Shown here one piece after another: positions 1-46,278 of a stretch of 46,278 bases of DNA; position 1 is the stretch's first letter, and each line of letters starts with the position of its first letter. A program made the translations under genes and the position numbers. This DNA is from a virus, in IMG/VR virus record IMGVR_UViG_3300047564_000767, positions 1 to 46,278 of that record, one strand, 5' to 3'. The notes under the pieces are model-generated. The model was not told the DNA's origin and searched no databases. It saw only the letters and a program-made list of their open reading frames with translations.

Positions 1-1
1 G

Positions 2-2959
2 GCTACACAAGGTGCTGTGACAAAAGCACAGGCTGGTCAAACTGCAGCCACTGGTACTGTCTCTGAAGGTGCTCTTGCTGAAGCAGCACAAGGTACAGTG
101 TCTCAGGGTGCCATTGCTACAGCGCCTACAGCACCCGGTGCAGCCACTGTTGCTGCACCAACAGACTTGCAAGCAACACAAGATCAAATGGCTAAGGCTG
201 CTACAGCTGCTGATGTCGGTGGTCCTGCTGAAGCTGAAGCACAAGTAACAGATAAACAATTCATTGCTAAAGCTGCACAGCTTGGTCTCACTCCTGAAGC
301 GCTTGCTGCTACAGGTTACACACTTGGTGCAGCCAACGCTGCTCAGATGGAGCAAATCATTGTTGAGGAAGCTGCTAAAGCTGGTGCTGCTGAACAAGCT
401 GTAGCTGTACAGGCTGGTCCTGCTGAAGAGATTAAGGCTGCTACGTTCACAGGTGCAACACCACAAGCTGTTGCTGCCACTCAATACACACTGGAGGCTA
501 CTAAGTCTGCTGAAGCCACTAACACAGCAGTGCAAGCTGCTGCTAAAGCTGGTGTCATTCCTCAAGCTATTGCTGCACAAACTGCAGCACAGTCCACTGC
601 CATTGCTCAGCAGCGCACAGCGACACAACAAGAGTTGGTTGATGTAGCTCGTCAGAACCTACAGCTTACAGAGCCTGTGCAGGCCATTGCTGCGACAATG
701 GATAAGCTCAATAGCGCTGCTGTTGCTGTGGCTCAACAAGGTAGTTTTAGTCAAGCTCTGGCTACAGCACAGACTGGTAGTGTTGAAGCTGCTGCCACTG
801 TTGCTGGTCAGATGGACAAGCTGATGCAGCAGTTCAATGACGGTACACCTGCATGGGCTGCTGGTGCTTTGCGTCAAGCTAACGCTGCTATGGCTTCTCG
901 TGGCTTAGGCGCTAGTAGCATGGCTGGTGCTGCCATTGTGCAGGCTGCTATGGAAGCTGCTGTACCTATTGCTGCTGCTGACGCTCAGACGTTTGCACAG
1001 ATGGGTTTGACCAACCTGAACAACCGTCAGCAAGTTTCGTTGGCTAACGCTGCAGCTATGCAGAACCTTGAGTTGGCAAACCTCAGTGCTCGTCAACAAA
1101 CTGCATTGCAGAACAGCGCTAATGCTTTCACCTTGCAGGGTCAGAACCTCTCTAACCAACAAGCTGTTGTACTTGCTAACGCTCAGCTTAAAGCTGCAAT
1201 GCAAGAGAAGAACTTGGATGTTAAGACACAGGTTGCTTTGACTAACGCTGCTCGTTATGCTGAAGTGAACAACATCAACTTGAGCAATGCTCAGCAAGCA
1301 GCTATGCAGCGCTCTGCTGAAACTGTACAGATCAACCTTGCTAACCTGTCTAACACTCAGCAGACTGCGTTGTCCAATTTGCAAGTGAGAGCAGCCATCA
1401 CTGGTCAAGAACTGAGCAATGAACAGCAAGTGGCAATGCTTCGTAGCACACAAGCTTTTGAAGCTATGCAGCAAACTACCACCAACAAACAGCAAGCATT
1501 CATTCAAGACGCTCAAGCTAATGCTGCTCTAAAAGGACAAGTGCTGTCTAATCAGCAACAGACTCAGTTGTTCAACGTTGCTTCCGTCTTGGAAGAGCGT
1601 AAGATCAACCTGAACAATGAGCAGCAAACATTGTTGACCAATAGCGCCAACAAGATGCAGATTGACATTGCAAACTTGTCGTCTGCACAACAAACAGCAT
1701 TGGCTAACCTGCAAGTTAGGGCTGCTCTGCAAGGTCAAGAGCTTACTAACGAACAACAGATGGCAGTGCTGCAAAGCACACAGAACTTTGAAGCTGCACG
1801 GATTGATGCCACTGCTCAACAACAGTCATTCATCTCCACCTTCACTGCTGACGCTGCCCTCAAAGGACAGGTGTTGTCTAACCAACAGCAAACTGCTTTG
1901 TTCAATGTGTCGTCTGCTTTGCAAGAACGTGGGTTGCAGTTCAATGCTGAACAACAAACAAACCTGTTCAACACTACAACAGCGCTGCAGCTTGAGACAA
2001 CCAACTTGTCTAACAAGCAGCAAACTGCTTTGGCGAATGCACAGATTGAAGCAGCTTTGAAGGGTCAAGAGCTTAGCAACAAACAGCAAGTGAACATCAC
2101 CAATGCTGCACGTGTTGCTGAAGTGGCTAACATCAACTTCACAGCAGATCAGCAGAACGCTCTTGCTAACGCACAGTTTATTCAGCAGATCAACTTGGCA
2201 GATCTGAGCAACGAGCAAGCTACAACGTTGGCTAACGCTGCTACGTTTGCTTCGATGGACATGGCAAATTTGAATGCTCGTCAGCAAACTGCTGTGCAGA
2301 ATGCTCAGGCTTTCTTGGCAACAGACATGAAGAACTTGGACAATCAGCAACAGATGGCTGTGTTGAAGAGTCAGCAAGTAGCACAGTCTATCTTGTCCGA
2401 TGCTGCTGCTGCCAATGCCACTTCGTTGACCAATGCTACTAACGCTAACGATATTGCAAAGATCAATTCTACATTGGCTTTGACAGCTAGTCAGTTCAAT
2501 GCTTCTGAGAAGAACAAGATTGGCTTGGCTAACATGGACGCTGCTAACGAACTCATCAAGTTCAATGCACAAGAAGCCAATGATCGTGCTGAGTTTAATT
2601 CACGCATGTCTGCTGAGATTAACGTAGCCAATGCTAAAATCTTGGCTGATGTTTCTACAGCTAACACTGCTGCAACCAATGCAGCCAATGCTGTGAATGC
2701 AAAGAACGCTACAGACTTGTCTGCTGCAGCATACGCTCAACAGAGTCAGACCTATCGTGACTTGTTAGAGATGTCTTGGAAGACTGGTGAGCAAGAGAAA
2801 GATAGGATTACAAACATCGCTGTTGCTACAATCACTAAGAATGCTGCTGTTACTGCTGCTGGTGTTACCGCTGATGCTGCTTCAAGCGCTGCATGGGGTA
2901 AGCTTGCTTTTGAAGCTGTGAAGAATTGGGACACAATTAGCGATGTGCTTGGACTCTGA
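2..2959 (+). CDS. Giant repeat-containing virion protein, 5' end missing
   Basis: The frame is open from base 2. The first possible start, GTG at 17, lies inside a repeat that already runs through the edge, so the N-terminus is missing. The visible 985 residues are extremely rich in Ala, Gln and Asn. Residues of about 1-60 carry short GTVS/GA repeats. The next part has two copies of an AKAA..G-type segment ending ALAATGYTL / AVAATQYTL. A segment near residue 290 (PAWAAGALRQANAAMASRG) precedes 21 tandem copies of a 22-residue unit, consensus NLSNxQQTALANAQ, at nt 1013-2398 without an indel. The 22-residue period equals two hendecads and predicts a long alpha-helical coiled-coil rod. Position among late genes and upstream of the internal-protein-like ORFs suggests a structural or ejected virion protein. 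The exact role is unknown. Confidence 0.85.
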   Translation, partial: ATQGAVTKAQAGQTAATGTVSEGALAEAAQGTVSQGAIATAPTAPGAATVAAPTDLQATQDQMAKAATAADVGGPAEAEAQVTDKQFIAKAAQLGLTPEALAATGYTLGAANAAQMEQIIVEEAAKAGAAEQAVAVQAGPAEEIKAATFTGATPQAVAATQYTLEATKSAEATNTAVQAAAKAGVIPQAIAAQTAAQSTAIAQQRTATQQELVDVARQNLQLTEPVQAIAATMDKLNSAAVAVAQQGSFSQALATAQTGSVEAAATVAGQMDKLMQQFNDGTPAWAAGALRQANAAMASRGLGASSMAGAAIVQAAMEAAVPIAAADAQTFAQMGLTNLNNRQQVSLANAAAMQNLELANLSARQQTALQNSANAFTLQGQNLSNQQAVVLANAQLKAAMQEKNLDVKTQVALTNAARYAEVNNINLSNAQQAAMQRSAETVQINLANLSNTQQTALSNLQVRAAITGQELSNEQQVAMLRSTQAFEAMQQTTTNKQQAFIQDAQANAALKGQVLSNQQQTQLFNVASVLEERKINLNNEQQTLLTNSANKMQIDIANLSSAQQTALANLQVRAALQGQELTNEQQMAVLQSTQNFEAARIDATAQQQSFISTFTADAALKGQVLSNQQQTALFNVSSALQERGLQFNAEQQTNLFNTTTALQLETTNLSNKQQTALANAQIEAALKGQELSNKQQVNITNAARVAEVANINFTADQQNALANAQFIQQINLADLSNEQATTLANAATFASMDMANLNARQQTAVQNAQAFLATDMKNLDNQQQMAVLKSQQVAQSILSDAAAANATSLTNATNANDIAKINSTLALTASQFNASEKNKIGLANMDAANELIKFNAQEANDRAEFNSRMSAEINVANAKILADVSTANTAATNAANAVNAKNATDLSAAAYAQQSQTYRDLLEMSWKTGEQEKDRITNIAVATITKNAAVTAAGVTADAASSAAWGKLAFEAVKNWDTISDVLGL
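1013..2398 (+). repeat. 21 x 66-bp in-frame tandem repeat
   Basis: The first unit begins at 1013 (NLNNRQQ) and the last recognisable one at 2333 (NLDNQQQ). The difference of 1320 is exactly 20 x 66 bp. Units are diverged at DNA level but keep the N-L-x-N-x-Q-Q core and the length, so selection acts on the protein period. Confidence 0.85.
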
Positions 2960-2970
2960 AAGAAATAACA

Positions 2971-3174
2971 ATGCAACATATTAAAGACTACATGAAGAAG
3001 ATTGATGCAATGGTTGCGTCAACTATGAAGACTTCTAAACCCACAAAGAAGGGACTACTTGCTCCTTCTAAGGACATGGCAAGTTCTAAAGAGAAACGTA
3101 CTGAGTTGTCTATAGTTGCTGACTATGTGCGAGGTATTCGTATTGCTCGTGAGGAGATGAAGAATGGCAACTAA
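2971..3174 (+). CDS. Small basic protein, unknown
   Basis: A 67-aa lysine-rich protein of the late operon. It starts 11 bases after the preceding stop, with GAAAGAA upstream, and overlaps the next gene by 11 bases. It has no recognisable domain. The N-terminal half is Met/Lys rich, and the C-terminal half looks helical (VADYVRGIRIAREEMKNG). I do not recognise a function. Tight packing between two virion genes suggests a virion or assembly role. Confidence 0.7.
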   Translation: MQHIKDYMKKIDAMVASTMKTSKPTKKGLLAPSKDMASSKEKRTELSIVADYVRGIRIAREEMKNGN

Positions 3175-3661
3175 GCTGACCCCTGCTGATGTAATTAAAC
3201 CTGTAGCTCCCGGTGTTTCTTGGACAGCCCCACCAAAGGGTCGTCCTTGGACAACGCCTCCTAAGTTTGTTAAGGTTTCAGATATTGCTCAAGGATACAT
3301 CAATAATTTGTCATCACCTTCAATGATCAATAGCTTACTTGATGCTATTGAAACAGGTATTCCTTTGGCTGCTCTGGCTGAATCGCTGATGTTGTCCGGT
3401 GTACATAAAGGTGTTCACACAACTGACGCTGGTATCTTGGTGATGCCCGTCATTGTTGAAATGCTCAAGACCGCTGCTGAGTTGCACGGTGTAGAGTACA
3501 TCGTGTTCCCTGATGATAACGAACAAGCCAACACTGTTCCTGACCGAGTCATTCGTGAAGCAATCAAAGATGCTTCTATGAAGAAAGAAGAAACAGCGGT
3601 TGAGCCTAAAGTAGAGTTGTCAGGTTTGATGGCTCGAAAGTCTAAGATGGAGAATATGTAA
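3164..3661 (+). CDS. Conserved late-operon protein, unknown function
   Basis: A 165-aa protein with a Pro/Trp-rich N-terminus (VAPGVSWTAPPKGRPW) followed by a predicted helical domain (DIAQGYINNL, LLDAIETGIPLAALAESLML) and a charged tail. Its start overlaps the end of the upstream gene, and its TAA directly abuts the next ATG at 3661. This architecture is familiar from other short-tailed aquatic phage genomes, where it lies beside internal virion proteins. No enzymatic motif is visible, and the function is unknown. Confidence 0.75.
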   Translation: MATKLTPADVIKPVAPGVSWTAPPKGRPWTTPPKFVKVSDIAQGYINNLSSPSMINSLLDAIETGIPLAALAESLMLSGVHKGVHTTDAGILVMPVIVEMLKTAAELHGVEYIVFPDDNEQANTVPDRVIREAIKDASMKKEETAVEPKVELSGLMARKSKMENM

Positions 3662-5106
3662 TGGGATTTAATCTGTCATCCTTTGCTGGTGGCTTTGCCA
3701 CAGCTTTCACTGAAGACATTGAGAAAGAAGAAAAGCTTGCTGAAGTTCGTGGCATCAGTGGTGTCAAGAACATGGCTGATACGTACAAGACAGTGATGGC
3801 TGAGAATCGAAAGCTCAAGAGTGATCTAGTTGAGAACGTGAACGTCCTTCAGCAGTATGACCCCACAGCTACCGATCAAGAATTGTTTGAGATTGCAAAG
3901 TCTAAACCATTGATGGACATCATTGCTGCTAAAGTAAAAGACGGTGACTTTAAAGATGGTGGATTCAAGCTGTCTGACTATGCTCGTGTTGTTAAAGACA
4001 ACAGCACTGCCACCGCTTTGGAGCGTGTTGAAGAGATGTTCAAGCTGCCTAAAGTAGAGGCTGCTGCTCCTGCTGAGATTAAAAAGACAGGTAACGTCAT
4101 CAGAGACATTACTGCAACTGCTGGTAGCAAAGCAGGCGAACGTGCTGCTCGTGAAACAGCTGCTGCACTTGGTGTTACCTTGGAAGATTTGAGGGCTGCT
4201 AAGGCTTTCAAGACTCCTGATCTGACCAGTGCTGCTACGGTTAATATGGAAGCTATTCAGAAGCAACCACAAAACGCCAAAGACATTAAAGACAAACTGG
4301 ATGTTGATGTCATTCAAGCGGCTCAAAAGTTTGGTGAAAACAGTCCTCAGTATGTTGAAGCTAAAAAGAAGGTTGATGTTGTAAAGACACAGATCGATAA
4401 ACTTGAAGGTGTTGTGGATAAGTCTTTGGAAGCTCGTGTCAATCGGTTGATGGTGCAGAGAGCAGACACTACAGACACCGCACAGATCAAATCTTTGGAC
4501 AATGAGATTAAGTCTTTACAGTCTTCCATTAAGCAACATAACCAAGCCACTCGTGCCACCGATCCTAAAGAGAAGCAAGAGACATACGCTAAAATGAAGA
4601 CAAGCGTCAACGACTATGTCAACACTCGTATGAAAGAAGACAAGGGTTTTGATTGGAACAAGTACGTCGACTTCAAAACCTTTACTGACCCTGCCACAGA
4701 CACCACAATCACTTCACGCACACAGAAGGCTGGGTTGAGTATTGAACAACAACGAGAGTTGTTTGCTAAAGAACGTCAACTCACAGCACAGGCTTTGAAG
4801 GCTAACGGTTATGTGTTATCGGACGGTACACCTCGTACACCTGTCGCTCAACAGTTGATGCTCAACTTCAACATCTCTGCTAATGAGTTGGCGACAAATG
4901 AAGCACCAACAGAGAAGCCATTGCCGATGGCTAATGCTGCACCTACCACACCTGCGCCAGCACAACCTGCTGCTGCTGCGGCACCAGCACAAGGTAAGGC
5001 ACCAACACAAGCCGCTATCGATTTATTGAAGGCGAATCCTAAACTTGCTGCTGAGTTTGAAAAGAAGTATCCCGGCTATTCGGCAAAGACATATCTCGGA
5101 AAATAA
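3661..5106 (+). CDS. Coiled-coil virion protein, probable internal/ejection protein
   Basis: The protein has 481 aa. The N-terminus is glycine/phenylalanine-rich (GFNLSSFAGGFATAF). A long charged helical middle follows, with heptad-like Lys/Asp/Leu patterning. After it comes an Ala/Pro-rich linker at about residues 420-450 and a short C-terminal module (IDLLKANPKLAAEFEKKYPG). The ATG follows the upstream TAA without a gap. The arrangement of coiled coil, Ala-Pro linker and small C-terminal motif is typical of internal or ejection proteins of short-tailed phages. This is inferred from composition and position only. Confidence 0.75.
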   Translation: MGFNLSSFAGGFATAFTEDIEKEEKLAEVRGISGVKNMADTYKTVMAENRKLKSDLVENVNVLQQYDPTATDQELFEIAKSKPLMDIIAAKVKDGDFKDGGFKLSDYARVVKDNSTATALERVEEMFKLPKVEAAAPAEIKKTGNVIRDITATAGSKAGERAARETAAALGVTLEDLRAAKAFKTPDLTSAATVNMEAIQKQPQNAKDIKDKLDVDVIQAAQKFGENSPQYVEAKKKVDVVKTQIDKLEGVVDKSLEARVNRLMVQRADTTDTAQIKSLDNEIKSLQSSIKQHNQATRATDPKEKQETYAKMKTSVNDYVNTRMKEDKGFDWNKYVDFKTFTDPATDTTITSRTQKAGLSIEQQRELFAKERQLTAQALKANGYVLSDGTPRTPVAQQLMLNFNISANELATNEAPTEKPLPMANAAPTTPAPAQPAAAAAPAQGKAPTQAAIDLLKANPKLAAEFEKKYPGYSAKTYLGK

Positions 5107-5109
5107 TAC

Positions 5110-8100
5110 ATGGCAAATATATTTGACCAGTTCGATGAACAACCAGCAACGCCTGTAACATCTACTCAGTCGTCAAACATCTTTGATCAGTTTGATGAGG
5201 AAAAGCCTAAACGGGTTGAGGCTGCTAAACCAACACCACAACAGATTGAGCGTATGGCTTCACAGCCTGTACCAAGCGTCACAGCCCCCATCACTGGTGA
5301 GGGTGGTGCTGCCTTTGGTATGGTGCCTAAGCAGGCTGCTAAGGCTCCTGTTGTTCAACCTAAGAAGCCTGTTGAGGTGGCAACTGGTAGAGACTTTACA
5401 GCCTTAGATGAAGCTGTTGAGAAGCTGACACCTAAACCACAACCAAGCGTCACTGCTCCTGTTGAGGGTGAAGGTGGTGCTGCGTTTGGTATGGTGCCTA
5501 AGCAGAAGTTTGGTGGACGCAATGAAGGTTTGACACCTAAGATTGCTGCACAGTCTCCAGAGATTGTTCAGTTTGCTACAGACTATTTCAAGTCTAGCCG
5601 TCCTAACAAACCCATCCCTAAAGATCCTGTAAAGTTGATGGAAGAGTTTCGTTCATCTTTCAACAAAGATACTCTTGATGAAGTGGCTACGTTGACACGC
5701 CTTGCAAACGCCTCTCCCCAGCAGCGAGAGATGGAGGTGAAAGCTCGTGAGGTTGCCAAGGGTATGGGTAGTAATGTGTTAGAGACAGTAGCAACGGTAG
5801 CTACAGACCCCTTTACATATGTAGGTGGTGGCGCTGGTTTCATGTACAAGCAAGCTGCTCTGCGCACAACACAATCGTTAGCACGTACACAACTTAAAAC
5901 TGCTGCTGTCACTGCAGCCACTGAAGGTGCTGTTGCTGCTGGTACAAACATTGTTCAACAGAAACAAGACGTTGAATTGGCAGTGCGTGATGAAGTGAAT
6001 TATGTAGAGACAGCAGTTGTTGCAGGCTTGAGTATGGCTGTTGAGGGTGCTGTTGCTGCAAAGACTGTTGCTGGTGGTGGTAAGCGTGTACAAGAGCGTA
6101 TCCAAGACTTGAGAGCTACAGCTAAACCTGCTGAAGTTGACAAAGCCACTGAAGACTTTAAAGCCAAGTTTGCTGAGAAAGAAAAGCAAGTGTTGGCTCC
6201 GTTGTTTGAGTCGTCTGCTAAGCGTCAAGCTGCACGTGAAGCTACGTTCGACACAGTGTCACCACCTACAGGCGCTATGGAGTCTGTGCTGAAGAAGCCC
6301 ATTGTCGATGACATCTTCAAGGTAGCTAAACAACTCTTCACAGACAACCCAGATCTACGTCCCAACCTTGAAGAAGTTAGAACAGTGCAGGGTATTGTTG
6401 ATGCTTTGAATGTTGCAGACGAAGATGTCATTCAACAGGCTGCATTACGTGCTGGTGTTAAACCTGCAGACTTCCTTGAGATGTTTAAGGTGCAGGCTTC
6501 AGAGGCTGGTGCATTCCTGCAACAAGCTAAGTCTACAGCTGACATGTTGCGTAAGCTCACCAAAGGCGATCCAGCGTTGGAGGATGCCTTCACTCGTATG
6601 TTGAACGCTGGTGCTGGTACAGAATACTTGTCAGGTAAGATTCTTGGTGGTGTCAAGGCCACAACAGGCGCTTCAGTTGGTGCATCCACTGCAGGCTTGA
6701 GCACTGCTGTAATGAACGCTATTGGTTTGACAGGTACTCTTGGTATTCAGGTTGCTGGCGATGTGATGGAAGCGACGATTAAGTCTGCTGGTCGCATGGT
6801 CAATGACTTGCGTGGTGGTGGTGCTCCTGTCAATGCTGCACGTGTGCAGGAAGAGATTGGGACCATCTTTGCTGACGGTGGTTTTGTGCTGTCTAAGTTG
6901 ATGGATGCAGGCTACACCAAAGAGTTGGCTGACATGGCGTTGAAGAATAATCCACGTCTTAACAACCTCATCACCAACGTAGGTGCTGAAGTGGAGACAC
7001 AAGGTGGTGGTGCAGTTAACGATGTGATACGTACACTGAACATCTTCAACCGTGCAGTTGATGGTGTTGTTCGTGCTCCAATCTTTATCCAGAGTGTGAA
7101 GAACCGCATGAAAGATGTTGGTCTTGACTTTGAAGACTTCATTGCTAACGACAAACCTGTGCCAACATCGCTACTTAAAGCTGCTGCTGAAGACACGATG
7201 AAGATGACCTTCTCTTATTCATTCAAGCAGACTGGTGAGAAAAGCATTGAAGGGTTGTCAGAGGACTTAGCTTTCAAAGTGTTGCAGACCATCAACACCA
7301 ACGCTGGTACGGGTGTTATCAAAGACTTCGTAGCCCCGTTTATTCGCTTCCAACTCAACGCTGTTCGTTACACCTATCGTATGACACCGATGAGCGGGTT
7401 GGGTGGTTATCAAGAACTGAAACAGGCTGCTAAGCTTCGTGATCAGGGCAAGACACTTGAAGCCGCTGGTATGTCCTATGATGGTAAACGCAAGGTGTTG
7501 GATAGTACTGTAGGTACAGCAGCCATTGTTGCTGGTATGGCTTTCCGTGAAGACAATGCTGACGTTGCTTTCTATCAATATAAAGACAATGATGGTAACG
7601 TCAAAGATGGTAGTACCCTGTTCCCATATGTGAACATCATGGCACTGGCTGAAGCATCTTTGGTAATGAAGGACATTGGTAAAGAACTTTGGTATACAAC
7701 AACAATGTCACCAGAAGAACGTGCAACAGAAGCTACAAAGATTAAAGATCAAGCTGACGGATTGGACGCTAACGATCCACAGAAGCAGAAGCTCACTAAC
7801 CAATATGAGTTGCTACAGCTTGGACGTGTGCGTAACTTTGAAGGTACAAAGTTTGCTGAGATCATTGCAGGTCTTGGTCGTTCTGCTGGTACGCAGAAGT
7901 CTGTGCTCAATACTCTTGCTGAGACAGTAGAGGGTGGTATCACTGAGAGTATGGAGAAGAAGGGTGGTCAAGTTGTTGGTGATTTCATCAGCCGTTTCGA
8001 TAACGTACTCAACCCAATCTATGACGCATATAACTTCTTGCGTGATGATATGCGTGTGGTGGACCCTAAAGCTTCTACAGCATTGGCTGGTCAAGTGTCA

Positions 8101-8697
8101 CCGGGTGTTGAAGCTGCTGCTGCTACCATTGCTGCACCTATACCGGGTGCTCGTGACCTGCTACAGAGCCGTCCTAGCCTCTTCCAAGCCACAGAACAGA
8201 AGGCACCATCGGTGGCTAGACAGTTTACTGGTGTTCGTCCTACACCACCTACATCAGCGATTGAAAAGGAACTTGTACGCCTTAACATCCAGCCCTATTC
8301 TGTTGTGAAGACACTGGGTAATAGAGACTTGGATAATATGCGTGTTGAGTTGGCTGCACCAGAGTTCAGAGGTGCTGTCACTGAGTTGATCAATAGTCCA
8401 GACTACAAAGCTAAGTCTGCTAACGAACAACAAGTGGAGATTAAAGACACAATGAACAAGGTGTTGGGTGCATATAAAGCAGACGCACAAGAATTGTTCC
8501 TGCAGAAGTTTGGACAATCAGCTATCGATGCTCTGTACGAGAAAGCTCCTAACAAGGCTGCACAGGAAGATGCTTTTGTACGTGCGTTCAAGCGTAAGCC
8601 AACAACAAACGCTGATAAGTTTGCCATCATTGAGGGAGACTTCAAAGACATTGGTGTTGTCGGTAAAGCTAAGGGTGGACTAGCAAGTCGTCGGTGA
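5110..8697 (+). CDS. 1195-aa internal-virion-type (large polyvalent-like) protein
   Basis: This is the largest complete protein in the window and the last of the late run. Residues 1-32 contain NIFDQFDE twice. A 21-residue module, PSVTAPxxGEGGAAFGMVPKQ, occurs twice in the first 130 residues within a Pro/Lys-rich linker. Helical regions follow, with small-residue stretches that could insert into membranes (TAGLSTAVMNAIGLTGTLG, and STVGTAAIVAGMAF near residue 800). The C-terminus ends KAKGGLASRR, the AKGG motif shared with other proteins here. Size, context and the region around residues 700-860 resemble large polyvalent proteins that phages eject with their DNA. I see no catalytic motif. A terminator follows at 8711. 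Confidence 0.8.
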   Translation: MANIFDQFDEQPATPVTSTQSSNIFDQFDEEKPKRVEAAKPTPQQIERMASQPVPSVTAPITGEGGAAFGMVPKQAAKAPVVQPKKPVEVATGRDFTALDEAVEKLTPKPQPSVTAPVEGEGGAAFGMVPKQKFGGRNEGLTPKIAAQSPEIVQFATDYFKSSRPNKPIPKDPVKLMEEFRSSFNKDTLDEVATLTRLANASPQQREMEVKAREVAKGMGSNVLETVATVATDPFTYVGGGAGFMYKQAALRTTQSLARTQLKTAAVTAATEGAVAAGTNIVQQKQDVELAVRDEVNYVETAVVAGLSMAVEGAVAAKTVAGGGKRVQERIQDLRATAKPAEVDKATEDFKAKFAEKEKQVLAPLFESSAKRQAAREATFDTVSPPTGAMESVLKKPIVDDIFKVAKQLFTDNPDLRPNLEEVRTVQGIVDALNVADEDVIQQAALRAGVKPADFLEMFKVQASEAGAFLQQAKSTADMLRKLTKGDPALEDAFTRMLNAGAGTEYLSGKILGGVKATTGASVGASTAGLSTAVMNAIGLTGTLGIQVAGDVMEATIKSAGRMVNDLRGGGAPVNAARVQEEIGTIFADGGFVLSKLMDAGYTKELADMALKNNPRLNNLITNVGAEVETQGGGAVNDVIRTLNIFNRAVDGVVRAPIFIQSVKNRMKDVGLDFEDFIANDKPVPTSLLKAAAEDTMKMTFSYSFKQTGEKSIEGLSEDLAFKVLQTINTNAGTGVIKDFVAPFIRFQLNAVRYTYRMTPMSGLGGYQELKQAAKLRDQGKTLEAAGMSYDGKRKVLDSTVGTAAIVAGMAFREDNADVAFYQYKDNDGNVKDGSTLFPYVNIMALAEASLVMKDIGKELWYTTTMSPEERATEATKIKDQADGLDANDPQKQKLTNQYELLQLGRVRNFEGTKFAEIIAGLGRSAGTQKSVLNTLAETVEGGITESMEKKGGQVVGDFISRFDNVLNPIYDAYNFLRDDMRVVDPKASTALAGQVSPGVEAAAATIAAPIPGARDLLQSRPSLFQATEQKAPSVARQFTGVRPTPPTSAIEKELVRLNIQPYSVVKTLGNRDLDNMRVELAAPEFRGAVTELINSPDYKAKSANEQQVEIKDTMNKVLGAYKADAQELFLQKFGQSAIDALYEKAPNKAAQEDAFVRAFKRKPTTNADKFAIIEGDFKDIGVVGKAKGGLASRR

Positions 8698-8710
8698 TAA
8701 GTACAGACGA

Positions 8711-8742
8711 AAAAAAAGGCAGCCGATGAAGCTGCCTTTTTT
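8711..8742. terminator. Bidirectional intrinsic terminator
   Basis: The stem is GGCAGC (8718-8723) with GCTGCC (8731-8736), with an A-tract on the left (8711-8717) and a T-tract on the right (8737-8742). The hairpin therefore has a U-run when transcribed in either direction. It ends the rightward late operon (stop at 8697) and the leftward early transcript just after tRNA-Trp. Confidence 0.9.
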
Positions 8743-8746
8743 GTTT

Positions 8747-8822
8747 TGGCATACCGGGTACGACTCGAACGTACAACCTACGGATTTGGAATCCGTTGCT
8801 CTGCCAATTGAGCTACCAGCAC
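8747..8822 (-). tRNA. tRNA-Trp (CCA anticodon)
   Basis: A complete 76-nt cloverleaf reads on the minus strand. The acceptor GTGCTGG pairs with CCGGTAT (four Watson-Crick and three G-U pairs). The D-stem is GCTC/GAGC, the anticodon stem ACGGA/TCCGT with loop TTCCAAA (anticodon CCA), and the T-stem GTACG/CGTAC with loop TTCGAGT. Discriminator G and an encoded CCA tail are present. The three wobble pairs in the acceptor stem are unusual. It is the last gene of the leftward transcript, just before the terminator. Confidence 0.93.
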
Positions 8823-8829
8823 ACGTAAA

Positions 8830-8900
8830 TGGAAGCGGGGGAAGTACTCGAAACTTCTGCGTAGAGCTTATGAGACTTACGGATACCCTGAATCCCCGCT
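8830..8900 (-). tRNA. tRNA-Met-like element (CAT) with degenerate D-arm
   Basis: On the minus strand the acceptor AGCGGGG (8894-8900) pairs perfectly with CCCCGCT (8834-8840), followed by discriminator T and encoded CCA (8830-8832). The T-arm is perfect: GAAGT, loop TTCGAGT, ACTTC. At the canonical 10-nt distance from the T-stem is loop CTCATAA, giving anticodon CAT. The anticodon stem pairs only in its upper part, unless a C is bulged to give a longer CGTAAGT / GCT(c)TACG stem. The space for the D-arm is about 5 nt short and has no good stem. It may be a non-canonical functional tRNA, a decaying tRNA pseudogene or a tRNA-mimicking processing signal. It lies 7 nt from tRNA-Trp. Confidence 0.6.
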
Positions 8901-8912
8901 GTCAATGTTATA

Positions 8913-9293
8913 TCACATCTTGAATGCTTCTTTCAACTGCGCTGTCGCAGCCTCTACAAGCTTAGGATGACGATACTCATAGATGTCAGGAATCTTCAAC
9001 ACGTGATGTTCCATGTTGTCGAGCAATTCCTTGTGGTCGTAGCAGGCTACTTGGTAGTTACCATCGTCAACAAAGACAACAGCATCAGCCCATTGAAGCT
9101 GCACCTCATCCAACACAATCAAAGCGTATTCACTTGATGTTCCTACAGCACGAGTGTTGAAGTTGAACGGCTCGTTAGACAAGATCCAAGCCAGCGTAGG
9201 ACTACGCAACAACCCAGCTGAACAGACACACAACACTTTCTTGTTGCTGCCTTGATGCGGGTTACGCATGTTATGCAGACGATTGAATGTCAT
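8913..9293 (-). CDS. Low-molecular-weight protein tyrosine phosphatase-like protein
   Basis: A 126-aa protein. A beta strand (KKVLCV) runs into CSAGLLRS, a CX5R phosphate-binding loop with Cys and Arg both present, followed by PTLAWIL. This matches the phosphatase-fold family of small predicted tyrosine phosphatases encoded by phages and bacteria. A general-acid Asp may lie in the late IPDIYEYR segment. Start ATGA overlaps the upstream gene's stop. The substrate is unknown; it could target host phosphoproteins or nucleotides. Confidence 0.7.
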   Translation of the reverse strand: MTFNRLHNMRNPHQGSNKKVLCVCSAGLLRSPTLAWILSNEPFNFNTRAVGTSSEYALIVLDEVQLQWADAVVFVDDGNYQVACYDHKELLDNMEHHVLKIPDIYEYRHPKLVEAATAQLKEAFKM

Positions 9294-9481
9294 TTGGAAA
9301 TCCTTGCGAGGTTGTCGAAGTAGGCCATGTCAAATCCACGTTGCCATTCCTTACCAGCTACCGATTCAGGATCGTATTGGTTGTTGAGCCATCCACGACT
9401 GAATGCGTAGTAGCCTTGACCAACTTGAATCTTCAATGGTGCTGGACGTTCAGGGCGCTGTTGTTGCATAGTTGTCTCCAT
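9290..9481 (-). CDS. Small RMF/CrpP-like protein, tentative
   Basis: A 63-aa protein. The core GYYAFSRGWLNNQYDPES, then GKEWQRGFDMAYF, has the G-x(3-4)-G ... YDP ... WxxGFxxA layout of ribosome-modulation-factor/CrpP-like small proteins. That resemblance is by eye and weak. It overlaps the upstream gene by about 30 nt (a second ATG at 9469 is possible) and is coupled by ATGA to the phosphatase-like gene. Confidence 0.6.
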   Translation of the reverse strand: METTMQQQRPERPAPLKIQVGQGYYAFSRGWLNNQYDPESVAGKEWQRGFDMAYFDNLARISK

Positions 9482-9749
9482 AGAGTTCGTTGCTGAGCAG
9501 ATAACCTTCTAGTTCCCACATCTTGTTGATGGCATCTTCGTAAGCATACTTCTCACCAAGGGCTTGATTGTACTTAGCAGGGTCTACACAAGCGCTCTTA
9601 CCGAGGATGAGGAAGCCACAATGCAGATGTAGAAAACACAACGTTGTTGTCGTATCAGCAACACGATGGTATTCCACCTTCTTTGTCTTTGCCTGCATGT
9701 CTGTGGTGGTGACAGACGTGCGCTTCACAGGTTCATTCGGCTGATTCAT
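9450..9749 (-). CDS. N4 gp49 / Sf6 gp66 family protein
   Basis: A 99-aa protein starting MNQPNEPVKR. The longer open frame upstream is low complexity and overlaps another gene. The C-terminal part has FLHLHCGFLILGKSACVDPA, then a region ending AINKMWELEGYLL. This is the pattern of the phage N4 gp49/Sf6 gp66 family (GF..xGxSACVDP ... A...W.LEGY.L), which I recognise with fair confidence. The family's function is unknown; it is a common early-region protein. It overlaps both neighbours. Confidence 0.75.
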   Translation of the reverse strand: MNQPNEPVKRTSVTTTDMQAKTKKVEYHRVADTTTTLCFLHLHCGFLILGKSACVDPAKYNQALGEKYAYEDAINKMWELEGYLLSNELYGDNYATTAP

Positions 9750-9915
9750 CTTTGTAAGCCTCATCAACTTTCTTGACGATGTACTGGTGAGCCAACACAG
9801 CAGCGATGTGTGCGTTGCTTTCCTTGTTAGGTGTCTCAGGTTCAAATGTAATCTGAATAGAGAGGCTACCATCGTTGTCGTCAGTGAAGACAATAGTTGC
9901 TTTATTGGTTGACAT
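9733..9915 (-). CDS. Small acidic protein, unknown
   Basis: A 60-aa acidic protein (ATIVFTDDNDGSLSIQITFE beginning, EAYKDESAE end). The ATG at 9915 is preferred over 9921 because AAAGGA lies about 8 nt before it. It overlaps the downstream gp49-like gene by 17 nt and the upstream nuclease's last codons. The pattern suggests a beta strand pair followed by a helix (HIAAVLAHQYIVKKVDEAY). No known family is recognised. Confidence 0.65.
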   Translation of the reverse strand: MSTNKATIVFTDDNDGSLSIQITFEPETPNKESNAHIAAVLAHQYIVKKVDEAYKDESAE

Positions 9916-10390
9916 ATTCATGTCCTTTCAGTTGGTTGATTTTGAGATTGTAGCAATCAGACTTTACAGTGTAGCCGTTGCTGGAATCAATTGTACCCTT
10001 TTTCATGAACACGCTGTCAAGCATATACTGTTGTTTTTCGTACACACCTAAGAACCAACCTACAGAGAGGTCATTCTTAACTCGCACGAAAGCATAGTAG
10101 TCACACTCTTGAGTTGTATTCAATCCAGCAATAGAGCACTCATAGGTGTCTAATGGTTTGACAGAGGTCTGTTTAGTCTTCACATCCACTGTCTTACCGT
10201 TGCACAGGATGAGGTCGTAGTCGTAGGTGTTTGCTAACACACCACCCATGACTTCTTTAGCGATAGCCTCACCAATGAAACCAGCAATGTTGCCAGCCCC
10301 GTTGGTAATGCTATTGCGTAGTCTACCCATCTCTGCAGCTTTGTCTCTAGCAGTGACGAGCATTTCGCCAGTAACAACAACTTCAATCAC
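9902..10390 (-). CDS. PD-(D/E)XK-type nuclease
   Basis: A 162-aa protein. GFIGEAIAKEVMGG supplies a helix with Glu, then YDYDLILCNGKTVDVKTKQT gives the motif D-x(10)-DVKTK. Together E...D...(D)xK is the PD-(D/E)XK nuclease core, with the Lys in DVKTK. The tail (YAFVRVKNDLSVGWFLGVY) continues the restriction-like fold. In a replication/recombination operon it could process branched DNA, degrade host DNA or act in repair. It is coupled by ATGA to the membrane protein upstream. Confidence 0.7.
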   Translation of the reverse strand: MIEVVVTGEMLVTARDKAAEMGRLRNSITNGAGNIAGFIGEAIAKEVMGGVLANTYDYDLILCNGKTVDVKTKQTSVKPLDTYECSIAGLNTTQECDYYAFVRVKNDLSVGWFLGVYEKQQYMLDSVFMKKGTIDSSNGYTVKSDCYNLKINQLKGHEYVNQ

Positions 10391-10569
10391 TTCTTACCAC
10401 CAATCAAGTTCATATCACCGATGTAGATTTTGATGAATGGCAGCAGGATGATGATGCCGATGAAGGCAAACAAACCATTTTCAATCTCGTCAGTATCAGC
10501 GATGTGGCAGATGTCTTGGTTGAATTCAATGTCAAGGCCAATGCCTTGTCGCAGTTCGATGATGAACAT
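10387..10569 (-). CDS. Small single-span membrane protein
   Basis: A 60-aa protein with one strong hydrophobic segment, LFAFIGIIILLPFIKIYIG, at about residues 33-51 after an acidic N-terminus. A good RBS (AAAGGAAAAC) precedes ATG 10569. Function unknown. A holin or superinfection role is possible but unsupported. Confidence 0.65.
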   Translation of the reverse strand: MFIIELRQGIGLDIEFNQDICHIADTDEIENGLFAFIGIIILLPFIKIYIGDMNLIGGKK

Positions 10570-10583
10570 GTTTTCCTTTGGTT

Positions 10584-10766
10584 TTACAGACTAGCACCAA
10601 TCTCTACAAACTCAAACGAGAGTTGCCAGAGATGTGTGTAGCTGGATTGCTCACGAAGCCAAGACAGAAACTTATCTTGAGCGTCAGAGATTGTGCAAGC
10701 TTCAACGTGCAGAACACCTTTGAAGACGTTGTTCTGGCTGCTATAGCTGACAGTGAAGTGTCTCAC
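10584..10766 (-). CDS. Small protein, unknown (GTG start)
   Basis: A 60-aa protein translated from a GTG that overlaps the NrdB TGA (GTGA), so it is probably translationally coupled to nrdB. The sequence (HFTVSYSSQNNVFKGVLHVEACTISDA...) predicts a small alpha/beta protein. No family recognised. Confidence 0.6.
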   Translation of the reverse strand: MRHFTVSYSSQNNVFKGVLHVEACTISDAQDKFLSWLREQSSYTHLWQLSFEFVEIGASL

Positions 10767-11716
10767 GCTGCCTTACCCCACACGTCATCCCATGTACCAG
10801 TCTGAGCACCCTTGCTGTAGTCTGTAACCTTCTGTTCAAAGAAGTTGGTGTGTGATGTACCGAGCATGCCATCAACCCACGGCAGGGGATTCTTCTTAAT
10901 CTTGTAGATTCCTTTCATACCCATAGCGATGAGTCGACGATCTGCAATGTAGCGGATGTACTCTTTCACTTCTTCTTTGGTAAGCTTCTCAACTTCCACC
11001 ATACCAAAAGCAAGATCAATGAACTGGTCCTCAAGATCCACCATCTCTTTAGCAATCTCTTTGATCTGTTCAGGCGTTGTTTCATCTTGGTGATGTTTAA
11101 CATATTCACGATAGACCTTTATCATTCCTTCAGCATGCATAGTCTCATCAAGGATGGACCAGCTAATGATTTGACCAAGTCCTTTCAGCTTACCGTTACG
11201 TGCGAAGTTGAGCAGCATAACGAAGCTGGAGAACAACTGCATACCTTCACCGAAGGCAGAGATGACAGCAATCTTCTCAGCCACTGGTGATGTGTTGAGT
11301 CGTTGCAGATAGTCATGCTTCTCAAGCATCTCAGCATATTGCAGGAACTCGTTGTAGGTTGACTCAGGCAACCCCAATGTTTCGATCAAGTGTGCATAGG
11401 CTGCAACGTGTAAAGCTTCACGGGCAGCAAACCCACTCATCATCATTCGCACTTCATGATTCTTAAATGTTGGAATGTAGTGATTGTGATAACCGCCACC
11501 AATGTCCAAATCACCTTGCACAAAGAAGCGAAGAATCTTTGTCAGAAATTCTTGTTCTTCTTTGTTGAGTTTTTTATAGTCCTTAACGTCTTCCGACATT
11601 GGCACTTCGGTATGTAACCAATGTGATTGTTCATGCTGTAACCACGCATCGTATGCCCACGGATAAGTGAAAGGACGAAACGATGTTGTTTCAATATCCA
11701 TCTTATAGTTCTTCAT
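10763..11716 (-). CDS. nrdB: Ribonucleotide reductase class I, small (beta) subunit
   Basis: A 317-aa protein that generates the radical used by NrdA to reduce ribonucleotides. Carboxylate/His ligand motifs are seen: QGDLDIGGG, REALHVAAYAHL (E..H...Y, with the tyrosyl-radical position occupied by Tyr), FGEGMQLFSS and DETMHAEG (E..H). The protein is somewhat shorter than typical bacterial NrdB. The start is fixed by AAGGAAACACA just upstream of ATG 11716. An EndoVII-like nuclease gene separates it from nrdA. It supplies dNTP precursors together with ThyX and MazG. Confidence 0.93.
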   Translation of the reverse strand: MKNYKMDIETTSFRPFTYPWAYDAWLQHEQSHWLHTEVPMSEDVKDYKKLNKEEQEFLTKILRFFVQGDLDIGGGYHNHYIPTFKNHEVRMMMSGFAAREALHVAAYAHLIETLGLPESTYNEFLQYAEMLEKHDYLQRLNTSPVAEKIAVISAFGEGMQLFSSFVMLLNFARNGKLKGLGQIISWSILDETMHAEGMIKVYREYVKHHQDETTPEQIKEIAKEMVDLEDQFIDLAFGMVEVEKLTKEEVKEYIRYIADRRLIAMGMKGIYKIKKNPLPWVDGMLGTSHTNFFEQKVTDYSKGAQTGTWDDVWGKAA

Positions 11717-12125
11717 TGTGTTTCCTTAAATAATTGATCGATTGTGTTAATACATCTATATTGTCTTTTGCGTGTCCGATTACAAGGTTGCAGTGATGAC
11801 ACAACAACCCTCTAACCTTACCTGAAGAATGACAATGATCTACAAACAATAAACCTTTTGGTGATTCAGCACTGGGCTGATAACAAATGGCACAACTATT
11901 ATTCTGATCAGTCATCATGCGAAGATACGTTTCTGAATCAACACCGTATCTTCGCAATCTAGTACTCTCTCTAACCTTACTTGTGTTGGAATGATGATAC
12001 TTGTTTGCCTTCGCCCTGCTACAAACTTTACATTCAGTAGACAATCCATCCTTCTTTGCCTTGTTAGGATAGAAGTCAACTTCATCTTTTTCAGTAGCAC
12101 AGGCGTAGCATCGTTTCATGTTCAT
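11703..12125 (-). CDS. EndoVII-type HNH endonuclease between nrdA and nrdB
   Basis: The chosen start at 12125 forms an ATGA overlap with the nrdA stop, giving 140 aa. The N-terminus has a CYAC...CKVC zinc-ribbon-like pair. The C-terminal part has CAIC, LLFVDHCHSSGKVRGLLCHH and CN, then IGHAKDNIDVL. This is the signature of the recombination endonuclease VII family (two zinc-binding CxxC pairs and the catalytic DHCH). Insertion exactly between two essential metabolic genes, with both reading frames kept, is typical of free-standing phage homing endonucleases. A Holliday-junction resolvase role is the alternative. Confidence 0.85.
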   Translation of the reverse strand: MNMKRCYACATEKDEVDFYPNKAKKDGLSTECKVCSRAKANKYHHSNTSKVRESTRLRRYGVDSETYLRMMTDQNNSCAICYQPSAESPKGLLFVDHCHSSGKVRGLLCHHCNLVIGHAKDNIDVLTQSINYLRKHNEEL

Positions 12126-13900
12126 CCTTCGCAAGCCAAGCAGGTGTCACCATCTGCAATCTGTTTCAAATCAATTTCATCTTCGATGCGTTGACGTTTA
12201 ATCTGCGCACCAACCTTGTCTGCCTTCTTCACTTTCTCACTGCGGAGATAGTACAGACTCTTCAGCCCACTCTTCCAAGCAAGGAAGTGAACGCTGTGCA
12301 GATACTTCACAGACACGTTAGCAGGGAAGAACAAGTTCACACTCTGTCCCTGATCAATGTACTTCTGACGATCAGCAGCAAGCTCAATCAACCAACGCTG
12401 ATCAATCTCCATCGCTGTCTTGTACACTTCCTTCAGCTGTTCAGGCACGTCCAGATGCTGGATAGAACCATCGTTGGCAATGATGGATGCCCATGTATCG
12501 TCATCGTCTTTACCAAGCTGTGCAAGCTCTGCTTTGAGGAAACGATTCTTGTACACGAACGCACCCGACAATGTATCCTGACGGAATACATTAGCGCGAT
12601 AAGGCTCGATTGATGGGGACGTATTACCCATGATCAGGCTGCTAGAGGCGTTAGGTGCAATAGCAGTCCAGTGACTAAAGCGACGACGAATACCACTGAG
12701 ATGTGCATCAGGGCATTCGCCACGTGATGTAACCAAGATAGCATCACCAATCGTGCATTGGCTGTGGATGTGTTTAAAGATTTCATTGTTGTAGCTTTTA
12801 GCCATGACACCATCAATGGCAACACCTTTCTTTTGTAGGAAAGCATGGAAGCCTAGTGTGCCGATACCGATGCTACGCTCCATGAGAGCGCTGGCACGAG
12901 CACGAGCAATAGTGTCTGGTGCATTGTCAATAAAGTATTGAAGCACATTGTCCAACATCTCCATAACATCAAGGATGAATTGTTTGTCCTTCTTCCATTC
13001 GTCATAGTATTCCAAGTTCAATGAAGACAAGCAGCATACAGCTGTACGTTTCTCGCTTGTAGGCAAGAAGATTTCGGTGCAGAGATTGCTACCGTTGATG
13101 GTCAAGCCTTTGTCTTGCAACCAAGATGGTAAAGCTTTGTTGGCTGTGTCAATGAAGATGAGATAGGGTTCACCTGTCTGCATGCGCAGGTCCAAGATCT
13201 TCTGCCACAGATACTTAGCCGACACAGTCTCTACCACTTCACCGTTGGCAGGGTTGACTAAGTTGAAGCTGTCGTCTGCGTTGTCGTCTTTCATGCAGCG
13301 TTCGATGATGTTCATGAACTCGTCAGACATGTTGATGCCGTGATGCATGTTCAAGGTGCGAACGTTCTGGTCACCAGTGGGCTTACGCATCTCCAGAAAC
13401 TGGATGATGTCAGGGTGATTGATGTTGAGATAGGCAGCATAGCTACCACGGCGTGTGCGTCCTTGACGGTAGGCCAATGAACTAGCGTCATAGATTTTCA
13501 AGTGTGGCATAACACCTGTCGACTTGTCGTCACTGTTGCGGATACCAACGTGAACACCGACACCACCACCCATCATCGAGAGCCAGTTAGTCTCTGAAAG
13601 ATTATCGACCAAACCTTTTGCGTTATCATCCATATAATTAAGAAAACAGCTAATAGGCTGCCCGCGCTTAGAACGACCAAAAGATAAGATAGGAGTAGAA
13701 TAGCTGAGCCAATGCTTACTAGAGTAGTCATACAGTCTTTGAGCATGTTCTTCATTGCTTGCAAACGCTGCAGATACGAACGCGAATCGTTCTTGTGGGC
13801 TTGTCTCATCATCTTTCATGTAGCTTTCTTTAAGACGCTGCAGTCCGAGTTCGTCGAACAATGCGTCACGGGATAGGTCAATGTCAACCTTGAATGTCAT
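12122..13900 (-). CDS. nrdA: Ribonucleotide reductase class I, large (alpha) subunit
   Basis: A 592-aa protein, short because there is no ATP-cone allosteric domain at the N-terminus. All catalytic elements are visible. QPISCFLN carries the first redox Cys near residue 84. NLCTEIF carries Asn, radical Cys and Glu near residue 272. AVCCLSSLNL carries the second redox Cys, GNTSPSIEPYRANVF is present, LKSLYYLRSEK carries the paired radical-transfer Tyr, and CLACEG forms the C-terminal thioredoxin/glutaredoxin-facing CxxC. A hairpin terminator lies just upstream (13922-13948), so nrdA may have its own promoter. Loss of the ATP cone implies activity not shut off by dATP. Confidence 0.95.
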   Translation of the reverse strand: MTFKVDIDLSRDALFDELGLQRLKESYMKDDETSPQERFAFVSAAFASNEEHAQRLYDYSSKHWLSYSTPILSFGRSKRGQPISCFLNYMDDNAKGLVDNLSETNWLSMMGGGVGVHVGIRNSDDKSTGVMPHLKIYDASSLAYRQGRTRRGSYAAYLNINHPDIIQFLEMRKPTGDQNVRTLNMHHGINMSDEFMNIIERCMKDDNADDSFNLVNPANGEVVETVSAKYLWQKILDLRMQTGEPYLIFIDTANKALPSWLQDKGLTINGSNLCTEIFLPTSEKRTAVCCLSSLNLEYYDEWKKDKQFILDVMEMLDNVLQYFIDNAPDTIARARASALMERSIGIGTLGFHAFLQKKGVAIDGVMAKSYNNEIFKHIHSQCTIGDAILVTSRGECPDAHLSGIRRRFSHWTAIAPNASSSLIMGNTSPSIEPYRANVFRQDTLSGAFVYKNRFLKAELAQLGKDDDDTWASIIANDGSIQHLDVPEQLKEVYKTAMEIDQRWLIELAADRQKYIDQGQSVNLFFPANVSVKYLHSVHFLAWKSGLKSLYYLRSEKVKKADKVGAQIKRQRIEDEIDLKQIADGDTCLACEG

Positions 13901-13921
13901 GGGGTAATACTTTCTGATTAG

Positions 13922-13948
13922 AGGAAAAGAAAGCAGCCGAAGCTGCTT
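13922..13948 (-). terminator. Intrinsic terminator with UUCG tetraloop
   Basis: On the minus strand AAGCAGC, loop TTCG and GCTGCTT are followed by TCTTTTCC. C(UUCG)G is an exceptionally stable tetraloop. It lies between the MazG gene and nrdA and would end or attenuate the upstream transcript. Confidence 0.75.
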
Positions 13949-13975
13949 GTGAGGGAGGGGTAGGAGTTATACCAT

Positions 13976-14290
13976 CTATCGAGTATCACCGCTGCCCTGA
14001 ATGACATCACGCTGTTGCCTTGATGACAGCTTCTCAAGGTTGTGCTCAGCCACTTGTGACAACATCCAACCGTGGTCTTTAGCAACTGCAGCAACCTGCC
14101 ACAATACATCACCAAGTTCTTTCTTGATGTGCATGTTGTATTCCTCAACATCGCCCCCATCTCGGCGGTGCTTTGCAGCCTTACCTGCCACTTCACCAGC
14201 CTCGGCAAAGAGATTGAGCAGAGCATACTCACGGTCTGCTGTAGGCAAACGGAAGGTCATTGCTGACCGCTGGTATTGATCGAGGTTCAT
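13976..14290 (-). CDS. mazG: MazG-like nucleoside triphosphate pyrophosphohydrolase
   Basis: A 104-aa protein. The start at 14290 is set by GGAAGGAAA upstream and a TAATG overlap with the preceding small gene. NLFAEAGEVAGKAAKH, then KKELGDVLWQVAAVA, gives the MazG metal-binding pattern ExxE...ExxD. Family members hydrolyse (d)NTPs to NMP and pyrophosphate, and phages often carry a single-domain copy. It may clean or rebalance the nucleotide pool or alter host alarmone signalling. It sits with other nucleotide-metabolism genes. Confidence 0.85.
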   Translation of the reverse strand: MNLDQYQRSAMTFRLPTADREYALLNLFAEAGEVAGKAAKHRRDGGDVEEYNMHIKKELGDVLWQVAAVAKDHGWMLSQVAEHNLEKLSSRQQRDVIQGSGDTR

Positions 14291-14448
14291 TACAGTTTCC
14301 TTCCAAAAGCAGCTACGCCTGCGATAAGCAACACCACCACAGATGCGTGGATCAATGTAGGCATAACAACAAACCACCAACTCCAGTCAATGAAGCCTGT
14401 AAGCTTGAGCGCTATAAACAATAGTGTCAGTAAAGATAAAAACATCAT
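14290..14448 (-). CDS. Small two-span membrane protein
   Basis: A 52-aa protein starting MMFLSLLTLLFIALKL and ending FGRKL. There are two hydrophobic segments (about 3-16 and 26-48) separated by TGFIDWSWW. The start ATGATG overlaps the upstream TGA and follows GAGGGAGAAGA; the stop TAATG overlaps mazG. Both junctions support it being a real coupled gene. Function unknown. Confidence 0.7.
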   Translation of the reverse strand: MMFLSLLTLLFIALKLTGFIDWSWWFVVMPTLIHASVVVLLIAGVAAFGRKL

Positions 14449-14615
14449 TCTTCTCCCTCTGTTGGTGTTGCAAGCTTGCCTGCTTCGATAGCATCGGTGA
14501 GGCAGGCGATAAGGGCATAACGAATCAGGAAGTCTTTAGCGTCTGCGTCTAGGTAGACGTTGCAGTCTGCAGATCCATCATCGTTTTCTTTGATGCTTTC
14601 AATTTCTATTTTCAT
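14445..14615 (-). CDS. Small acidic protein, unknown
   Basis: A 56-aa protein (MKIEIESIKENDDGSADCNV...), acidic with a helical middle (AKDFLIRYALIACLTDAIEAG). Its ATG overlaps the ligase stop (TGATG) and its TGA overlaps the next ATG, so it fits perfectly between two coupled genes. No family recognised. Confidence 0.65.
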   Translation of the reverse strand: MKIEIESIKENDDGSADCNVYLDADAKDFLIRYALIACLTDAIEAGKLATPTEGEE

Positions 14616-15505
14616 CAGAACAACTCCGGTTTAAGTTCTTTGATCTTCGCTGTCGTGTAGTGCGACAACACCTTGAAGTCAATCTTTGGATTCTTAAACT
14701 CCTTCACGAAGTTCCAAGTTTCCTCAGTGACTAAGTCGTAGTATACAGTGTGAATCAAACGAGGGATGTATTTGCTGGACCATCCTTCCATTTCATTCGT
14801 GATCTTTGCAACAACCTTGTCCACCAAAGCTTGCGTCACATACTTAGCAACGATCTTCTCTTCAACGATTTCACAGCCCACAACAGGCGCACCCATTGCA
14901 ATGTGATGCTTGGCTTTGAATTCGTTGGTGACAATCTTAGCCCAAGTCTGACGACCATACTTATTCTGGTAGTCGTAGTTCTTGATGACAACACCTTCAC
15001 CACTACCTTCACCGTCCTTCACCAAGTAGTGTGCCTTACTCAGACACTCAGTGAAGTGTTCGATGCTGCCGTTCTTGATGATGGCAATAGGGGCAATGAC
15101 GTTGATACCAGCAGCGATCAAGCCTTCTGAGTATTCGTCATAACTAAGTAGTCGTTCTTTGCTGCGATCAAACACATCGAACACATAGAACTTGCGCCAT
15201 GCATCGTCGTTGTAGGTCTTCAGCGTGTGCGGCACAAGCCATTCACCGTAGAGAACATGTTCGTTGTTCGCCATTATGTACGTTAGTACGGGTACATTGT
15301 CCATCATGGCGTTCATGAAACCAGCATTGTCGTTGTCCGGTGATAGCTCACGGTTGCGACTACCACAGCGCAGTGTGCCAGCCTCATACCAGACACTACC
15401 GTTAGTACCATCTAGCTTAGGGAACACGTAGCATGTCCCCACTTCAATGCCTTCCACTTCGGTGTTACCGTAGCGTTCAAGGTGTTGATATTTGATGAAG
15501 CTCAT
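14615..15505 (-). CDS. RNA ligase family protein (Rnl2-like nucleotidyltransferase)
   Basis: A 296-aa protein with all motifs of ATP-dependent covalent nucleotidyltransferases in order. They are FPKLDGTNGS (motif I, adenylated Lys near residue 31), RNRELS (Ia), LYGEWLVPHTLK (III), KFYVFDVFD (IIIa), EGVVIKNY (IV) and WAKIVTNEF (V). Spacing fits the T4 Rnl2 RNA-ligase group rather than DNA ligases. No DNA ligase or polynucleotide kinase is visible, so it may seal RNA nicks, repair cleaved tRNA, or substitute as a DNA ligase. Coupled by TGATG to the next gene and by ATGA to the HNH gene before it. Confidence 0.85.
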   Translation of the reverse strand: MSFIKYQHLERYGNTEVEGIEVGTCYVFPKLDGTNGSVWYEAGTLRCGSRNRELSPDNDNAGFMNAMMDNVPVLTYIMANNEHVLYGEWLVPHTLKTYNDDAWRKFYVFDVFDRSKERLLSYDEYSEGLIAAGINVIAPIAIIKNGSIEHFTECLSKAHYLVKDGEGSGEGVVIKNYDYQNKYGRQTWAKIVTNEFKAKHHIAMGAPVVGCEIVEEKIVAKYVTQALVDKVVAKITNEMEGWSSKYIPRLIHTVYYDLVTEETWNFVKEFKNPKIDFKVLSHYTTAKIKELKPELF

Positions 15506-15903
15506 TTCTTTTTCCTTTCAAGTTTCTCTTGATCAGTTTTGATTTTATGACAAGGCTTACACATCACCTGCAGATCTTCTATCTCACAGAACATACGGTT
15601 GATATAAATATCCCAGCTAACAAACCCCTTCTTAGGGTCTACAACGGGCTTGATATGATCGACCTGTACATCGGTAGCAACATAGAGTTTCTTGCAAGCA
15701 GCGCACGTGTAATGCATTGCCAGCTTACCAGTCTTTGCATTCACTTTCCTGCCAGCGAAAGCTTCCTTCAAAGCTTTGTATTTCGGAGGCCATCGTCGTG
15801 ATGCAGCACGTAGGGCAGAGGTCACGAAAGATTTGAATCGCGCCTCTGTCCATTCACCACCATTGCGTTTTTTATCTGTCACTTGGTACAGCTTCAAAGG
15901 CAA
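15502..15903 (-). CDS. HNH endonuclease
   Basis: A 133-aa protein. CAACKKLYV, then VQVDHIKPV and NRMFCEIEDLQVMCKPCHKI, form the HNH/beta-beta-alpha-metal core. Two CxxC pairs coordinate structural zinc and DHI holds the catalytic His. The N-terminus and C-terminus are Lys/Arg rich. It lies directly upstream of the RNA ligase with an ATGA overlap, so it could be a free-standing homing endonuclease. It is not next to the packaging genes, so an HK97-type packaging role is less likely. Confidence 0.85.
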   Translation of the reverse strand: MPLKLYQVTDKKRNGGEWTEARFKSFVTSALRAASRRWPPKYKALKEAFAGRKVNAKTGKLAMHYTCAACKKLYVATDVQVDHIKPVVDPKKGFVSWDIYINRMFCEIEDLQVMCKPCHKIKTDQEKLERKKK

Positions 15904-16063
15904 CGTTGGTCATGTCCAATACATCTCGTGGTTCAACTAAGATGTTCTGCACAATACCGCACACATCGTCAACGTCTAGCGCAACGAAGTAATAGGTGCT
16001 GTCTGGTGTATCTTCTACCGCTACAACAAAGCCGTTCTCAGCATCAGTGATTGTTAGTTTCAT
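15872..16063 (-). CDS. Small acidic protein, unknown
   Basis: A 63-aa acidic protein (MKLTITDAENGFVVAVED...) with alternating hydrophobics indicating a small beta sheet. ATGA-coupled to the gene upstream; overlaps the HNH start by 32 nt. No family recognised. Confidence 0.65.
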   Translation of the reverse strand: MKLTITDAENGFVVAVEDTPDSTYYFVALDVDDVCGIVQNILVEPRDVLDMTNVAFEAVPSDR

Positions 16064-16233
16064 TCTAGTCCTTCCACATCAACCTTGTTGAATGTTATCT
16101 CTGCATCAAGCCTACTCATGGCGTAGATGATGTGTTCCTTGACAGTGTCGATGAGGTAGTCTTCGTTAGCATACTCAGCACCCAAGTCATCAACATCAAT
16201 CTCAGCTTCAAAAGTCACTGTTACTTTTGTCAT
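16060..16233 (-). CDS. Small acidic protein, unknown
   Basis: A 57-aa protein beginning MTKVTVTFEAEIDVDDLG, with one strand followed by a helix (YLIDTVKEHIIYAMSRLDAE) and a strand. TAGGAG lies at a good distance before ATG 16233. The stop forms ATGA with the gene at 16063, and the start overlaps the upstream gene by 26 nt. Strong junction evidence, unknown function. Confidence 0.68.
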   Translation of the reverse strand: MTKVTVTFEAEIDVDDLGAEYANEDYLIDTVKEHIIYAMSRLDAEITFNKVDVEGLE

Positions 16234-16669
16234 TGTGTTCTCCTAAGTCAAAGGCTACAAGGTAGAGTAGGCAGCAAATAGCGTGAGCCAGATGATGCTT
16301 ACCAGTTTCTGGATCGTTTGTTTCACCAGTGGCATAGGCAGTGAAGTGACGAAAGCCTGCGTCGATATAGCGACGACGAGCATCAGGCACCTTCTTCCAG
16401 TTGTCAGGGGTATACTTCTTTGCACCGTAGGTCAACACTTCAACGACCTGTGTCAATGCTCTGAAGGGCAGCAAAGACCACTGAGGTTTGCCGTTGTCGT
16501 ACTTGACACCACCCGCAGACTGAATACCGATACCTTTTGGAAAGGCTGCGTCTTGTGGTTTGTATTGCAATACGTTACTCACCCAATTACTGTAAGGATT
16601 ATCACAAGTCACACACGGTTCTTGATCACCATCTATGTGACGATAAAGACAGTTAGCACACTCTTTCAT
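16208..16669 (-). CDS. dATP/dGTP diphosphohydrolase-family protein (DUF5664)
   Basis: A 153-aa protein. It opens with CANCLYRHIDGDQEPCVTC, a four-Cys cluster that is probably a zinc site. The family core is SAGGVKYDNGKPQWSLLPF, then TYGAKKYTPDNWKKV, RRYIDAGFRHFTAYATGE and DPETGKHHLAHAICCLLYL. I recognise this as the phage dATP/dGTP diphosphohydrolase family, whose relative MazZ serves diaminopurine synthesis in Z-genome phages. No PurZ is visible here, so a plain dNTP-pool role is more likely. ATGA-coupled to the upstream gene. Confidence 0.85.
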   Translation of the reverse strand: MKECANCLYRHIDGDQEPCVTCDNPYSNWVSNVLQYKPQDAAFPKGIGIQSAGGVKYDNGKPQWSLLPFRALTQVVEVLTYGAKKYTPDNWKKVPDARRRYIDAGFRHFTAYATGETNDPETGKHHLAHAICCLLYLVAFDLGEHNDKSNSDF

Positions 16670-16980
16670 TGCATACCTCCCTCACACTTAGTGTTTTTGT
16701 TAAGCAACGGAGTCATGCTATCACCGATGACAACATCACCAGTCATTGTGTCAGCCTTGTCACGCAACAACTCAGTAAACCGTGCGCTCTCTTCCATCAA
16801 CGGAACAGCAGCAGCAAGGTAGCTTGCCACAGTGAGCAAGCTCTTCATGTGTTCTTCATCAAGCTCCACAGGTCCAGCAACACTCACTAACATCTGGAAC
16901 GCACCGTCCCATTCAACACCATCTTCAATGATGGGTCGTAGCACTACAGCTACGTCATTCTTTTTAAGGGTGGAGTCCAT
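16666..16980 (-). CDS. Hypothetical protein
   Basis: A 104-aa mostly helical acidic protein (DVAVVLRPIIEDGVEWDGAF, then SLLTVASYLAAAVPLMEE). No known family. It lies between exonuclease and diphosphohydrolase, overlapping the former by 31 nt and coupled by ATGA to the latter, so it is part of the replication/nucleotide operon. Confidence 0.72.
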   Translation of the reverse strand: MDSTLKKNDVAVVLRPIIEDGVEWDGAFQMLVSVAGPVELDEEHMKSLLTVASYLAAAVPLMEESARFTELLRDKADTMTGDVVIGDSMTPLLNKNTKCEGGMQ

Positions 16981-17651
16981 GTTTGTCCTTCATGTCTACG
17001 TAAGAAAAGTAGATGGGCGTTCTCAACAACCCTATCTTCGTTGTCATCATAGGCTTCAACGCATCGAACGAACATCTCTGTCTCATCCTCTGCACCTTCC
17101 AACATCTTCCTAGCTTTGACATTACCAATGCCACGAAGTCCTATGATGTTGTCAGCAGTGTCTCCTGTCAAGATTTGCATGTACAACCTGAGCAACCCTT
17201 CAGCTTCAGTGATGTAATAAGCTTCTCTCTTGACGAAGTTGTAATGCCACCCTGCCACTTGATCTAAGTCTTTGTCCAACGAAACAATGACCCCATTGTC
17301 ACCAAGCTTTGTAGCTTCAATGGCAATGGAGTCATCGGCTTCTTGATCTTCAGACATGTCAGCTTTCCACTCTTGCATCAGATGTTGACGCAGTGCAGCC
17401 AGATGTTTAGGCTTTACCTTGTCTGCTCTGTTACCTTTGTAGGGGGCTGTGACGGCTATGTCGTTTCTGAAGTTGCCCTTACCAGTAAGGAAGAGCTTCC
17501 ACTCATCAACATAGCCACACTTGTCTACACCACACATGAGAGTGTTGATGATGAGAGAGTCTACCGATCTGATAGCCTGCATCTCATCTTCGTTCTCACA
17601 TGCTGCTGCGGCTCGGTAACAATAAATGTCCGAGTCCAGAAGCGCAATCAT
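16950..17651 (-). CDS. 5'-3' exonuclease (flap/RNase H family)
   Basis: A 233-aa protein. Metal-binding acidic motifs are MIALLDSDIYCYRAA, DQEADDSIAIEA and VSLDKDLDQV. GDTADNIIGLRGIGNVKARK is the H3TH (helix-3-turn-helix) DNA-binding motif of FEN/PolI-type 5' nucleases. Length and gene order beside SSB resemble T7 gp6. Probable roles are removal of RNA primers, flap processing and host DNA degradation. TGATG overlap with the small gene upstream. Confidence 0.9.
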   Translation of the reverse strand: MIALLDSDIYCYRAAAACENEDEMQAIRSVDSLIINTLMCGVDKCGYVDEWKLFLTGKGNFRNDIAVTAPYKGNRADKVKPKHLAALRQHLMQEWKADMSEDQEADDSIAIEATKLGDNGVIVSLDKDLDQVAGWHYNFVKREAYYITEAEGLLRLYMQILTGDTADNIIGLRGIGNVKARKMLEGAEDETEMFVRCVEAYDDNEDRVVENAHLLFLRRHEGQTWTPPLKRMT

Positions 17652-17842
17652 CAGTCGCTCAAGCCTGCTGCTGGTTGCTCAGCCTGCTCAGCTTTAGCAG
17701 CAGCCTGTGCAGCTTCAAACTGTGGGGCAGCTTGTTGCTGAATGATATTGATGTGTTGTGCAGCAAACTCGTAAGGCAGCTTACCCAATGCAGTCAGGCA
17801 AGCGTTAACGGTTTCGAGGTGGAGGTCCAATTTGATTTGCAT
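17651..17842 (-). CDS. Small Ala/Gln-rich protein, unknown
   Basis: A 63-aa protein with a helix (LETVNACLTALGKLPYEFAA) and an Ala/Gln-rich tail (APQFEAAQAAAKAEQAEQP). RBS AAGGAAATACT precedes ATG 17842. It is sandwiched between SSB and exonuclease with stop/start coupling to the latter. It resembles small replication-accessory proteins in composition only. Confidence 0.65.
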   Translation of the reverse strand: MQIKLDLHLETVNACLTALGKLPYEFAAQHINIIQQQAAPQFEAAQAAAKAEQAEQPAAGLSD

Positions 17843-17859
17843 AGTATTTCCTTTAAGTA

Positions 17860-18270
17860 TTACAGAACGTCTTCATCATCAGCAGAGATGTTGCCACCAG
17901 CTGCGTACTCAACCAAGTCGGTGATGACCAACTTAGCCAGCGAAGGGCTAACGCCTTTCTTGTTTTTGTATGTCCAAGGGTAGCTACCAACCATACAGAT
18001 TGCTTTGCTACCGTTACCAATGTCTTCAACGATTTCTTCGTTGTCAGTGTCAAAAGCTTTGATGGGACGCTGGCTCTTGCAGGTGATGTACTTACCCTGC
18101 TCAGGTTTCTTCTCAAGGTTCTCTTGCACAGAGATACCCATTTCTTCCAGTGCAGCCACTGCCTTTTCAGACAGGTTACACAGGTCAACCATGTAGGCAT
18201 CAGCCATCTCGTTCTTACGATTCAATGAAGCCCAGTAAACATCGGCTTTGATTTTCAACTTATCGCTCAT
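17860..18270 (-). CDS. Single-stranded DNA-binding protein (gp2.5-like)
   Basis: A 136-aa protein. The core YITCKSQRPIKAFDTD, then PWTYKNKKGVSPSLAKLV, resembles T7 gp2.5-type SSBs. The C-terminus is acidic and ends with a bulky hydrophobic residue (SADDEDVL), the tail through which phage SSBs contact polymerase and helicase. The gene sits between polB and exonuclease. A 210-nt structured leader precedes it; RBS AAGGAAATGGT. Confidence 0.82.
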   Translation of the reverse strand: MSDKLKIKADVYWASLNRKNEMADAYMVDLCNLSEKAVAALEEMGISVQENLEKKPEQGKYITCKSQRPIKAFDTDNEEIVEDIGNGSKAICMVGSYPWTYKNKKGVSPSLAKLVITDLVEYAAGGNISADDEDVL

Positions 18271-18480
18271 ACCATTTCCTTTGAAGGTTTGTTGCTGACC
18301 AATTCAGTAGGGGTCAGCTTCCTACATACTTTATAGGTGGGGCTTATCACCCCGGAACTCCGAACCTTGTAGATGCATCTGCCCTTCATAACGGCGAAGG
18401 GTACAAGGTAGTGCTTAAATCAGCCTTGAGTGTAACGCACACATGCAAGCATGATGCGACATTGAAACCGGACAATGACA
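18271..18480 (-). other. Structured non-coding leader between polB and SSB
   Basis: There is no plausible gene. Three hairpins occur. ACCTTGTA/TACAAGGT (18364-18371 / 18402-18409) is continuous with CCCTTC/GAAGGG (18382-18387 / 18396-18401) and has a 10-nt one-sided bulge holding the palindrome GATGCATC. GGGG/CCCC occurs at 18339-18353. GCTGACC/GGTCAGC occurs at 18294-18318. The absence of U-runs argues against simple terminators. A regulatory leader for SSB, an RNA-processing site or a small RNA would fit. Confidence 0.55.
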
Positions 18481-20550
18481 TCATTGTATCACCAGCTTTG
18501 CAGCAGCGTCAATGTAGTATTTGTAATCGACATCCTTCCACGTGAAGTCGTTGACATCGTTGCAGGTCCACATACCGTAGCCTTCACCAACACCAATGCG
18601 GCGTGGTTCAGCTTCTTCCTTCAGAGGTGGCATCACTTTGACAAGAGCACCACCAGCATTGCAAGCATAGAACCTACACATGTTTTGTTGCACTACCTCG
18701 GCACCGTCATCCATCACCATCACAAGCTTACTGCTACGAGGCACCTTAACCCTGAGCATGAAGTCATACTTGTTCTTGTGACCTTTGATGTATACGTCAA
18801 GTGGAATGCCTTGAAGCATTGCAGCTTCAGCAGCTTTCGGTATCACAAGTCCACCCTGATCTTGATGCCAGCCTAAGTCTTCGTACTGATACGCACCCTT
18901 ACGCTTCACCTTACCATTGGTGTACACGGCGGAGTAATTATTTACGTCCTTAATAATCATCTTTGAATACTCAGCATACTCAAGCTGCAAACCAACTTGC
19001 TTCTGCCAAGCATCACAGACATTGATGTATTCGTCATGCTTGTCACGTGGCATCTTCACAGTGATACCGTCAGTGTTGACCTGCACAATGGACAAGCCTT
19101 CAATGTCCATCAGCTTGTCAGCTAACAGGCACAGACTAAGCTGACCATTGATGGTGATTGTCATCGTGTATTGCGGGTCATAGAAGGGGCTGTACTTGTT
19201 GTTGCTATCCCCGTACACACCGTTCAATGCAAGCTTCAGCATGGCGTTCTCAGCGCTTCCCTTGGGGTAGCTCTTACGCTGCTCGTACACATCTTGGTAG
19301 ATGTCACAGAACTTCTCAGACAAGTGCTCAGGGTAGACACGATTGGCAATGGCGATGTTGGGATACATGGATGCAACGTCAGCGTCAACAATCATGTACT
19401 TGTCATCTTCGCTAACAATCTGTGACTCAACAGATCCGTGAATACCACCAGTGCCGAAGTCGAAACGAAAGCCACCGATGACAACGTTCAAGTTGGTAGC
19501 AACTTTCCAGTTCTTCCAATAGCTGTATTGTTTCTCACCCTTCTTCTTAGCCTTCAACTCTTCCTCTGACACCCAACCCATTGGATGCAAAGCTTTGAAG
19601 CCAGCAACAACATCATCGCTTGGTTTGTTAAACCACTTCTGACGCTTCGTCACCATCTCAGCATAGGCTGCTAGGTCACCAAGGTCGCTCTCTTCAATGT
19701 CAGACAACGCGCCCTTTGTTTCTGTCAAAGACTGTGCAGCAAACCAATCGAGCACAAGCTGAAACTCAGGACGCTTGAAGTCGTAGTAGCTGAACAAACA
19801 ATCTTTGATGTGAATGACATCACGCTTAGTCTGGTTGAGATGACGCTCACCCTTCTTACCAACACGATAGCAACTACCGGGCATGTCTTCTTCAAGACGC
19901 ATGATGAAGTAGTCTTTGCCGATCTTCGTATCGTTGTGGTTGAGGAAGTTGCGACCATACTTTGTAGACAACTCTTCACGAAATGTAATCTGTGACAAGC
20001 ATTCTTTGTAGAACTGCAGCGTCATCTTCACATCGTGCATGTTGTATTTTAACAACACATCGATCTGGTCATCAGTCAAGTCAGAGTGAGGATCGTATGG
20101 CAGGTCAACGATGCTGTCAGCTTTCATGTTGAACTCAAGCGCCTTCAACGATGTAGCCCTTGCGGGATTGTCGAAGTGCATGATCTTGAACAGGTCAACT
20201 TGCTGTACATACTGTTGGTTGTCACGGATGAGGTGACCAAACCTGTCGTCACTACCGATGATGCTCTGTGCTTTCTTGTACGCACGTGTAGCCACAGCCT
20301 TACCTGATACTGTCACTGCCTTGTCTCGTACAGACAACAAGTCGTGCAGCACAGGGTAGTCAAAGCCTATGTTGTTGTACCCCACCATCCTGTGTTTCTT
20401 CTTCTTCAACTCGTCGAGGAAGCTGAACAATGCAGGGGCTTCGTTCTTTCTGGTGGAGCATTCAAACGCTACAGCATGCGACTCATCAGCACTGATCGCT
20501 GAGAATGTGAACGCTGTCTTGTATGTCTCTATGTCCCACAGGTAGTCCAT
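18481..20550 (-). CDS. Family B DNA polymerase with 3'-5' exonuclease
   Basis: A 689-aa protein. The start MDYLWDIET at 20550 is chosen for AAGGAAAAGAG upstream and because Exo I follows directly. Exo motifs are DIET (residues 6-9), GYNNIGFDYPVL (about 57-68) and KYNMHDVKMT. The linker motif is GTGGIHG. Polymerase motif A is DADVASMYPNIAI (about 385-395), motif B is LKLALNGVYG (about 440), and motif C is QVNTDGITV (about 490), with Asn in place of the usual first Asp of DTD. The KxY motif is KGAYQY. No terminal-protein gene is seen and a T7-type primase is present, so protein priming is unlikely. The 5' end overlaps the upstream metallopeptidase gene by 65 nt. Confidence 0.92.
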   Translation of the reverse strand: MDYLWDIETYKTAFTFSAISADESHAVAFECSTRKNEAPALFSFLDELKKKKHRMVGYNNIGFDYPVLHDLLSVRDKAVTVSGKAVATRAYKKAQSIIGSDDRFGHLIRDNQQYVQQVDLFKIMHFDNPARATSLKALEFNMKADSIVDLPYDPHSDLTDDQIDVLLKYNMHDVKMTLQFYKECLSQITFREELSTKYGRNFLNHNDTKIGKDYFIMRLEEDMPGSCYRVGKKGERHLNQTKRDVIHIKDCLFSYYDFKRPEFQLVLDWFAAQSLTETKGALSDIEESDLGDLAAYAEMVTKRQKWFNKPSDDVVAGFKALHPMGWVSEEELKAKKKGEKQYSYWKNWKVATNLNVVIGGFRFDFGTGGIHGSVESQIVSEDDKYMIVDADVASMYPNIAIANRVYPEHLSEKFCDIYQDVYEQRKSYPKGSAENAMLKLALNGVYGDSNNKYSPFYDPQYTMTITINGQLSLCLLADKLMDIEGLSIVQVNTDGITVKMPRDKHDEYINVCDAWQKQVGLQLEYAEYSKMIIKDVNNYSAVYTNGKVKRKGAYQYEDLGWHQDQGGLVIPKAAEAAMLQGIPLDVYIKGHKNKYDFMLRVKVPRSSKLVMVMDDGAEVVQQNMCRFYACNAGGALVKVMPPLKEEAEPRRIGVGEGYGMWTCNDVNDFTWKDVDYKYYIDAAAKLVIQ

Positions 20551-20956
20551 CTCTCTTTTCCTTCTTTGGTTTCGGGAACAGTTTATCACGGTAGGCTCTC
20601 ATCAGTAAAGCACTCACGTTCTGAATAGCATACGCCTCTATCTCACTACCGGGATTGTCTTCGCAGATATACCTGAAGTATTCCTGCACCACATGCACAG
20701 CTTCGTGTACTAACAATGTTGCAACGTCTATACCATCTGTCTCAGGCTTCACAGGTATGCAGACTATGGTGACTCTGCTTCCCTTCGGTGTGGTGAAGTA
20801 GTGCGTGGTGGCTAGTGCGTCCTGCATCAACCACCTGTCCCAATCTGCAATAGGTATCTTCAAATATCTCAATGTGCGATAGTAGTCTGCCTCGGTGGTG
20901 CAGACTGCTAAGTGATCACCTTCGATCAGGCAACGGTTTATCCATGTTGTCGTCAT
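20486..20956 (-). CDS. Putative zinc metallopeptidase (HExxH)
   Basis: A 156-aa protein starting MTTTWINRC. LLVHEAVHVVQEYF contains HEAVH, and SEIEAYAIQ 15 residues later could give the third Glu ligand of a gluzincin. Small proteins of this type are common in phage early regions and are usually called putative neutral zinc metallopeptidases. The target is unknown. The C-terminal 21 codons overlap the polB start in another frame, which implies coupled expression. Confidence 0.78.
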   Translation of the reverse strand: MTTTWINRCLIEGDHLAVCTTEADYYRTLRYLKIPIADWDRWLMQDALATTHYFTTPKGSRVTIVCIPVKPETDGIDVATLLVHEAVHVVQEYFRYICEDNPGSEIEAYAIQNVSALLMRAYRDKLFPKPKKEKRDGLPVGHRDIQDSVHILSDQC

Positions 20957-21074
20957 CGTTGTCCTTTGTTTGTTCAGGTTTGTCCTTGCCGAAGATGGCA
21001 TCCCATCGGTTGGCCCATTCTTCATCAGCTACAGAACGTGGTCGCTGTGTAGACCCTTTGCCGCCGTCACTCAT
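20916..21074 (-). CDS. Conserved small phage protein (GGKGS...RPxSV)
   Basis: A 52-aa protein starting MSDGGKGSTQRPRSV, followed by WANRWDAIFGKD and a charged Lys/Asp tail. I recognise the GGKGxxxRPxSV...WDxIFGK pattern from many phage genomes, where it has no known function. ATG 21074 is preferred over 21080 and the ORF-extending 21110 because AGGA is at proper spacing. It overlaps the 3' end of the small gene upstream and the metallopeptidase start. Confidence 0.72.
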   Translation of the reverse strand: MSDGGKGSTQRPRSVADEEWANRWDAIFGKDKPEQTKDNDDDNMDKPLPDRR

Positions 21075-21207
21075 TGTCATAGTCCTCGCATTCGCAACCT
21101 CGACTGTCAAGGTAGTATTTGGTATCGATTAACTCAGCATAGAGCTTTGCCAGTTCTGTGTTGCCTGCCATGTAAGCTTCACGCTCAAGTTCTTTGTAGG
21201 TTTTCAT
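21067..21207 (-). CDS. Small protein, unknown
   Basis: A 46-aa protein (MKTYKELEREAYMAGNTELA...) that is helical and ends SRGCECEDYDNE. A strong AGGAG precedes ATG 21207, which overlaps the upstream TGA; the stop overlaps the next start. Unknown function. Confidence 0.65.
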   Translation of the reverse strand: MKTYKELEREAYMAGNTELAKLYAELIDTKYYLDSRGCECEDYDNE

Positions 21208-21356
21208 CACGTTCTCCTGTTGTTTAAGATTTGCAACAAGATGTTGACACTCTGCACCAACATCATCTGTTCCATTGGGTCAAGCTGTTGATAGCTTGGT
21301 GTAGGGTGGGGCCATCGCTTTCGTATGGCCTCCCAATAACGTTCTACATCGCTCAC
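21207..21356 (-). CDS. Small protein with GTG start, unknown
   Basis: A 49-aa protein (SDVERYWEAIRKRWPHPTPS...) with a helical C-terminus (MEQMMLVQSVNILLQILNN). The GTG start forms GTGA with the preceding stop, and the TGA forms TGATG with the following ATG. This fills the only gap in the coupled run, which supports it as a gene. Confidence 0.62.
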   Translation of the reverse strand: MSDVERYWEAIRKRWPHPTPSYQQLDPMEQMMLVQSVNILLQILNNRRT

Positions 21357-21526
21357 AGTATCTCCAATACTTTGATGAAACCTAGCTCGTCGCCTATCTC
21401 GTTAGACCATGCAACTACCTCACCACCTAAGACTTCATCATTGAACCAAGCAATACCATCAGCATCGTCTTCATGCAGCATGTCATTGTCATAGGTCAAC
21501 TCAACTAACAACTTGACTGTCTTCAT
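21353..21526 (-). CDS. Small acidic protein, unknown
   Basis: A 57-aa protein (MKTVKLLVELTYDNDMLHED...). The chosen start has AAAGGAG upstream and an ATGA overlap with the HNH-like gene. Acidic, small alpha/beta pattern; no family recognised. Confidence 0.68.
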   Translation of the reverse strand: MKTVKLLVELTYDNDMLHEDDADGIAWFNDEVLGGEVVAWSNEIGDELGFIKVLEIL

Positions 21527-22026
21527 AGTACATCTCCTTTCAAGCGTTTCCAATTCTCAGCCATCAAAAGAAACTCGTCAAGTGTTGAATTGCTTTTCAT
21601 CGTGTTAGCCTTGAAAGAGATGATCCAGACGTTATCTTTCGTATAACCTTTGGATGAATCTATACGATCAAGACTAGCTGAATTATATTTCACAGTCTTT
21701 TTTCCTTCCGCAACGTACAGAGGGATACCAAGTAACGGGCAGGTATCTGGTATTTCAAAGTCGTCTGATGTCAAATCAAATTCTACACCTGACTTCTTAG
21801 ACCTAGCTCGTGCGGCATTCACCAGACGATTCTTTAGATGACTTCGGTAGTAATCCTTACCTTTCTCACGGATAAGTTCTCTGTTCTCATCACGATACTC
21901 ACGAACAACAACTAAAACTTTCTCTTTATTTTCAGCGTAGTAGTTGACACTATTCTGTTTAAGTTTTTCTTTGTTCTTCGCGTAGTATGTTTGGTTGTAC
22001 TGTCTAGCTTGCTCTTTAGTTCTCAT
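21523..22026 (-). CDS. HNH-like putative endonuclease
   Basis: A 167-aa protein starting MRTKEQARQYN (RBS AGGAG). The N-terminal half is a Lys/Tyr/Asn-rich helical repeat (YYAKNKEKLKQ / YYAENKEKVLV). The C-terminal half has CPLLGIPLYV, then SASLDRIDSSKGYTKDNVWI and ISFKANTMKSNSTLDEF. This matches the phage endonuclease family with SLDRIDSxxGYxxDNV (an HNH-related fold). It lies between primase-helicase and the polymerase cluster and may be a free-standing mobile endonuclease. Confidence 0.8.
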   Translation of the reverse strand: MRTKEQARQYNQTYYAKNKEKLKQNSVNYYAENKEKVLVVVREYRDENRELIREKGKDYYRSHLKNRLVNAARARSKKSGVEFDLTSDDFEIPDTCPLLGIPLYVAEGKKTVKYNSASLDRIDSSKGYTKDNVWIISFKANTMKSNSTLDEFLLMAENWKRLKGDVL

Positions 22027-22086
22027 AGAAACTCCTGTTAAGTACAGAAGGTATACCACTGAAGAATCTAAAAAGCAAAATCTATT

Positions 22087-23700
22087 TTACAGTACATCAC
22101 CCTCTGGTTCATCTTCGATTTCAAACATGCGACCAGTCTCTTTGTTGTACAGCAGGTTACAGGCTGGGCCAGTCTCACCACTCCAACGATTCTTGAGCAC
22201 ACGCACACGGGTGGTGTTGCGTTCAATCTTGTCTTCAGCCTGACCGTTCCGTTCAAGACCGATAACCATATCACTAAGCTGTGCAATCGAAGCAGACCCC
22301 CTGAGTTGGGCAAGGGATGTCACTGCACCTTCCTCATGACCCTTATCGCTTGGTCGTTTCAAATGACTGACCAGTATCAAAGCAATGTTGGTTTCCTGAA
22401 CAAGCATTCGCAGCTTAGTCATGACTTCATCCAAAGCTTTACGCTCATCGCCACTTTCCTGACTGGAAATAATAATCGACAAGTGGTCAAGGAAAACATA
22501 CTGACACGACATACCTTTGGCAAGGTAACGTACACGGTTGACAATGTTCTCAATGCTCGTTGATCCGAAGTGGTCGAAGAGATAGATGCGACCAGTACCA
22601 AGCGTACTTTCAAACGCAGCTTTTCTATCGTCATCACTTATGACAGTTTCTGGTAGATGCAATGGTGTATTAGCTGCCATTGACATCATTGACAATGCTG
22701 TCTTACGGACGCTCTCTTCAAGAAACATCATGCCCAAATTAGCATCGGTGTTCTTGATCAAGTGCCATGCTAATTCTCGCAACACCTGTGACTTACCTAA
22801 GCCCGAACCAGCAGTGACCGTGACAAGTTCCCCTTTACGAATACCACCACTCAAGTTATTCAAACCGTTCCAAGGGTAGAGGCAGTCAGCCTTTGCTACA
22901 GGTTCACTAACCATATCCCACAATGTGCTGCCAGAGACAATACCATCTGGTACAAAGGGTTCGCTGGCCCACCAACGACTAACATACTGTGCTTCTTTGC
23001 TCTCGCTAAGCCAGTCACATGCATCCTTCAGATCGGGCAGAGGCTTGAACAACTTGCACTTGTTACCGAACAACTCAGCAACTTCTTTAGCAGCTTTCCT
23101 GCCCGGTTCATCACCGTCAAAGTTGACAACGATGGTTTCAAAGCTGTTCAGATATTCGTACTGCGCCTTGCAATCCTTCAACGCAGAGCCAGCACCGTTA
23201 CGCACAGACACCACAGGCCACTTACTACCTGTCATCTGGAATGCAGCCAGTGCATCGAACTCACCTTCAGTGATGGTGATGTACTTACCACCGGATGGGT
23301 ACAGGTTCTGCCCAAACAATGTACCTGTTGTCCACTTACCTACAGTGGAGAACTTCTTATCCGCTACAGGTCTAACCTTAGCTGCAACAAGCTGACTGTC
23401 CTTGTCGTAGTAGGGGAAGTAGAAGTTGCCGCTCTCACGAACAACACCATACTTCTCCATCGTACTCTTGGTGATGCGGCGCTCACTCACTGAGACAGAG
23501 TTGCCGTTGTTGAAAGCTTTGACAAAGCTCATGTCTGCAATTGGTTCAATCACTTTTGTTTCCTTGATGATGGTTATGTTTTCGGAAGAGGGTGTGTGTG
23601 TGCTACACACGAAGCAGTAGGTGGAGTGGTCGTCGTTGAGCGATGCACCATCACTACTGCCGCAATGTTCACAGCTTATGTGTGTGCGAATGAATGCCAT
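22087..23700 (-). CDS. DNA primase-helicase (T7 gp4-like)
   Basis: A 537-aa bifunctional replisome protein. The N-terminal zinc finger is CEHCGSSDG plus CFVC (residues about 10-33). The TOPRIM primase core has TITEGEFDALAAF and VNFDGDEPGRKAA. The DnaB-type RecA helicase has TVTAGSGLGKSQ (Walker A, about residue 300), QYVFLDHLSII (Walker B) and LILVSHLKRPS, then LRGSASIAQLSD. It unwinds DNA and synthesises primers. It pairs here with a family B polymerase rather than the usual family A enzyme. A small membrane protein gene precedes it. Confidence 0.93.
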   Translation of the reverse strand: MAFIRTHISCEHCGSSDGASLNDDHSTYCFVCSTHTPSSENITIIKETKVIEPIADMSFVKAFNNGNSVSVSERRITKSTMEKYGVVRESGNFYFPYYDKDSQLVAAKVRPVADKKFSTVGKWTTGTLFGQNLYPSGGKYITITEGEFDALAAFQMTGSKWPVVSVRNGAGSALKDCKAQYEYLNSFETIVVNFDGDEPGRKAAKEVAELFGNKCKLFKPLPDLKDACDWLSESKEAQYVSRWWASEPFVPDGIVSGSTLWDMVSEPVAKADCLYPWNGLNNLSGGIRKGELVTVTAGSGLGKSQVLRELAWHLIKNTDANLGMMFLEESVRKTALSMMSMAANTPLHLPETVISDDDRKAAFESTLGTGRIYLFDHFGSTSIENIVNRVRYLAKGMSCQYVFLDHLSIIISSQESGDERKALDEVMTKLRMLVQETNIALILVSHLKRPSDKGHEEGAVTSLAQLRGSASIAQLSDMVIGLERNGQAEDKIERNTTRVRVLKNRWSGETGPACNLLYNKETGRMFEIEDEPEGDVL

Positions 23701-23702
23701 AG

Positions 23703-23852
23703 TTATTTGATGTTAAGCCACAACCCAACCTGAGCAAACGCATAGCCTGTCCAGATCATACCGTTGCTTAGTTCGCCCTTGGACCATTGAAGAACGCCGA
23801 CGATGAGGTAGCCTATACCTGTAAGGGCTACGATGACTTGTTCAATGTTCAT
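23703..23852 (-). CDS. Small two-span membrane protein
   Basis: A 49-aa protein (MNIEQVIVALTGIGYLIVGV, then QWSKGELSNGMIWTGYAFAQVGL). Two hydrophobic helices flank a short polar turn. ATG lies 2 nt after the upstream stop and TAA 2 nt before the primase start. Function unknown; a membrane anchor or inhibitor is possible. Confidence 0.68.
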   Translation of the reverse strand: MNIEQVIVALTGIGYLIVGVLQWSKGELSNGMIWTGYAFAQVGLWLNIK

Positions 23853-23854
23853 TG

Positions 23855-24328
23855 TCAGTCCCACAAGTTCTGAAAATATTTACCGAACAACTCAAAGCCT
23901 CGCTGCTTACGTGCGTTGTAAGCATCCAAGCCTTCGTGGTCACACTTAATCTGTGACACCTGCTCAAACAAGTCAGCTTCTTCATTCACTTCACTGTGAT
24001 CAAAGAACTTGTCATCGCCTGTGCCTTCAGCATGCTCTGTCAACGCCCATATCATCTCGTCCAAGACCCAATCCCAACGCTTGTGCAGGTTAGCATCAGT
24101 GTCCCATTCATTCTCAACAGGGGGTGCTGACGTGCTACGCAACTCTTCAGGTACGTCCTCGTCATCCACCATACCTGAGCCATGCTTGGTCAGCTTCAGT
24201 TGTTGAAGCAGCGGTGCAGCAATGAGGGCTATGGTGTGGTCAGCATTCCAGCTATCCCACTTGTCAATGAATACATCCTCTTGTCGAGGGGTGCCATCGT
24301 CTTGATAGGGTCCGAGAAACACTTTCAT
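23855..24328 (-). CDS. Conserved phage protein (KVFxGPY), unknown function
   Basis: A 157-aa protein. It starts MKVFLGPYQDD, then IDKWDSWNADHTIALIAAPL, LLQQLKLTKHGSG and RWDWVLDEMIWAL. This pattern (KVFxGPY ... W..D..L...I.P.L..LK.TKHG ... W...LDEMIWA.E) recurs in many tailed phages, including T4-like ones, with no assigned function. ATGA-coupled to the 84-aa gene upstream. Confidence 0.8.
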   Translation of the reverse strand: MKVFLGPYQDDGTPRQEDVFIDKWDSWNADHTIALIAAPLLQQLKLTKHGSGMVDDEDVPEELRSTSAPPVENEWDTDANLHKRWDWVLDEMIWALTEHAEGTGDDKFFDHSEVNEEADLFEQVSQIKCDHEGLDAYNARKQRGFELFGKYFQNLWD

Positions 24329-24579
24329 TTCGTACCTGCCTTGCTGTATATGTGCATCAGTTTGCTACGGATGATGGCATCCTCACGTTCACGAGCGCTG
24401 CCATAGATGGTGCCATAGTTGACGTTGTCCTTACGCTTACGCTCCACCACCTCTGTTGCCAGCTGTGAGCCTGTCTTAGAAGACTGCTTCGCTTTGAAGA
24501 CTGGGTCGTCAGCGAAGATGGAAGGACGTGGATGTTGTGCCCACAGGAACGGGCTTGTTGGAGGGCAGGTGCAGGTCAT
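24325..24579 (-). CDS. Hypothetical protein
   Basis: An 84-aa protein. The N-terminus is Pro/Cys rich (MTCTCPPTSPFLWAQHP) and the rest is charged and helical (ATEVVERKRKDNVNYGTIYG, then EREDAIIRSKLMHIYS). It overlaps ThyX and the next gene through ATGA. No family recognised. Confidence 0.7.
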   Translation of the reverse strand: MTCTCPPTSPFLWAQHPRPSIFADDPVFKAKQSSKTGSQLATEVVERKRKDNVNYGTIYGSAREREDAIIRSKLMHIYSKAGTK

Positions 24580-25223
24580 GACAACTCCTTTGGAAAGAAC
24601 ACTTCCATTGTCAGCGGTGCTGTAGTACGCAACACATCCAACACCATCTGTGCAATCTCACGATGTTCCTTCTGTGTTGTCAGATGCAGACGACTGTTCA
24701 GGTAATGAATCCAGCTACGATAACTACCCACCATGTACATGCGAGACATGGTCAAGCCTTCAGGCAACAGAGCACGAGCCTGTTCTTTAGCAACACCACG
24801 TTTCAATGCTTCGCTATACAGATACTCAGCTTCATTGATCATGCGTCCCTGTGCTGCAGCCCACCAGATGTCAAGGTCAGTATCATTTGTAGGCAAACTG
24901 TTCTGTCTGTTCTTGCTGTCTTGCATTCGGCATTCACGAACAGCGAACTCACCCAGCACAGACACATCAGCATAACGCTGTGAGAACTCTTGAAAGCTGA
25001 AGCTGCGATGACGCAAGATCTGACGACCAATGTCACGGGTCACATTGATTTCAAGACAGGCATGTGCCATCTCAAAAGGACTGACATGACCTTCACGCAT
25101 CATGTACTTGAACAACCCTTCCTTGCTTGGGTTGTCTTGGTTGTTGGGGTTGCTGACTCGGGCAATGTATGCCAAGTGATTGTCTGTGTCGGGTGTGCCC
25201 CATACGAGTTTGACGCTGTTCAT
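24576..25223 (-). CDS. thyX: Flavin-dependent thymidylate synthase
   Basis: A 215-aa protein starting MNSVKLVWGTPDTD (ATGA overlap with the gene upstream). RHRSFSFQEFSQRY near residue 76 is the ThyX signature RHRxxSxxxxSxR that binds FAD and dUMP. Also visible are HVSPFEMA (substrate-binding region) and LPEGLTMSRMYMVGSYRSW. It converts dUMP to dTMP using FAD and methylene-THF. It supplies dTTP for phage replication together with NrdAB. Confidence 0.94.
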   Translation of the reverse strand: MNSVKLVWGTPDTDNHLAYIARVSNPNNQDNPSKEGLFKYMMREGHVSPFEMAHACLEINVTRDIGRQILRHRSFSFQEFSQRYADVSVLGEFAVRECRMQDSKNRQNSLPTNDTDLDIWWAAAQGRMINEAEYLYSEALKRGVAKEQARALLPEGLTMSRMYMVGSYRSWIHYLNSRLHLTTQKEHREIAQMVLDVLRTTAPLTMEVFFPKELS

Positions 25224-25438
25224 ATTTCTTTGTCCTTCAAAATTTCTAAACGAGTGAAACCAACGCACATGTTGTTACGCTTAGCGTAGTCTTTCAATGC
25301 GTTGTCTAAGATGTCCCACAGTGTGAAGTCAGACATAGTTCGATTCGCATGCGGCTCAACAATCTCAAACGTAAACTGCTGCTTCGTTATTAAAAAGAGT
25401 GGTGGTGGATCAACATGTATATAGTCGGTGTCGGTCAT
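25220..25438 (-). CDS. Hypothetical protein
   Basis: A 72-aa protein (MTDTDYIHVDPPPLFLITKQ...). RBS AAGGAAGAAG. It is the first gene after the integrase and ATGA-coupled to thyX. A predicted strand is followed by a helix (LWDILDNALKDYAKRNN). No family recognised. Confidence 0.68.
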   Translation of the reverse strand: MTDTDYIHVDPPPLFLITKQQFTFEIVEPHANRTMSDFTLWDILDNALKDYAKRNNMCVGFTRLEILKDKEI

Positions 25439-25449
25439 TATCTTCTTCC

Positions 25450-26556
25450 TTAGTTAAACATTGGTTGCATGTCTCTCATGTCCTGAGCCACTGTCGCAGA
25501 CTTGAGTGTGTGTCTGATGTACGGTGTCAGACTTGATGGTGTTGCATGACCTGTCAATGACATGATGTTAGTGGTTGCTACACCAGCCATCACCATCTCA
25601 GTCACTGCAGTGCGGCGTAGGTCCATAAGCTGTAGCTCATCAGGCAGTTGAGCGTCTTGCATTATAGCTCTGCCAGCCTTTGCCAGTCCTTGCAAACTGT
25701 ATGGCTGTAGTATGCCAGCAACAGATCGTGTCGTAGGGAACACATACTTCTGCCATCCCAACTCATCATACTGTTGCTTCAACATTTGCTGCAGGTCTTT
25801 GGGTAGCGGGATAGATACCCTTGCCCTGCGCTTACTCTGTGTCAACGACAACGTACCTGTCTCAACATCATAGCTATCCCATGTCAGCAGACGCATGTCA
25901 CCTAAGCGCTGTGCTGCACAATAGGCTGTATAAATCAACAGTGCTAAGCTGCGTGTCTCAAACTTGCTGAACGCTACAGTCATGAAAGCTTTGATGTGTT
26001 CACGCTCCCATGTCACACGCCTTGGCTTGCTTGTTTGTTTCTTCACAGCAGTGAAGGGGTTGAAGGTGGTGAAGCCGTTGCGGATGGCATAGCTAAACAG
26101 CAACCTGTACACAGCCAGCACATGACTAGCCAAGCTAATGCTGTGTGCAGCATGCAGGTCATAGATGCGCTGCATAGATGGTGTTGTCAGGTCTTGCAGC
26201 CTGCTGGCATACAGTGTAGTGTGTGTTGCTTTGTCACCTGCCCAGCGCTTGAGGTAGTAGACATAGTCTTCCTTGCTCTTGCTTGACAGCTTGCTGTAGT
26301 CGATGGAGTTGATGTAGCTCTTGACCAGATCCAACACTGTGCTCTTGGTGGTGAGGTGTTTCAGGTAGCGATGTTCCTTGCGCCACTCATCAAGCACATC
26401 GTTCTGTTCGTTGCAATAGTTGATGGCATCGACAAGGTTGGTGCCCAATGCTTTGCGCTTGACGACACCAGCTTCAACAGCATCAGATGGTGGTGCATAC
26501 TTGTAAGAGACTACGCCGTTGCGGTCAACGTGTTGCATGTAACGTGCTAGTTTCAT
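25450..26556 (-). CDS. int: Tyrosine-type integrase/recombinase
   Basis: A 368-aa protein starting MKLARYMQHVD (ATGA overlap with the 42-aa gene). The N-terminal half is SAM-like core-binding (LVKSYINSIDYSKLSSKSKE). The catalytic domain has AAQRLGDMRLLTW (first Arg, about residue 218), LTQSKRRARVSIPL (Lys), MDLRRTAVTEM (HxxR with Met in the His position), LTGHATPSS (His) and TPYIRHT (Tyr, about residue 345). It would integrate or excise the phage chromosome or resolve multimers. No attP can be assigned by eye. It is embedded in the early operon rather than at an att-like edge. Confidence 0.9.
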   Translation of the reverse strand: MKLARYMQHVDRNGVVSYKYAPPSDAVEAGVVKRKALGTNLVDAINYCNEQNDVLDEWRKEHRYLKHLTTKSTVLDLVKSYINSIDYSKLSSKSKEDYVYYLKRWAGDKATHTTLYASRLQDLTTPSMQRIYDLHAAHSISLASHVLAVYRLLFSYAIRNGFTTFNPFTAVKKQTSKPRRVTWEREHIKAFMTVAFSKFETRSLALLIYTAYCAAQRLGDMRLLTWDSYDVETGTLSLTQSKRRARVSIPLPKDLQQMLKQQYDELGWQKYVFPTTRSVAGILQPYSLQGLAKAGRAIMQDAQLPDELQLMDLRRTAVTEMVMAGVATTNIMSLTGHATPSSLTPYIRHTLKSATVAQDMRDMQPMFN

Positions 26557-26681
26557 AGCTTTGCTTTCCCGGTAAGAACCCAAACAATCGGGAACATGAA
26601 CAGTCTGACAAGCCGCCCAAGGACTGACGAGCCACCGCTTGTGTCAAAGTCAATCGTGTATTCTTTTTTGTCGGTCTTCAT
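26553..26681 (-). CDS. Small membrane-anchored peptide
   Basis: A 42-aa protein (MKTDKKEYTIDFDTSGG...) with a C-terminal hydrophobic segment (LFMFPIVWVLTG). Both ends overlap neighbours as ATGA. Its start carries the AACACATGA junction shared by the next four genes upstream. Function unknown. Confidence 0.62.
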   Translation of the reverse strand: MKTDKKEYTIDFDTSGGSSVLGRLVRLFMFPIVWVLTGKAKL

Positions 26682-27184
26682 GTGTTGTCCTTAATGCAAT
26701 CATCAACTGCCTTGTCAACTTCTTCTGGCGAGTACAGGCCGTGGTCGTAGCCACCTAAGTCCCATGTTCGCAGCACCTTATATCTGGCGGCTTGGTGCTC
26801 AAGCTCTTTGATCCGTGCGCTCAGCAGCTCACGCTCGTCAGCCCTCTCCTGCTCCAGCCTTGCCCTAAAAGCGTTGGCAATGAAGTCAAAGAATAGCTTG
26901 GCGCTCTCGTCTGCATCACCAGTAAACGTCATCTCTGGCCCATTGAAATTCAGCTCACCAACTTGTTTGCCATCACGGTGGAAGGTGATGTTGTAGTTGG
27001 GCTTCATTTCAAGTAGGGTGATTGGTAATTCCGATGGCTGCTTGAATGTGTAGGTACATGGCTCATAGTCCAGCCCCAACTCACGGGCGTTATCTGCCTT
27101 CTTGTCGAGGGCTTGCTGCTTCGGGATGCAGCCGTGCTTCATGCAGTGCGCCACGGTTTCGCACTCGTCACATAGTTTGCTCAT
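26678..27184 (-). CDS. Hypothetical protein with Cys-rich N-terminus and coiled coil
   Basis: A 168-aa protein. It begins MSKLCDECETVAHCMKHGC (five Cys/His residues, possible zinc site). A beta segment follows (NITFHRDGKQVGELNFNGPE), then a coiled coil (ARLEQERADERELLSARIKE). It ends KDNT at an AACACATGA junction. Unknown function; part of a shuffled small-gene cassette region. Confidence 0.72.
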   Translation of the reverse strand: MSKLCDECETVAHCMKHGCIPKQQALDKKADNARELGLDYEPCTYTFKQPSELPITLLEMKPNYNITFHRDGKQVGELNFNGPEMTFTGDADESAKLFFDFIANAFRARLEQERADERELLSARIKELEHQAARYKVLRTWDLGGYDHGLYSPEEVDKAVDDCIKDNT

Positions 27185-27573
27185 GTGTTCTTCTCCTTGA
27201 GTTTGGCTTCAATGGCCCTCAAAAACTCATGCGCTGTTTGTGCAGATTTCATGTATTCATTTTCAAGTACATCCATATCCAAGTCACTCAGCCCAACCCA
27301 TGTGCGCTGTGCTGGTGGGGATGTGTCATACACGGGGAGGCTGCCAAACAAAGTCGCCACAGGCTCCTGCTGTGCTGGCTGCTCTGCCAGTGCTTCTCGC
27401 AGGGCGGTGATAGCTTTTTCATGCGCCACTTCAAAAGCCACAAGACCTTGAATCCGCGCAAGCCTTGATGGGTACTTCCCATACAGTTCTTCAGCGTTAC
27501 GCGCCTCATGGGACACCAGATCACCGCTGTTTTCCAACGCCTCCAGCGCCAGCTTCATTGCTTCTTTGCTCAT
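27181..27573 (-). CDS. Burkholderiales-phage-type accessory protein
   Basis: A 130-aa protein. It has MSKEAMKLALEALENSGD, ITALREALAEQPAQQEPVA and VYDTSPPAQRTWVGLSDLD, a pattern I recognise from many prophage accessory proteins of Burkholderiales and pseudomonads. No known function. Its Glu/Ala-rich helical start and Pro/Gln linker suggest a modular protein. Supports a betaproteobacterial host. Ends EKNT at the AACACATGA junction, with AAGGAG embedded in its last codons serving the next gene. Confidence 0.75.
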   Translation of the reverse strand: MSKEAMKLALEALENSGDLVSHEARNAEELYGKYPSRLARIQGLVAFEVAHEKAITALREALAEQPAQQEPVATLFGSLPVYDTSPPAQRTWVGLSDLDMDVLENEYMKSAQTAHEFLRAIEAKLKEKNT

Positions 27574-27770
27574 GTGTTCTCCTGCGTTTCTTCGTTTACG
27601 GGCCAGAGGTAATTGGCGTTGCGCAAAATGTCGTCAGCCAATTTACGGGCCAAGTTCTCGTTGAGAACAAAGTGCCCCATGCTGCCAATGTGGACGACCA
27701 CCCCTTGGCCCAACCCCTCCTCGTAACTTGAGACACCAACGGCGATGTAGTCGCTGCTGAACTTTTTCAT
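27570..27770 (-). CDS. Small hypothetical protein
   Basis: A 66-aa protein starting MKKFSSDYIAVGVSSYEEGL. ATG 27770 carries the shared junction; the longer frame to 27818 overlaps the upstream gene. It has a strand-rich first half (VVVHIGSMGHFVLNE) and a helix (LARKLADDILRNANYLW), and ends QENT. No family recognised. Confidence 0.7.
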   Translation of the reverse strand: MKKFSSDYIAVGVSSYEEGLGQGVVVHIGSMGHFVLNENLARKLADDILRNANYLWPVNEETQENT

Positions 27771-27964
27771 GTGTTGCTCCTTGCTCGGATGGCTTCGGAA
27801 ATTTGTTCGTCCGTCCACTTGTCGCGCCAGTGTGCGTCAATCATCGCTGCACACGCCTCACGCTCGTCAGCACGGACAAGCTCGGCAAAGCGTTCAAGTC
27901 CTCGCGCATATACCGGCCCACCTACCAACCCAGCCTCCCGCGCCATTTCAATTACGGTCTTCAT
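27767..27964 (-). CDS. Small accessory protein, paralogue of the next gene upstream
   Basis: A 65-aa protein. The ends match the adjacent 115-aa protein: IEMAREA near the start, AELVRADEREAC in the middle and AIRARSNT at the C-terminus. The shared modules suggest duplication followed by loss or gain of the central part. The sequence type is frequent in betaproteobacterial phages. Helical, unknown function. Confidence 0.7.
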   Translation of the reverse strand: MKTVIEMAREAGLVGGPVYARGLERFAELVRADEREACAAMIDAHWRDKWTDEQISEAIRARSNT

Positions 27965-28308
27965 GTGTTCCCCCTTGCTCGGATGGCGGCGGCGCAGTCA
28001 GCAGTTACAAATTCCACGCCAAATCGAATTGCTCTTTCAACAGCTTGCTGGTCATACCGCCTGCGGTTGTGTTCAACACCATTGTTCGCAAAGAACGTGT
28101 CGTAACCGTCATCACACACCTTTGCACACGCCTCACGCTCGTCAGCAATAGCGGCTTTCACAAAATCGCTTGAATTCTGAAAGTAGATTCGCTCACGCTC
28201 GTCAGCACGGACAAGCTCGGCTAGTCTGTGTATCTCAGGCATGTACTCCTGAAACAATCCCCAGTCGTCACCCGCAGCTTCACGGGCCATCTCAATAGTT
28301 GTTCTCAT
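27961..28308 (-). CDS. Accessory protein with repeated ADERE modules
   Basis: A 115-aa protein with two copies of the ADEREx module (LVRADERERIYF and AIADEREACAKVCDDGYDTF) and the C-terminus AAIRARGNT. Paralogous to the 65-aa gene downstream. Internal duplication is visible. No catalytic motif. It is the upstream limit of the AACACATGA cassette run, as its own start (28308) lacks that junction. Confidence 0.72.
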   Translation of the reverse strand: MRTTIEMAREAAGDDWGLFQEYMPEIHRLAELVRADERERIYFQNSSDFVKAAIADEREACAKVCDDGYDTFFANNGVEHNRRRYDQQAVERAIRFGVEFVTADCAAAIRARGNT

Positions 28309-28481
28309 TTCTGTTCCTCATTCTGTACAGATTGCATACGTTGTTTACAATGAGCAACACAGACACCACAGATGTGCTTGCCTGTACCGCTTGAGAAGAA
28401 GTGCTTAGCGTCTGTCTCGGGTGTGCCACAGAAGCTACACTTCGGGATGGTTTCTTTGAACGGTATTACATTATTGGTCAT
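28305..28481 (-). CDS. Stand-alone ClpX-type C4 zinc-finger protein
   Basis: A 58-aa protein starting MTNNVIPFKE (a GTG at 28490 is possible). KCSFCGTPETDAKHFFSSG, then HICGVCVAHC, match the ClpX N-terminal zinc-binding domain (CxFCG ... ICxxCV). The AAA+ ATPase part is absent. ClpX zinc domains bind substrates and adaptors, so the protein could mimic or divert the host ClpX recognition domain. The functional part is inference; the resemblance is good. Confidence 0.75.
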   Translation of the reverse strand: MTNNVIPFKETIPKCSFCGTPETDAKHFFSSGTGKHICGVCVAHCKQRMQSVQNEEQK

Positions 28482-28680
28482 TGGTTTCACTCTTTCGTTT
28501 CTTAGGCAGAGGTGCCCACCCTACCCAGAATGTTTCCTTACCATGATACTCACCGTACACAGCAACACCATGCACACTGAGTAGCTGCACCTTCGCAGAC
28601 CTTGGGCATGTCTCCATTGGTTGCCAATAGTATTCGGTGTCGACGATGGCTGTGCCGTCCTTGGTTAGTCTAACTGTCAT
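28471..28680 (-). CDS. DUF551-like small protein
   Basis: A 69-aa protein. YYWQPMETCPRSAKVQLLSV, then ETFWVGWAPLPKKRK, match the DUF551 pattern WxPMxTxPxxxxVLL...WAPLP. Widespread in phages; function unknown. Overlaps the zinc-finger gene by 11 nt. Confidence 0.75.
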   Translation of the reverse strand: MTVRLTKDGTAIVDTEYYWQPMETCPRSAKVQLLSVHGVAVYGEYHGKETFWVGWAPLPKKRKSETNDQ

Positions 28681-28748
28681 ATGAAAATGATGAGTAACAG
28701 AGTGATGATGTACAAGGACATGGTGATCTTCTCTTCAAGGGTTAGCAT
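28677..28748 (-). CDS. Possible 23-aa membrane peptide
   Basis: MLTLEEKITMSLYIITLLLI and three more residues, then TGA overlapping the next ATG (ATGA). Nearly all of it is one hydrophobic helix. No convincing RBS is seen, so this is tentative. Confidence 0.35.
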   Translation of the reverse strand: MLTLEEKITMSLYIITLLLIIFI

Positions 28749-28795
28749 AGGCTGTGTTGGTTGTTGCACGTCTCTCCGTGCTGTCACCGATTGTC

Positions 28796-28848
28796 TAACT
28801 GAAAAACCCCATAGCGGTTAAGGCCATCAGCGTTTACGCTGTCACGAA
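28796..28848 (-). terminator. Possible terminator after the DUF932 gene
   Basis: On the minus strand a CAGCG-TAAA-CGCTG hairpin overlaps the stop codon. A second weak AACC/GGTT stem follows, running into GGGGTTTTTC. The first stem is good and the second is short, so termination may be partial. Confidence 0.4.
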
Positions 28849-29673
28849 TTCATCAGCAATGTTCCACAGTTGGCTGTTGATACGCACAGCTTCCTTGATG
28901 GAATTAACAGGTCGAGCCTTACGCATTACACCTTCGGGATGTGTCTCAGTGATGGAGCGAATCATTGCATTGCCACGGATGACACCTTCTTGGATACGGT
29001 TGAACACAGTCCAAGCATCGTAGCCTTCGTCACCGTTACGGCGTACATTCATCACGTCCTTGACCGTCTGTGCCACAGCATAAGCACCACGCTCTTGCCC
29101 TGTGTAGTCTGCCCAACGGGTAGCAACACCAGCAATAGCCATGTCATGTACATCACCAGTGGACAACGACACACCACGCATCCTGTCAATGCGGCCCATC
29201 AACTCAGGCAATGTAGCCACTGTGTTGCGCAGCATCTCTTCAAATCCGTTCAATGCTTTGCTGTGATAGATGCGAGACTGGAAGCCATCACCAGCAACGA
29301 TGCCATTGCTGCAGATGAAACGGAATGCACCAGCAAACAGCTTCACTGAGCCTGTACCATCGTGAGAGTTGTACATGATGATTTCAGGACGGATGTCACC
29401 AGCTTCTACGATGTCAGTGGTGCGGCTGAATGCCAGCATGTGAGCAGCGTGTTCAGAGTTGGCAGTGCGGCTACGTTTCTGTGCAGCCTGTGTTGGGAGG
29501 TAGCCATAGTCTGCCATGATGGGCAGCACATCGCTTGTGTTGAGGGATACGTAACGGTCTGTCAAACGGTCAGACTTGGTAGTGCTGAACGCAGCAGGGG
29601 CACGGTGTTGGATCTGCTCAAGTGTCAGAGCGGAGTTGTCAATGTTGCGGGAGAAGATGACGTGATTTGCCAT
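28834..29673 (-). CDS. DUF932 (phage/plasmid-like) protein
   Basis: A 279-aa protein. AFSTTKSDRLTDRYVSLNTS, IIMYNSHDGTGSVKLFAGAF and RFICSNGIVAGDG follow the DUF932 family found in phages and plasmids. The biochemical function is not established. A sigma70-type promoter with a perfect TTGACA lies at 29738-29767, so this gene probably starts a strong transcription unit. RBS AGGAAACAATC. Confidence 0.85.
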   Translation of the reverse strand: MANHVIFSRNIDNSALTLEQIQHRAPAAFSTTKSDRLTDRYVSLNTSDVLPIMADYGYLPTQAAQKRSRTANSEHAAHMLAFSRTTDIVEAGDIRPEIIMYNSHDGTGSVKLFAGAFRFICSNGIVAGDGFQSRIYHSKALNGFEEMLRNTVATLPELMGRIDRMRGVSLSTGDVHDMAIAGVATRWADYTGQERGAYAVAQTVKDVMNVRRNGDEGYDAWTVFNRIQEGVIRGNAMIRSITETHPEGVMRKARPVNSIKEAVRINSQLWNIADEFVTA

Positions 29674-29737
29674 GATTGTTTCCTAAGTAGGTTTGCCTTG
29701 CGGCTGGGGTTTGGCATTGCTGCCGAGTTGGGCCTTC

Positions 29738-29767
29738 AGTGTAAAGGCTTTCCAGATGGCTTGTCAA
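29738..29767 (-). promoter_or_regulatory. Sigma70-type promoter for the DUF932 gene
   Basis: Minus-strand -35 is TTGACA (29762-29767), the spacer is 18 nt, and -10 is TACACT (29738-29743). It sits in a 120-nt gene-free gap upstream of the DUF932 start at 29673. The perfect -35 in the only non-coding gap of this stretch is persuasive. Confidence 0.7.
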
Positions 29768-29793
29768 ATAAACCATCCAGAAAACCCTACAAA

Positions 29794-30033
29794 TTAGTCG
29801 GGCTTTGCTTTCTTCACAAGCGGTGCAACCTCGGCCCATGCTTGCAGGTGTATCACTTCGTTGTTCATGTTCAGGCAATAACTGTACATACCATCGATGT
29901 GATCAAAGAACACCACCTCGTCAACACCTGTACCGTCCATCCACGGTAGCTTGATAAAGCTGCGAGGCTTCACCTTGTACAACTCACGGACGGGCAGTAC
30001 ATCGAAGTCTGCTATATCAATTTCACTCAACAT
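29794..30033 (-). CDS. Hypothetical protein
   Basis: A 79-aa beta-rich protein (VRELYKVKPRSFIKLPWMDG, then EVVFFDHIDGMYSYCLNMNN). RBS AGGAAAACAAAC. No family recognised. A gap holding the DUF932 promoter follows it. Confidence 0.7.
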   Translation of the reverse strand: MLSEIDIADFDVLPVRELYKVKPRSFIKLPWMDGTGVDEVVFFDHIDGMYSYCLNMNNEVIHLQAWAEVAPLVKKAKPD

Positions 30034-30212
30034 GTTTGTTTTCCTAACGTTTTTTCACGGTCTATATCGTTTTGTAGCGCCACACCACCATCGATGTAAC
30101 CCTGTCTGTATTGCTGTGCTTCCCAGCTTGTGTCGGTCATAAACATCCTTGACGCTGGTTGGTTACGAAACCCATGAAGCCTACCTATTGTGTACGGTAC
30201 AGAATTATTCAT
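30027..30212 (-). CDS. Small conserved phage protein
   Basis: A 61-aa protein. It has YTIGRLHGFRNQPASRMFMT and QYRQGYIDGG, a pattern seen in many phage early regions without known function. The start ATG 30212 overlaps the upstream gene's last codons; the 3' end overlaps the next start by 7 nt. Confidence 0.65.
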   Translation of the reverse strand: MNNSVPYTIGRLHGFRNQPASRMFMTDTSWEAQQYRQGYIDGGVALQNDIDREKTLGKQTC

Positions 30213-30432
30213 CACGCACCTTCACCAATGCATCAGCAAGTTTGTATGCATAGCGGCTAAGCTCTAGCGGATCTGACACAGACACACCGCTGGCAAGCAC
30301 ACCCTTAATTATCTCCAGCGAGAACGTATCACGCAGGGTTGGTTCAGCCTTCTCAGCAAATGAGGGACGGCCTCGGCTACGTGTTTCCTTAGCAGGGGTC
30401 ATTGACGTTTCATGCAAAGTTGTGTCGTTCAT
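30205..30432 (-). CDS. Small protein with AT-hook-like motif
   Basis: A 75-aa protein. RSRGRPSF contains the GRP core of AT-hooks, suggesting minor-groove DNA contact. The C-terminal half is helical (RDTFSLEIIKGVLASG, then SRYAYKLADALVKV). It starts 1 nt after the hydrolase stop, with AGGAAAAAC as RBS. The DNA-binding suggestion is tentative. Confidence 0.68.
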   Translation of the reverse strand: MNDTTLHETSMTPAKETRSRGRPSFAEKAEPTLRDTFSLEIIKGVLASGVSVSDPLELSRYAYKLADALVKVRDE

Positions 30433-30433
30433 G

Positions 30434-30898
30434 TTAGTTTTTCCTATAGAAAATGTGGTTGTTAATTGTCAGCAATGTCTTCAGTTGCTTGCGCCATGCT
30501 GGTTTCACTGCCTTCGTATGGTAGTGGGTTGCACCACCTGTGATGTCAAGCATAGTGCCTGACATAGCCTGTGCCACAACAGCATACACCATAGCTGTGT
30601 CACCCTTGATGGGTTTGTTACGCCCCTTCGCTGTGTTGGCCCAGCTAAATTGCTTACGAGCATACACCACATCACAGACACTGGTGTTGGCCTGTGCTGC
30701 CCTGTTCAGTGTCACAGCAGCAACAGCTTGCATGCCAGCCACACCCTCACCACGTGCTTCGTGATAGATGTTCTTCATCATGCAGCACCACTCTGAAGCC
30801 ACTGCAGGGGATGGCACTGGTTGATGCTCACAAGAGGCTGTGCTGAGCAGCAGAGCAGCTAGGAAGACGGTGATGGGGATGTGTCTGGTGAGGTTCAT
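30434..30898 (-). CDS. SleB-type cell wall hydrolase (probable endolysin)
   Basis: A 154-aa protein. The N-terminal signal sequence ITVFLAALLLSTASC ends in a lipobox-like TASC, so it is probably exported, perhaps as a lipoprotein. The catalytic domain has MKNIYHEARGEGVAGMQAVA, VTLNRA, KQFSWA and THYHTKAVKPAWRK, matching the SleB/hydrolase_2 family (peptidoglycan amidase or transglycosylase). It lies in the early operon and no holin is recognisable next to it. Export by its own signal could make a classical holin dispensable. A role in infection or superinfection is also possible. Confidence 0.85.
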   Translation of the reverse strand: MNLTRHIPITVFLAALLLSTASCEHQPVPSPAVASEWCCMMKNIYHEARGEGVAGMQAVAAVTLNRAAQANTSVCDVVYARKQFSWANTAKGRNKPIKGDTAMVYAVVAQAMSGTMLDITGGATHYHTKAVKPAWRKQLKTLLTINNHIFYRKN

Positions 30899-30899
30899 A

Positions 30900-31229
30900 T
30901 CACATTGTCACCTTTGCAATGTACAAAGCAATACGAATAGATACAGGCAACACCTTGCGGTAGTAGTCTGTCTCGTGGTTGTCTTTCTCTTGCACACCAA
31001 GTGAGGTTAGCAACACATTGGCATGGTCAAGTTCTCTCTTGTACTCTTCACGGGCATCTGATGCATACTTCAGAGAGTCTTCAGTGTTCTTCAGTTTCTT
31101 TTCAAGCTCAGCGATGCGGCTAACCTGTGCCTTGTTGTTGGTGTATAGGTTACACACTTGCACTTCGTCAAGCGACAGAGTGATTGTCTCAGGGTCATCG
31201 CCCTGAATGGTGATGTTGATGGTGTTCAT
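30900..31229 (-). CDS. Coiled-coil protein, unknown
   Basis: A 109-aa protein. The N-terminal strand region is NITIQGDDPETITLSLDEVQ. A coiled coil follows (RIAELEKKLKNTEDSLKYAS) and an amphipathic C-terminus (VSIRIALYIAKVTM). It ends 1 nt before the hydrolase start. A lysis role is conceivable from position only. Confidence 0.7.
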   Translation of the reverse strand: MNTINITIQGDDPETITLSLDEVQVCNLYTNNKAQVSRIAELEKKLKNTEDSLKYASDAREEYKRELDHANVLLTSLGVQEKDNHETDYYRKVLPVSIRIALYIAKVTM

Positions 31230-31330
31230 AGCGGTGCATCCTCGTGGTTGTTGGGGTTGAATGGTGGACGTTTCCGTCCTGTGTCGAGTGGGTTAGGCCA
31301 TGCCGGAAACGGCCATGTTTGTGAAGCCAT
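31226..31330 (-). CDS. Small Pro-rich peptide, tentative
   Basis: A 34-aa protein (MASQTWPFPAWPNPLDTGRK, then a Pro/Asn-rich end). ATGA coupling to the coiled-coil gene and AAAGG upstream support it. It overlaps the end of the conserved 99-aa gene in another frame. WPFP-containing peptides occur in other phages, but I cannot assign a family. Confidence 0.48.
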   Translation of the reverse strand: MASQTWPFPAWPNPLDTGRKRPPFNPNNHEDAPL

Positions 31331-31592
31331 ACTCATACCTTTCATAAGATCTGATTTTGCTGTCACGATTGCTACGCTTCTCAACAAACTTGACACGGGT
31401 GTCTCGTTCGTTCAGTGCCATGCACAGGGTGGTCAGGTCACAGTCTTCTTCCAAGTAGGCATAGTCGCCACGTTGGTAGCTGTAGCGGCTGATCTTGTCG
31501 GCAATGCCGAGGTTGACTAGCACCTCTCGCTTGACCTTGCCCCAGCCATGACCGGGGTCGCTGTACATTGTGATGGTGAATGTCTTGCTCAT
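31293..31592 (-). CDS. Conserved phage protein (SDPGHGW), unknown function
   Basis: A 99-aa protein. It has ITMYSDPGHGWGKVKREVLV, GIADKISRYSYQRGDYAYLE and EDCDL, a widespread conserved phage hypothetical pattern. No function known. ATGA overlap with the gene upstream. Confidence 0.78.
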   Translation of the reverse strand: MSKTFTITMYSDPGHGWGKVKREVLVNLGIADKISRYSYQRGDYAYLEEDCDLTTLCMALNERDTRVKFVEKRSNRDSKIRSYERYEYGFTNMAVSGMA

Positions 31593-31774
31593 GCTTCTTC
31601 CCTTGCAAATGTTTGATCAACGCTGTATGTCTCCCACTCATCAGAGGGAATCCATTCATACTGCATACGGTCTTGTTCGTCCCAAGCCAGTGCCTCGGCT
31701 TCGTCTTTACTGTTGGCATCAACAGTGATGGTGACAAAGCTAGACCGTACAATTGTTACAGTGTATGTTTTCAT
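31589..31774 (-). CDS. Small acidic protein, unknown
   Basis: A 61-aa protein starting MKTYTVTIVRSS. Strands are followed by a helix (SKDEAEALAWDEQDRM). The ATG is 2 nt after the upstream TGA; the 64-aa extension would overlap that gene. No family recognised. Confidence 0.68.
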   Translation of the reverse strand: MKTYTVTIVRSSFVTITVDANSKDEAEALAWDEQDRMQYEWIPSDEWETYSVDQTFAREEA

Positions 31775-31776
31775 AG

Positions 31777-32157
31777 TCACCACCAGCTATCGTAGTACAC
31801 AGCGTTACCATCAGCCAGTGCCTGTCTTGCTTTAGCAATGAAGGTTGTGACGCTTTCGAGGTCTTCGGGGTAGATGGTTTGCTCACCGAAGAAGAAGCCA
31901 GCAACGGGTTGCAACGTGCTTGCTTCACGCTCAAGCCTGTCTAGGTCTTCGTTGGTTAGTCGCACTGTGGTGCAATTGAAGCTTGCTTTGGAGCCGCCTT
32001 TGGTGCGATAGAGCCGCTCCATCCACCCGTGAAGGGCATTGAATTTGCGCCAGTAGAATAGCTCTGTTGTTTTCCTGTCAGCATCAGGTGTGTAGTCTGT
32101 GCTGGTGTCACCTGCCCATTCAGCAGGGACAGCGAATGCGTACATGTCTAAGCCCAT
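31777..32157 (-). CDS. Conserved phage protein (MGLDMYA), unknown function
   Basis: A 126-aa protein starting MGLDMYAFAV. It has FYWRKFNALHGWMERLY, FNCTTVRLTNEDLDRLE and AGFFFGEQTIY, a pattern common in tailed phages with no known function. The start has CTCAAAGGAAACAAA upstream. A promoter with an inverted repeat lies at 32195-32232. Confidence 0.8.
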   Translation of the reverse strand: MGLDMYAFAVPAEWAGDTSTDYTPDADRKTTELFYWRKFNALHGWMERLYRTKGGSKASFNCTTVRLTNEDLDRLEREASTLQPVAGFFFGEQTIYPEDLESVTTFIAKARQALADGNAVYYDSWW

Positions 32158-32194
32158 TTTGTTTCCTTTGAGAATAAGATGCAACAGCGCATCC

Positions 32195-32232
32195 GTGATG
32201 GCCCTCATAAGACCATCACAGGGTGCTGTCAA
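32195..32232 (-). promoter_or_regulatory. Promoter with overlapping inverted-repeat operator
   Basis: Minus-strand -35 TTGACA (32227-32232, overlapping the stop codon of the upstream gene), 17-nt spacer, -10 TATGAG (32204-32209). The inverted repeat GTGATGG (32195-32201) / CCATCAC (32213-32219) straddles the -10. This layout suits repressor control of the MGLDMYA gene and those downstream. Confidence 0.6.
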
Positions 32233-32513
32233 TTGGCTTTGATGTAAGCCAACACCTGTGCCATGCCATCGGCAGACACAACCCATTCAGCCACTCCACC
32301 GTCAAGACACAGCCCATTGGGGTAGGTGTCGCTGATCAGCGTTGACAGATAGTAGCGTGACACAAACTGTCCACGCCCCATCCAACTGTCATGCAAGTAG
32401 CGCTTGTCATAAAACTCGACAAGCTTTGAACCGTTATTGACTAAGCAGTCATTAAGACCATAGGTGTCGCCTGTGTTGACGATGCGGACGTTGAAGTTTT
32501 CAACTGTTAACAT
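32229..32513 (-). CDS. Hypothetical protein
   Basis: A 94-aa protein (VENFNVRIVNTGDTYGLNDC, then LVEFYDKRYLHDSWMGRGQF). RBS AAAGGAACC. Phages often carry similar proteins with RFVSRYY-like segments, but no function is known. Confidence 0.75.
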   Translation of the reverse strand: MLTVENFNVRIVNTGDTYGLNDCLVNNGSKLVEFYDKRYLHDSWMGRGQFVSRYYLSTLISDTYPNGLCLDGGVAEWVVSADGMAQVLAYIKAN

Positions 32514-32524
32514 TTTGGTTCCTT

Positions 32525-32731
32525 TCAGGAAGATGACACAGAATAGATGTCGGCATGCTCGACAATGACGGTGTCTCTAACTGCACCGTACACCACCAGA
32601 GGCAGGTCTAGTTTGATGTGATGTGACACACCACCACCGTATTTAACACGGGACAATGTGACGATGCCCTGCACAGGGAAGTCACCGAGATAACGTGCTG
32701 ACACTTTGAGGTTTTCGAGATTCCACTGCAT
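32525..32731 (-). CDS. Small conserved phage protein, unknown
   Basis: A 68-aa protein. VSARYLGDFPVQGIVTLSRV, then KYGGGVSHHIKLDLPLVVYG, is a beta-rich pattern recurrent in phage early regions. RBS AAAGGAAAC. No function known. Confidence 0.75.
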   Translation of the reverse strand: MQWNLENLKVSARYLGDFPVQGIVTLSRVKYGGGVSHHIKLDLPLVVYGAVRDTVIVEHADIYSVSSS

Positions 32732-32755
32732 GGTTTTGTTTCCTTTCAGGAATGG

Positions 32756-33112
32756 TTATAAAACTTTGCGAGATACGATACCGAAACCAACAGGCTTTGG
32801 TGTTTCATACCTTACTGCATCGGTCAGATGATACATGTATTTTGCATCTTTGATGTAGAAGGCACTGCCCTTTGCAACAAGATGTTGTTTGTATGCAACA
32901 TCAAATTCTGATGGGCTTTCCACCAATGACACTGCCACAATAGTAACTTGACCAATGGCACAGGCTTTGCCCTGCCCTGTACGCACAATCGCCACTGTCT
33001 TGCCAATGTAGGGATGTAAGCTTTTGCTGTCCCTTGTTTCGATGGTTTTAACACCGTCAACAATGAGATCAGCAAAGGCAACATCAGCGTTTCTTACGTT
33101 GATGCCGATCAT
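32756..33112 (-). CDS. ASCH/PUA-like domain protein
   Basis: A 118-aa protein. IGINVRNADVAFADLIVDGV followed by KTIETRDS, then KTVAIVRTG and ACAIGQVTI, follow the layout of ASCH domains (a PUA-like fold that can bind RNA or modified nucleotides). The ligand is unknown. RBS GAGGAAATAAAAC. Confidence 0.65.
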   Translation of the reverse strand: MIGINVRNADVAFADLIVDGVKTIETRDSKSLHPYIGKTVAIVRTGQGKACAIGQVTIVAVSLVESPSEFDVAYKQHLVAKGSAFYIKDAKYMYHLTDAVRYETPKPVGFGIVSRKVL

Positions 33113-33123
33113 GTTTTATTTCC

Positions 33124-33396
33124 TCAGAATACCTTGTGCCACACATCGCATTTTGTATTGCCTAAACCATTAGGCAGTTGCTCGATCTCATAAGCAACAC
33201 AGCGGATGATTACATCACCTTCAATGTTTTCTTCATCGTAGATGTTGATGTCAATCTTTCCTGCCAACTCAGGAATGGATTCATCAACAGTGAACCAATC
33301 GTCACCGTCATAATGTGCGCCATCAAGAATATCCAATAGTTTTTCGTTGGCCCAAATCAACAAGGCTTTTTCTTGAGCAGGTGTGAAGTCAATCAT
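33124..33396 (-). CDS. Hypothetical acidic protein
   Basis: A 90-aa protein (FTPAQEKALLIWANEKLLDI, DWFTVDESIPELAGK). Acidic; no family recognised. Its leader CTCAAAGGAAACAAA is identical to that of the 31777-32157 gene. It is the first gene after a 464-nt control region. Confidence 0.7.
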   Translation of the reverse strand: MIDFTPAQEKALLIWANEKLLDILDGAHYDGDDWFTVDESIPELAGKIDINIYDEENIEGDVIIRCVAYEIEQLPNGLGNTKCDVWHKVF

Positions 33397-33657
33397 TTTG
33401 TTTCCTTTGAGGAGAGGTTTAAAACAATGCTGTCACGATAACAACATTGTCCGAAACCCACTGTATAGCACCGACCCCGATGCCACAGTGAGAACGTCTG
33501 CATATTTTCAGTGCCATATGCTAGAGCACCCGCACAATTGACGCTTGCACGATAACGTCAGCCAATAGACGCATTCACACTGCGCCCGACACTGAAAAAC
33601 AATTGTTAAAGAACCTAAGTCTTGCGACCCTGCCCCTGCGATGAAGGGCTTTTGTTT

Positions 33658-33703
33658 GTTGTTGACGCTATTATTTGATCAATGAACAAATAAAGTCAAC
33701 AAC
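33658..33703 (-). promoter_or_regulatory. Promoter embedded in a two-tier inverted repeat
   Basis: GTTGTTGAC (33658-33666) pairs with GTCAACAAC (33695-33703), and TTATTTG (33671-33677) pairs with CAAATAA (33687-33693). The minus strand contains TTGACT (33694-33699), an 18-nt spacer and AATAAT (33670-33675), a good sigma70 promoter. The overlap suggests an operator controlling leftward transcription of 33396 and beyond. Confidence 0.6.
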
Positions 33704-33820
33704 TATTTTGTCGGTGTGGTAGATTTGCAACATGCAAGCGCCCCCGCCCCTAAACTGTCCCTCTGAAAGTCAACCCAACCCAATGGCTATTCTAATACTT
33801 TCGTTTGCGACTGCTCTGCA

Positions 33821-33850
33821 AAGGGTTGTTGCGTAAAAACAACAACCCTT
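33821..33850 (-). terminator. Strong hairpin after the 33861-34094 gene
   Basis: AAGGGTTGTTG (33821-33831) and CAACAACCCTT (33840-33850) form a perfect 11-bp stem with an 8-nt loop, 11 nt after the stop at 33861. There is no long U-run (TTTGC follows), so it may be a weak terminator or an mRNA-stabilising end. Confidence 0.5.
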
Positions 33851-33860
33851 CACGGAACAT

Positions 33861-34094
33861 TCAAGCCTTCAACGTGCGCCTTTCACTGTAAAGCTTTCGC
33901 CCTTTGTACATCAGCGCATGATCATAGCAAGCCAGCCATTCCAGCGCATCCGCACGTGTAAGACTATAGTGTTTCTTTTTAAAGCCTACGCCTATGACGG
34001 TGTAACCGAATAGTTTACAAAAGCTTTGCAAGATTTCCTTTTGCATCATGTAAAGGGCCAATGCAAAGCTAACAAATGAGACAATTAGTAGCAT
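33861..34094 (-). CDS. Small membrane protein with basic cytoplasmic tail
   Basis: A 77-aa protein. The N-terminal signal-anchor helix is LLIVSFVSFALALYMM. A Lys-rich tail follows with YSLTRADALEWLACYDHALM. RBS GGAGAAAAAAC. Function unknown. Confidence 0.7.
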   Translation of the reverse strand: MLLIVSFVSFALALYMMQKEILQSFCKLFGYTVIGVGFKKKHYSLTRADALEWLACYDHALMYKGRKLYSERRTLKA

Positions 34095-34107
34095 GTTTTT
34101 TCTCCAA

Positions 34108-34278
34108 TTAAAAAGGTTTATATTGTTGACGATTTCGCCCTTGATATTCGGGGATATACACTGCAGGCTTGATCAGTAAAGCCTTGATTGTGTCAACGGG
34201 TAAGCCCGTTTTCTCTGCTATTTGTTCAACTGATAGCATGCATTCATAAAAATAGTATTCGATGTTCTTTTGTGTCAT
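34108..34278 (-). CDS. Small helix-turn-helix protein
   Basis: A 56-aa protein. LSVEQIAEKTGLPVDTIKAL fits a sigma-region-4/MarR-like HTH (S-x-x-x-I-A-x-x-x-G-L-x-x-x-T-I). RBS AAAGGGTCAACA. Located in the first transcribed part of the leftward region, it is a candidate early transcription regulator. Inferred from the motif only. Confidence 0.65.
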   Translation of the reverse strand: MTQKNIEYYFYECMLSVEQIAEKTGLPVDTIKALLIKPAVYIPEYQGRNRQQYKPF

Positions 34279-34314
34279 TGTTGACCCTTTGAAACCCTAG
34301 GAAAGTCTAGGCCA

Positions 34315-34336
34315 TAGAGGGTTTTGCAACCCTCTA
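34315..34336 (-). terminator. Hairpin after the GP88 gene
   Basis: TAGAGGGTT / AACCCTCTA is a perfect 9-bp stem with a 4-nt loop, 16 nt after the stop at 34352. No U-run, so termination strength is uncertain. Confidence 0.45.
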
Positions 34337-34351
34337 CAGTCTATGCTTTGC

Positions 34352-35224
34352 TTAGTGCATTGCGATAATGATGGGGACACCTTTTAAGGCTTGCATGCCG
34401 CATGCATGCCCTTTTCCGGTGCAAGTGCCGCAAGTACCGGGGCAAGGAAAAGCCTTAATTTTGAATGCTTCACGTAAAGCCTTATTTGTCTCTGCAGTGC
34501 CGTGATCATTGCTTTTGACCTTTTTACCAATGGATACGGCTATAAATTCACCACGGGTTATCGGCAAAGCTTTGACCTTTTCGATGGTTTCAAAGCTTGC
34601 ATTGTGTCCACCTGAGATGTTCAAAATGTAATTGCTTGGATAGCTTGCACGATATGCAAGGATAGCGTCAAAGCTTTTGGAATATCCGTACACGTTAGCA
34701 AGTGGAAAAGCTTTGATTGTGTCAAACCAAAAGGACACATCCTCAGCGCTTGAAAAGTCCCCGTCAACATAAAGCCTTACATCATAGGATGCGCCCTTGA
34801 ATGTGTCATTGGCCGCTTGCAAAGCTTGCACAATGGCGGGTTGATTATGGCGAAGCAAGAATGCATTCTGGCACTGCCGCATAAATGCCGCCGGATAGCG
34901 CCATGCACGAAACGAATAACAAAAATCAAGGCAAGCGCCTGCACCGGGGCAAGTGACACCGGGCAAGCTTGAAAAGGACACAAAAGGCAATTTGCTATTG
35001 CCGTTCAAGGCAAAGACACTATAGGCGGGTTGCATCGATGTAATGACTTGCTCAAGCTTTGCAAAATTAGCTTGCCATCCTTTTTTGCCCTTAAACAATG
35101 GCAAAGCTTTGAGGGCGTGCAAAGCTTTGAGGGTTTCGAAACGTGTGCCGGTTTGCACAATGACGGCAAAGTCTTGCAAGGCTTTGAAAGTGTATGCGGT
35201 ATTGGAAAAGGTCTTAATTTTCAT
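34352..35224 (-). CDS. GP88-family phage protein
   Basis: A 290-aa protein starting MKIKTFSNTAYTF (RBS AAGGTAAACATC). The core LPGVTCPGAGACLDFCYSFR, then AFMRQCQNAFLLR, and the C-terminal CPGTCGTCTGKGHACGMQA match the GP88 family of phage proteins, function unknown. The clustered Cys suggest metal or iron-sulfur binding; spacing (CX5CX3C) is not the classical radical-SAM CX3CX2C. LKAL/KAF repeats in the protein produce many AAAGCTTT sequences in the DNA. Confidence 0.8.
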   Translation of the reverse strand: MKIKTFSNTAYTFKALQDFAVIVQTGTRFETLKALHALKALPLFKGKKGWQANFAKLEQVITSMQPAYSVFALNGNSKLPFVSFSSLPGVTCPGAGACLDFCYSFRAWRYPAAFMRQCQNAFLLRHNQPAIVQALQAANDTFKGASYDVRLYVDGDFSSAEDVSFWFDTIKAFPLANVYGYSKSFDAILAYRASYPSNYILNISGGHNASFETIEKVKALPITRGEFIAVSIGKKVKSNDHGTAETNKALREAFKIKAFPCPGTCGTCTGKGHACGMQALKGVPIIIAMH

Positions 35225-35258
35225 GATGTTTACCTTTGGTACGAGTTGAAGGGGTTGA

Positions 35259-35621
35259 TTAGTAAGCGGCATATCCTAATTCATTGTTTAAGTCTCTACC
35301 AGCACTTTCCCAATGAACGGCGGCGGCATTTGCTAAATGGTTATAAAAATGATCCCAATAACCTAGCAAGTCATTGTCGTTTAATTCAGGGCGCATATTT
35401 TCGCATGCATCTGATTCAGCATTTGCACAAAGAATGGGGTCTAAACGCTCCAAGTCGTTATAAAGCTTTACGGCGGCTTTGCGGCTTGCGTTTCTTTTTT
35501 CGTCAATAGCCTTTGCTTGCTGAAATGTAGTATCAGCGGCGCACATGGTAGCCCAAACGGGTGTTGTTTCTGGCAATGAACGAATCCATTTGTCTAGCTG
35601 TTTTGTTGTGAGCTTTTTCAT
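35259..35621 (-). CDS. First gene of the leftward region, hypothetical
   Basis: A 120-aa helical protein (MKKLTTKQLDKWIRSLPETT, then a Lys/Asn-rich middle and LLGYWDHFYNHLANAAAVHW). RBS AAGGATACAAAC. Being the first gene after the divergent control region, it is a likely immediate-early protein. No family recognised. Confidence 0.72.
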   Translation of the reverse strand: MKKLTTKQLDKWIRSLPETTPVWATMCAADTTFQQAKAIDEKRNASRKAAVKLYNDLERLDPILCANAESDACENMRPELNDNDLLGYWDHFYNHLANAAAVHWESAGRDLNNELGYAAY

Positions 35622-35665
35622 GTTTGTATCCTTCAGGATGATTAAGTTGTTGCGGGAGTCGCTAG

Positions 35666-35711
35666 GTTATCACATGAAACCACTGTATGTAAATAGCAAA
35701 ACCACTGTATG
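35666..35711 (-). promoter_or_regulatory. Leftward early promoter with two operator repeats
   Basis: Minus-strand TTTACA (35688-35693), 16-nt spacer, GATAAC (35666-35671). The 13-bp sequence CATACAGTGGTTT occurs at 35677-35689 and 35699-35711, exactly 22 bp apart (two helical turns), one copy inside the spacer/-35 and one upstream. Expected for a cooperatively bound regulator. Confidence 0.6.
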
Positions 35712-35778
35712 CCCGGTAAAGTTTTGTAAAGCAAAGAGGGTGATGTAGTGCTTTTGTTTCTAAGCTTTATCGGGCTTT

Positions 35779-35965
35779 GCAGTATAGGGGTGTTGTCTGT
35801 GCTGTGCTGTATCGGGATGTGTTGCTGTGTTGCTTTGCTGTGCTGTGTCGCTGTGCTGTAGGGGTGTTGCTGTGCTGTGTTGCTTTGCTGTGCTGTATCG
35901 GGCTGTGTTGCTGTATCGGGCTGTGTTGCTTTGCTGTGTTGCTGTATCGGGCTGTGTTGCTGTGT
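35779..35965 (+). repeat. Low-complexity TGCTGTG / GTATCGGGCTGTGTTGCT tract
   Basis: Irregular repetition of TGCTGTG and TTGCTTTGCTGTG, with at least three GTATCGGGCTGTGTTGCT units. The plus strand is almost free of A. The 79-codon frame through it is cysteine/leucine low complexity and is not a gene. Role unknown; strand bias suggests an origin or replication-related element. Confidence 0.75.
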
Positions 35966-36017
35966 TTTCTATATAACCCTTTGTTATATACGCCGATTAT
36001 CTTATGCTCATTCTAGT

Positions 36018-36032
36018 TGAGAATCATTCTCA
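36018..36032. promoter_or_regulatory. Fur-box-like 7-1-7 palindrome
   Basis: TGAGAAT-C-ATTCTCA is a perfect 7-1-7 inverted repeat and differs from the core Fur consensus TGATAATnATTATCA by one base in each half. It lies 17 nt upstream of a leftward -10-like GATAAT (35996-36001). Could be a site for host Fur or a phage regulator with the same geometry. Confidence 0.5.
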
Positions 36033-36099
36033 TTTGGCTACAGTCTAACAATGAATCACCGATATTTGATCAGTTGCAAAGCTTAGCTAAGTGCTTGAT

Positions 36100-36128
36100 T
36101 TTATTCAAGATTTTTATCATTAGGTCAA
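36100..36128 (-). promoter_or_regulatory. Candidate leftward promoter
   Basis: Minus-strand TTGACC (36123-36128), 17-nt spacer, AATAAA (36100-36105). A CTTGA/TCAAG inverted repeat overlaps the -10. It would drive the leftward genes with a 470-nt leader through the TGCTGTG tract. Confidence 0.4.
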
Positions 36129-36444
36129 ACTGTAGCGCTTAGCTTTGCTCACCTATACTGCAACTGTAGGCCTTTTGTTTTCTAGTTGCTAGGCTGGGCA
36201 GGCTAGGGGCAGGCGTGGGCCACCCCCCGGTGGGGCGCTATATGTATACTCTAAAGCCCACAGAAGGGCTATTTTAGCCTGTTAACCACAACACCATCTA
36301 CACCACCTCCCTAGCTCCATTGCCCCCACACAAGCCCTACACAGCCCCTACAGGACGTTAACGCCATCAACCAAGGGCTAGGTAGCCACCACCCCCTACA
36401 GGACCACCAAAGCCTTTCTAGCAATACAGCCTCTACCGCTGCAG

Positions 36445-36462
36445 AAAATCGACTGTGAAGAC
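36445..36462 (+). repeat. 18-bp direct repeat, copy 1
   Basis: AAAATCGACTGTGAAGAC, repeated exactly at 36711-36728, 266 bp away. The two copies bracket the rightward promoter. Confidence 0.85.
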
Positions 36463-36566
36463 CCTGCTTCTGTGCAATGAAGCAACACAGCCTTCTCTGC
36501 TTCCTTGTAATGAAGTCTTTATATCTACACAATGTTGTTGTTTTACAACACATGCAAATATATCGC

Positions 36567-36594
36567 TTGACAAGATTTTTAGCATTGGTATAAC
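36567..36594 (+). promoter_or_regulatory. Rightward sigma70-type promoter
   Basis: TTGACA (36567-36572), 16-nt spacer, TATAAC (36589-36594). Near-consensus, in an AT-rich gap, oriented toward the packaging genes that start at 36856. The 255-nt leader carries the CTAYRTAG array. Confidence 0.75.
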
Positions 36595-36620
36595 ATTGGG
36601 GTGCAGGGGTGCTGATGCTT

Positions 36621-36741
36621 CTATATAGTCTATGTAGAAATCTGTTTTATCCACATAGATAGATACCTACATACCCTATATAGTTACATAGCTCTATAGA
36701 GCTACATAGCAAAATCGACTGTGAAGACATCAGCTACATAG
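36621..36741. repeat. Iteron-like array of CTAYRTAG and a 16-bp palindrome
   Basis: CTATATAG (36621, 36676), CTATGTAG (36630) and CTACATAG (36702, 36734), with variants at 36651, 36667 and 36684. A further exact CTATATAG lies at 36839, just before the first gene. TAGCTCTATAGAGCTA (36689-36704) is a perfect 16-bp palindrome. Suits a multi-site DNA-binding protein or an origin. Confidence 0.65.
36711..36728 (+). repeat. 18-bp direct repeat, copy 2
   Basis: Second exact copy of AAAATCGACTGTGAAGAC, immediately after a GCTACATAGC element and before another copy of it. Confidence 0.85.
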
Positions 36742-36855
36742 CCAAACAATTTGTTTCTTATGTTTGTTTTGTTAGCGCTTTAGCGATATACTACAGTTCA
36801 GCTAGTCAATGTCGCTACAGTAGACAGCTTGAACTAGCCTATATAGTGCATAGCA

Positions 36856-37155
36856 ATGAAACAACACAAACCATCAGTGATAGACTTTTTGTTAGATCAA
36901 AAACATCTGTTGCTCACTAGAGATCAAGTAGAAGCTAAAGGGCTACTAAATAGTCCTCCATACTCTTATGCTGCAAAGATCTATATAGCCCTACACAGAG
37001 GCAGCTTAGACAACGTCTATGTTCCCCATTCAGATGTGTTTTATGTTAGAGCCTCTGTTGAGAAGCAAACAGGCTTTTATTTCCCGTTAGACAATGTAGA
37101 AGAAGCGATGAGGGCTAACGGGTGGCGCGATAGGCGCAATAGCTGGAGATATTGA
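36856..37155 (+). CDS. First rightward gene, hypothetical
   Basis: A 99-aa protein (MKQHKPSVIDFLLDQKHLLL, then LHRGSLDNVYVPHSDVFYVR and ANGWRDRRNSWRY). Basic C-terminus. The phrase VPHSDVFYV plus a preceding helical pair could be a small DNA-binding fold, but I do not recognise a family. No clear RBS; a CTATATAG element lies 9 nt before the ATG. Confidence 0.7.
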   Translation: MKQHKPSVIDFLLDQKHLLLTRDQVEAKGLLNSPPYSYAAKIYIALHRGSLDNVYVPHSDVFYVRASVEKQTGFYFPLDNVEEAMRANGWRDRRNSWRY

Positions 37156-37156
37156 T

Positions 37157-37411
37157 ATGGCTATCAAAAGAGGCAGTGAAGAGTTCAGTGGCTACAACAA
37201 GCCTAAAGCAACGCCAGATCATCCGACAAAGAGTCATGCTGTGTTGGCTAAGGACGGTGATGCGGTGAAGCTCATCAGGTTTGGACAGAAGGGTGTTCAA
37301 GGCTCTCCAGACGGTAGTGCTCGTAACGAAGCCTTCAAAGCCCGTCATGCCAAGAACATTGCAAAGGGTAAGATGTCAGCTGCTTATTGGGCTGATAAAG
37401 TAAAGTGGTGA
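37157..37411 (+). CDS. Conserved small phage protein (FSGYNKPK...KGKMSAAYWADKVKW)
   Basis: An 84-aa basic protein starting 1 nt after the previous stop. FSGYNKPKATPDHPTKSHAV, IRFGQKGVQGSPDG and FKARHAKNIAKGKMSAAYWA match a protein recurrent in marine and freshwater phages and usually found near packaging genes. Function unknown. An intrinsic terminator follows. Confidence 0.8.
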   Translation: MAIKRGSEEFSGYNKPKATPDHPTKSHAVLAKDGDAVKLIRFGQKGVQGSPDGSARNEAFKARHAKNIAKGKMSAAYWADKVKW

Positions 37412-37448
37412 ACAAGTAGCAAAGCTGCTATAACTACCACGTACATTG

Positions 37449-37469
37449 TTGAGGCACAGCCTCGTTTTT
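37449..37469 (+). terminator. Intrinsic terminator
   Basis: GAGGC-ACA-GCCTC followed by GTTTTT (37465-37469 T-run). The 5-bp stem is short but the T-run is clear. It separates the first two rightward genes from the morphogenesis run. Confidence 0.65.
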
Positions 37470-37483
37470 AAAGAAAGACTATC

Positions 37484-37729
37484 ATGGCTACTACTGCCCC
37501 AAATAAAGATGCTGCTAAAGTGGCTAAGCTGCGTGAGATGGCTAAGGACAAATCTTTGCCACAAGATGTGCGCAATCAATATCTCGACCAAGCTAACATG
37601 CTGGAAGAGAAAGCTGCTATGGGCGCTGGTGTGAAGCTGGCTAAGGGTGGTTCAGTCGCCAAGGCTCCTGCTAAGAAGAAGCCTATGATGGCTAAGGGTG
37701 GTGTCGCTAAGAAGGCTAAGGGGAAGTAA
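37484..37729 (+). CDS. Small Lys/Ala-rich virion-cluster protein with AKGG motifs
   Basis: An 81-aa protein. A helical first half (KVAKLREMAKDKSLPQDVRN) is followed by a tail with LAKGGSVAKA and MAKGGVAKKAKGK. The tail is strongly basic and could bind DNA or target a protein to the capsid. Unknown function. Confidence 0.72.
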   Translation: MATTAPNKDAAKVAKLREMAKDKSLPQDVRNQYLDQANMLEEKAAMGAGVKLAKGGSVAKAPAKKKPMMAKGGVAKKAKGK

Positions 37730-37731
37730 AC

Positions 37732-38328
37732 ATGGGTGCTCTTTCTAAAGTGGTCAGCAAGGCCATCCTCAAAGATACAAAGCGTGGTGCCGCCAAGGAA
37801 GCTCTGAAAGAAGAGTTCATTGACAAAGGCATGACCGAGTTGCAAGCTACCAACAAAGCCCATCGTGAGATGGCTAAAGAGTCTGGTAAGAAAACAGCAA
37901 TTGAGAAGGTTGATGTTAAACAAGACCGTGATACCAGCAAGTTCAAAGCTGCTGATAGCAAAGGCGGTAACAAGACATTGGCTGTACAGGCCCGTGATCT
38001 TGACAGCAACAAGTTTGTTTCGATGAAGCGTGAATCTGATGAAGGCTCCACTGTTCGTTCTGTTGCTGAGCGTCAAAAGCTGCGTGAAGCTGGTGAGAAG
38101 ATGTTCAAGGCTGGTGTTAAAGAAGAAGTGAAGAAGACAGCTAAGCAGGCTGCTGGTGTTGCTGCTGTAGGTGCTTTGGTTGGTAAAGAGCTTGGTGAGA
38201 ACATCAAAGAGCGCCGTGAAGCCAAAGAAAAAGACGACAATGTAGAAATGGCTAAAGGCGGTATGGTGTTCAACAAAGGCATCGGTGCTTCTATGAAGCC
38301 TCACAATGTGTTTGGAAAGAAGAAGTAA
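37732..38328 (+). CDS. Basic helical protein with AKGG motif
   Basis: A 198-aa protein, Lys/Glu-rich and mostly helical. A small-residue segment, AAGVAAVGALVGKE, near residue 150 may be a membrane-active helix. The C-terminus is EMAKGGMVFNKGIG then MKPHNVFGKKK. It lies 2 nt after the previous stop. Probably a minor virion or assembly protein by context. Confidence 0.72.
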   Translation: MGALSKVVSKAILKDTKRGAAKEALKEEFIDKGMTELQATNKAHREMAKESGKKTAIEKVDVKQDRDTSKFKAADSKGGNKTLAVQARDLDSNKFVSMKRESDEGSTVRSVAERQKLREAGEKMFKAGVKEEVKKTAKQAAGVAAVGALVGKELGENIKERREAKEKDDNVEMAKGGMVFNKGIGASMKPHNVFGKKK

Positions 38329-38330
38329 TC

Positions 38331-38813
38331 ATGGCTAAGAACCAGAACATTGACGACGACACACGTGCCCGTGCCAAAGCCTTTGTTGAGAAGAACAATA
38401 AAGGCATGGACAGTGAAGGCTTTGATTCACGAGAGTATCGCTCAGATCCCTACAGCAAAATGACTAAGAAGGAACGTGACGCTCGTTTTGGTTATCCAGA
38501 CGACTTCCCTCCTGCTGTTGTTGACGATGCCACCAAGCGCATTGCTAAACCCAAAGCACGTGTTGTTAGCAAGAAAGAGTTGGAAGAGTCTGGTCTTAGC
38601 TTGCGTGACTTCCTCAACCGTGAGCGTGGTCTTACTCGTCGCAAAGACAAGAGCGAAGACAAAGTTGAAGCTGCTAAGAAGCAGTTGAAGCTTGGTGAGA
38701 AGGTTAGTGCTGAAGAAGTTGACAAGGCTAAGAAGCAACTCAACCTCGCCAAAGGCGGTGTTGTTATGGCTCGATGTGGTGCGTCTGTACCACCTGCACA
38801 GAAAAGGAAATGA
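38331..38813 (+). CDS. Charged protein with AKGG tail, unknown
   Basis: A 160-aa highly charged protein. YSKMTKKERDARFGYPDDFP and LSLRDFLNRERGLTRRKDKS are the most distinctive segments. A repeat of KKQLKLGEKVSAEEVD / KKQLNLAKGG leads to the C-terminal LAKGGVVMARCG. Follows the upstream stop by 2 nt. Function unknown. Confidence 0.72.
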   Translation: MAKNQNIDDDTRARAKAFVEKNNKGMDSEGFDSREYRSDPYSKMTKKERDARFGYPDDFPPAVVDDATKRIAKPKARVVSKKELEESGLSLRDFLNRERGLTRRKDKSEDKVEAAKKQLKLGEKVSAEEVDKAKKQLNLAKGGVVMARCGASVPPAQKRK

Positions 38814-38814
38814 T

Positions 38815-38979
38815 ATGGCTACAAAGAAAACATTCAAGCCCTGCAAAGTCTGCCCCACTCCTGCCAAATGCAAAGCAGCTGGTAAGTGTCTTGCTAAGGA
38901 AGGCAAAGGCGGCAAAGGCGCTCTTGTCATTATGGTTGGTGTTGGTAAGCCAATGAAGACACCAAAGAAAGGTAAGTAA
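38815..38979 (+). CDS. Small Cys/Lys-rich protein
   Basis: A 54-aa protein starting MATKKTFKPCKVCPTPAKCK (the longer frame from 38692 lies inside the previous gene). Four Cys in CxxC...CxxxxKC spacing suggest a metal site. Basic tail MKTPKKGK. AAGGAAATGAT as RBS; the stop overlaps the next ATG (TAATG). Confidence 0.7.
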   Translation: MATKKTFKPCKVCPTPAKCKAAGKCLAKEGKGGKGALVIMVGVGKPMKTPKKGK

Positions 38980-39500
38980 TGGACCAGAAAGAAATTGAAG
39001 AAACCCGTGCTAGGTTTAGCATGTCCGGTGGCGCTAACACTTTCAAGACTGATGGTGTTAAAGGTGCTGGTGGTGGTGGTCGCGTTGGTGTGTCTAAACA
39101 ACTAGACTCAGGTGATCGTGTTTCTGCTGGTGTCAGTGGTATGGCATCAAAGGTGAAAGTTGATACACCCGATGGTGAGAAGACTTTTAAACAAAAGAAG
39201 ATTACTGGTGTTGACGCTTCCTACACTAAGGGTGACACCACCTTTGGTGTTTCAGCATCTAGGCAACCTATGATGGATGGTAAGATGGAGAAGAAGCTTA
39301 ACTTGTCCATCACAAAGTCGTTTGCTAAAGGCGGTGCTGTTACAAAGCAAACTAAGAAGCAAACCAAGAAAGTTGCTAAAGTGATGGGTGAGTTCAAAGA
39401 AGGCTCCCTGCACAGCGGCAAAGGTGGTAAGGTGGTGAAGTCGCCTAAACAAGCTATAGCAATTGCATTGTCTGAAGCTAAAGTGAAGGCTAAGAAGTAA
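38979..39500 (+). CDS. DUF6496-type C-terminus with beta-repeat domain
   Basis: A 173-aa protein. Residues 1-110 show alternating strands (GRVGVSKQLDSGDRVSAGVS, then TTFGVSASRQPM) like a small beta barrel or sheet. FAKGGAVTKQ then links to VMGEFKEGSLHSGKGGKVVK and SPKQAIAIALSEAK, a DUF6496-like module common in phage and bacterial small proteins. Start and stop overlap neighbours (TAATG). Function unknown. Confidence 0.75.
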   Translation: MDQKEIEETRARFSMSGGANTFKTDGVKGAGGGGRVGVSKQLDSGDRVSAGVSGMASKVKVDTPDGEKTFKQKKITGVDASYTKGDTTFGVSASRQPMMDGKMEKKLNLSITKSFAKGGAVTKQTKKQTKKVAKVMGEFKEGSLHSGKGGKVVKSPKQAIAIALSEAKVKAKK

Positions 39501-39859
39501 TGGCTAATGGAAACGGTAAAGCTGCTAAGGTTCGTAGTGTTGGTAAGAACCTAACAGCTGGTGCAGCCAACACAATCTACACCTGCCCAGCCAATCACAC
39601 GGCTAGGGTGGAGTTGTTGTTTGTGGCAAACACTACAAGCGGTAACAAGACAGTGTCTATCCAATGGCACGATGAAAGCTTAGGCACTCAATACTACATT
39701 GTTGGTGGCTACACCGTTTCTGCTTACGGCTATTTGAAGCTTGACGGTAGCTATCTTGCCTTGAGTGCTGGTGACTACATTGTCATCACACCAGAGGCTG
39801 GATCGTCTATGGACGCTACAGTGAGTGTTGAAGAATACTTTGATCCTATGAATAACTAA
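39500..39859 (+). CDS. Small beta-rich protein, possible head decoration
   Basis: A 119-aa protein rich in predicted strands (TIYTCPANHTARVELLFVAN, VSIQWHDESLGTQYYIVGGY, YIVITPEAG). This layout suits an immunoglobulin-like or jelly-roll decoration protein. Position just before terminase supports a virion role. Inference only. Confidence 0.72.
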   Translation: MANGNGKAAKVRSVGKNLTAGAANTIYTCPANHTARVELLFVANTTSGNKTVSIQWHDESLGTQYYIVGGYTVSAYGYLKLDGSYLALSAGDYIVITPEAGSSMDATVSVEEYFDPMNN

Positions 39860-39860
39860 T

Positions 39861-40229
39861 ATGGCTAAAGAACTAACAGAACAACATAAGCGCTTCCTTG
39901 AGGTGTTGTTTGCCGATGCAGGTGGCAACATCAATCAAGCTATGCGTATGGCAGGTTTCTCTGAAGGCTACAGCCGACGAAGCCTCACCAACTATCTCAA
40001 AGAAGAGATCATTGAAGCTACACAGCTTTACATTGCTATGGCAGCACCAAAGGCTGCTGTAGCCATGATCAATGCCATTGACGATCCTACAGAGCTTGGC
40101 TTGAAAGAGAAGATGTCAGCTGCTAAGGACTTGCTTGACCGTGCTGGTTTGGTGAAGACAGAGAAGGTGCAGGTTGAAAGCACTGGTGGTATTATGGTGT
40201 TGCCTGCAAAGGAACGTGAGGAAGACTAA
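39861..40229 (+). CDS. Terminase small subunit
   Basis: A 122-aa protein. The N-terminal HTH is LTEQHKRFLEVLFADAGGNI, then QAMRMAGFSEGYSRRSL, as in small terminases that recognise pac/cos DNA. A helical oligomerisation region follows (AKDLLDRAGLVKTEKVQVES), and the GGIMVLP end also occurs in many TerS proteins. It is followed by an HTH protein and TerL. Recognises phage DNA for packaging. Confidence 0.85.
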   Translation: MAKELTEQHKRFLEVLFADAGGNINQAMRMAGFSEGYSRRSLTNYLKEEIIEATQLYIAMAAPKAAVAMINAIDDPTELGLKEKMSAAKDLLDRAGLVKTEKVQVESTGGIMVLPAKEREED

Positions 40230-40702
40230 TGGCTGAGCAAGGTGCCGTAGACACATTCGATTTCGGCTTAGGTACTTACGTACTACCACAGCCTACGTCA
40301 ACGAATGAATATGTTAAGATACCAAGGCTGTCTCGCACTGTTCCATTTGGATATGTTGTTGATAGTGAAGACGATGGTTGGCTTCAACCTGTAGCAATTG
40401 AGCTTGATGCGCTTGAAAAAGCTAAGAAGTATTTGAAGCAGTATAGCTCTAGGCAGGTGGCGGCATGGCTCACCACTGTGACAGGTAGAGAGATAAGCCA
40501 TGTAGGTCTATTGAAACGTATAAAGAATGAACAGTCCCACAAACGCAAATCCTCTACTTATCGAAAGCTTGCCGATGGGTACGAAAAAGCCCTCAAGAAA
40601 GCGCAAGAGTACGAAGAAAGACTCGGCACCAAAGACGGAAGCTTCTTCGATAGTGATCGATACGTCGAACTTAAACGATACTTCACAGGCTCCACTAATT
40701 GA
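40229..40702 (+). CDS. HTH protein overlapping the terminase large subunit
   Basis: A 157-aa protein. The middle YSSRQVAAWLTTVTGREISH followed by VGLLKRIKNEQ looks like a resolvase/HTH-type DNA-binding helix pair. A Lys/Glu helical C-terminus follows. Its last 43 codons overlap the N-terminus of TerL in another frame. The position suggests a packaging-initiation partner. It begins at the TerS stop (TAATG). Confidence 0.75.
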   Translation: MAEQGAVDTFDFGLGTYVLPQPTSTNEYVKIPRLSRTVPFGYVVDSEDDGWLQPVAIELDALEKAKKYLKQYSSRQVAAWLTTVTGREISHVGLLKRIKNEQSHKRKSSTYRKLADGYEKALKKAQEYEERLGTKDGSFFDSDRYVELKRYFTGSTN

Positions 40703-42113
40703 AGTTGTTCAGCCTGTACGCGACAACGTCATCTTCAGACCCAACCCCGGCCCTCAGACCAACTTCCTAGCCGCTTCAGAGCGTGAAGTGTTGTATGGTG
40801 GTGCTGCTGGTGGCGGTAAAAGCTATGCCATTCTTGCAGATCCGCTACGCTACATTGCCCATCCCCAATTCTCTGGACTAATTCTTCGTCACACTACAGA
40901 GGAATTGCGAGAACTCATTTGGAAATCGCAGGAGATGTATCCAAAGATATACCCCGGTATCAAATGGAGTGAGCGAAAGATGCAATGGCAGCATCCAAGC
41001 GGGGGTAAGTTGTGGATGTCCTACCTTGACCGCGACGAAGATGTCATGCGTTACCAAGGTTTGTCGTTCTCCTACATCGCTTGGGACGAGCTAACACAGT
41101 GGCCTACCCCATTTGCGTACAACTATATGCGTTCTCGTCTGCGTACAGCAGCGCCTGACCTGCCTGTGTTCATGAGAGCCACCACCAACCCCGGTGGTCC
41201 CGGTCATCAATGGGTTAGGAAGATGTTCATTGTGCCTGCAGCACCCGGTAAAAGCTTCTATGCCACCGATGTTGAGACAGGAGAGACACTGGTCTACCCT
41301 AAAGGGCACAGTAAAGAAGGCCAACCGCTGTTCAAACGCAAGTTTATATCGGCTAAGCTGGCTGACAATCCCTATTTGGCTGAGTCTGGTGACTACGAAA
41401 CCATGTTGTTGTCCCTACCAGAGCACCAACGTAAGCAATTGTTGGAAGGCAACTGGGATATTGCAGAGGGTGCAGCGTTTTCTGAGTTCAACAGAGCCAT
41501 TCACGTTGTAGAACCCTTCACTATTCCCAGCAGCTGGCCTAGATTCAGGGCTTGTGACTACGGATATGGCAGCTATAGCGCTGTATTGTGGTTTGCTGTA
41601 GCGCCTGATGACAGTTTGGTGGTCTATCGTGAGCTTTATGTCAGCAAAGTGCTGGCAGAAGACCTTGCTGTGATGGTTATGCAGGCTGAAGACGGTGAGA
41701 AGATTCGCTATGGTGTGCTGGATAGCTCATGTTGGCATAAACGTGGTGACACTGGACCCTCTATTGCTGAACGAATGATTATGAAGGGGTGCCGTTGGCG
41801 ACCTGCTGACCGTTCTGCTGGTAGTCGTGTTGCAGGCAAGAACGAAATACACCGCCGTCTGCAGGTTGACCCCATGACAGAGCAGCCTCGCATGGTGTTC
41901 TTCAACAACTGTGTACAAATCATTGCAGACTTACCAACTTTACCAATTGATAAGACAAACTTGGAAGATATTAACACCAAAGTTAGCAACGATCACACTT
42001 ATGACGCTTTGCGCTATGGTGTAATGTCACGTCCACGTAGCGGCTTGTTTGACTTTGACCCTATGTCACAAAACACTGGCAAAGTTGTAGCCGACTCTGT
42101 GTTTGGTTATTGA
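40575..42113 (+). CDS. Terminase large subunit (ATPase-nuclease)
   Basis: A 512-aa protein from MGTKKPSRKR (ATG 40527 would add 16 residues). The N-terminus is Lys/Arg/Ser rich. Walker A is YGGAAGGGKSY (about residue 80), Walker B FSYIAWDELTQW, and the coupling motif TTNPGGPGHQW. The C-terminal RNase H-like nuclease acidic residues lie in FRACDYGYGSYSA, YGVLDSSCWH and DHTYDALRYG. It translocates DNA into the procapsid through the portal and cuts it. It overlaps the HTH gene by 128 nt or more. Confidence 0.93.
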   Translation: MGTKKPSRKRKSTKKDSAPKTEASSIVIDTSNLNDTSQAPLIEVVQPVRDNVIFRPNPGPQTNFLAASEREVLYGGAAGGGKSYAILADPLRYIAHPQFSGLILRHTTEELRELIWKSQEMYPKIYPGIKWSERKMQWQHPSGGKLWMSYLDRDEDVMRYQGLSFSYIAWDELTQWPTPFAYNYMRSRLRTAAPDLPVFMRATTNPGGPGHQWVRKMFIVPAAPGKSFYATDVETGETLVYPKGHSKEGQPLFKRKFISAKLADNPYLAESGDYETMLLSLPEHQRKQLLEGNWDIAEGAAFSEFNRAIHVVEPFTIPSSWPRFRACDYGYGSYSAVLWFAVAPDDSLVVYRELYVSKVLAEDLAVMVMQAEDGEKIRYGVLDSSCWHKRGDTGPSIAERMIMKGCRWRPADRSAGSRVAGKNEIHRRLQVDPMTEQPRMVFFNNCVQIIADLPTLPIDKTNLEDINTKVSNDHTYDALRYGVMSRPRSGLFDFDPMSQNTGKVVADSVFGY

Positions 42114-42154
42114 TCAACTACATGTTATACCTTTCTTAATACTCTGGAACACTT

Positions 42155-44236
42155 ATGGCCCTCATTGACAAACCCTCTAACGATAAAACTCTAGCGCTTG
42201 ATGACGCTCCCAAGAATGAAGACGACTTCCAAGGTGGTAGTCTGATCAGCTTCATTCAGAAACGCTATACCAAATCGGAAGAGTCACGCCGCACTGACGA
42301 AGATCGTTGGCTCCGTGCCTATCGCAACTATCGTGGCCTGTATGGTCCCGATGTAAAGTTCACTGAGACTGAGAAGAGCCGTGTATTTGTGAAGGTGACG
42401 AAGACTAAGACGCTTGCTGCGTATGGTCAGATTACTGATGTGTTGTTTTCTAACAACAAGTTCCCTCTCAGCGTTGACCCGTCTGTTTTGCCAGAAGGTG
42501 TAGCTGATTCTGTCCATTTCGACCCACAGAATGCTGCTGGTGGTGCTCCTCCAGCTATTCCGTTCGGTGAAGAGGGTGCTGCTGGTATCGGTAAAGACTT
42601 CGACTTGGACAAGCTGGAAGAGATGCTGGGTAGTCTCAAAGAAGACTTGAAAGATGTTCCCGGTTTGAAGAAGGGACCGGGTCAGACACCAACGTCTGTG
42701 ACGTTCTATCCCGCTATGCTGGCTGCTAAGAAGATGGAGAAGAAAATCCATGATCAGCTTGACGAGAGCGGTGCTAGTAAGCATCTCCGCGCTACAGCTT
42801 TCGAGATGTCGCTGTTCGGTACAGGTGTGATGAAAGGTCCGTTCGCTGTCAATAAAGAATATCCCAACTGGACAGAAGACGGTGAATACAAACCAACAAT
42901 CAAAACCGTACCAGAAGCTTCGCATGTTTCCATCTGGAACTTCTATTGGGACCCAGACGCAAACAACACAGAAGACTGCCAGTATGTCATTGAGCGTCAC
43001 AAGATGTCGCGTACACAGCTTCGTGCTCTGAAGCGCCGTCCACACTTCCGTAAGAACGTCATTGACCAACTCATTGAACAAGGTGAAACCTACGTTAAGA
43101 AGTATTGGGAAGATGATCTGCGTGACTACGCTCCCAACTTTGACGTTGATCGCTTTGAAGTGTTGGAGTACTGGGGTAACGTTGACGTTGAATTGTTGGA
43201 AGAGAACGATGTCACCATCCCCGAAGACTTCAAAGACGGTGATGAGTTGCAAGCCAACATCTGGTATTGCAACGGTAAGATTATTCGCTTGGTGCTGAAT
43301 CCGTTCAAGCCTGCAAAGATTCCCTACTACGCTGTTCCATACGAACTCAACCCATACAGCTTGGCTGGTGTTGGTATTGCAGAGAACATGGACGACACAC
43401 AGACATTGATGAATGGCTTCATGCGTATGGCTGTGGACAACGCTGTGCTATCAGGCAACCTCGTCTTTGAAGTTGATGAAACCAACCTTGTCCCCGGTCA
43501 AGACATGTCTGTCTATCCCGGCAAAGTGTTTCGTCGTCAAGGCGGCGCTCCCGGTCAAAGCTTGTTTGGTACTAAGTTTCCTAACGTGTCGCAAGAGAAC
43601 CTGCAGCTGTTCGACAAAGCTCGACAGCTTGCTGATGAGTCTACAGGTATGCCATCGTTTGCTCACGGTCAAACTGGTGTGAGTGGTGTTGGTCGTACAG
43701 CGTCCGGCATCTCTATGTTGATGAACGCTGCTGGTGGCTCCATCAAGACAGTGATTAAGAACGTTGATGACTACTTGTTGGCTCCGCTCGGTAAAGCCTT
43801 CTTCAGCTTCAACATGCAGTTTGATTTCGACCCAGAGATTAAGGGTGACTTGGAAGTCAATGCTCGTGGTACAGAATCGTTGATGGCTACTGAAGTGCGC
43901 TCACAACGACTGATGCAGTTCTTGCAGATCGTTAGCAACCCTGCTCTGATGCCATTCGCTAAGATGCCCTACATCATCCGTGAGATTGCCAAGGCAATGG
44001 ATCTTGATCAGGACAAAGTGACTAACAACATGGATGAAGCCGCACGTCAGGCTGCGTTGATGGCACCGCCTGCTGCACCCGCTGGTGCTCCTGCTGCTGG
44101 TGCTCCACCTGTACCGGGCGCTGGTGTGGCTGACATGACTGGTGGTGGTGCTGGCAACATTGGTGTTGGTGCTGCTGCTGCTCCCGGCGAACAAGGCTTT
44201 AGCGCTGCTCCTCAAGTTCCACAGGCTGCTCAATAA
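42155..44236 (+). CDS. Portal protein
   Basis: A 693-aa protein. It has FIQKRYTKSEESRRTDEDRW, WLRAYRNYRGLYG, SIWNFYWDPDANNTEDCQYV, IPYYAVPYELNPYSLAGVGI and TGMPSFAHGQTGVSGVGRTA, typical of large portals of short-tailed phages. The C-terminal 90 residues are Ala/Pro/Gly rich and may be flexible. It forms the dodecameric ring at the capsid vertex and docks TerL. The gap from TerL is 41 nt; the next gene begins immediately after its TAA. Confidence 0.92.
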   Translation: MALIDKPSNDKTLALDDAPKNEDDFQGGSLISFIQKRYTKSEESRRTDEDRWLRAYRNYRGLYGPDVKFTETEKSRVFVKVTKTKTLAAYGQITDVLFSNNKFPLSVDPSVLPEGVADSVHFDPQNAAGGAPPAIPFGEEGAAGIGKDFDLDKLEEMLGSLKEDLKDVPGLKKGPGQTPTSVTFYPAMLAAKKMEKKIHDQLDESGASKHLRATAFEMSLFGTGVMKGPFAVNKEYPNWTEDGEYKPTIKTVPEASHVSIWNFYWDPDANNTEDCQYVIERHKMSRTQLRALKRRPHFRKNVIDQLIEQGETYVKKYWEDDLRDYAPNFDVDRFEVLEYWGNVDVELLEENDVTIPEDFKDGDELQANIWYCNGKIIRLVLNPFKPAKIPYYAVPYELNPYSLAGVGIAENMDDTQTLMNGFMRMAVDNAVLSGNLVFEVDETNLVPGQDMSVYPGKVFRRQGGAPGQSLFGTKFPNVSQENLQLFDKARQLADESTGMPSFAHGQTGVSGVGRTASGISMLMNAAGGSIKTVIKNVDDYLLAPLGKAFFSFNMQFDFDPEIKGDLEVNARGTESLMATEVRSQRLMQFLQIVSNPALMPFAKMPYIIREIAKAMDLDQDKVTNNMDEAARQAALMAPPAAPAGAPAAGAPPVPGAGVADMTGGGAGNIGVGAAAAPGEQGFSAAPQVPQAAQ

Positions 44237-44449
44237 ATGAACAAAACATTTCTTCCAAAGCTCAAAGGTATGTTCAATACACATCATGTGTGGGATGCCT
44301 TTGTTGAGAAGCTTGACTACGACATTGAACAGCACCAACGTAAGCTGGAACAAGCAACAGAATTGAGCGAAGTGTTTAAGGCACAAGGTGCCATTGCTGC
44401 ATTGCGTCAGCTGAAGTATTTGAAGGATGAGATCAATCATGCAGGATAA
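44237..44449 (+). CDS. Small coiled-coil protein following portal
   Basis: A 70-aa protein (KLKGMFNTHHVWDAFVEKLD, then EQHQRKLEQATELSEVFKAQ), helical. ATG directly follows the portal stop. Small proteins of this form often follow the portal gene in related phages; an assembly chaperone role is possible. Confidence 0.75.
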   Translation: MNKTFLPKLKGMFNTHHVWDAFVEKLDYDIEQHQRKLEQATELSEVFKAQGAIAALRQLKYLKDEINHAG

Positions 44450-44473
44450 ATTGTCTAATGAAAGGGGAACGTG

Positions 44474-46278
44474 ATGGGTATCGCTAGTTCTCTTTTTGCT
44501 AAACCAGTTAGTAAAGCTCTGGCAAAGTCTGTCGCTAAACAAGCAGACGCTGTTGTCCCTAAGATTGCGGCAGATATTGCTAAGCCATCAGTAGTTGATG
44601 CTCCTTTGCCTACCAAATCTCTTGTGACTAGGAAAACCAAAAGTGTTGCGCCTGAACCTGAAATCAAAGAAGAAATGGCGCTTTCTCAACCTGAAAATAT
44701 TGATACTGAAATTAACACAGCCCCGTTATTTAAAGACGAAGAGTCTGCTGCAGTACCCGTTATTGATGATGCTTTTGTTCCTCCGAAAGTAGATCGCACC
44801 GAAGACTTTGGTGTTGAACCAGAACTTATCGCCGAAAGTGGAACTGATGCTTTTGAAGCGTTGGGGTTGTCTGCCGAGAAGAAAGAAGCTTGGAGAAAAG
44901 AAAATAAAGCATCACAGCGTTCTAAGCTCTTGCCTGAGATTGAAGATGCTGCTCAAAAACTGTTTGAAGGAAAACTTAAACCAGAAGAGTTTAGGAAACT
45001 TTCAGCAGAGAAGCAACCTATTGTTCCGCTTGATAAAGTTCCAGACATGCCTTCCTTCACAGACATTGCTGGCGCTCTTACAGAAGCACAAGTCAACAAA
45101 GGTATTGTCGGTCTTAACATGAAGATAGCACCGGGTGAAAGAGTGTCTTCTCGCTTAGACATCCCTGCTTATAACGACTATAACACTTGGATTGTTTCTC
45201 TTCATGAAGGAAGTACCAAGAGTGGTGCGCCAATCGGATACGCCAAAACAGCCGTTCTTAAAAACGTTGAGTTTGTGTCCGATCCTAAAGTAGCTCTTGA
45301 TATTGCTAGACGTAAACCGTTAGGTTCTGGTGGTCGTATGGGTAAGGCTACCATTGCTCGTATCTTTGGTGACTATGTTCCACATAATCCAGATAATGCC
45401 AAGGCATATGCGGAGAAGATCTTTAATGATCCAGAGTGGACTCAGGTCGGTATGAACCCATATCGTGCTAGTTATTTTTATGACAAAGCAGACAACATGC
45501 CTGTTGTTTCTGCTGACGAAATTGTACAAATTGGCCCATTGGTTATGGCTAAGAATGTTAAGAAAACTAAACCGGACGATCCTCTTTTCAGAGTAAATAA
45601 AAAAGATGATGCTAGTCCAACTTTTGCAAAAGGTGGCGTTGTGAAAAATGAAATGAACAAACTGTTTGCCGAAGGCGGCGTAATGCAAGAGGGCGGCACA
45701 GTCGATCCTGTCTCTGGTAATGAAGTACCACCCGGTGCTATGGCAGAAGAAGTGAGAGATGACATTGACGCTAAGCTCAGCGAAGGCGAGTTTGTCTTTC
45801 CTGCTGATGTTGTTCGTTATTGGGGTTTGGAAAAGCTGATGATGATGCGTGACAAGGCCAAGAAAGGTCTGAAGCGCATGGAAGAGATTGGTCAGATGGG
45901 TAACGCTGAAGAAGTACCTGATGGTGAAGCTCTTCATGGTGGTGAAGATGAGATGGATGATGATGCTTTTTCGTCTGAGATTGATTCCATCATGTCAGAA
46001 GATGAAGGCGGTGAAGAGCGCGAGTATGCTGAAGGTGGTTATGTTCTTCCAGAGAATGAACAGCTTTATCGTGATGCACCCGTTAAAGGTTTTGAAATGG
46101 TGCCAATGACCAACGATGCTGGTCAGACCATCTATATTCCTTTCATCAATGGTGTTGCTCAGTTGTCTATTCCTTCTGGTTATAAAGTGAAAGCTGCTGG
46201 TGCTGTTGAAACACCCGTTGCCGAGAAACCCCCAGAAGCTGCACCAACTACAGGCAGTGATGGTGGCGGTGATGGTGG
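44474..46278 (+). CDS. Giant virion/assembly protein, 3' end missing
   Basis: The ATG at 44474 opens 601 codons with no stop before the window ends. The N-terminus is Lys/Ala rich (SSLFAKPVSKALAKSVAKQA). A folded domain at about 190-370 carries YNDYNTWIVSLHEGSTKSGA, AVLKNVEFVSDPKVALDIAR and NPYRASYFYD and resembles large polyvalent protein domains. Next come FAKGGVVKNE and FAEGGVMQEGG, then DPVSGNEVPPGAMAEEVRDD and LSEGEFVFPADVVRYWG, a conserved phage module. An acidic stretch, YAEGGYVLP and a Gly-rich run follow. Scaffold or ejected virion protein are both possible; capsid genes should lie beyond. Confidence 0.85.
   Translation, partial: MGIASSLFAKPVSKALAKSVAKQADAVVPKIAADIAKPSVVDAPLPTKSLVTRKTKSVAPEPEIKEEMALSQPENIDTEINTAPLFKDEESAAVPVIDDAFVPPKVDRTEDFGVEPELIAESGTDAFEALGLSAEKKEAWRKENKASQRSKLLPEIEDAAQKLFEGKLKPEEFRKLSAEKQPIVPLDKVPDMPSFTDIAGALTEAQVNKGIVGLNMKIAPGERVSSRLDIPAYNDYNTWIVSLHEGSTKSGAPIGYAKTAVLKNVEFVSDPKVALDIARRKPLGSGGRMGKATIARIFGDYVPHNPDNAKAYAEKIFNDPEWTQVGMNPYRASYFYDKADNMPVVSADEIVQIGPLVMAKNVKKTKPDDPLFRVNKKDDASPTFAKGGVVKNEMNKLFAEGGVMQEGGTVDPVSGNEVPPGAMAEEVRDDIDAKLSEGEFVFPADVVRYWGLEKLMMMRDKAKKGLKRMEEIGQMGNAEEVPDGEALHGGEDEMDDDAFSSEIDSIMSEDEGGEEREYAEGGYVLPENEQLYRDAPVKGFEMVPMTNDAGQTIYIPFINGVAQLSIPSGYKVKAAGAVETPVAEKPPEAAPTTGSDGGGDG

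Follow-up and report, generated by a model that had tools for sequence, protein, structure and literature searches.

A 71-nt element, encoded CCA included, lies on the minus strand at positions 8830..8900 of the window, the 46,278-bp IMG/VR virus record analyzed here. Conservation of its fold across relatives indicates that it is a real, conserved phage RNA gene, and we give about two chances in three to the reading that it is a functional, tRNA-fMet-like gene in which a 12-nt linker without a stem stands for the D-arm and the anticodon stem has been rebuilt. The initiator-type assignment draws on its conservation and fold, its context in tRNA arrays, its CAU identity, its acceptor end, and the fact that tRNA-fMet is its nearest host relative. 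The short-D family to which it belongs is widespread in the tRNA arrays of aquatic phages and is missed by standard annotation tools.

Read as the reverse complement of 8830-8900, the element is AGCGGGGATTCAGGGTATCCGTAAGTCTCATAAGCTCTACGCAGAAGTTTCGAGTACTTCCCCCGCTTCCA. Its 5' acceptor strand AGCGGGG (8894..8900, minus strand, as for all parts that follow) forms seven of seven pairs with 8834-8840, including A1-U72, G2-C71, C3-G70 and G4-C69, and its 3' end (8830..8840) comprises the acceptor strand CCCCGCU, a discriminator U and CCA. The T-arm, GAAGU UUCGAGU ACUUC (8841..8857), has all five stem pairs and the loop UUCGAGU. The acceptor and anticodon stems are 12 nt apart, separated by the D-region AUUCAGGGUAUC (8882..8893), which has no conserved stem. 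In the anticodon arm (8860..8881), an outer helix CGUA/UACG is followed by a bulged C at 8864, an inner helix AGU/GCU, and the loop CUCAUAA (8868-8874) with the anticodon CAU (8870-8872). The original prediction, made from the letters alone, had described a tRNA-like architecture with no normal D-arm, an irregular lower anticodon stem and a tRNA-Trp gene 7 nt away, all of which we confirm; it had overlooked that the element belongs, on the minus strand, to a conserved phage family and carries an initiator-type acceptor.

Fold and conservation across phages

The suspicion that standard searches would miss the element proved correct, as neither ARAGORN at its default setting nor the Rfam tRNA model RF00005 calls it; ARAGORN with a relaxed score or in mitochondrial mode reports a tRNA-Met. 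Default ARAGORN likewise finds none of the 49 family members described below. An independent covariance model, trained only on homologues with a 1:72 type other than the window's A1/U72, scores the element at 91.4 bits (E ~1e-21) against 9.1 bits for the second-best match in the window, and the element is far beyond a chance match. Rfam near-matches in the region (OrzO-P, STnc40, YrlA and others) lie far under their gathering scores and were set aside.

Viral contigs were searched with two patterns, the first requiring an initiator-type acceptor and a shortened first half, and the second leaving the acceptor free. The latter supplied the family members, at least 49 distinct homologues from IMG/VR phages, each 71 nt long and built like the window copy. 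Their common features are x-GCGG acceptors, a 12-nt linker of the form A[TG]TCAGGNNANN, an AGY-CUCAUAA-GCU arm with a covarying outer helix, the T-arm, and CCA, which is encoded in 48 of 49; a GG in the D-region, resembling G18 G19, never varies, nor do several further bases. Pattern bias was checked by freeing the acceptor bases and then the anticodon loop. With the loop freed, 27 of the 28 distinct matches listed still have CUCAUAA, the remaining one not being tRNA-like. Because the patterns behind the 49 members required the inner AG of the anticodon stem, variation there may be understated.

Within these 49 members, 94.8% of the cells in the acceptor, bulged anticodon and T-stems are paired, and double-change cells number 134, as against 30 in shuffled and at most 17 in slid controls. 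The covariation remains significant without window-type sequences, and RNAalifold, run unguided, returns the same three-armed fold with no D-stem. Across the family the anticodon stem consists of AGY/GCU, a bulge or internal loop, and the covarying outer helix. Covariation prefers this bulged stem to a canonical 5-bp one, which we rejected because its helix is paired in 68.6% of cells. The single-sequence minimum free energy structure of the window copy, a different fold that is 1.4 kcal/mol better, was also rejected because it is poorly conserved among relatives. The conservation and covariation on which the original prediction had staked itself, and for which it proposed a search of related phages, are therefore both present in the homologues found. 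The element has the covarying acceptor and T-stems, T-loop and CCA expected of a functional tRNA gene, and lacks the D-stem of 3-4 pairs that belongs to a canonical four-arm tRNA. In normal tRNAs, the UC positions of the T-loop pair with G18 and G19; given that the linker keeps its GG and the T-loop its UC, an L-shape is plausible.

By nucleotide similarity of their flanks the 49 members form nine neighborhood clusters, on contigs of up to a few hundred kb. Most lie inside long same-strand tRNA arrays, some of them mid-array or at an array end, and the neighbors within 400 nt of members comprise 60 on the same strand and none on the opposite one, at a median gap of 8 nt. BLAST of cultured relatives yielded Limnohabitans phage DC31 only, in which a 91.5% identical homologue occupies an unannotated gap between tRNA-Pro and tRNA-Tyr; in Curvibacter P26059A, Nitrincola 1M3-16, MW202701 or OK172329 the family model detected no more than a single 30-bit match. 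Among 84,980 genomes of bacteria and archaea the pattern has a single occurrence, on a contig (L374) of a Burkholderiaceae MAG that itself looks phage, judging by the T7-type RNA polymerase fragments read from its translations; this polymerase (L374:134-2469) is apparently interrupted by HNH-type ORFs. In one array, a phage circularly permuted tmRNA of betaproteobacterial type (L286:129-534; 112.5 bits with RF04321 and 107.8 bits with RF01850) directly adjoins a short-D tRNA, and ARAGORN reports permuted tmRNAs in further arrays (L204, L322, L340, L359, L367, L370 and L371).

Probable initiator identity

The family has an initiator-type acceptor end. Position 1:72 is C.A in 25 members, U-A in 12, A-U in eight, U.U in two, and C.U and A.A in one each (n = 49), so that it is mismatched in 29, A-U or U-A in 20, and G-C in none. 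G2-C71 and C3-G70 occur in all 49 members, G4-C69 in 48, and A73 in 35; together with a 1:72 position that is never G-C, the three pairs match the transformylase identity set (PMC9976931; PMC7949028). Were the element an elongator tRNA-Met, or a tRNA-Ile(CAU) with lysidine modification, that had lost its D-arm, this could explain why the three G-C pairs of the anticodon stem (3GC) are absent, and elongator-type phage CAU tRNAs also carry the CUCAUAA loop. Either would be expected to have a strong G1-C72, however, where the window copy has A1-U72, and 62 of the 64 other CAU tRNAs at the same loci do have G1-C72 or G1.U72. The closest host matches that were checked are also tRNA-fMet, and we hold this explanation to be quite unlikely. 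At loci L287 and L333 (4774-4850), an apparent second, full-size CAU tRNA with C1.A72 stands beside the short-D gene.

The host comparison comes from 101 Burkholderiaceae genomes, in which the independent model gave, the phage-like contig aside, matches of ~41-50 bits and mostly 77 nt; many fall on tRNA-fMet genes located by pattern, and of five host loci extracted, four read directly as tRNA-fMet. The top host matches that were checked, all tRNA-fMet genes, score 43-50 bits. Burkholderiaceae tRNA-fMet shares with the element CAU in CUCAUAA, GCGG/CCGC at acceptor positions 2-5, the T-arm and CCA, and it shares the 1:72 mismatch with the 29 mismatched family members. The host gene differs in its length of 77 nt, full D-arm, GGG/CCC at the 3GC positions and C1.A72, whereas the element has 71 nt with CCA, AGY/GCU plus a bulge, A1-U72 and U73.

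Measured against an initiator, the window copy presents a mixed picture. It has CAU in a 7-nt loop and the formylation pairs G2-C71, C3-G70 and G4-C69. In place of the 1:72 mismatch is a weak A1-U72 pair, which together with U73 should favor formylation less than C1.A72 with A73 does. Positions 29-31:39-41 hold A29-U41, G30-C40 and U31.G39 rather than three G-C pairs, and with no D-stem there is no purine 11:pyrimidine 24 pair, making the formylation aid from position 11:24 impossible. Wild-type ribosomes select against 3GC mutants, and one review describes these pairs as highly conserved in initiators of all domains. According to it, E. coli initiators mutated in them start translation once the host's own initiator genes have been deleted, or at low levels of formylation (PMC7949028). 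Lacking the D-arm and the 3GC pairs, and having A1-U72 and U73, the element is not filed as a canonical tRNA-fMet; on sequence grounds it is probably an initiator-type phage tRNA.

Putative promoter, slot and neighboring genes

Upstream of the element, a -10 box TATAAC extended by TG (8907..8912, minus strand) was read by eye against the consensus, at an 18-nt spacer from a -35 box TTGAAA (8931..8936, minus strand) that is present in most relatives. A stricter scan gave no call for the TATAAC box, which is conserved among relatives, including those that differ in upstream gene or slot content. As six bases separate this box from nucleotide 1, transcription would begin with the element's first base or one adjacent to it. 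Abutting the -10 box is the stop codon of a gene (8913-9293, minus strand) whose 126-aa product bears a CX5R motif (CSAGLLRS) resembling that of low-molecular-weight phosphotyrosine phosphatases. Downstream, after the 7-nt gap, lies tRNA-Trp (CCA) (8747-8822, minus strand). A hairpin with A/T tails (GGCAGC/GCTGCC; 8712..8745, minus strand), noticed by reading the sequence and absent from the output of the pattern scan, is a probable bidirectional terminator between the tRNAs and a convergent 1195-aa ORF.

The slot before tRNA-Trp was surveyed in 44 loci, some overlapping, that carry this tRNA-Trp gene. It holds the short-D element in 27, is empty in 11 and contains tRNA-Asn in six, with a TGATATAAC-type box upstream in 40 of the 44. 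The element occurs there as only four alleles with at most two differences, as against as many as 14 differing positions in tRNA-Trp. It thus behaves as a tRNA cassette, gained and lost as a unit, that has either spread recently or is under tight constraint; the gain and loss show that it is dispensable.

These arrangements bear on two further readings, both akin to options of the original prediction. In one, the element serves for processing or punctuation: a 5' end shaped like a tRNA, cleaved by RNase P or RNase E, would shield tRNA-Trp without a part in translation. In the window it is indeed first after the promoter and begins near the inferred transcription start. Sister phages, however, have tRNA-Trp behind an empty slot, elsewhere the element is mid-array or terminal, and a pure RNase P or transcript-end signal leaves the invariant CUCAUAA loop unexplained, CCA too being retained in almost every member; we regard this reading as very unlikely.

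The other takes the element for a functionless remnant, either a decayed tRNA gene or an attP relic. An integrase in the genome and the incomplete D-arm could be cited in its favor, but the tyrosine integrase (25450-26583, minus strand; PF00589) is ~17 kb from the tRNAs, and no host tRNA gene near-identical to the 3' half, as an attP would require, turned up in 151 Burkholderiaceae genomes. The proposed search for an attB gave only short matches there, ~21 nt at 95% or weaker, and no near-full-length match outside the phage-like contig. Loss of function is also hard to reconcile with strong covariation over 49 full-length homologues in phage tRNA arrays, and with near-identical slot alleles beside a far more variable tRNA-Trp. 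This account is accordingly extremely improbable, and the attP relic was rejected for want of a substantial match in the sampled host genomes, for its wrong place and for its covarying family. Covariation, array context and 1:72 chemistry instead favor the two remaining options of the original prediction, a truncated-D-arm tRNA and an initiator-like one. Tyrosine integrases are rare in the fetched relatives, with seven loci, none of which has a short-D gene.

The window also encodes terminase, portal, DNA polymerase, helicase-primase, ribonucleotide reductase, ThyX and an RNA ligase. Of the cultured phages listed, those infecting Limnohabitans and Curvibacter, two Comamonadaceae genera, have the polymerases nearest to its own; any host assignment for the window phage is an inference. 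An RNA ligase type known from T4 repairs cut tRNAs, and the window RNA ligase (14615-15505, minus strand; PF09414, phrog_548), which relatives carry too, possibly does the same.

A proposed role and relation to known tRNAs

If the element is an initiator-type tRNA, it would be transcribed from about nucleotide 1 by its own promoter and processed together with tRNA-Trp. Host MetRS would charge it through CAU, and its weak or mismatched 1:72 position and the G2-C71, C3-G70 and G4-C69 pairs would allow its formylation, after which it would start phage proteins. Without the 3GC pairs its main importance is expected under a shortage of host tRNA-fMet, as might occur where defense toxins such as VapC or AtaT remove that tRNA. 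VapC cuts anticodon stem-loops of initiator tRNA and AtaT acetylates charged tRNA-fMet (PMC7180214), and the altered anticodon stem and body may also let the element escape both. A phage initiator tuned to a low host initiator supply is thus a coherent hypothesis, but we advance this depletion-rescue role only tentatively, as rather less likely than not. The broader proposition, that this is a widespread, overlooked family of phage initiators lacking the D-stem and 3GC pairs, through which phages could begin translation once host tRNA-fMet has been destroyed or has become limiting, seems to us evenly balanced.

The same toxins, which target initiator tRNA (PMC7180214), lend some appeal to a decoy, a stable tRNA-fMet mimic that would absorb anticodon nucleases, acetylating toxins or modification enzymes outside translation. 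The identity parts, anticodon loop and acceptor end, are kept on a degenerate body, and the phage carries an RNA ligase. Encoded CCA in nearly every member, the conserved T-loop and acceptor pairs, and a place among ordinary phage tRNAs nevertheless suggest use in translation, and we consider a decoy unlikely.

Should the initiator reading be right, bacterial viruses would contain a D-stem-less tRNA and a natural initiator that bypasses the 3GC rule. By breaking both rules yet keeping the formylation end, the family would test which initiator parts the bacterial ribosome needs; counts of phage tRNAs by standard tools would miss an initiator-type gene, and claims that phages avoid tRNA-fMet may need revision.

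Stemless D-regions occur in animal mitochondrial tRNAs; we know of none in bacteria or phages, nor of any earlier description of miniature-D or D-stem-less phage CAU tRNAs. A literature search covering few subscription papers found no D-stem-less phage tRNAs or such initiators. The metazoan mitochondrial tRNA-Ser(AGY) resembles the element in its absent D-stem, and ARAGORN detects the element in mitochondrial mode; unlike metazoan mitochondrial D-armless tRNAs, the element is from a bacterial virus and has CAU, an invariant linker GG and an extended, bulged anticodon arm. Phage tRNA arrays have been proposed to evade anticodon nucleases through anticodon-loop changes, with tRNA-fMet generally avoided (PMC10264068). 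With those tRNAs the element has in common its array context and changes near the site attacked by initiator-cutting VapC, but its loop is intact, the changes lie in the stem and D-arm, and it is probably of initiator type.

Also similar are the phage CAU tRNAs matched by the first pattern, at least 84 distinct ones, many with miniature D-arms such as GAAT[CGGT]ATTC and GGCT[TGGT]AGCC; because that pattern selected short first halves, it gives no frequencies of miniature D-arms. Like the window family, they mostly have a mismatched or weak 1:72 position (few strong pairs occur) and a GG in a short D-region, but they retain a short D-stem with a 3-5-nt loop where the window family has none, which suggests a series from normal to absent D-stems. 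In examples such as those at L203, L206, L209 and L236, stems of 3-5 bp enclose loops of 3-5 nt that hold the GG.
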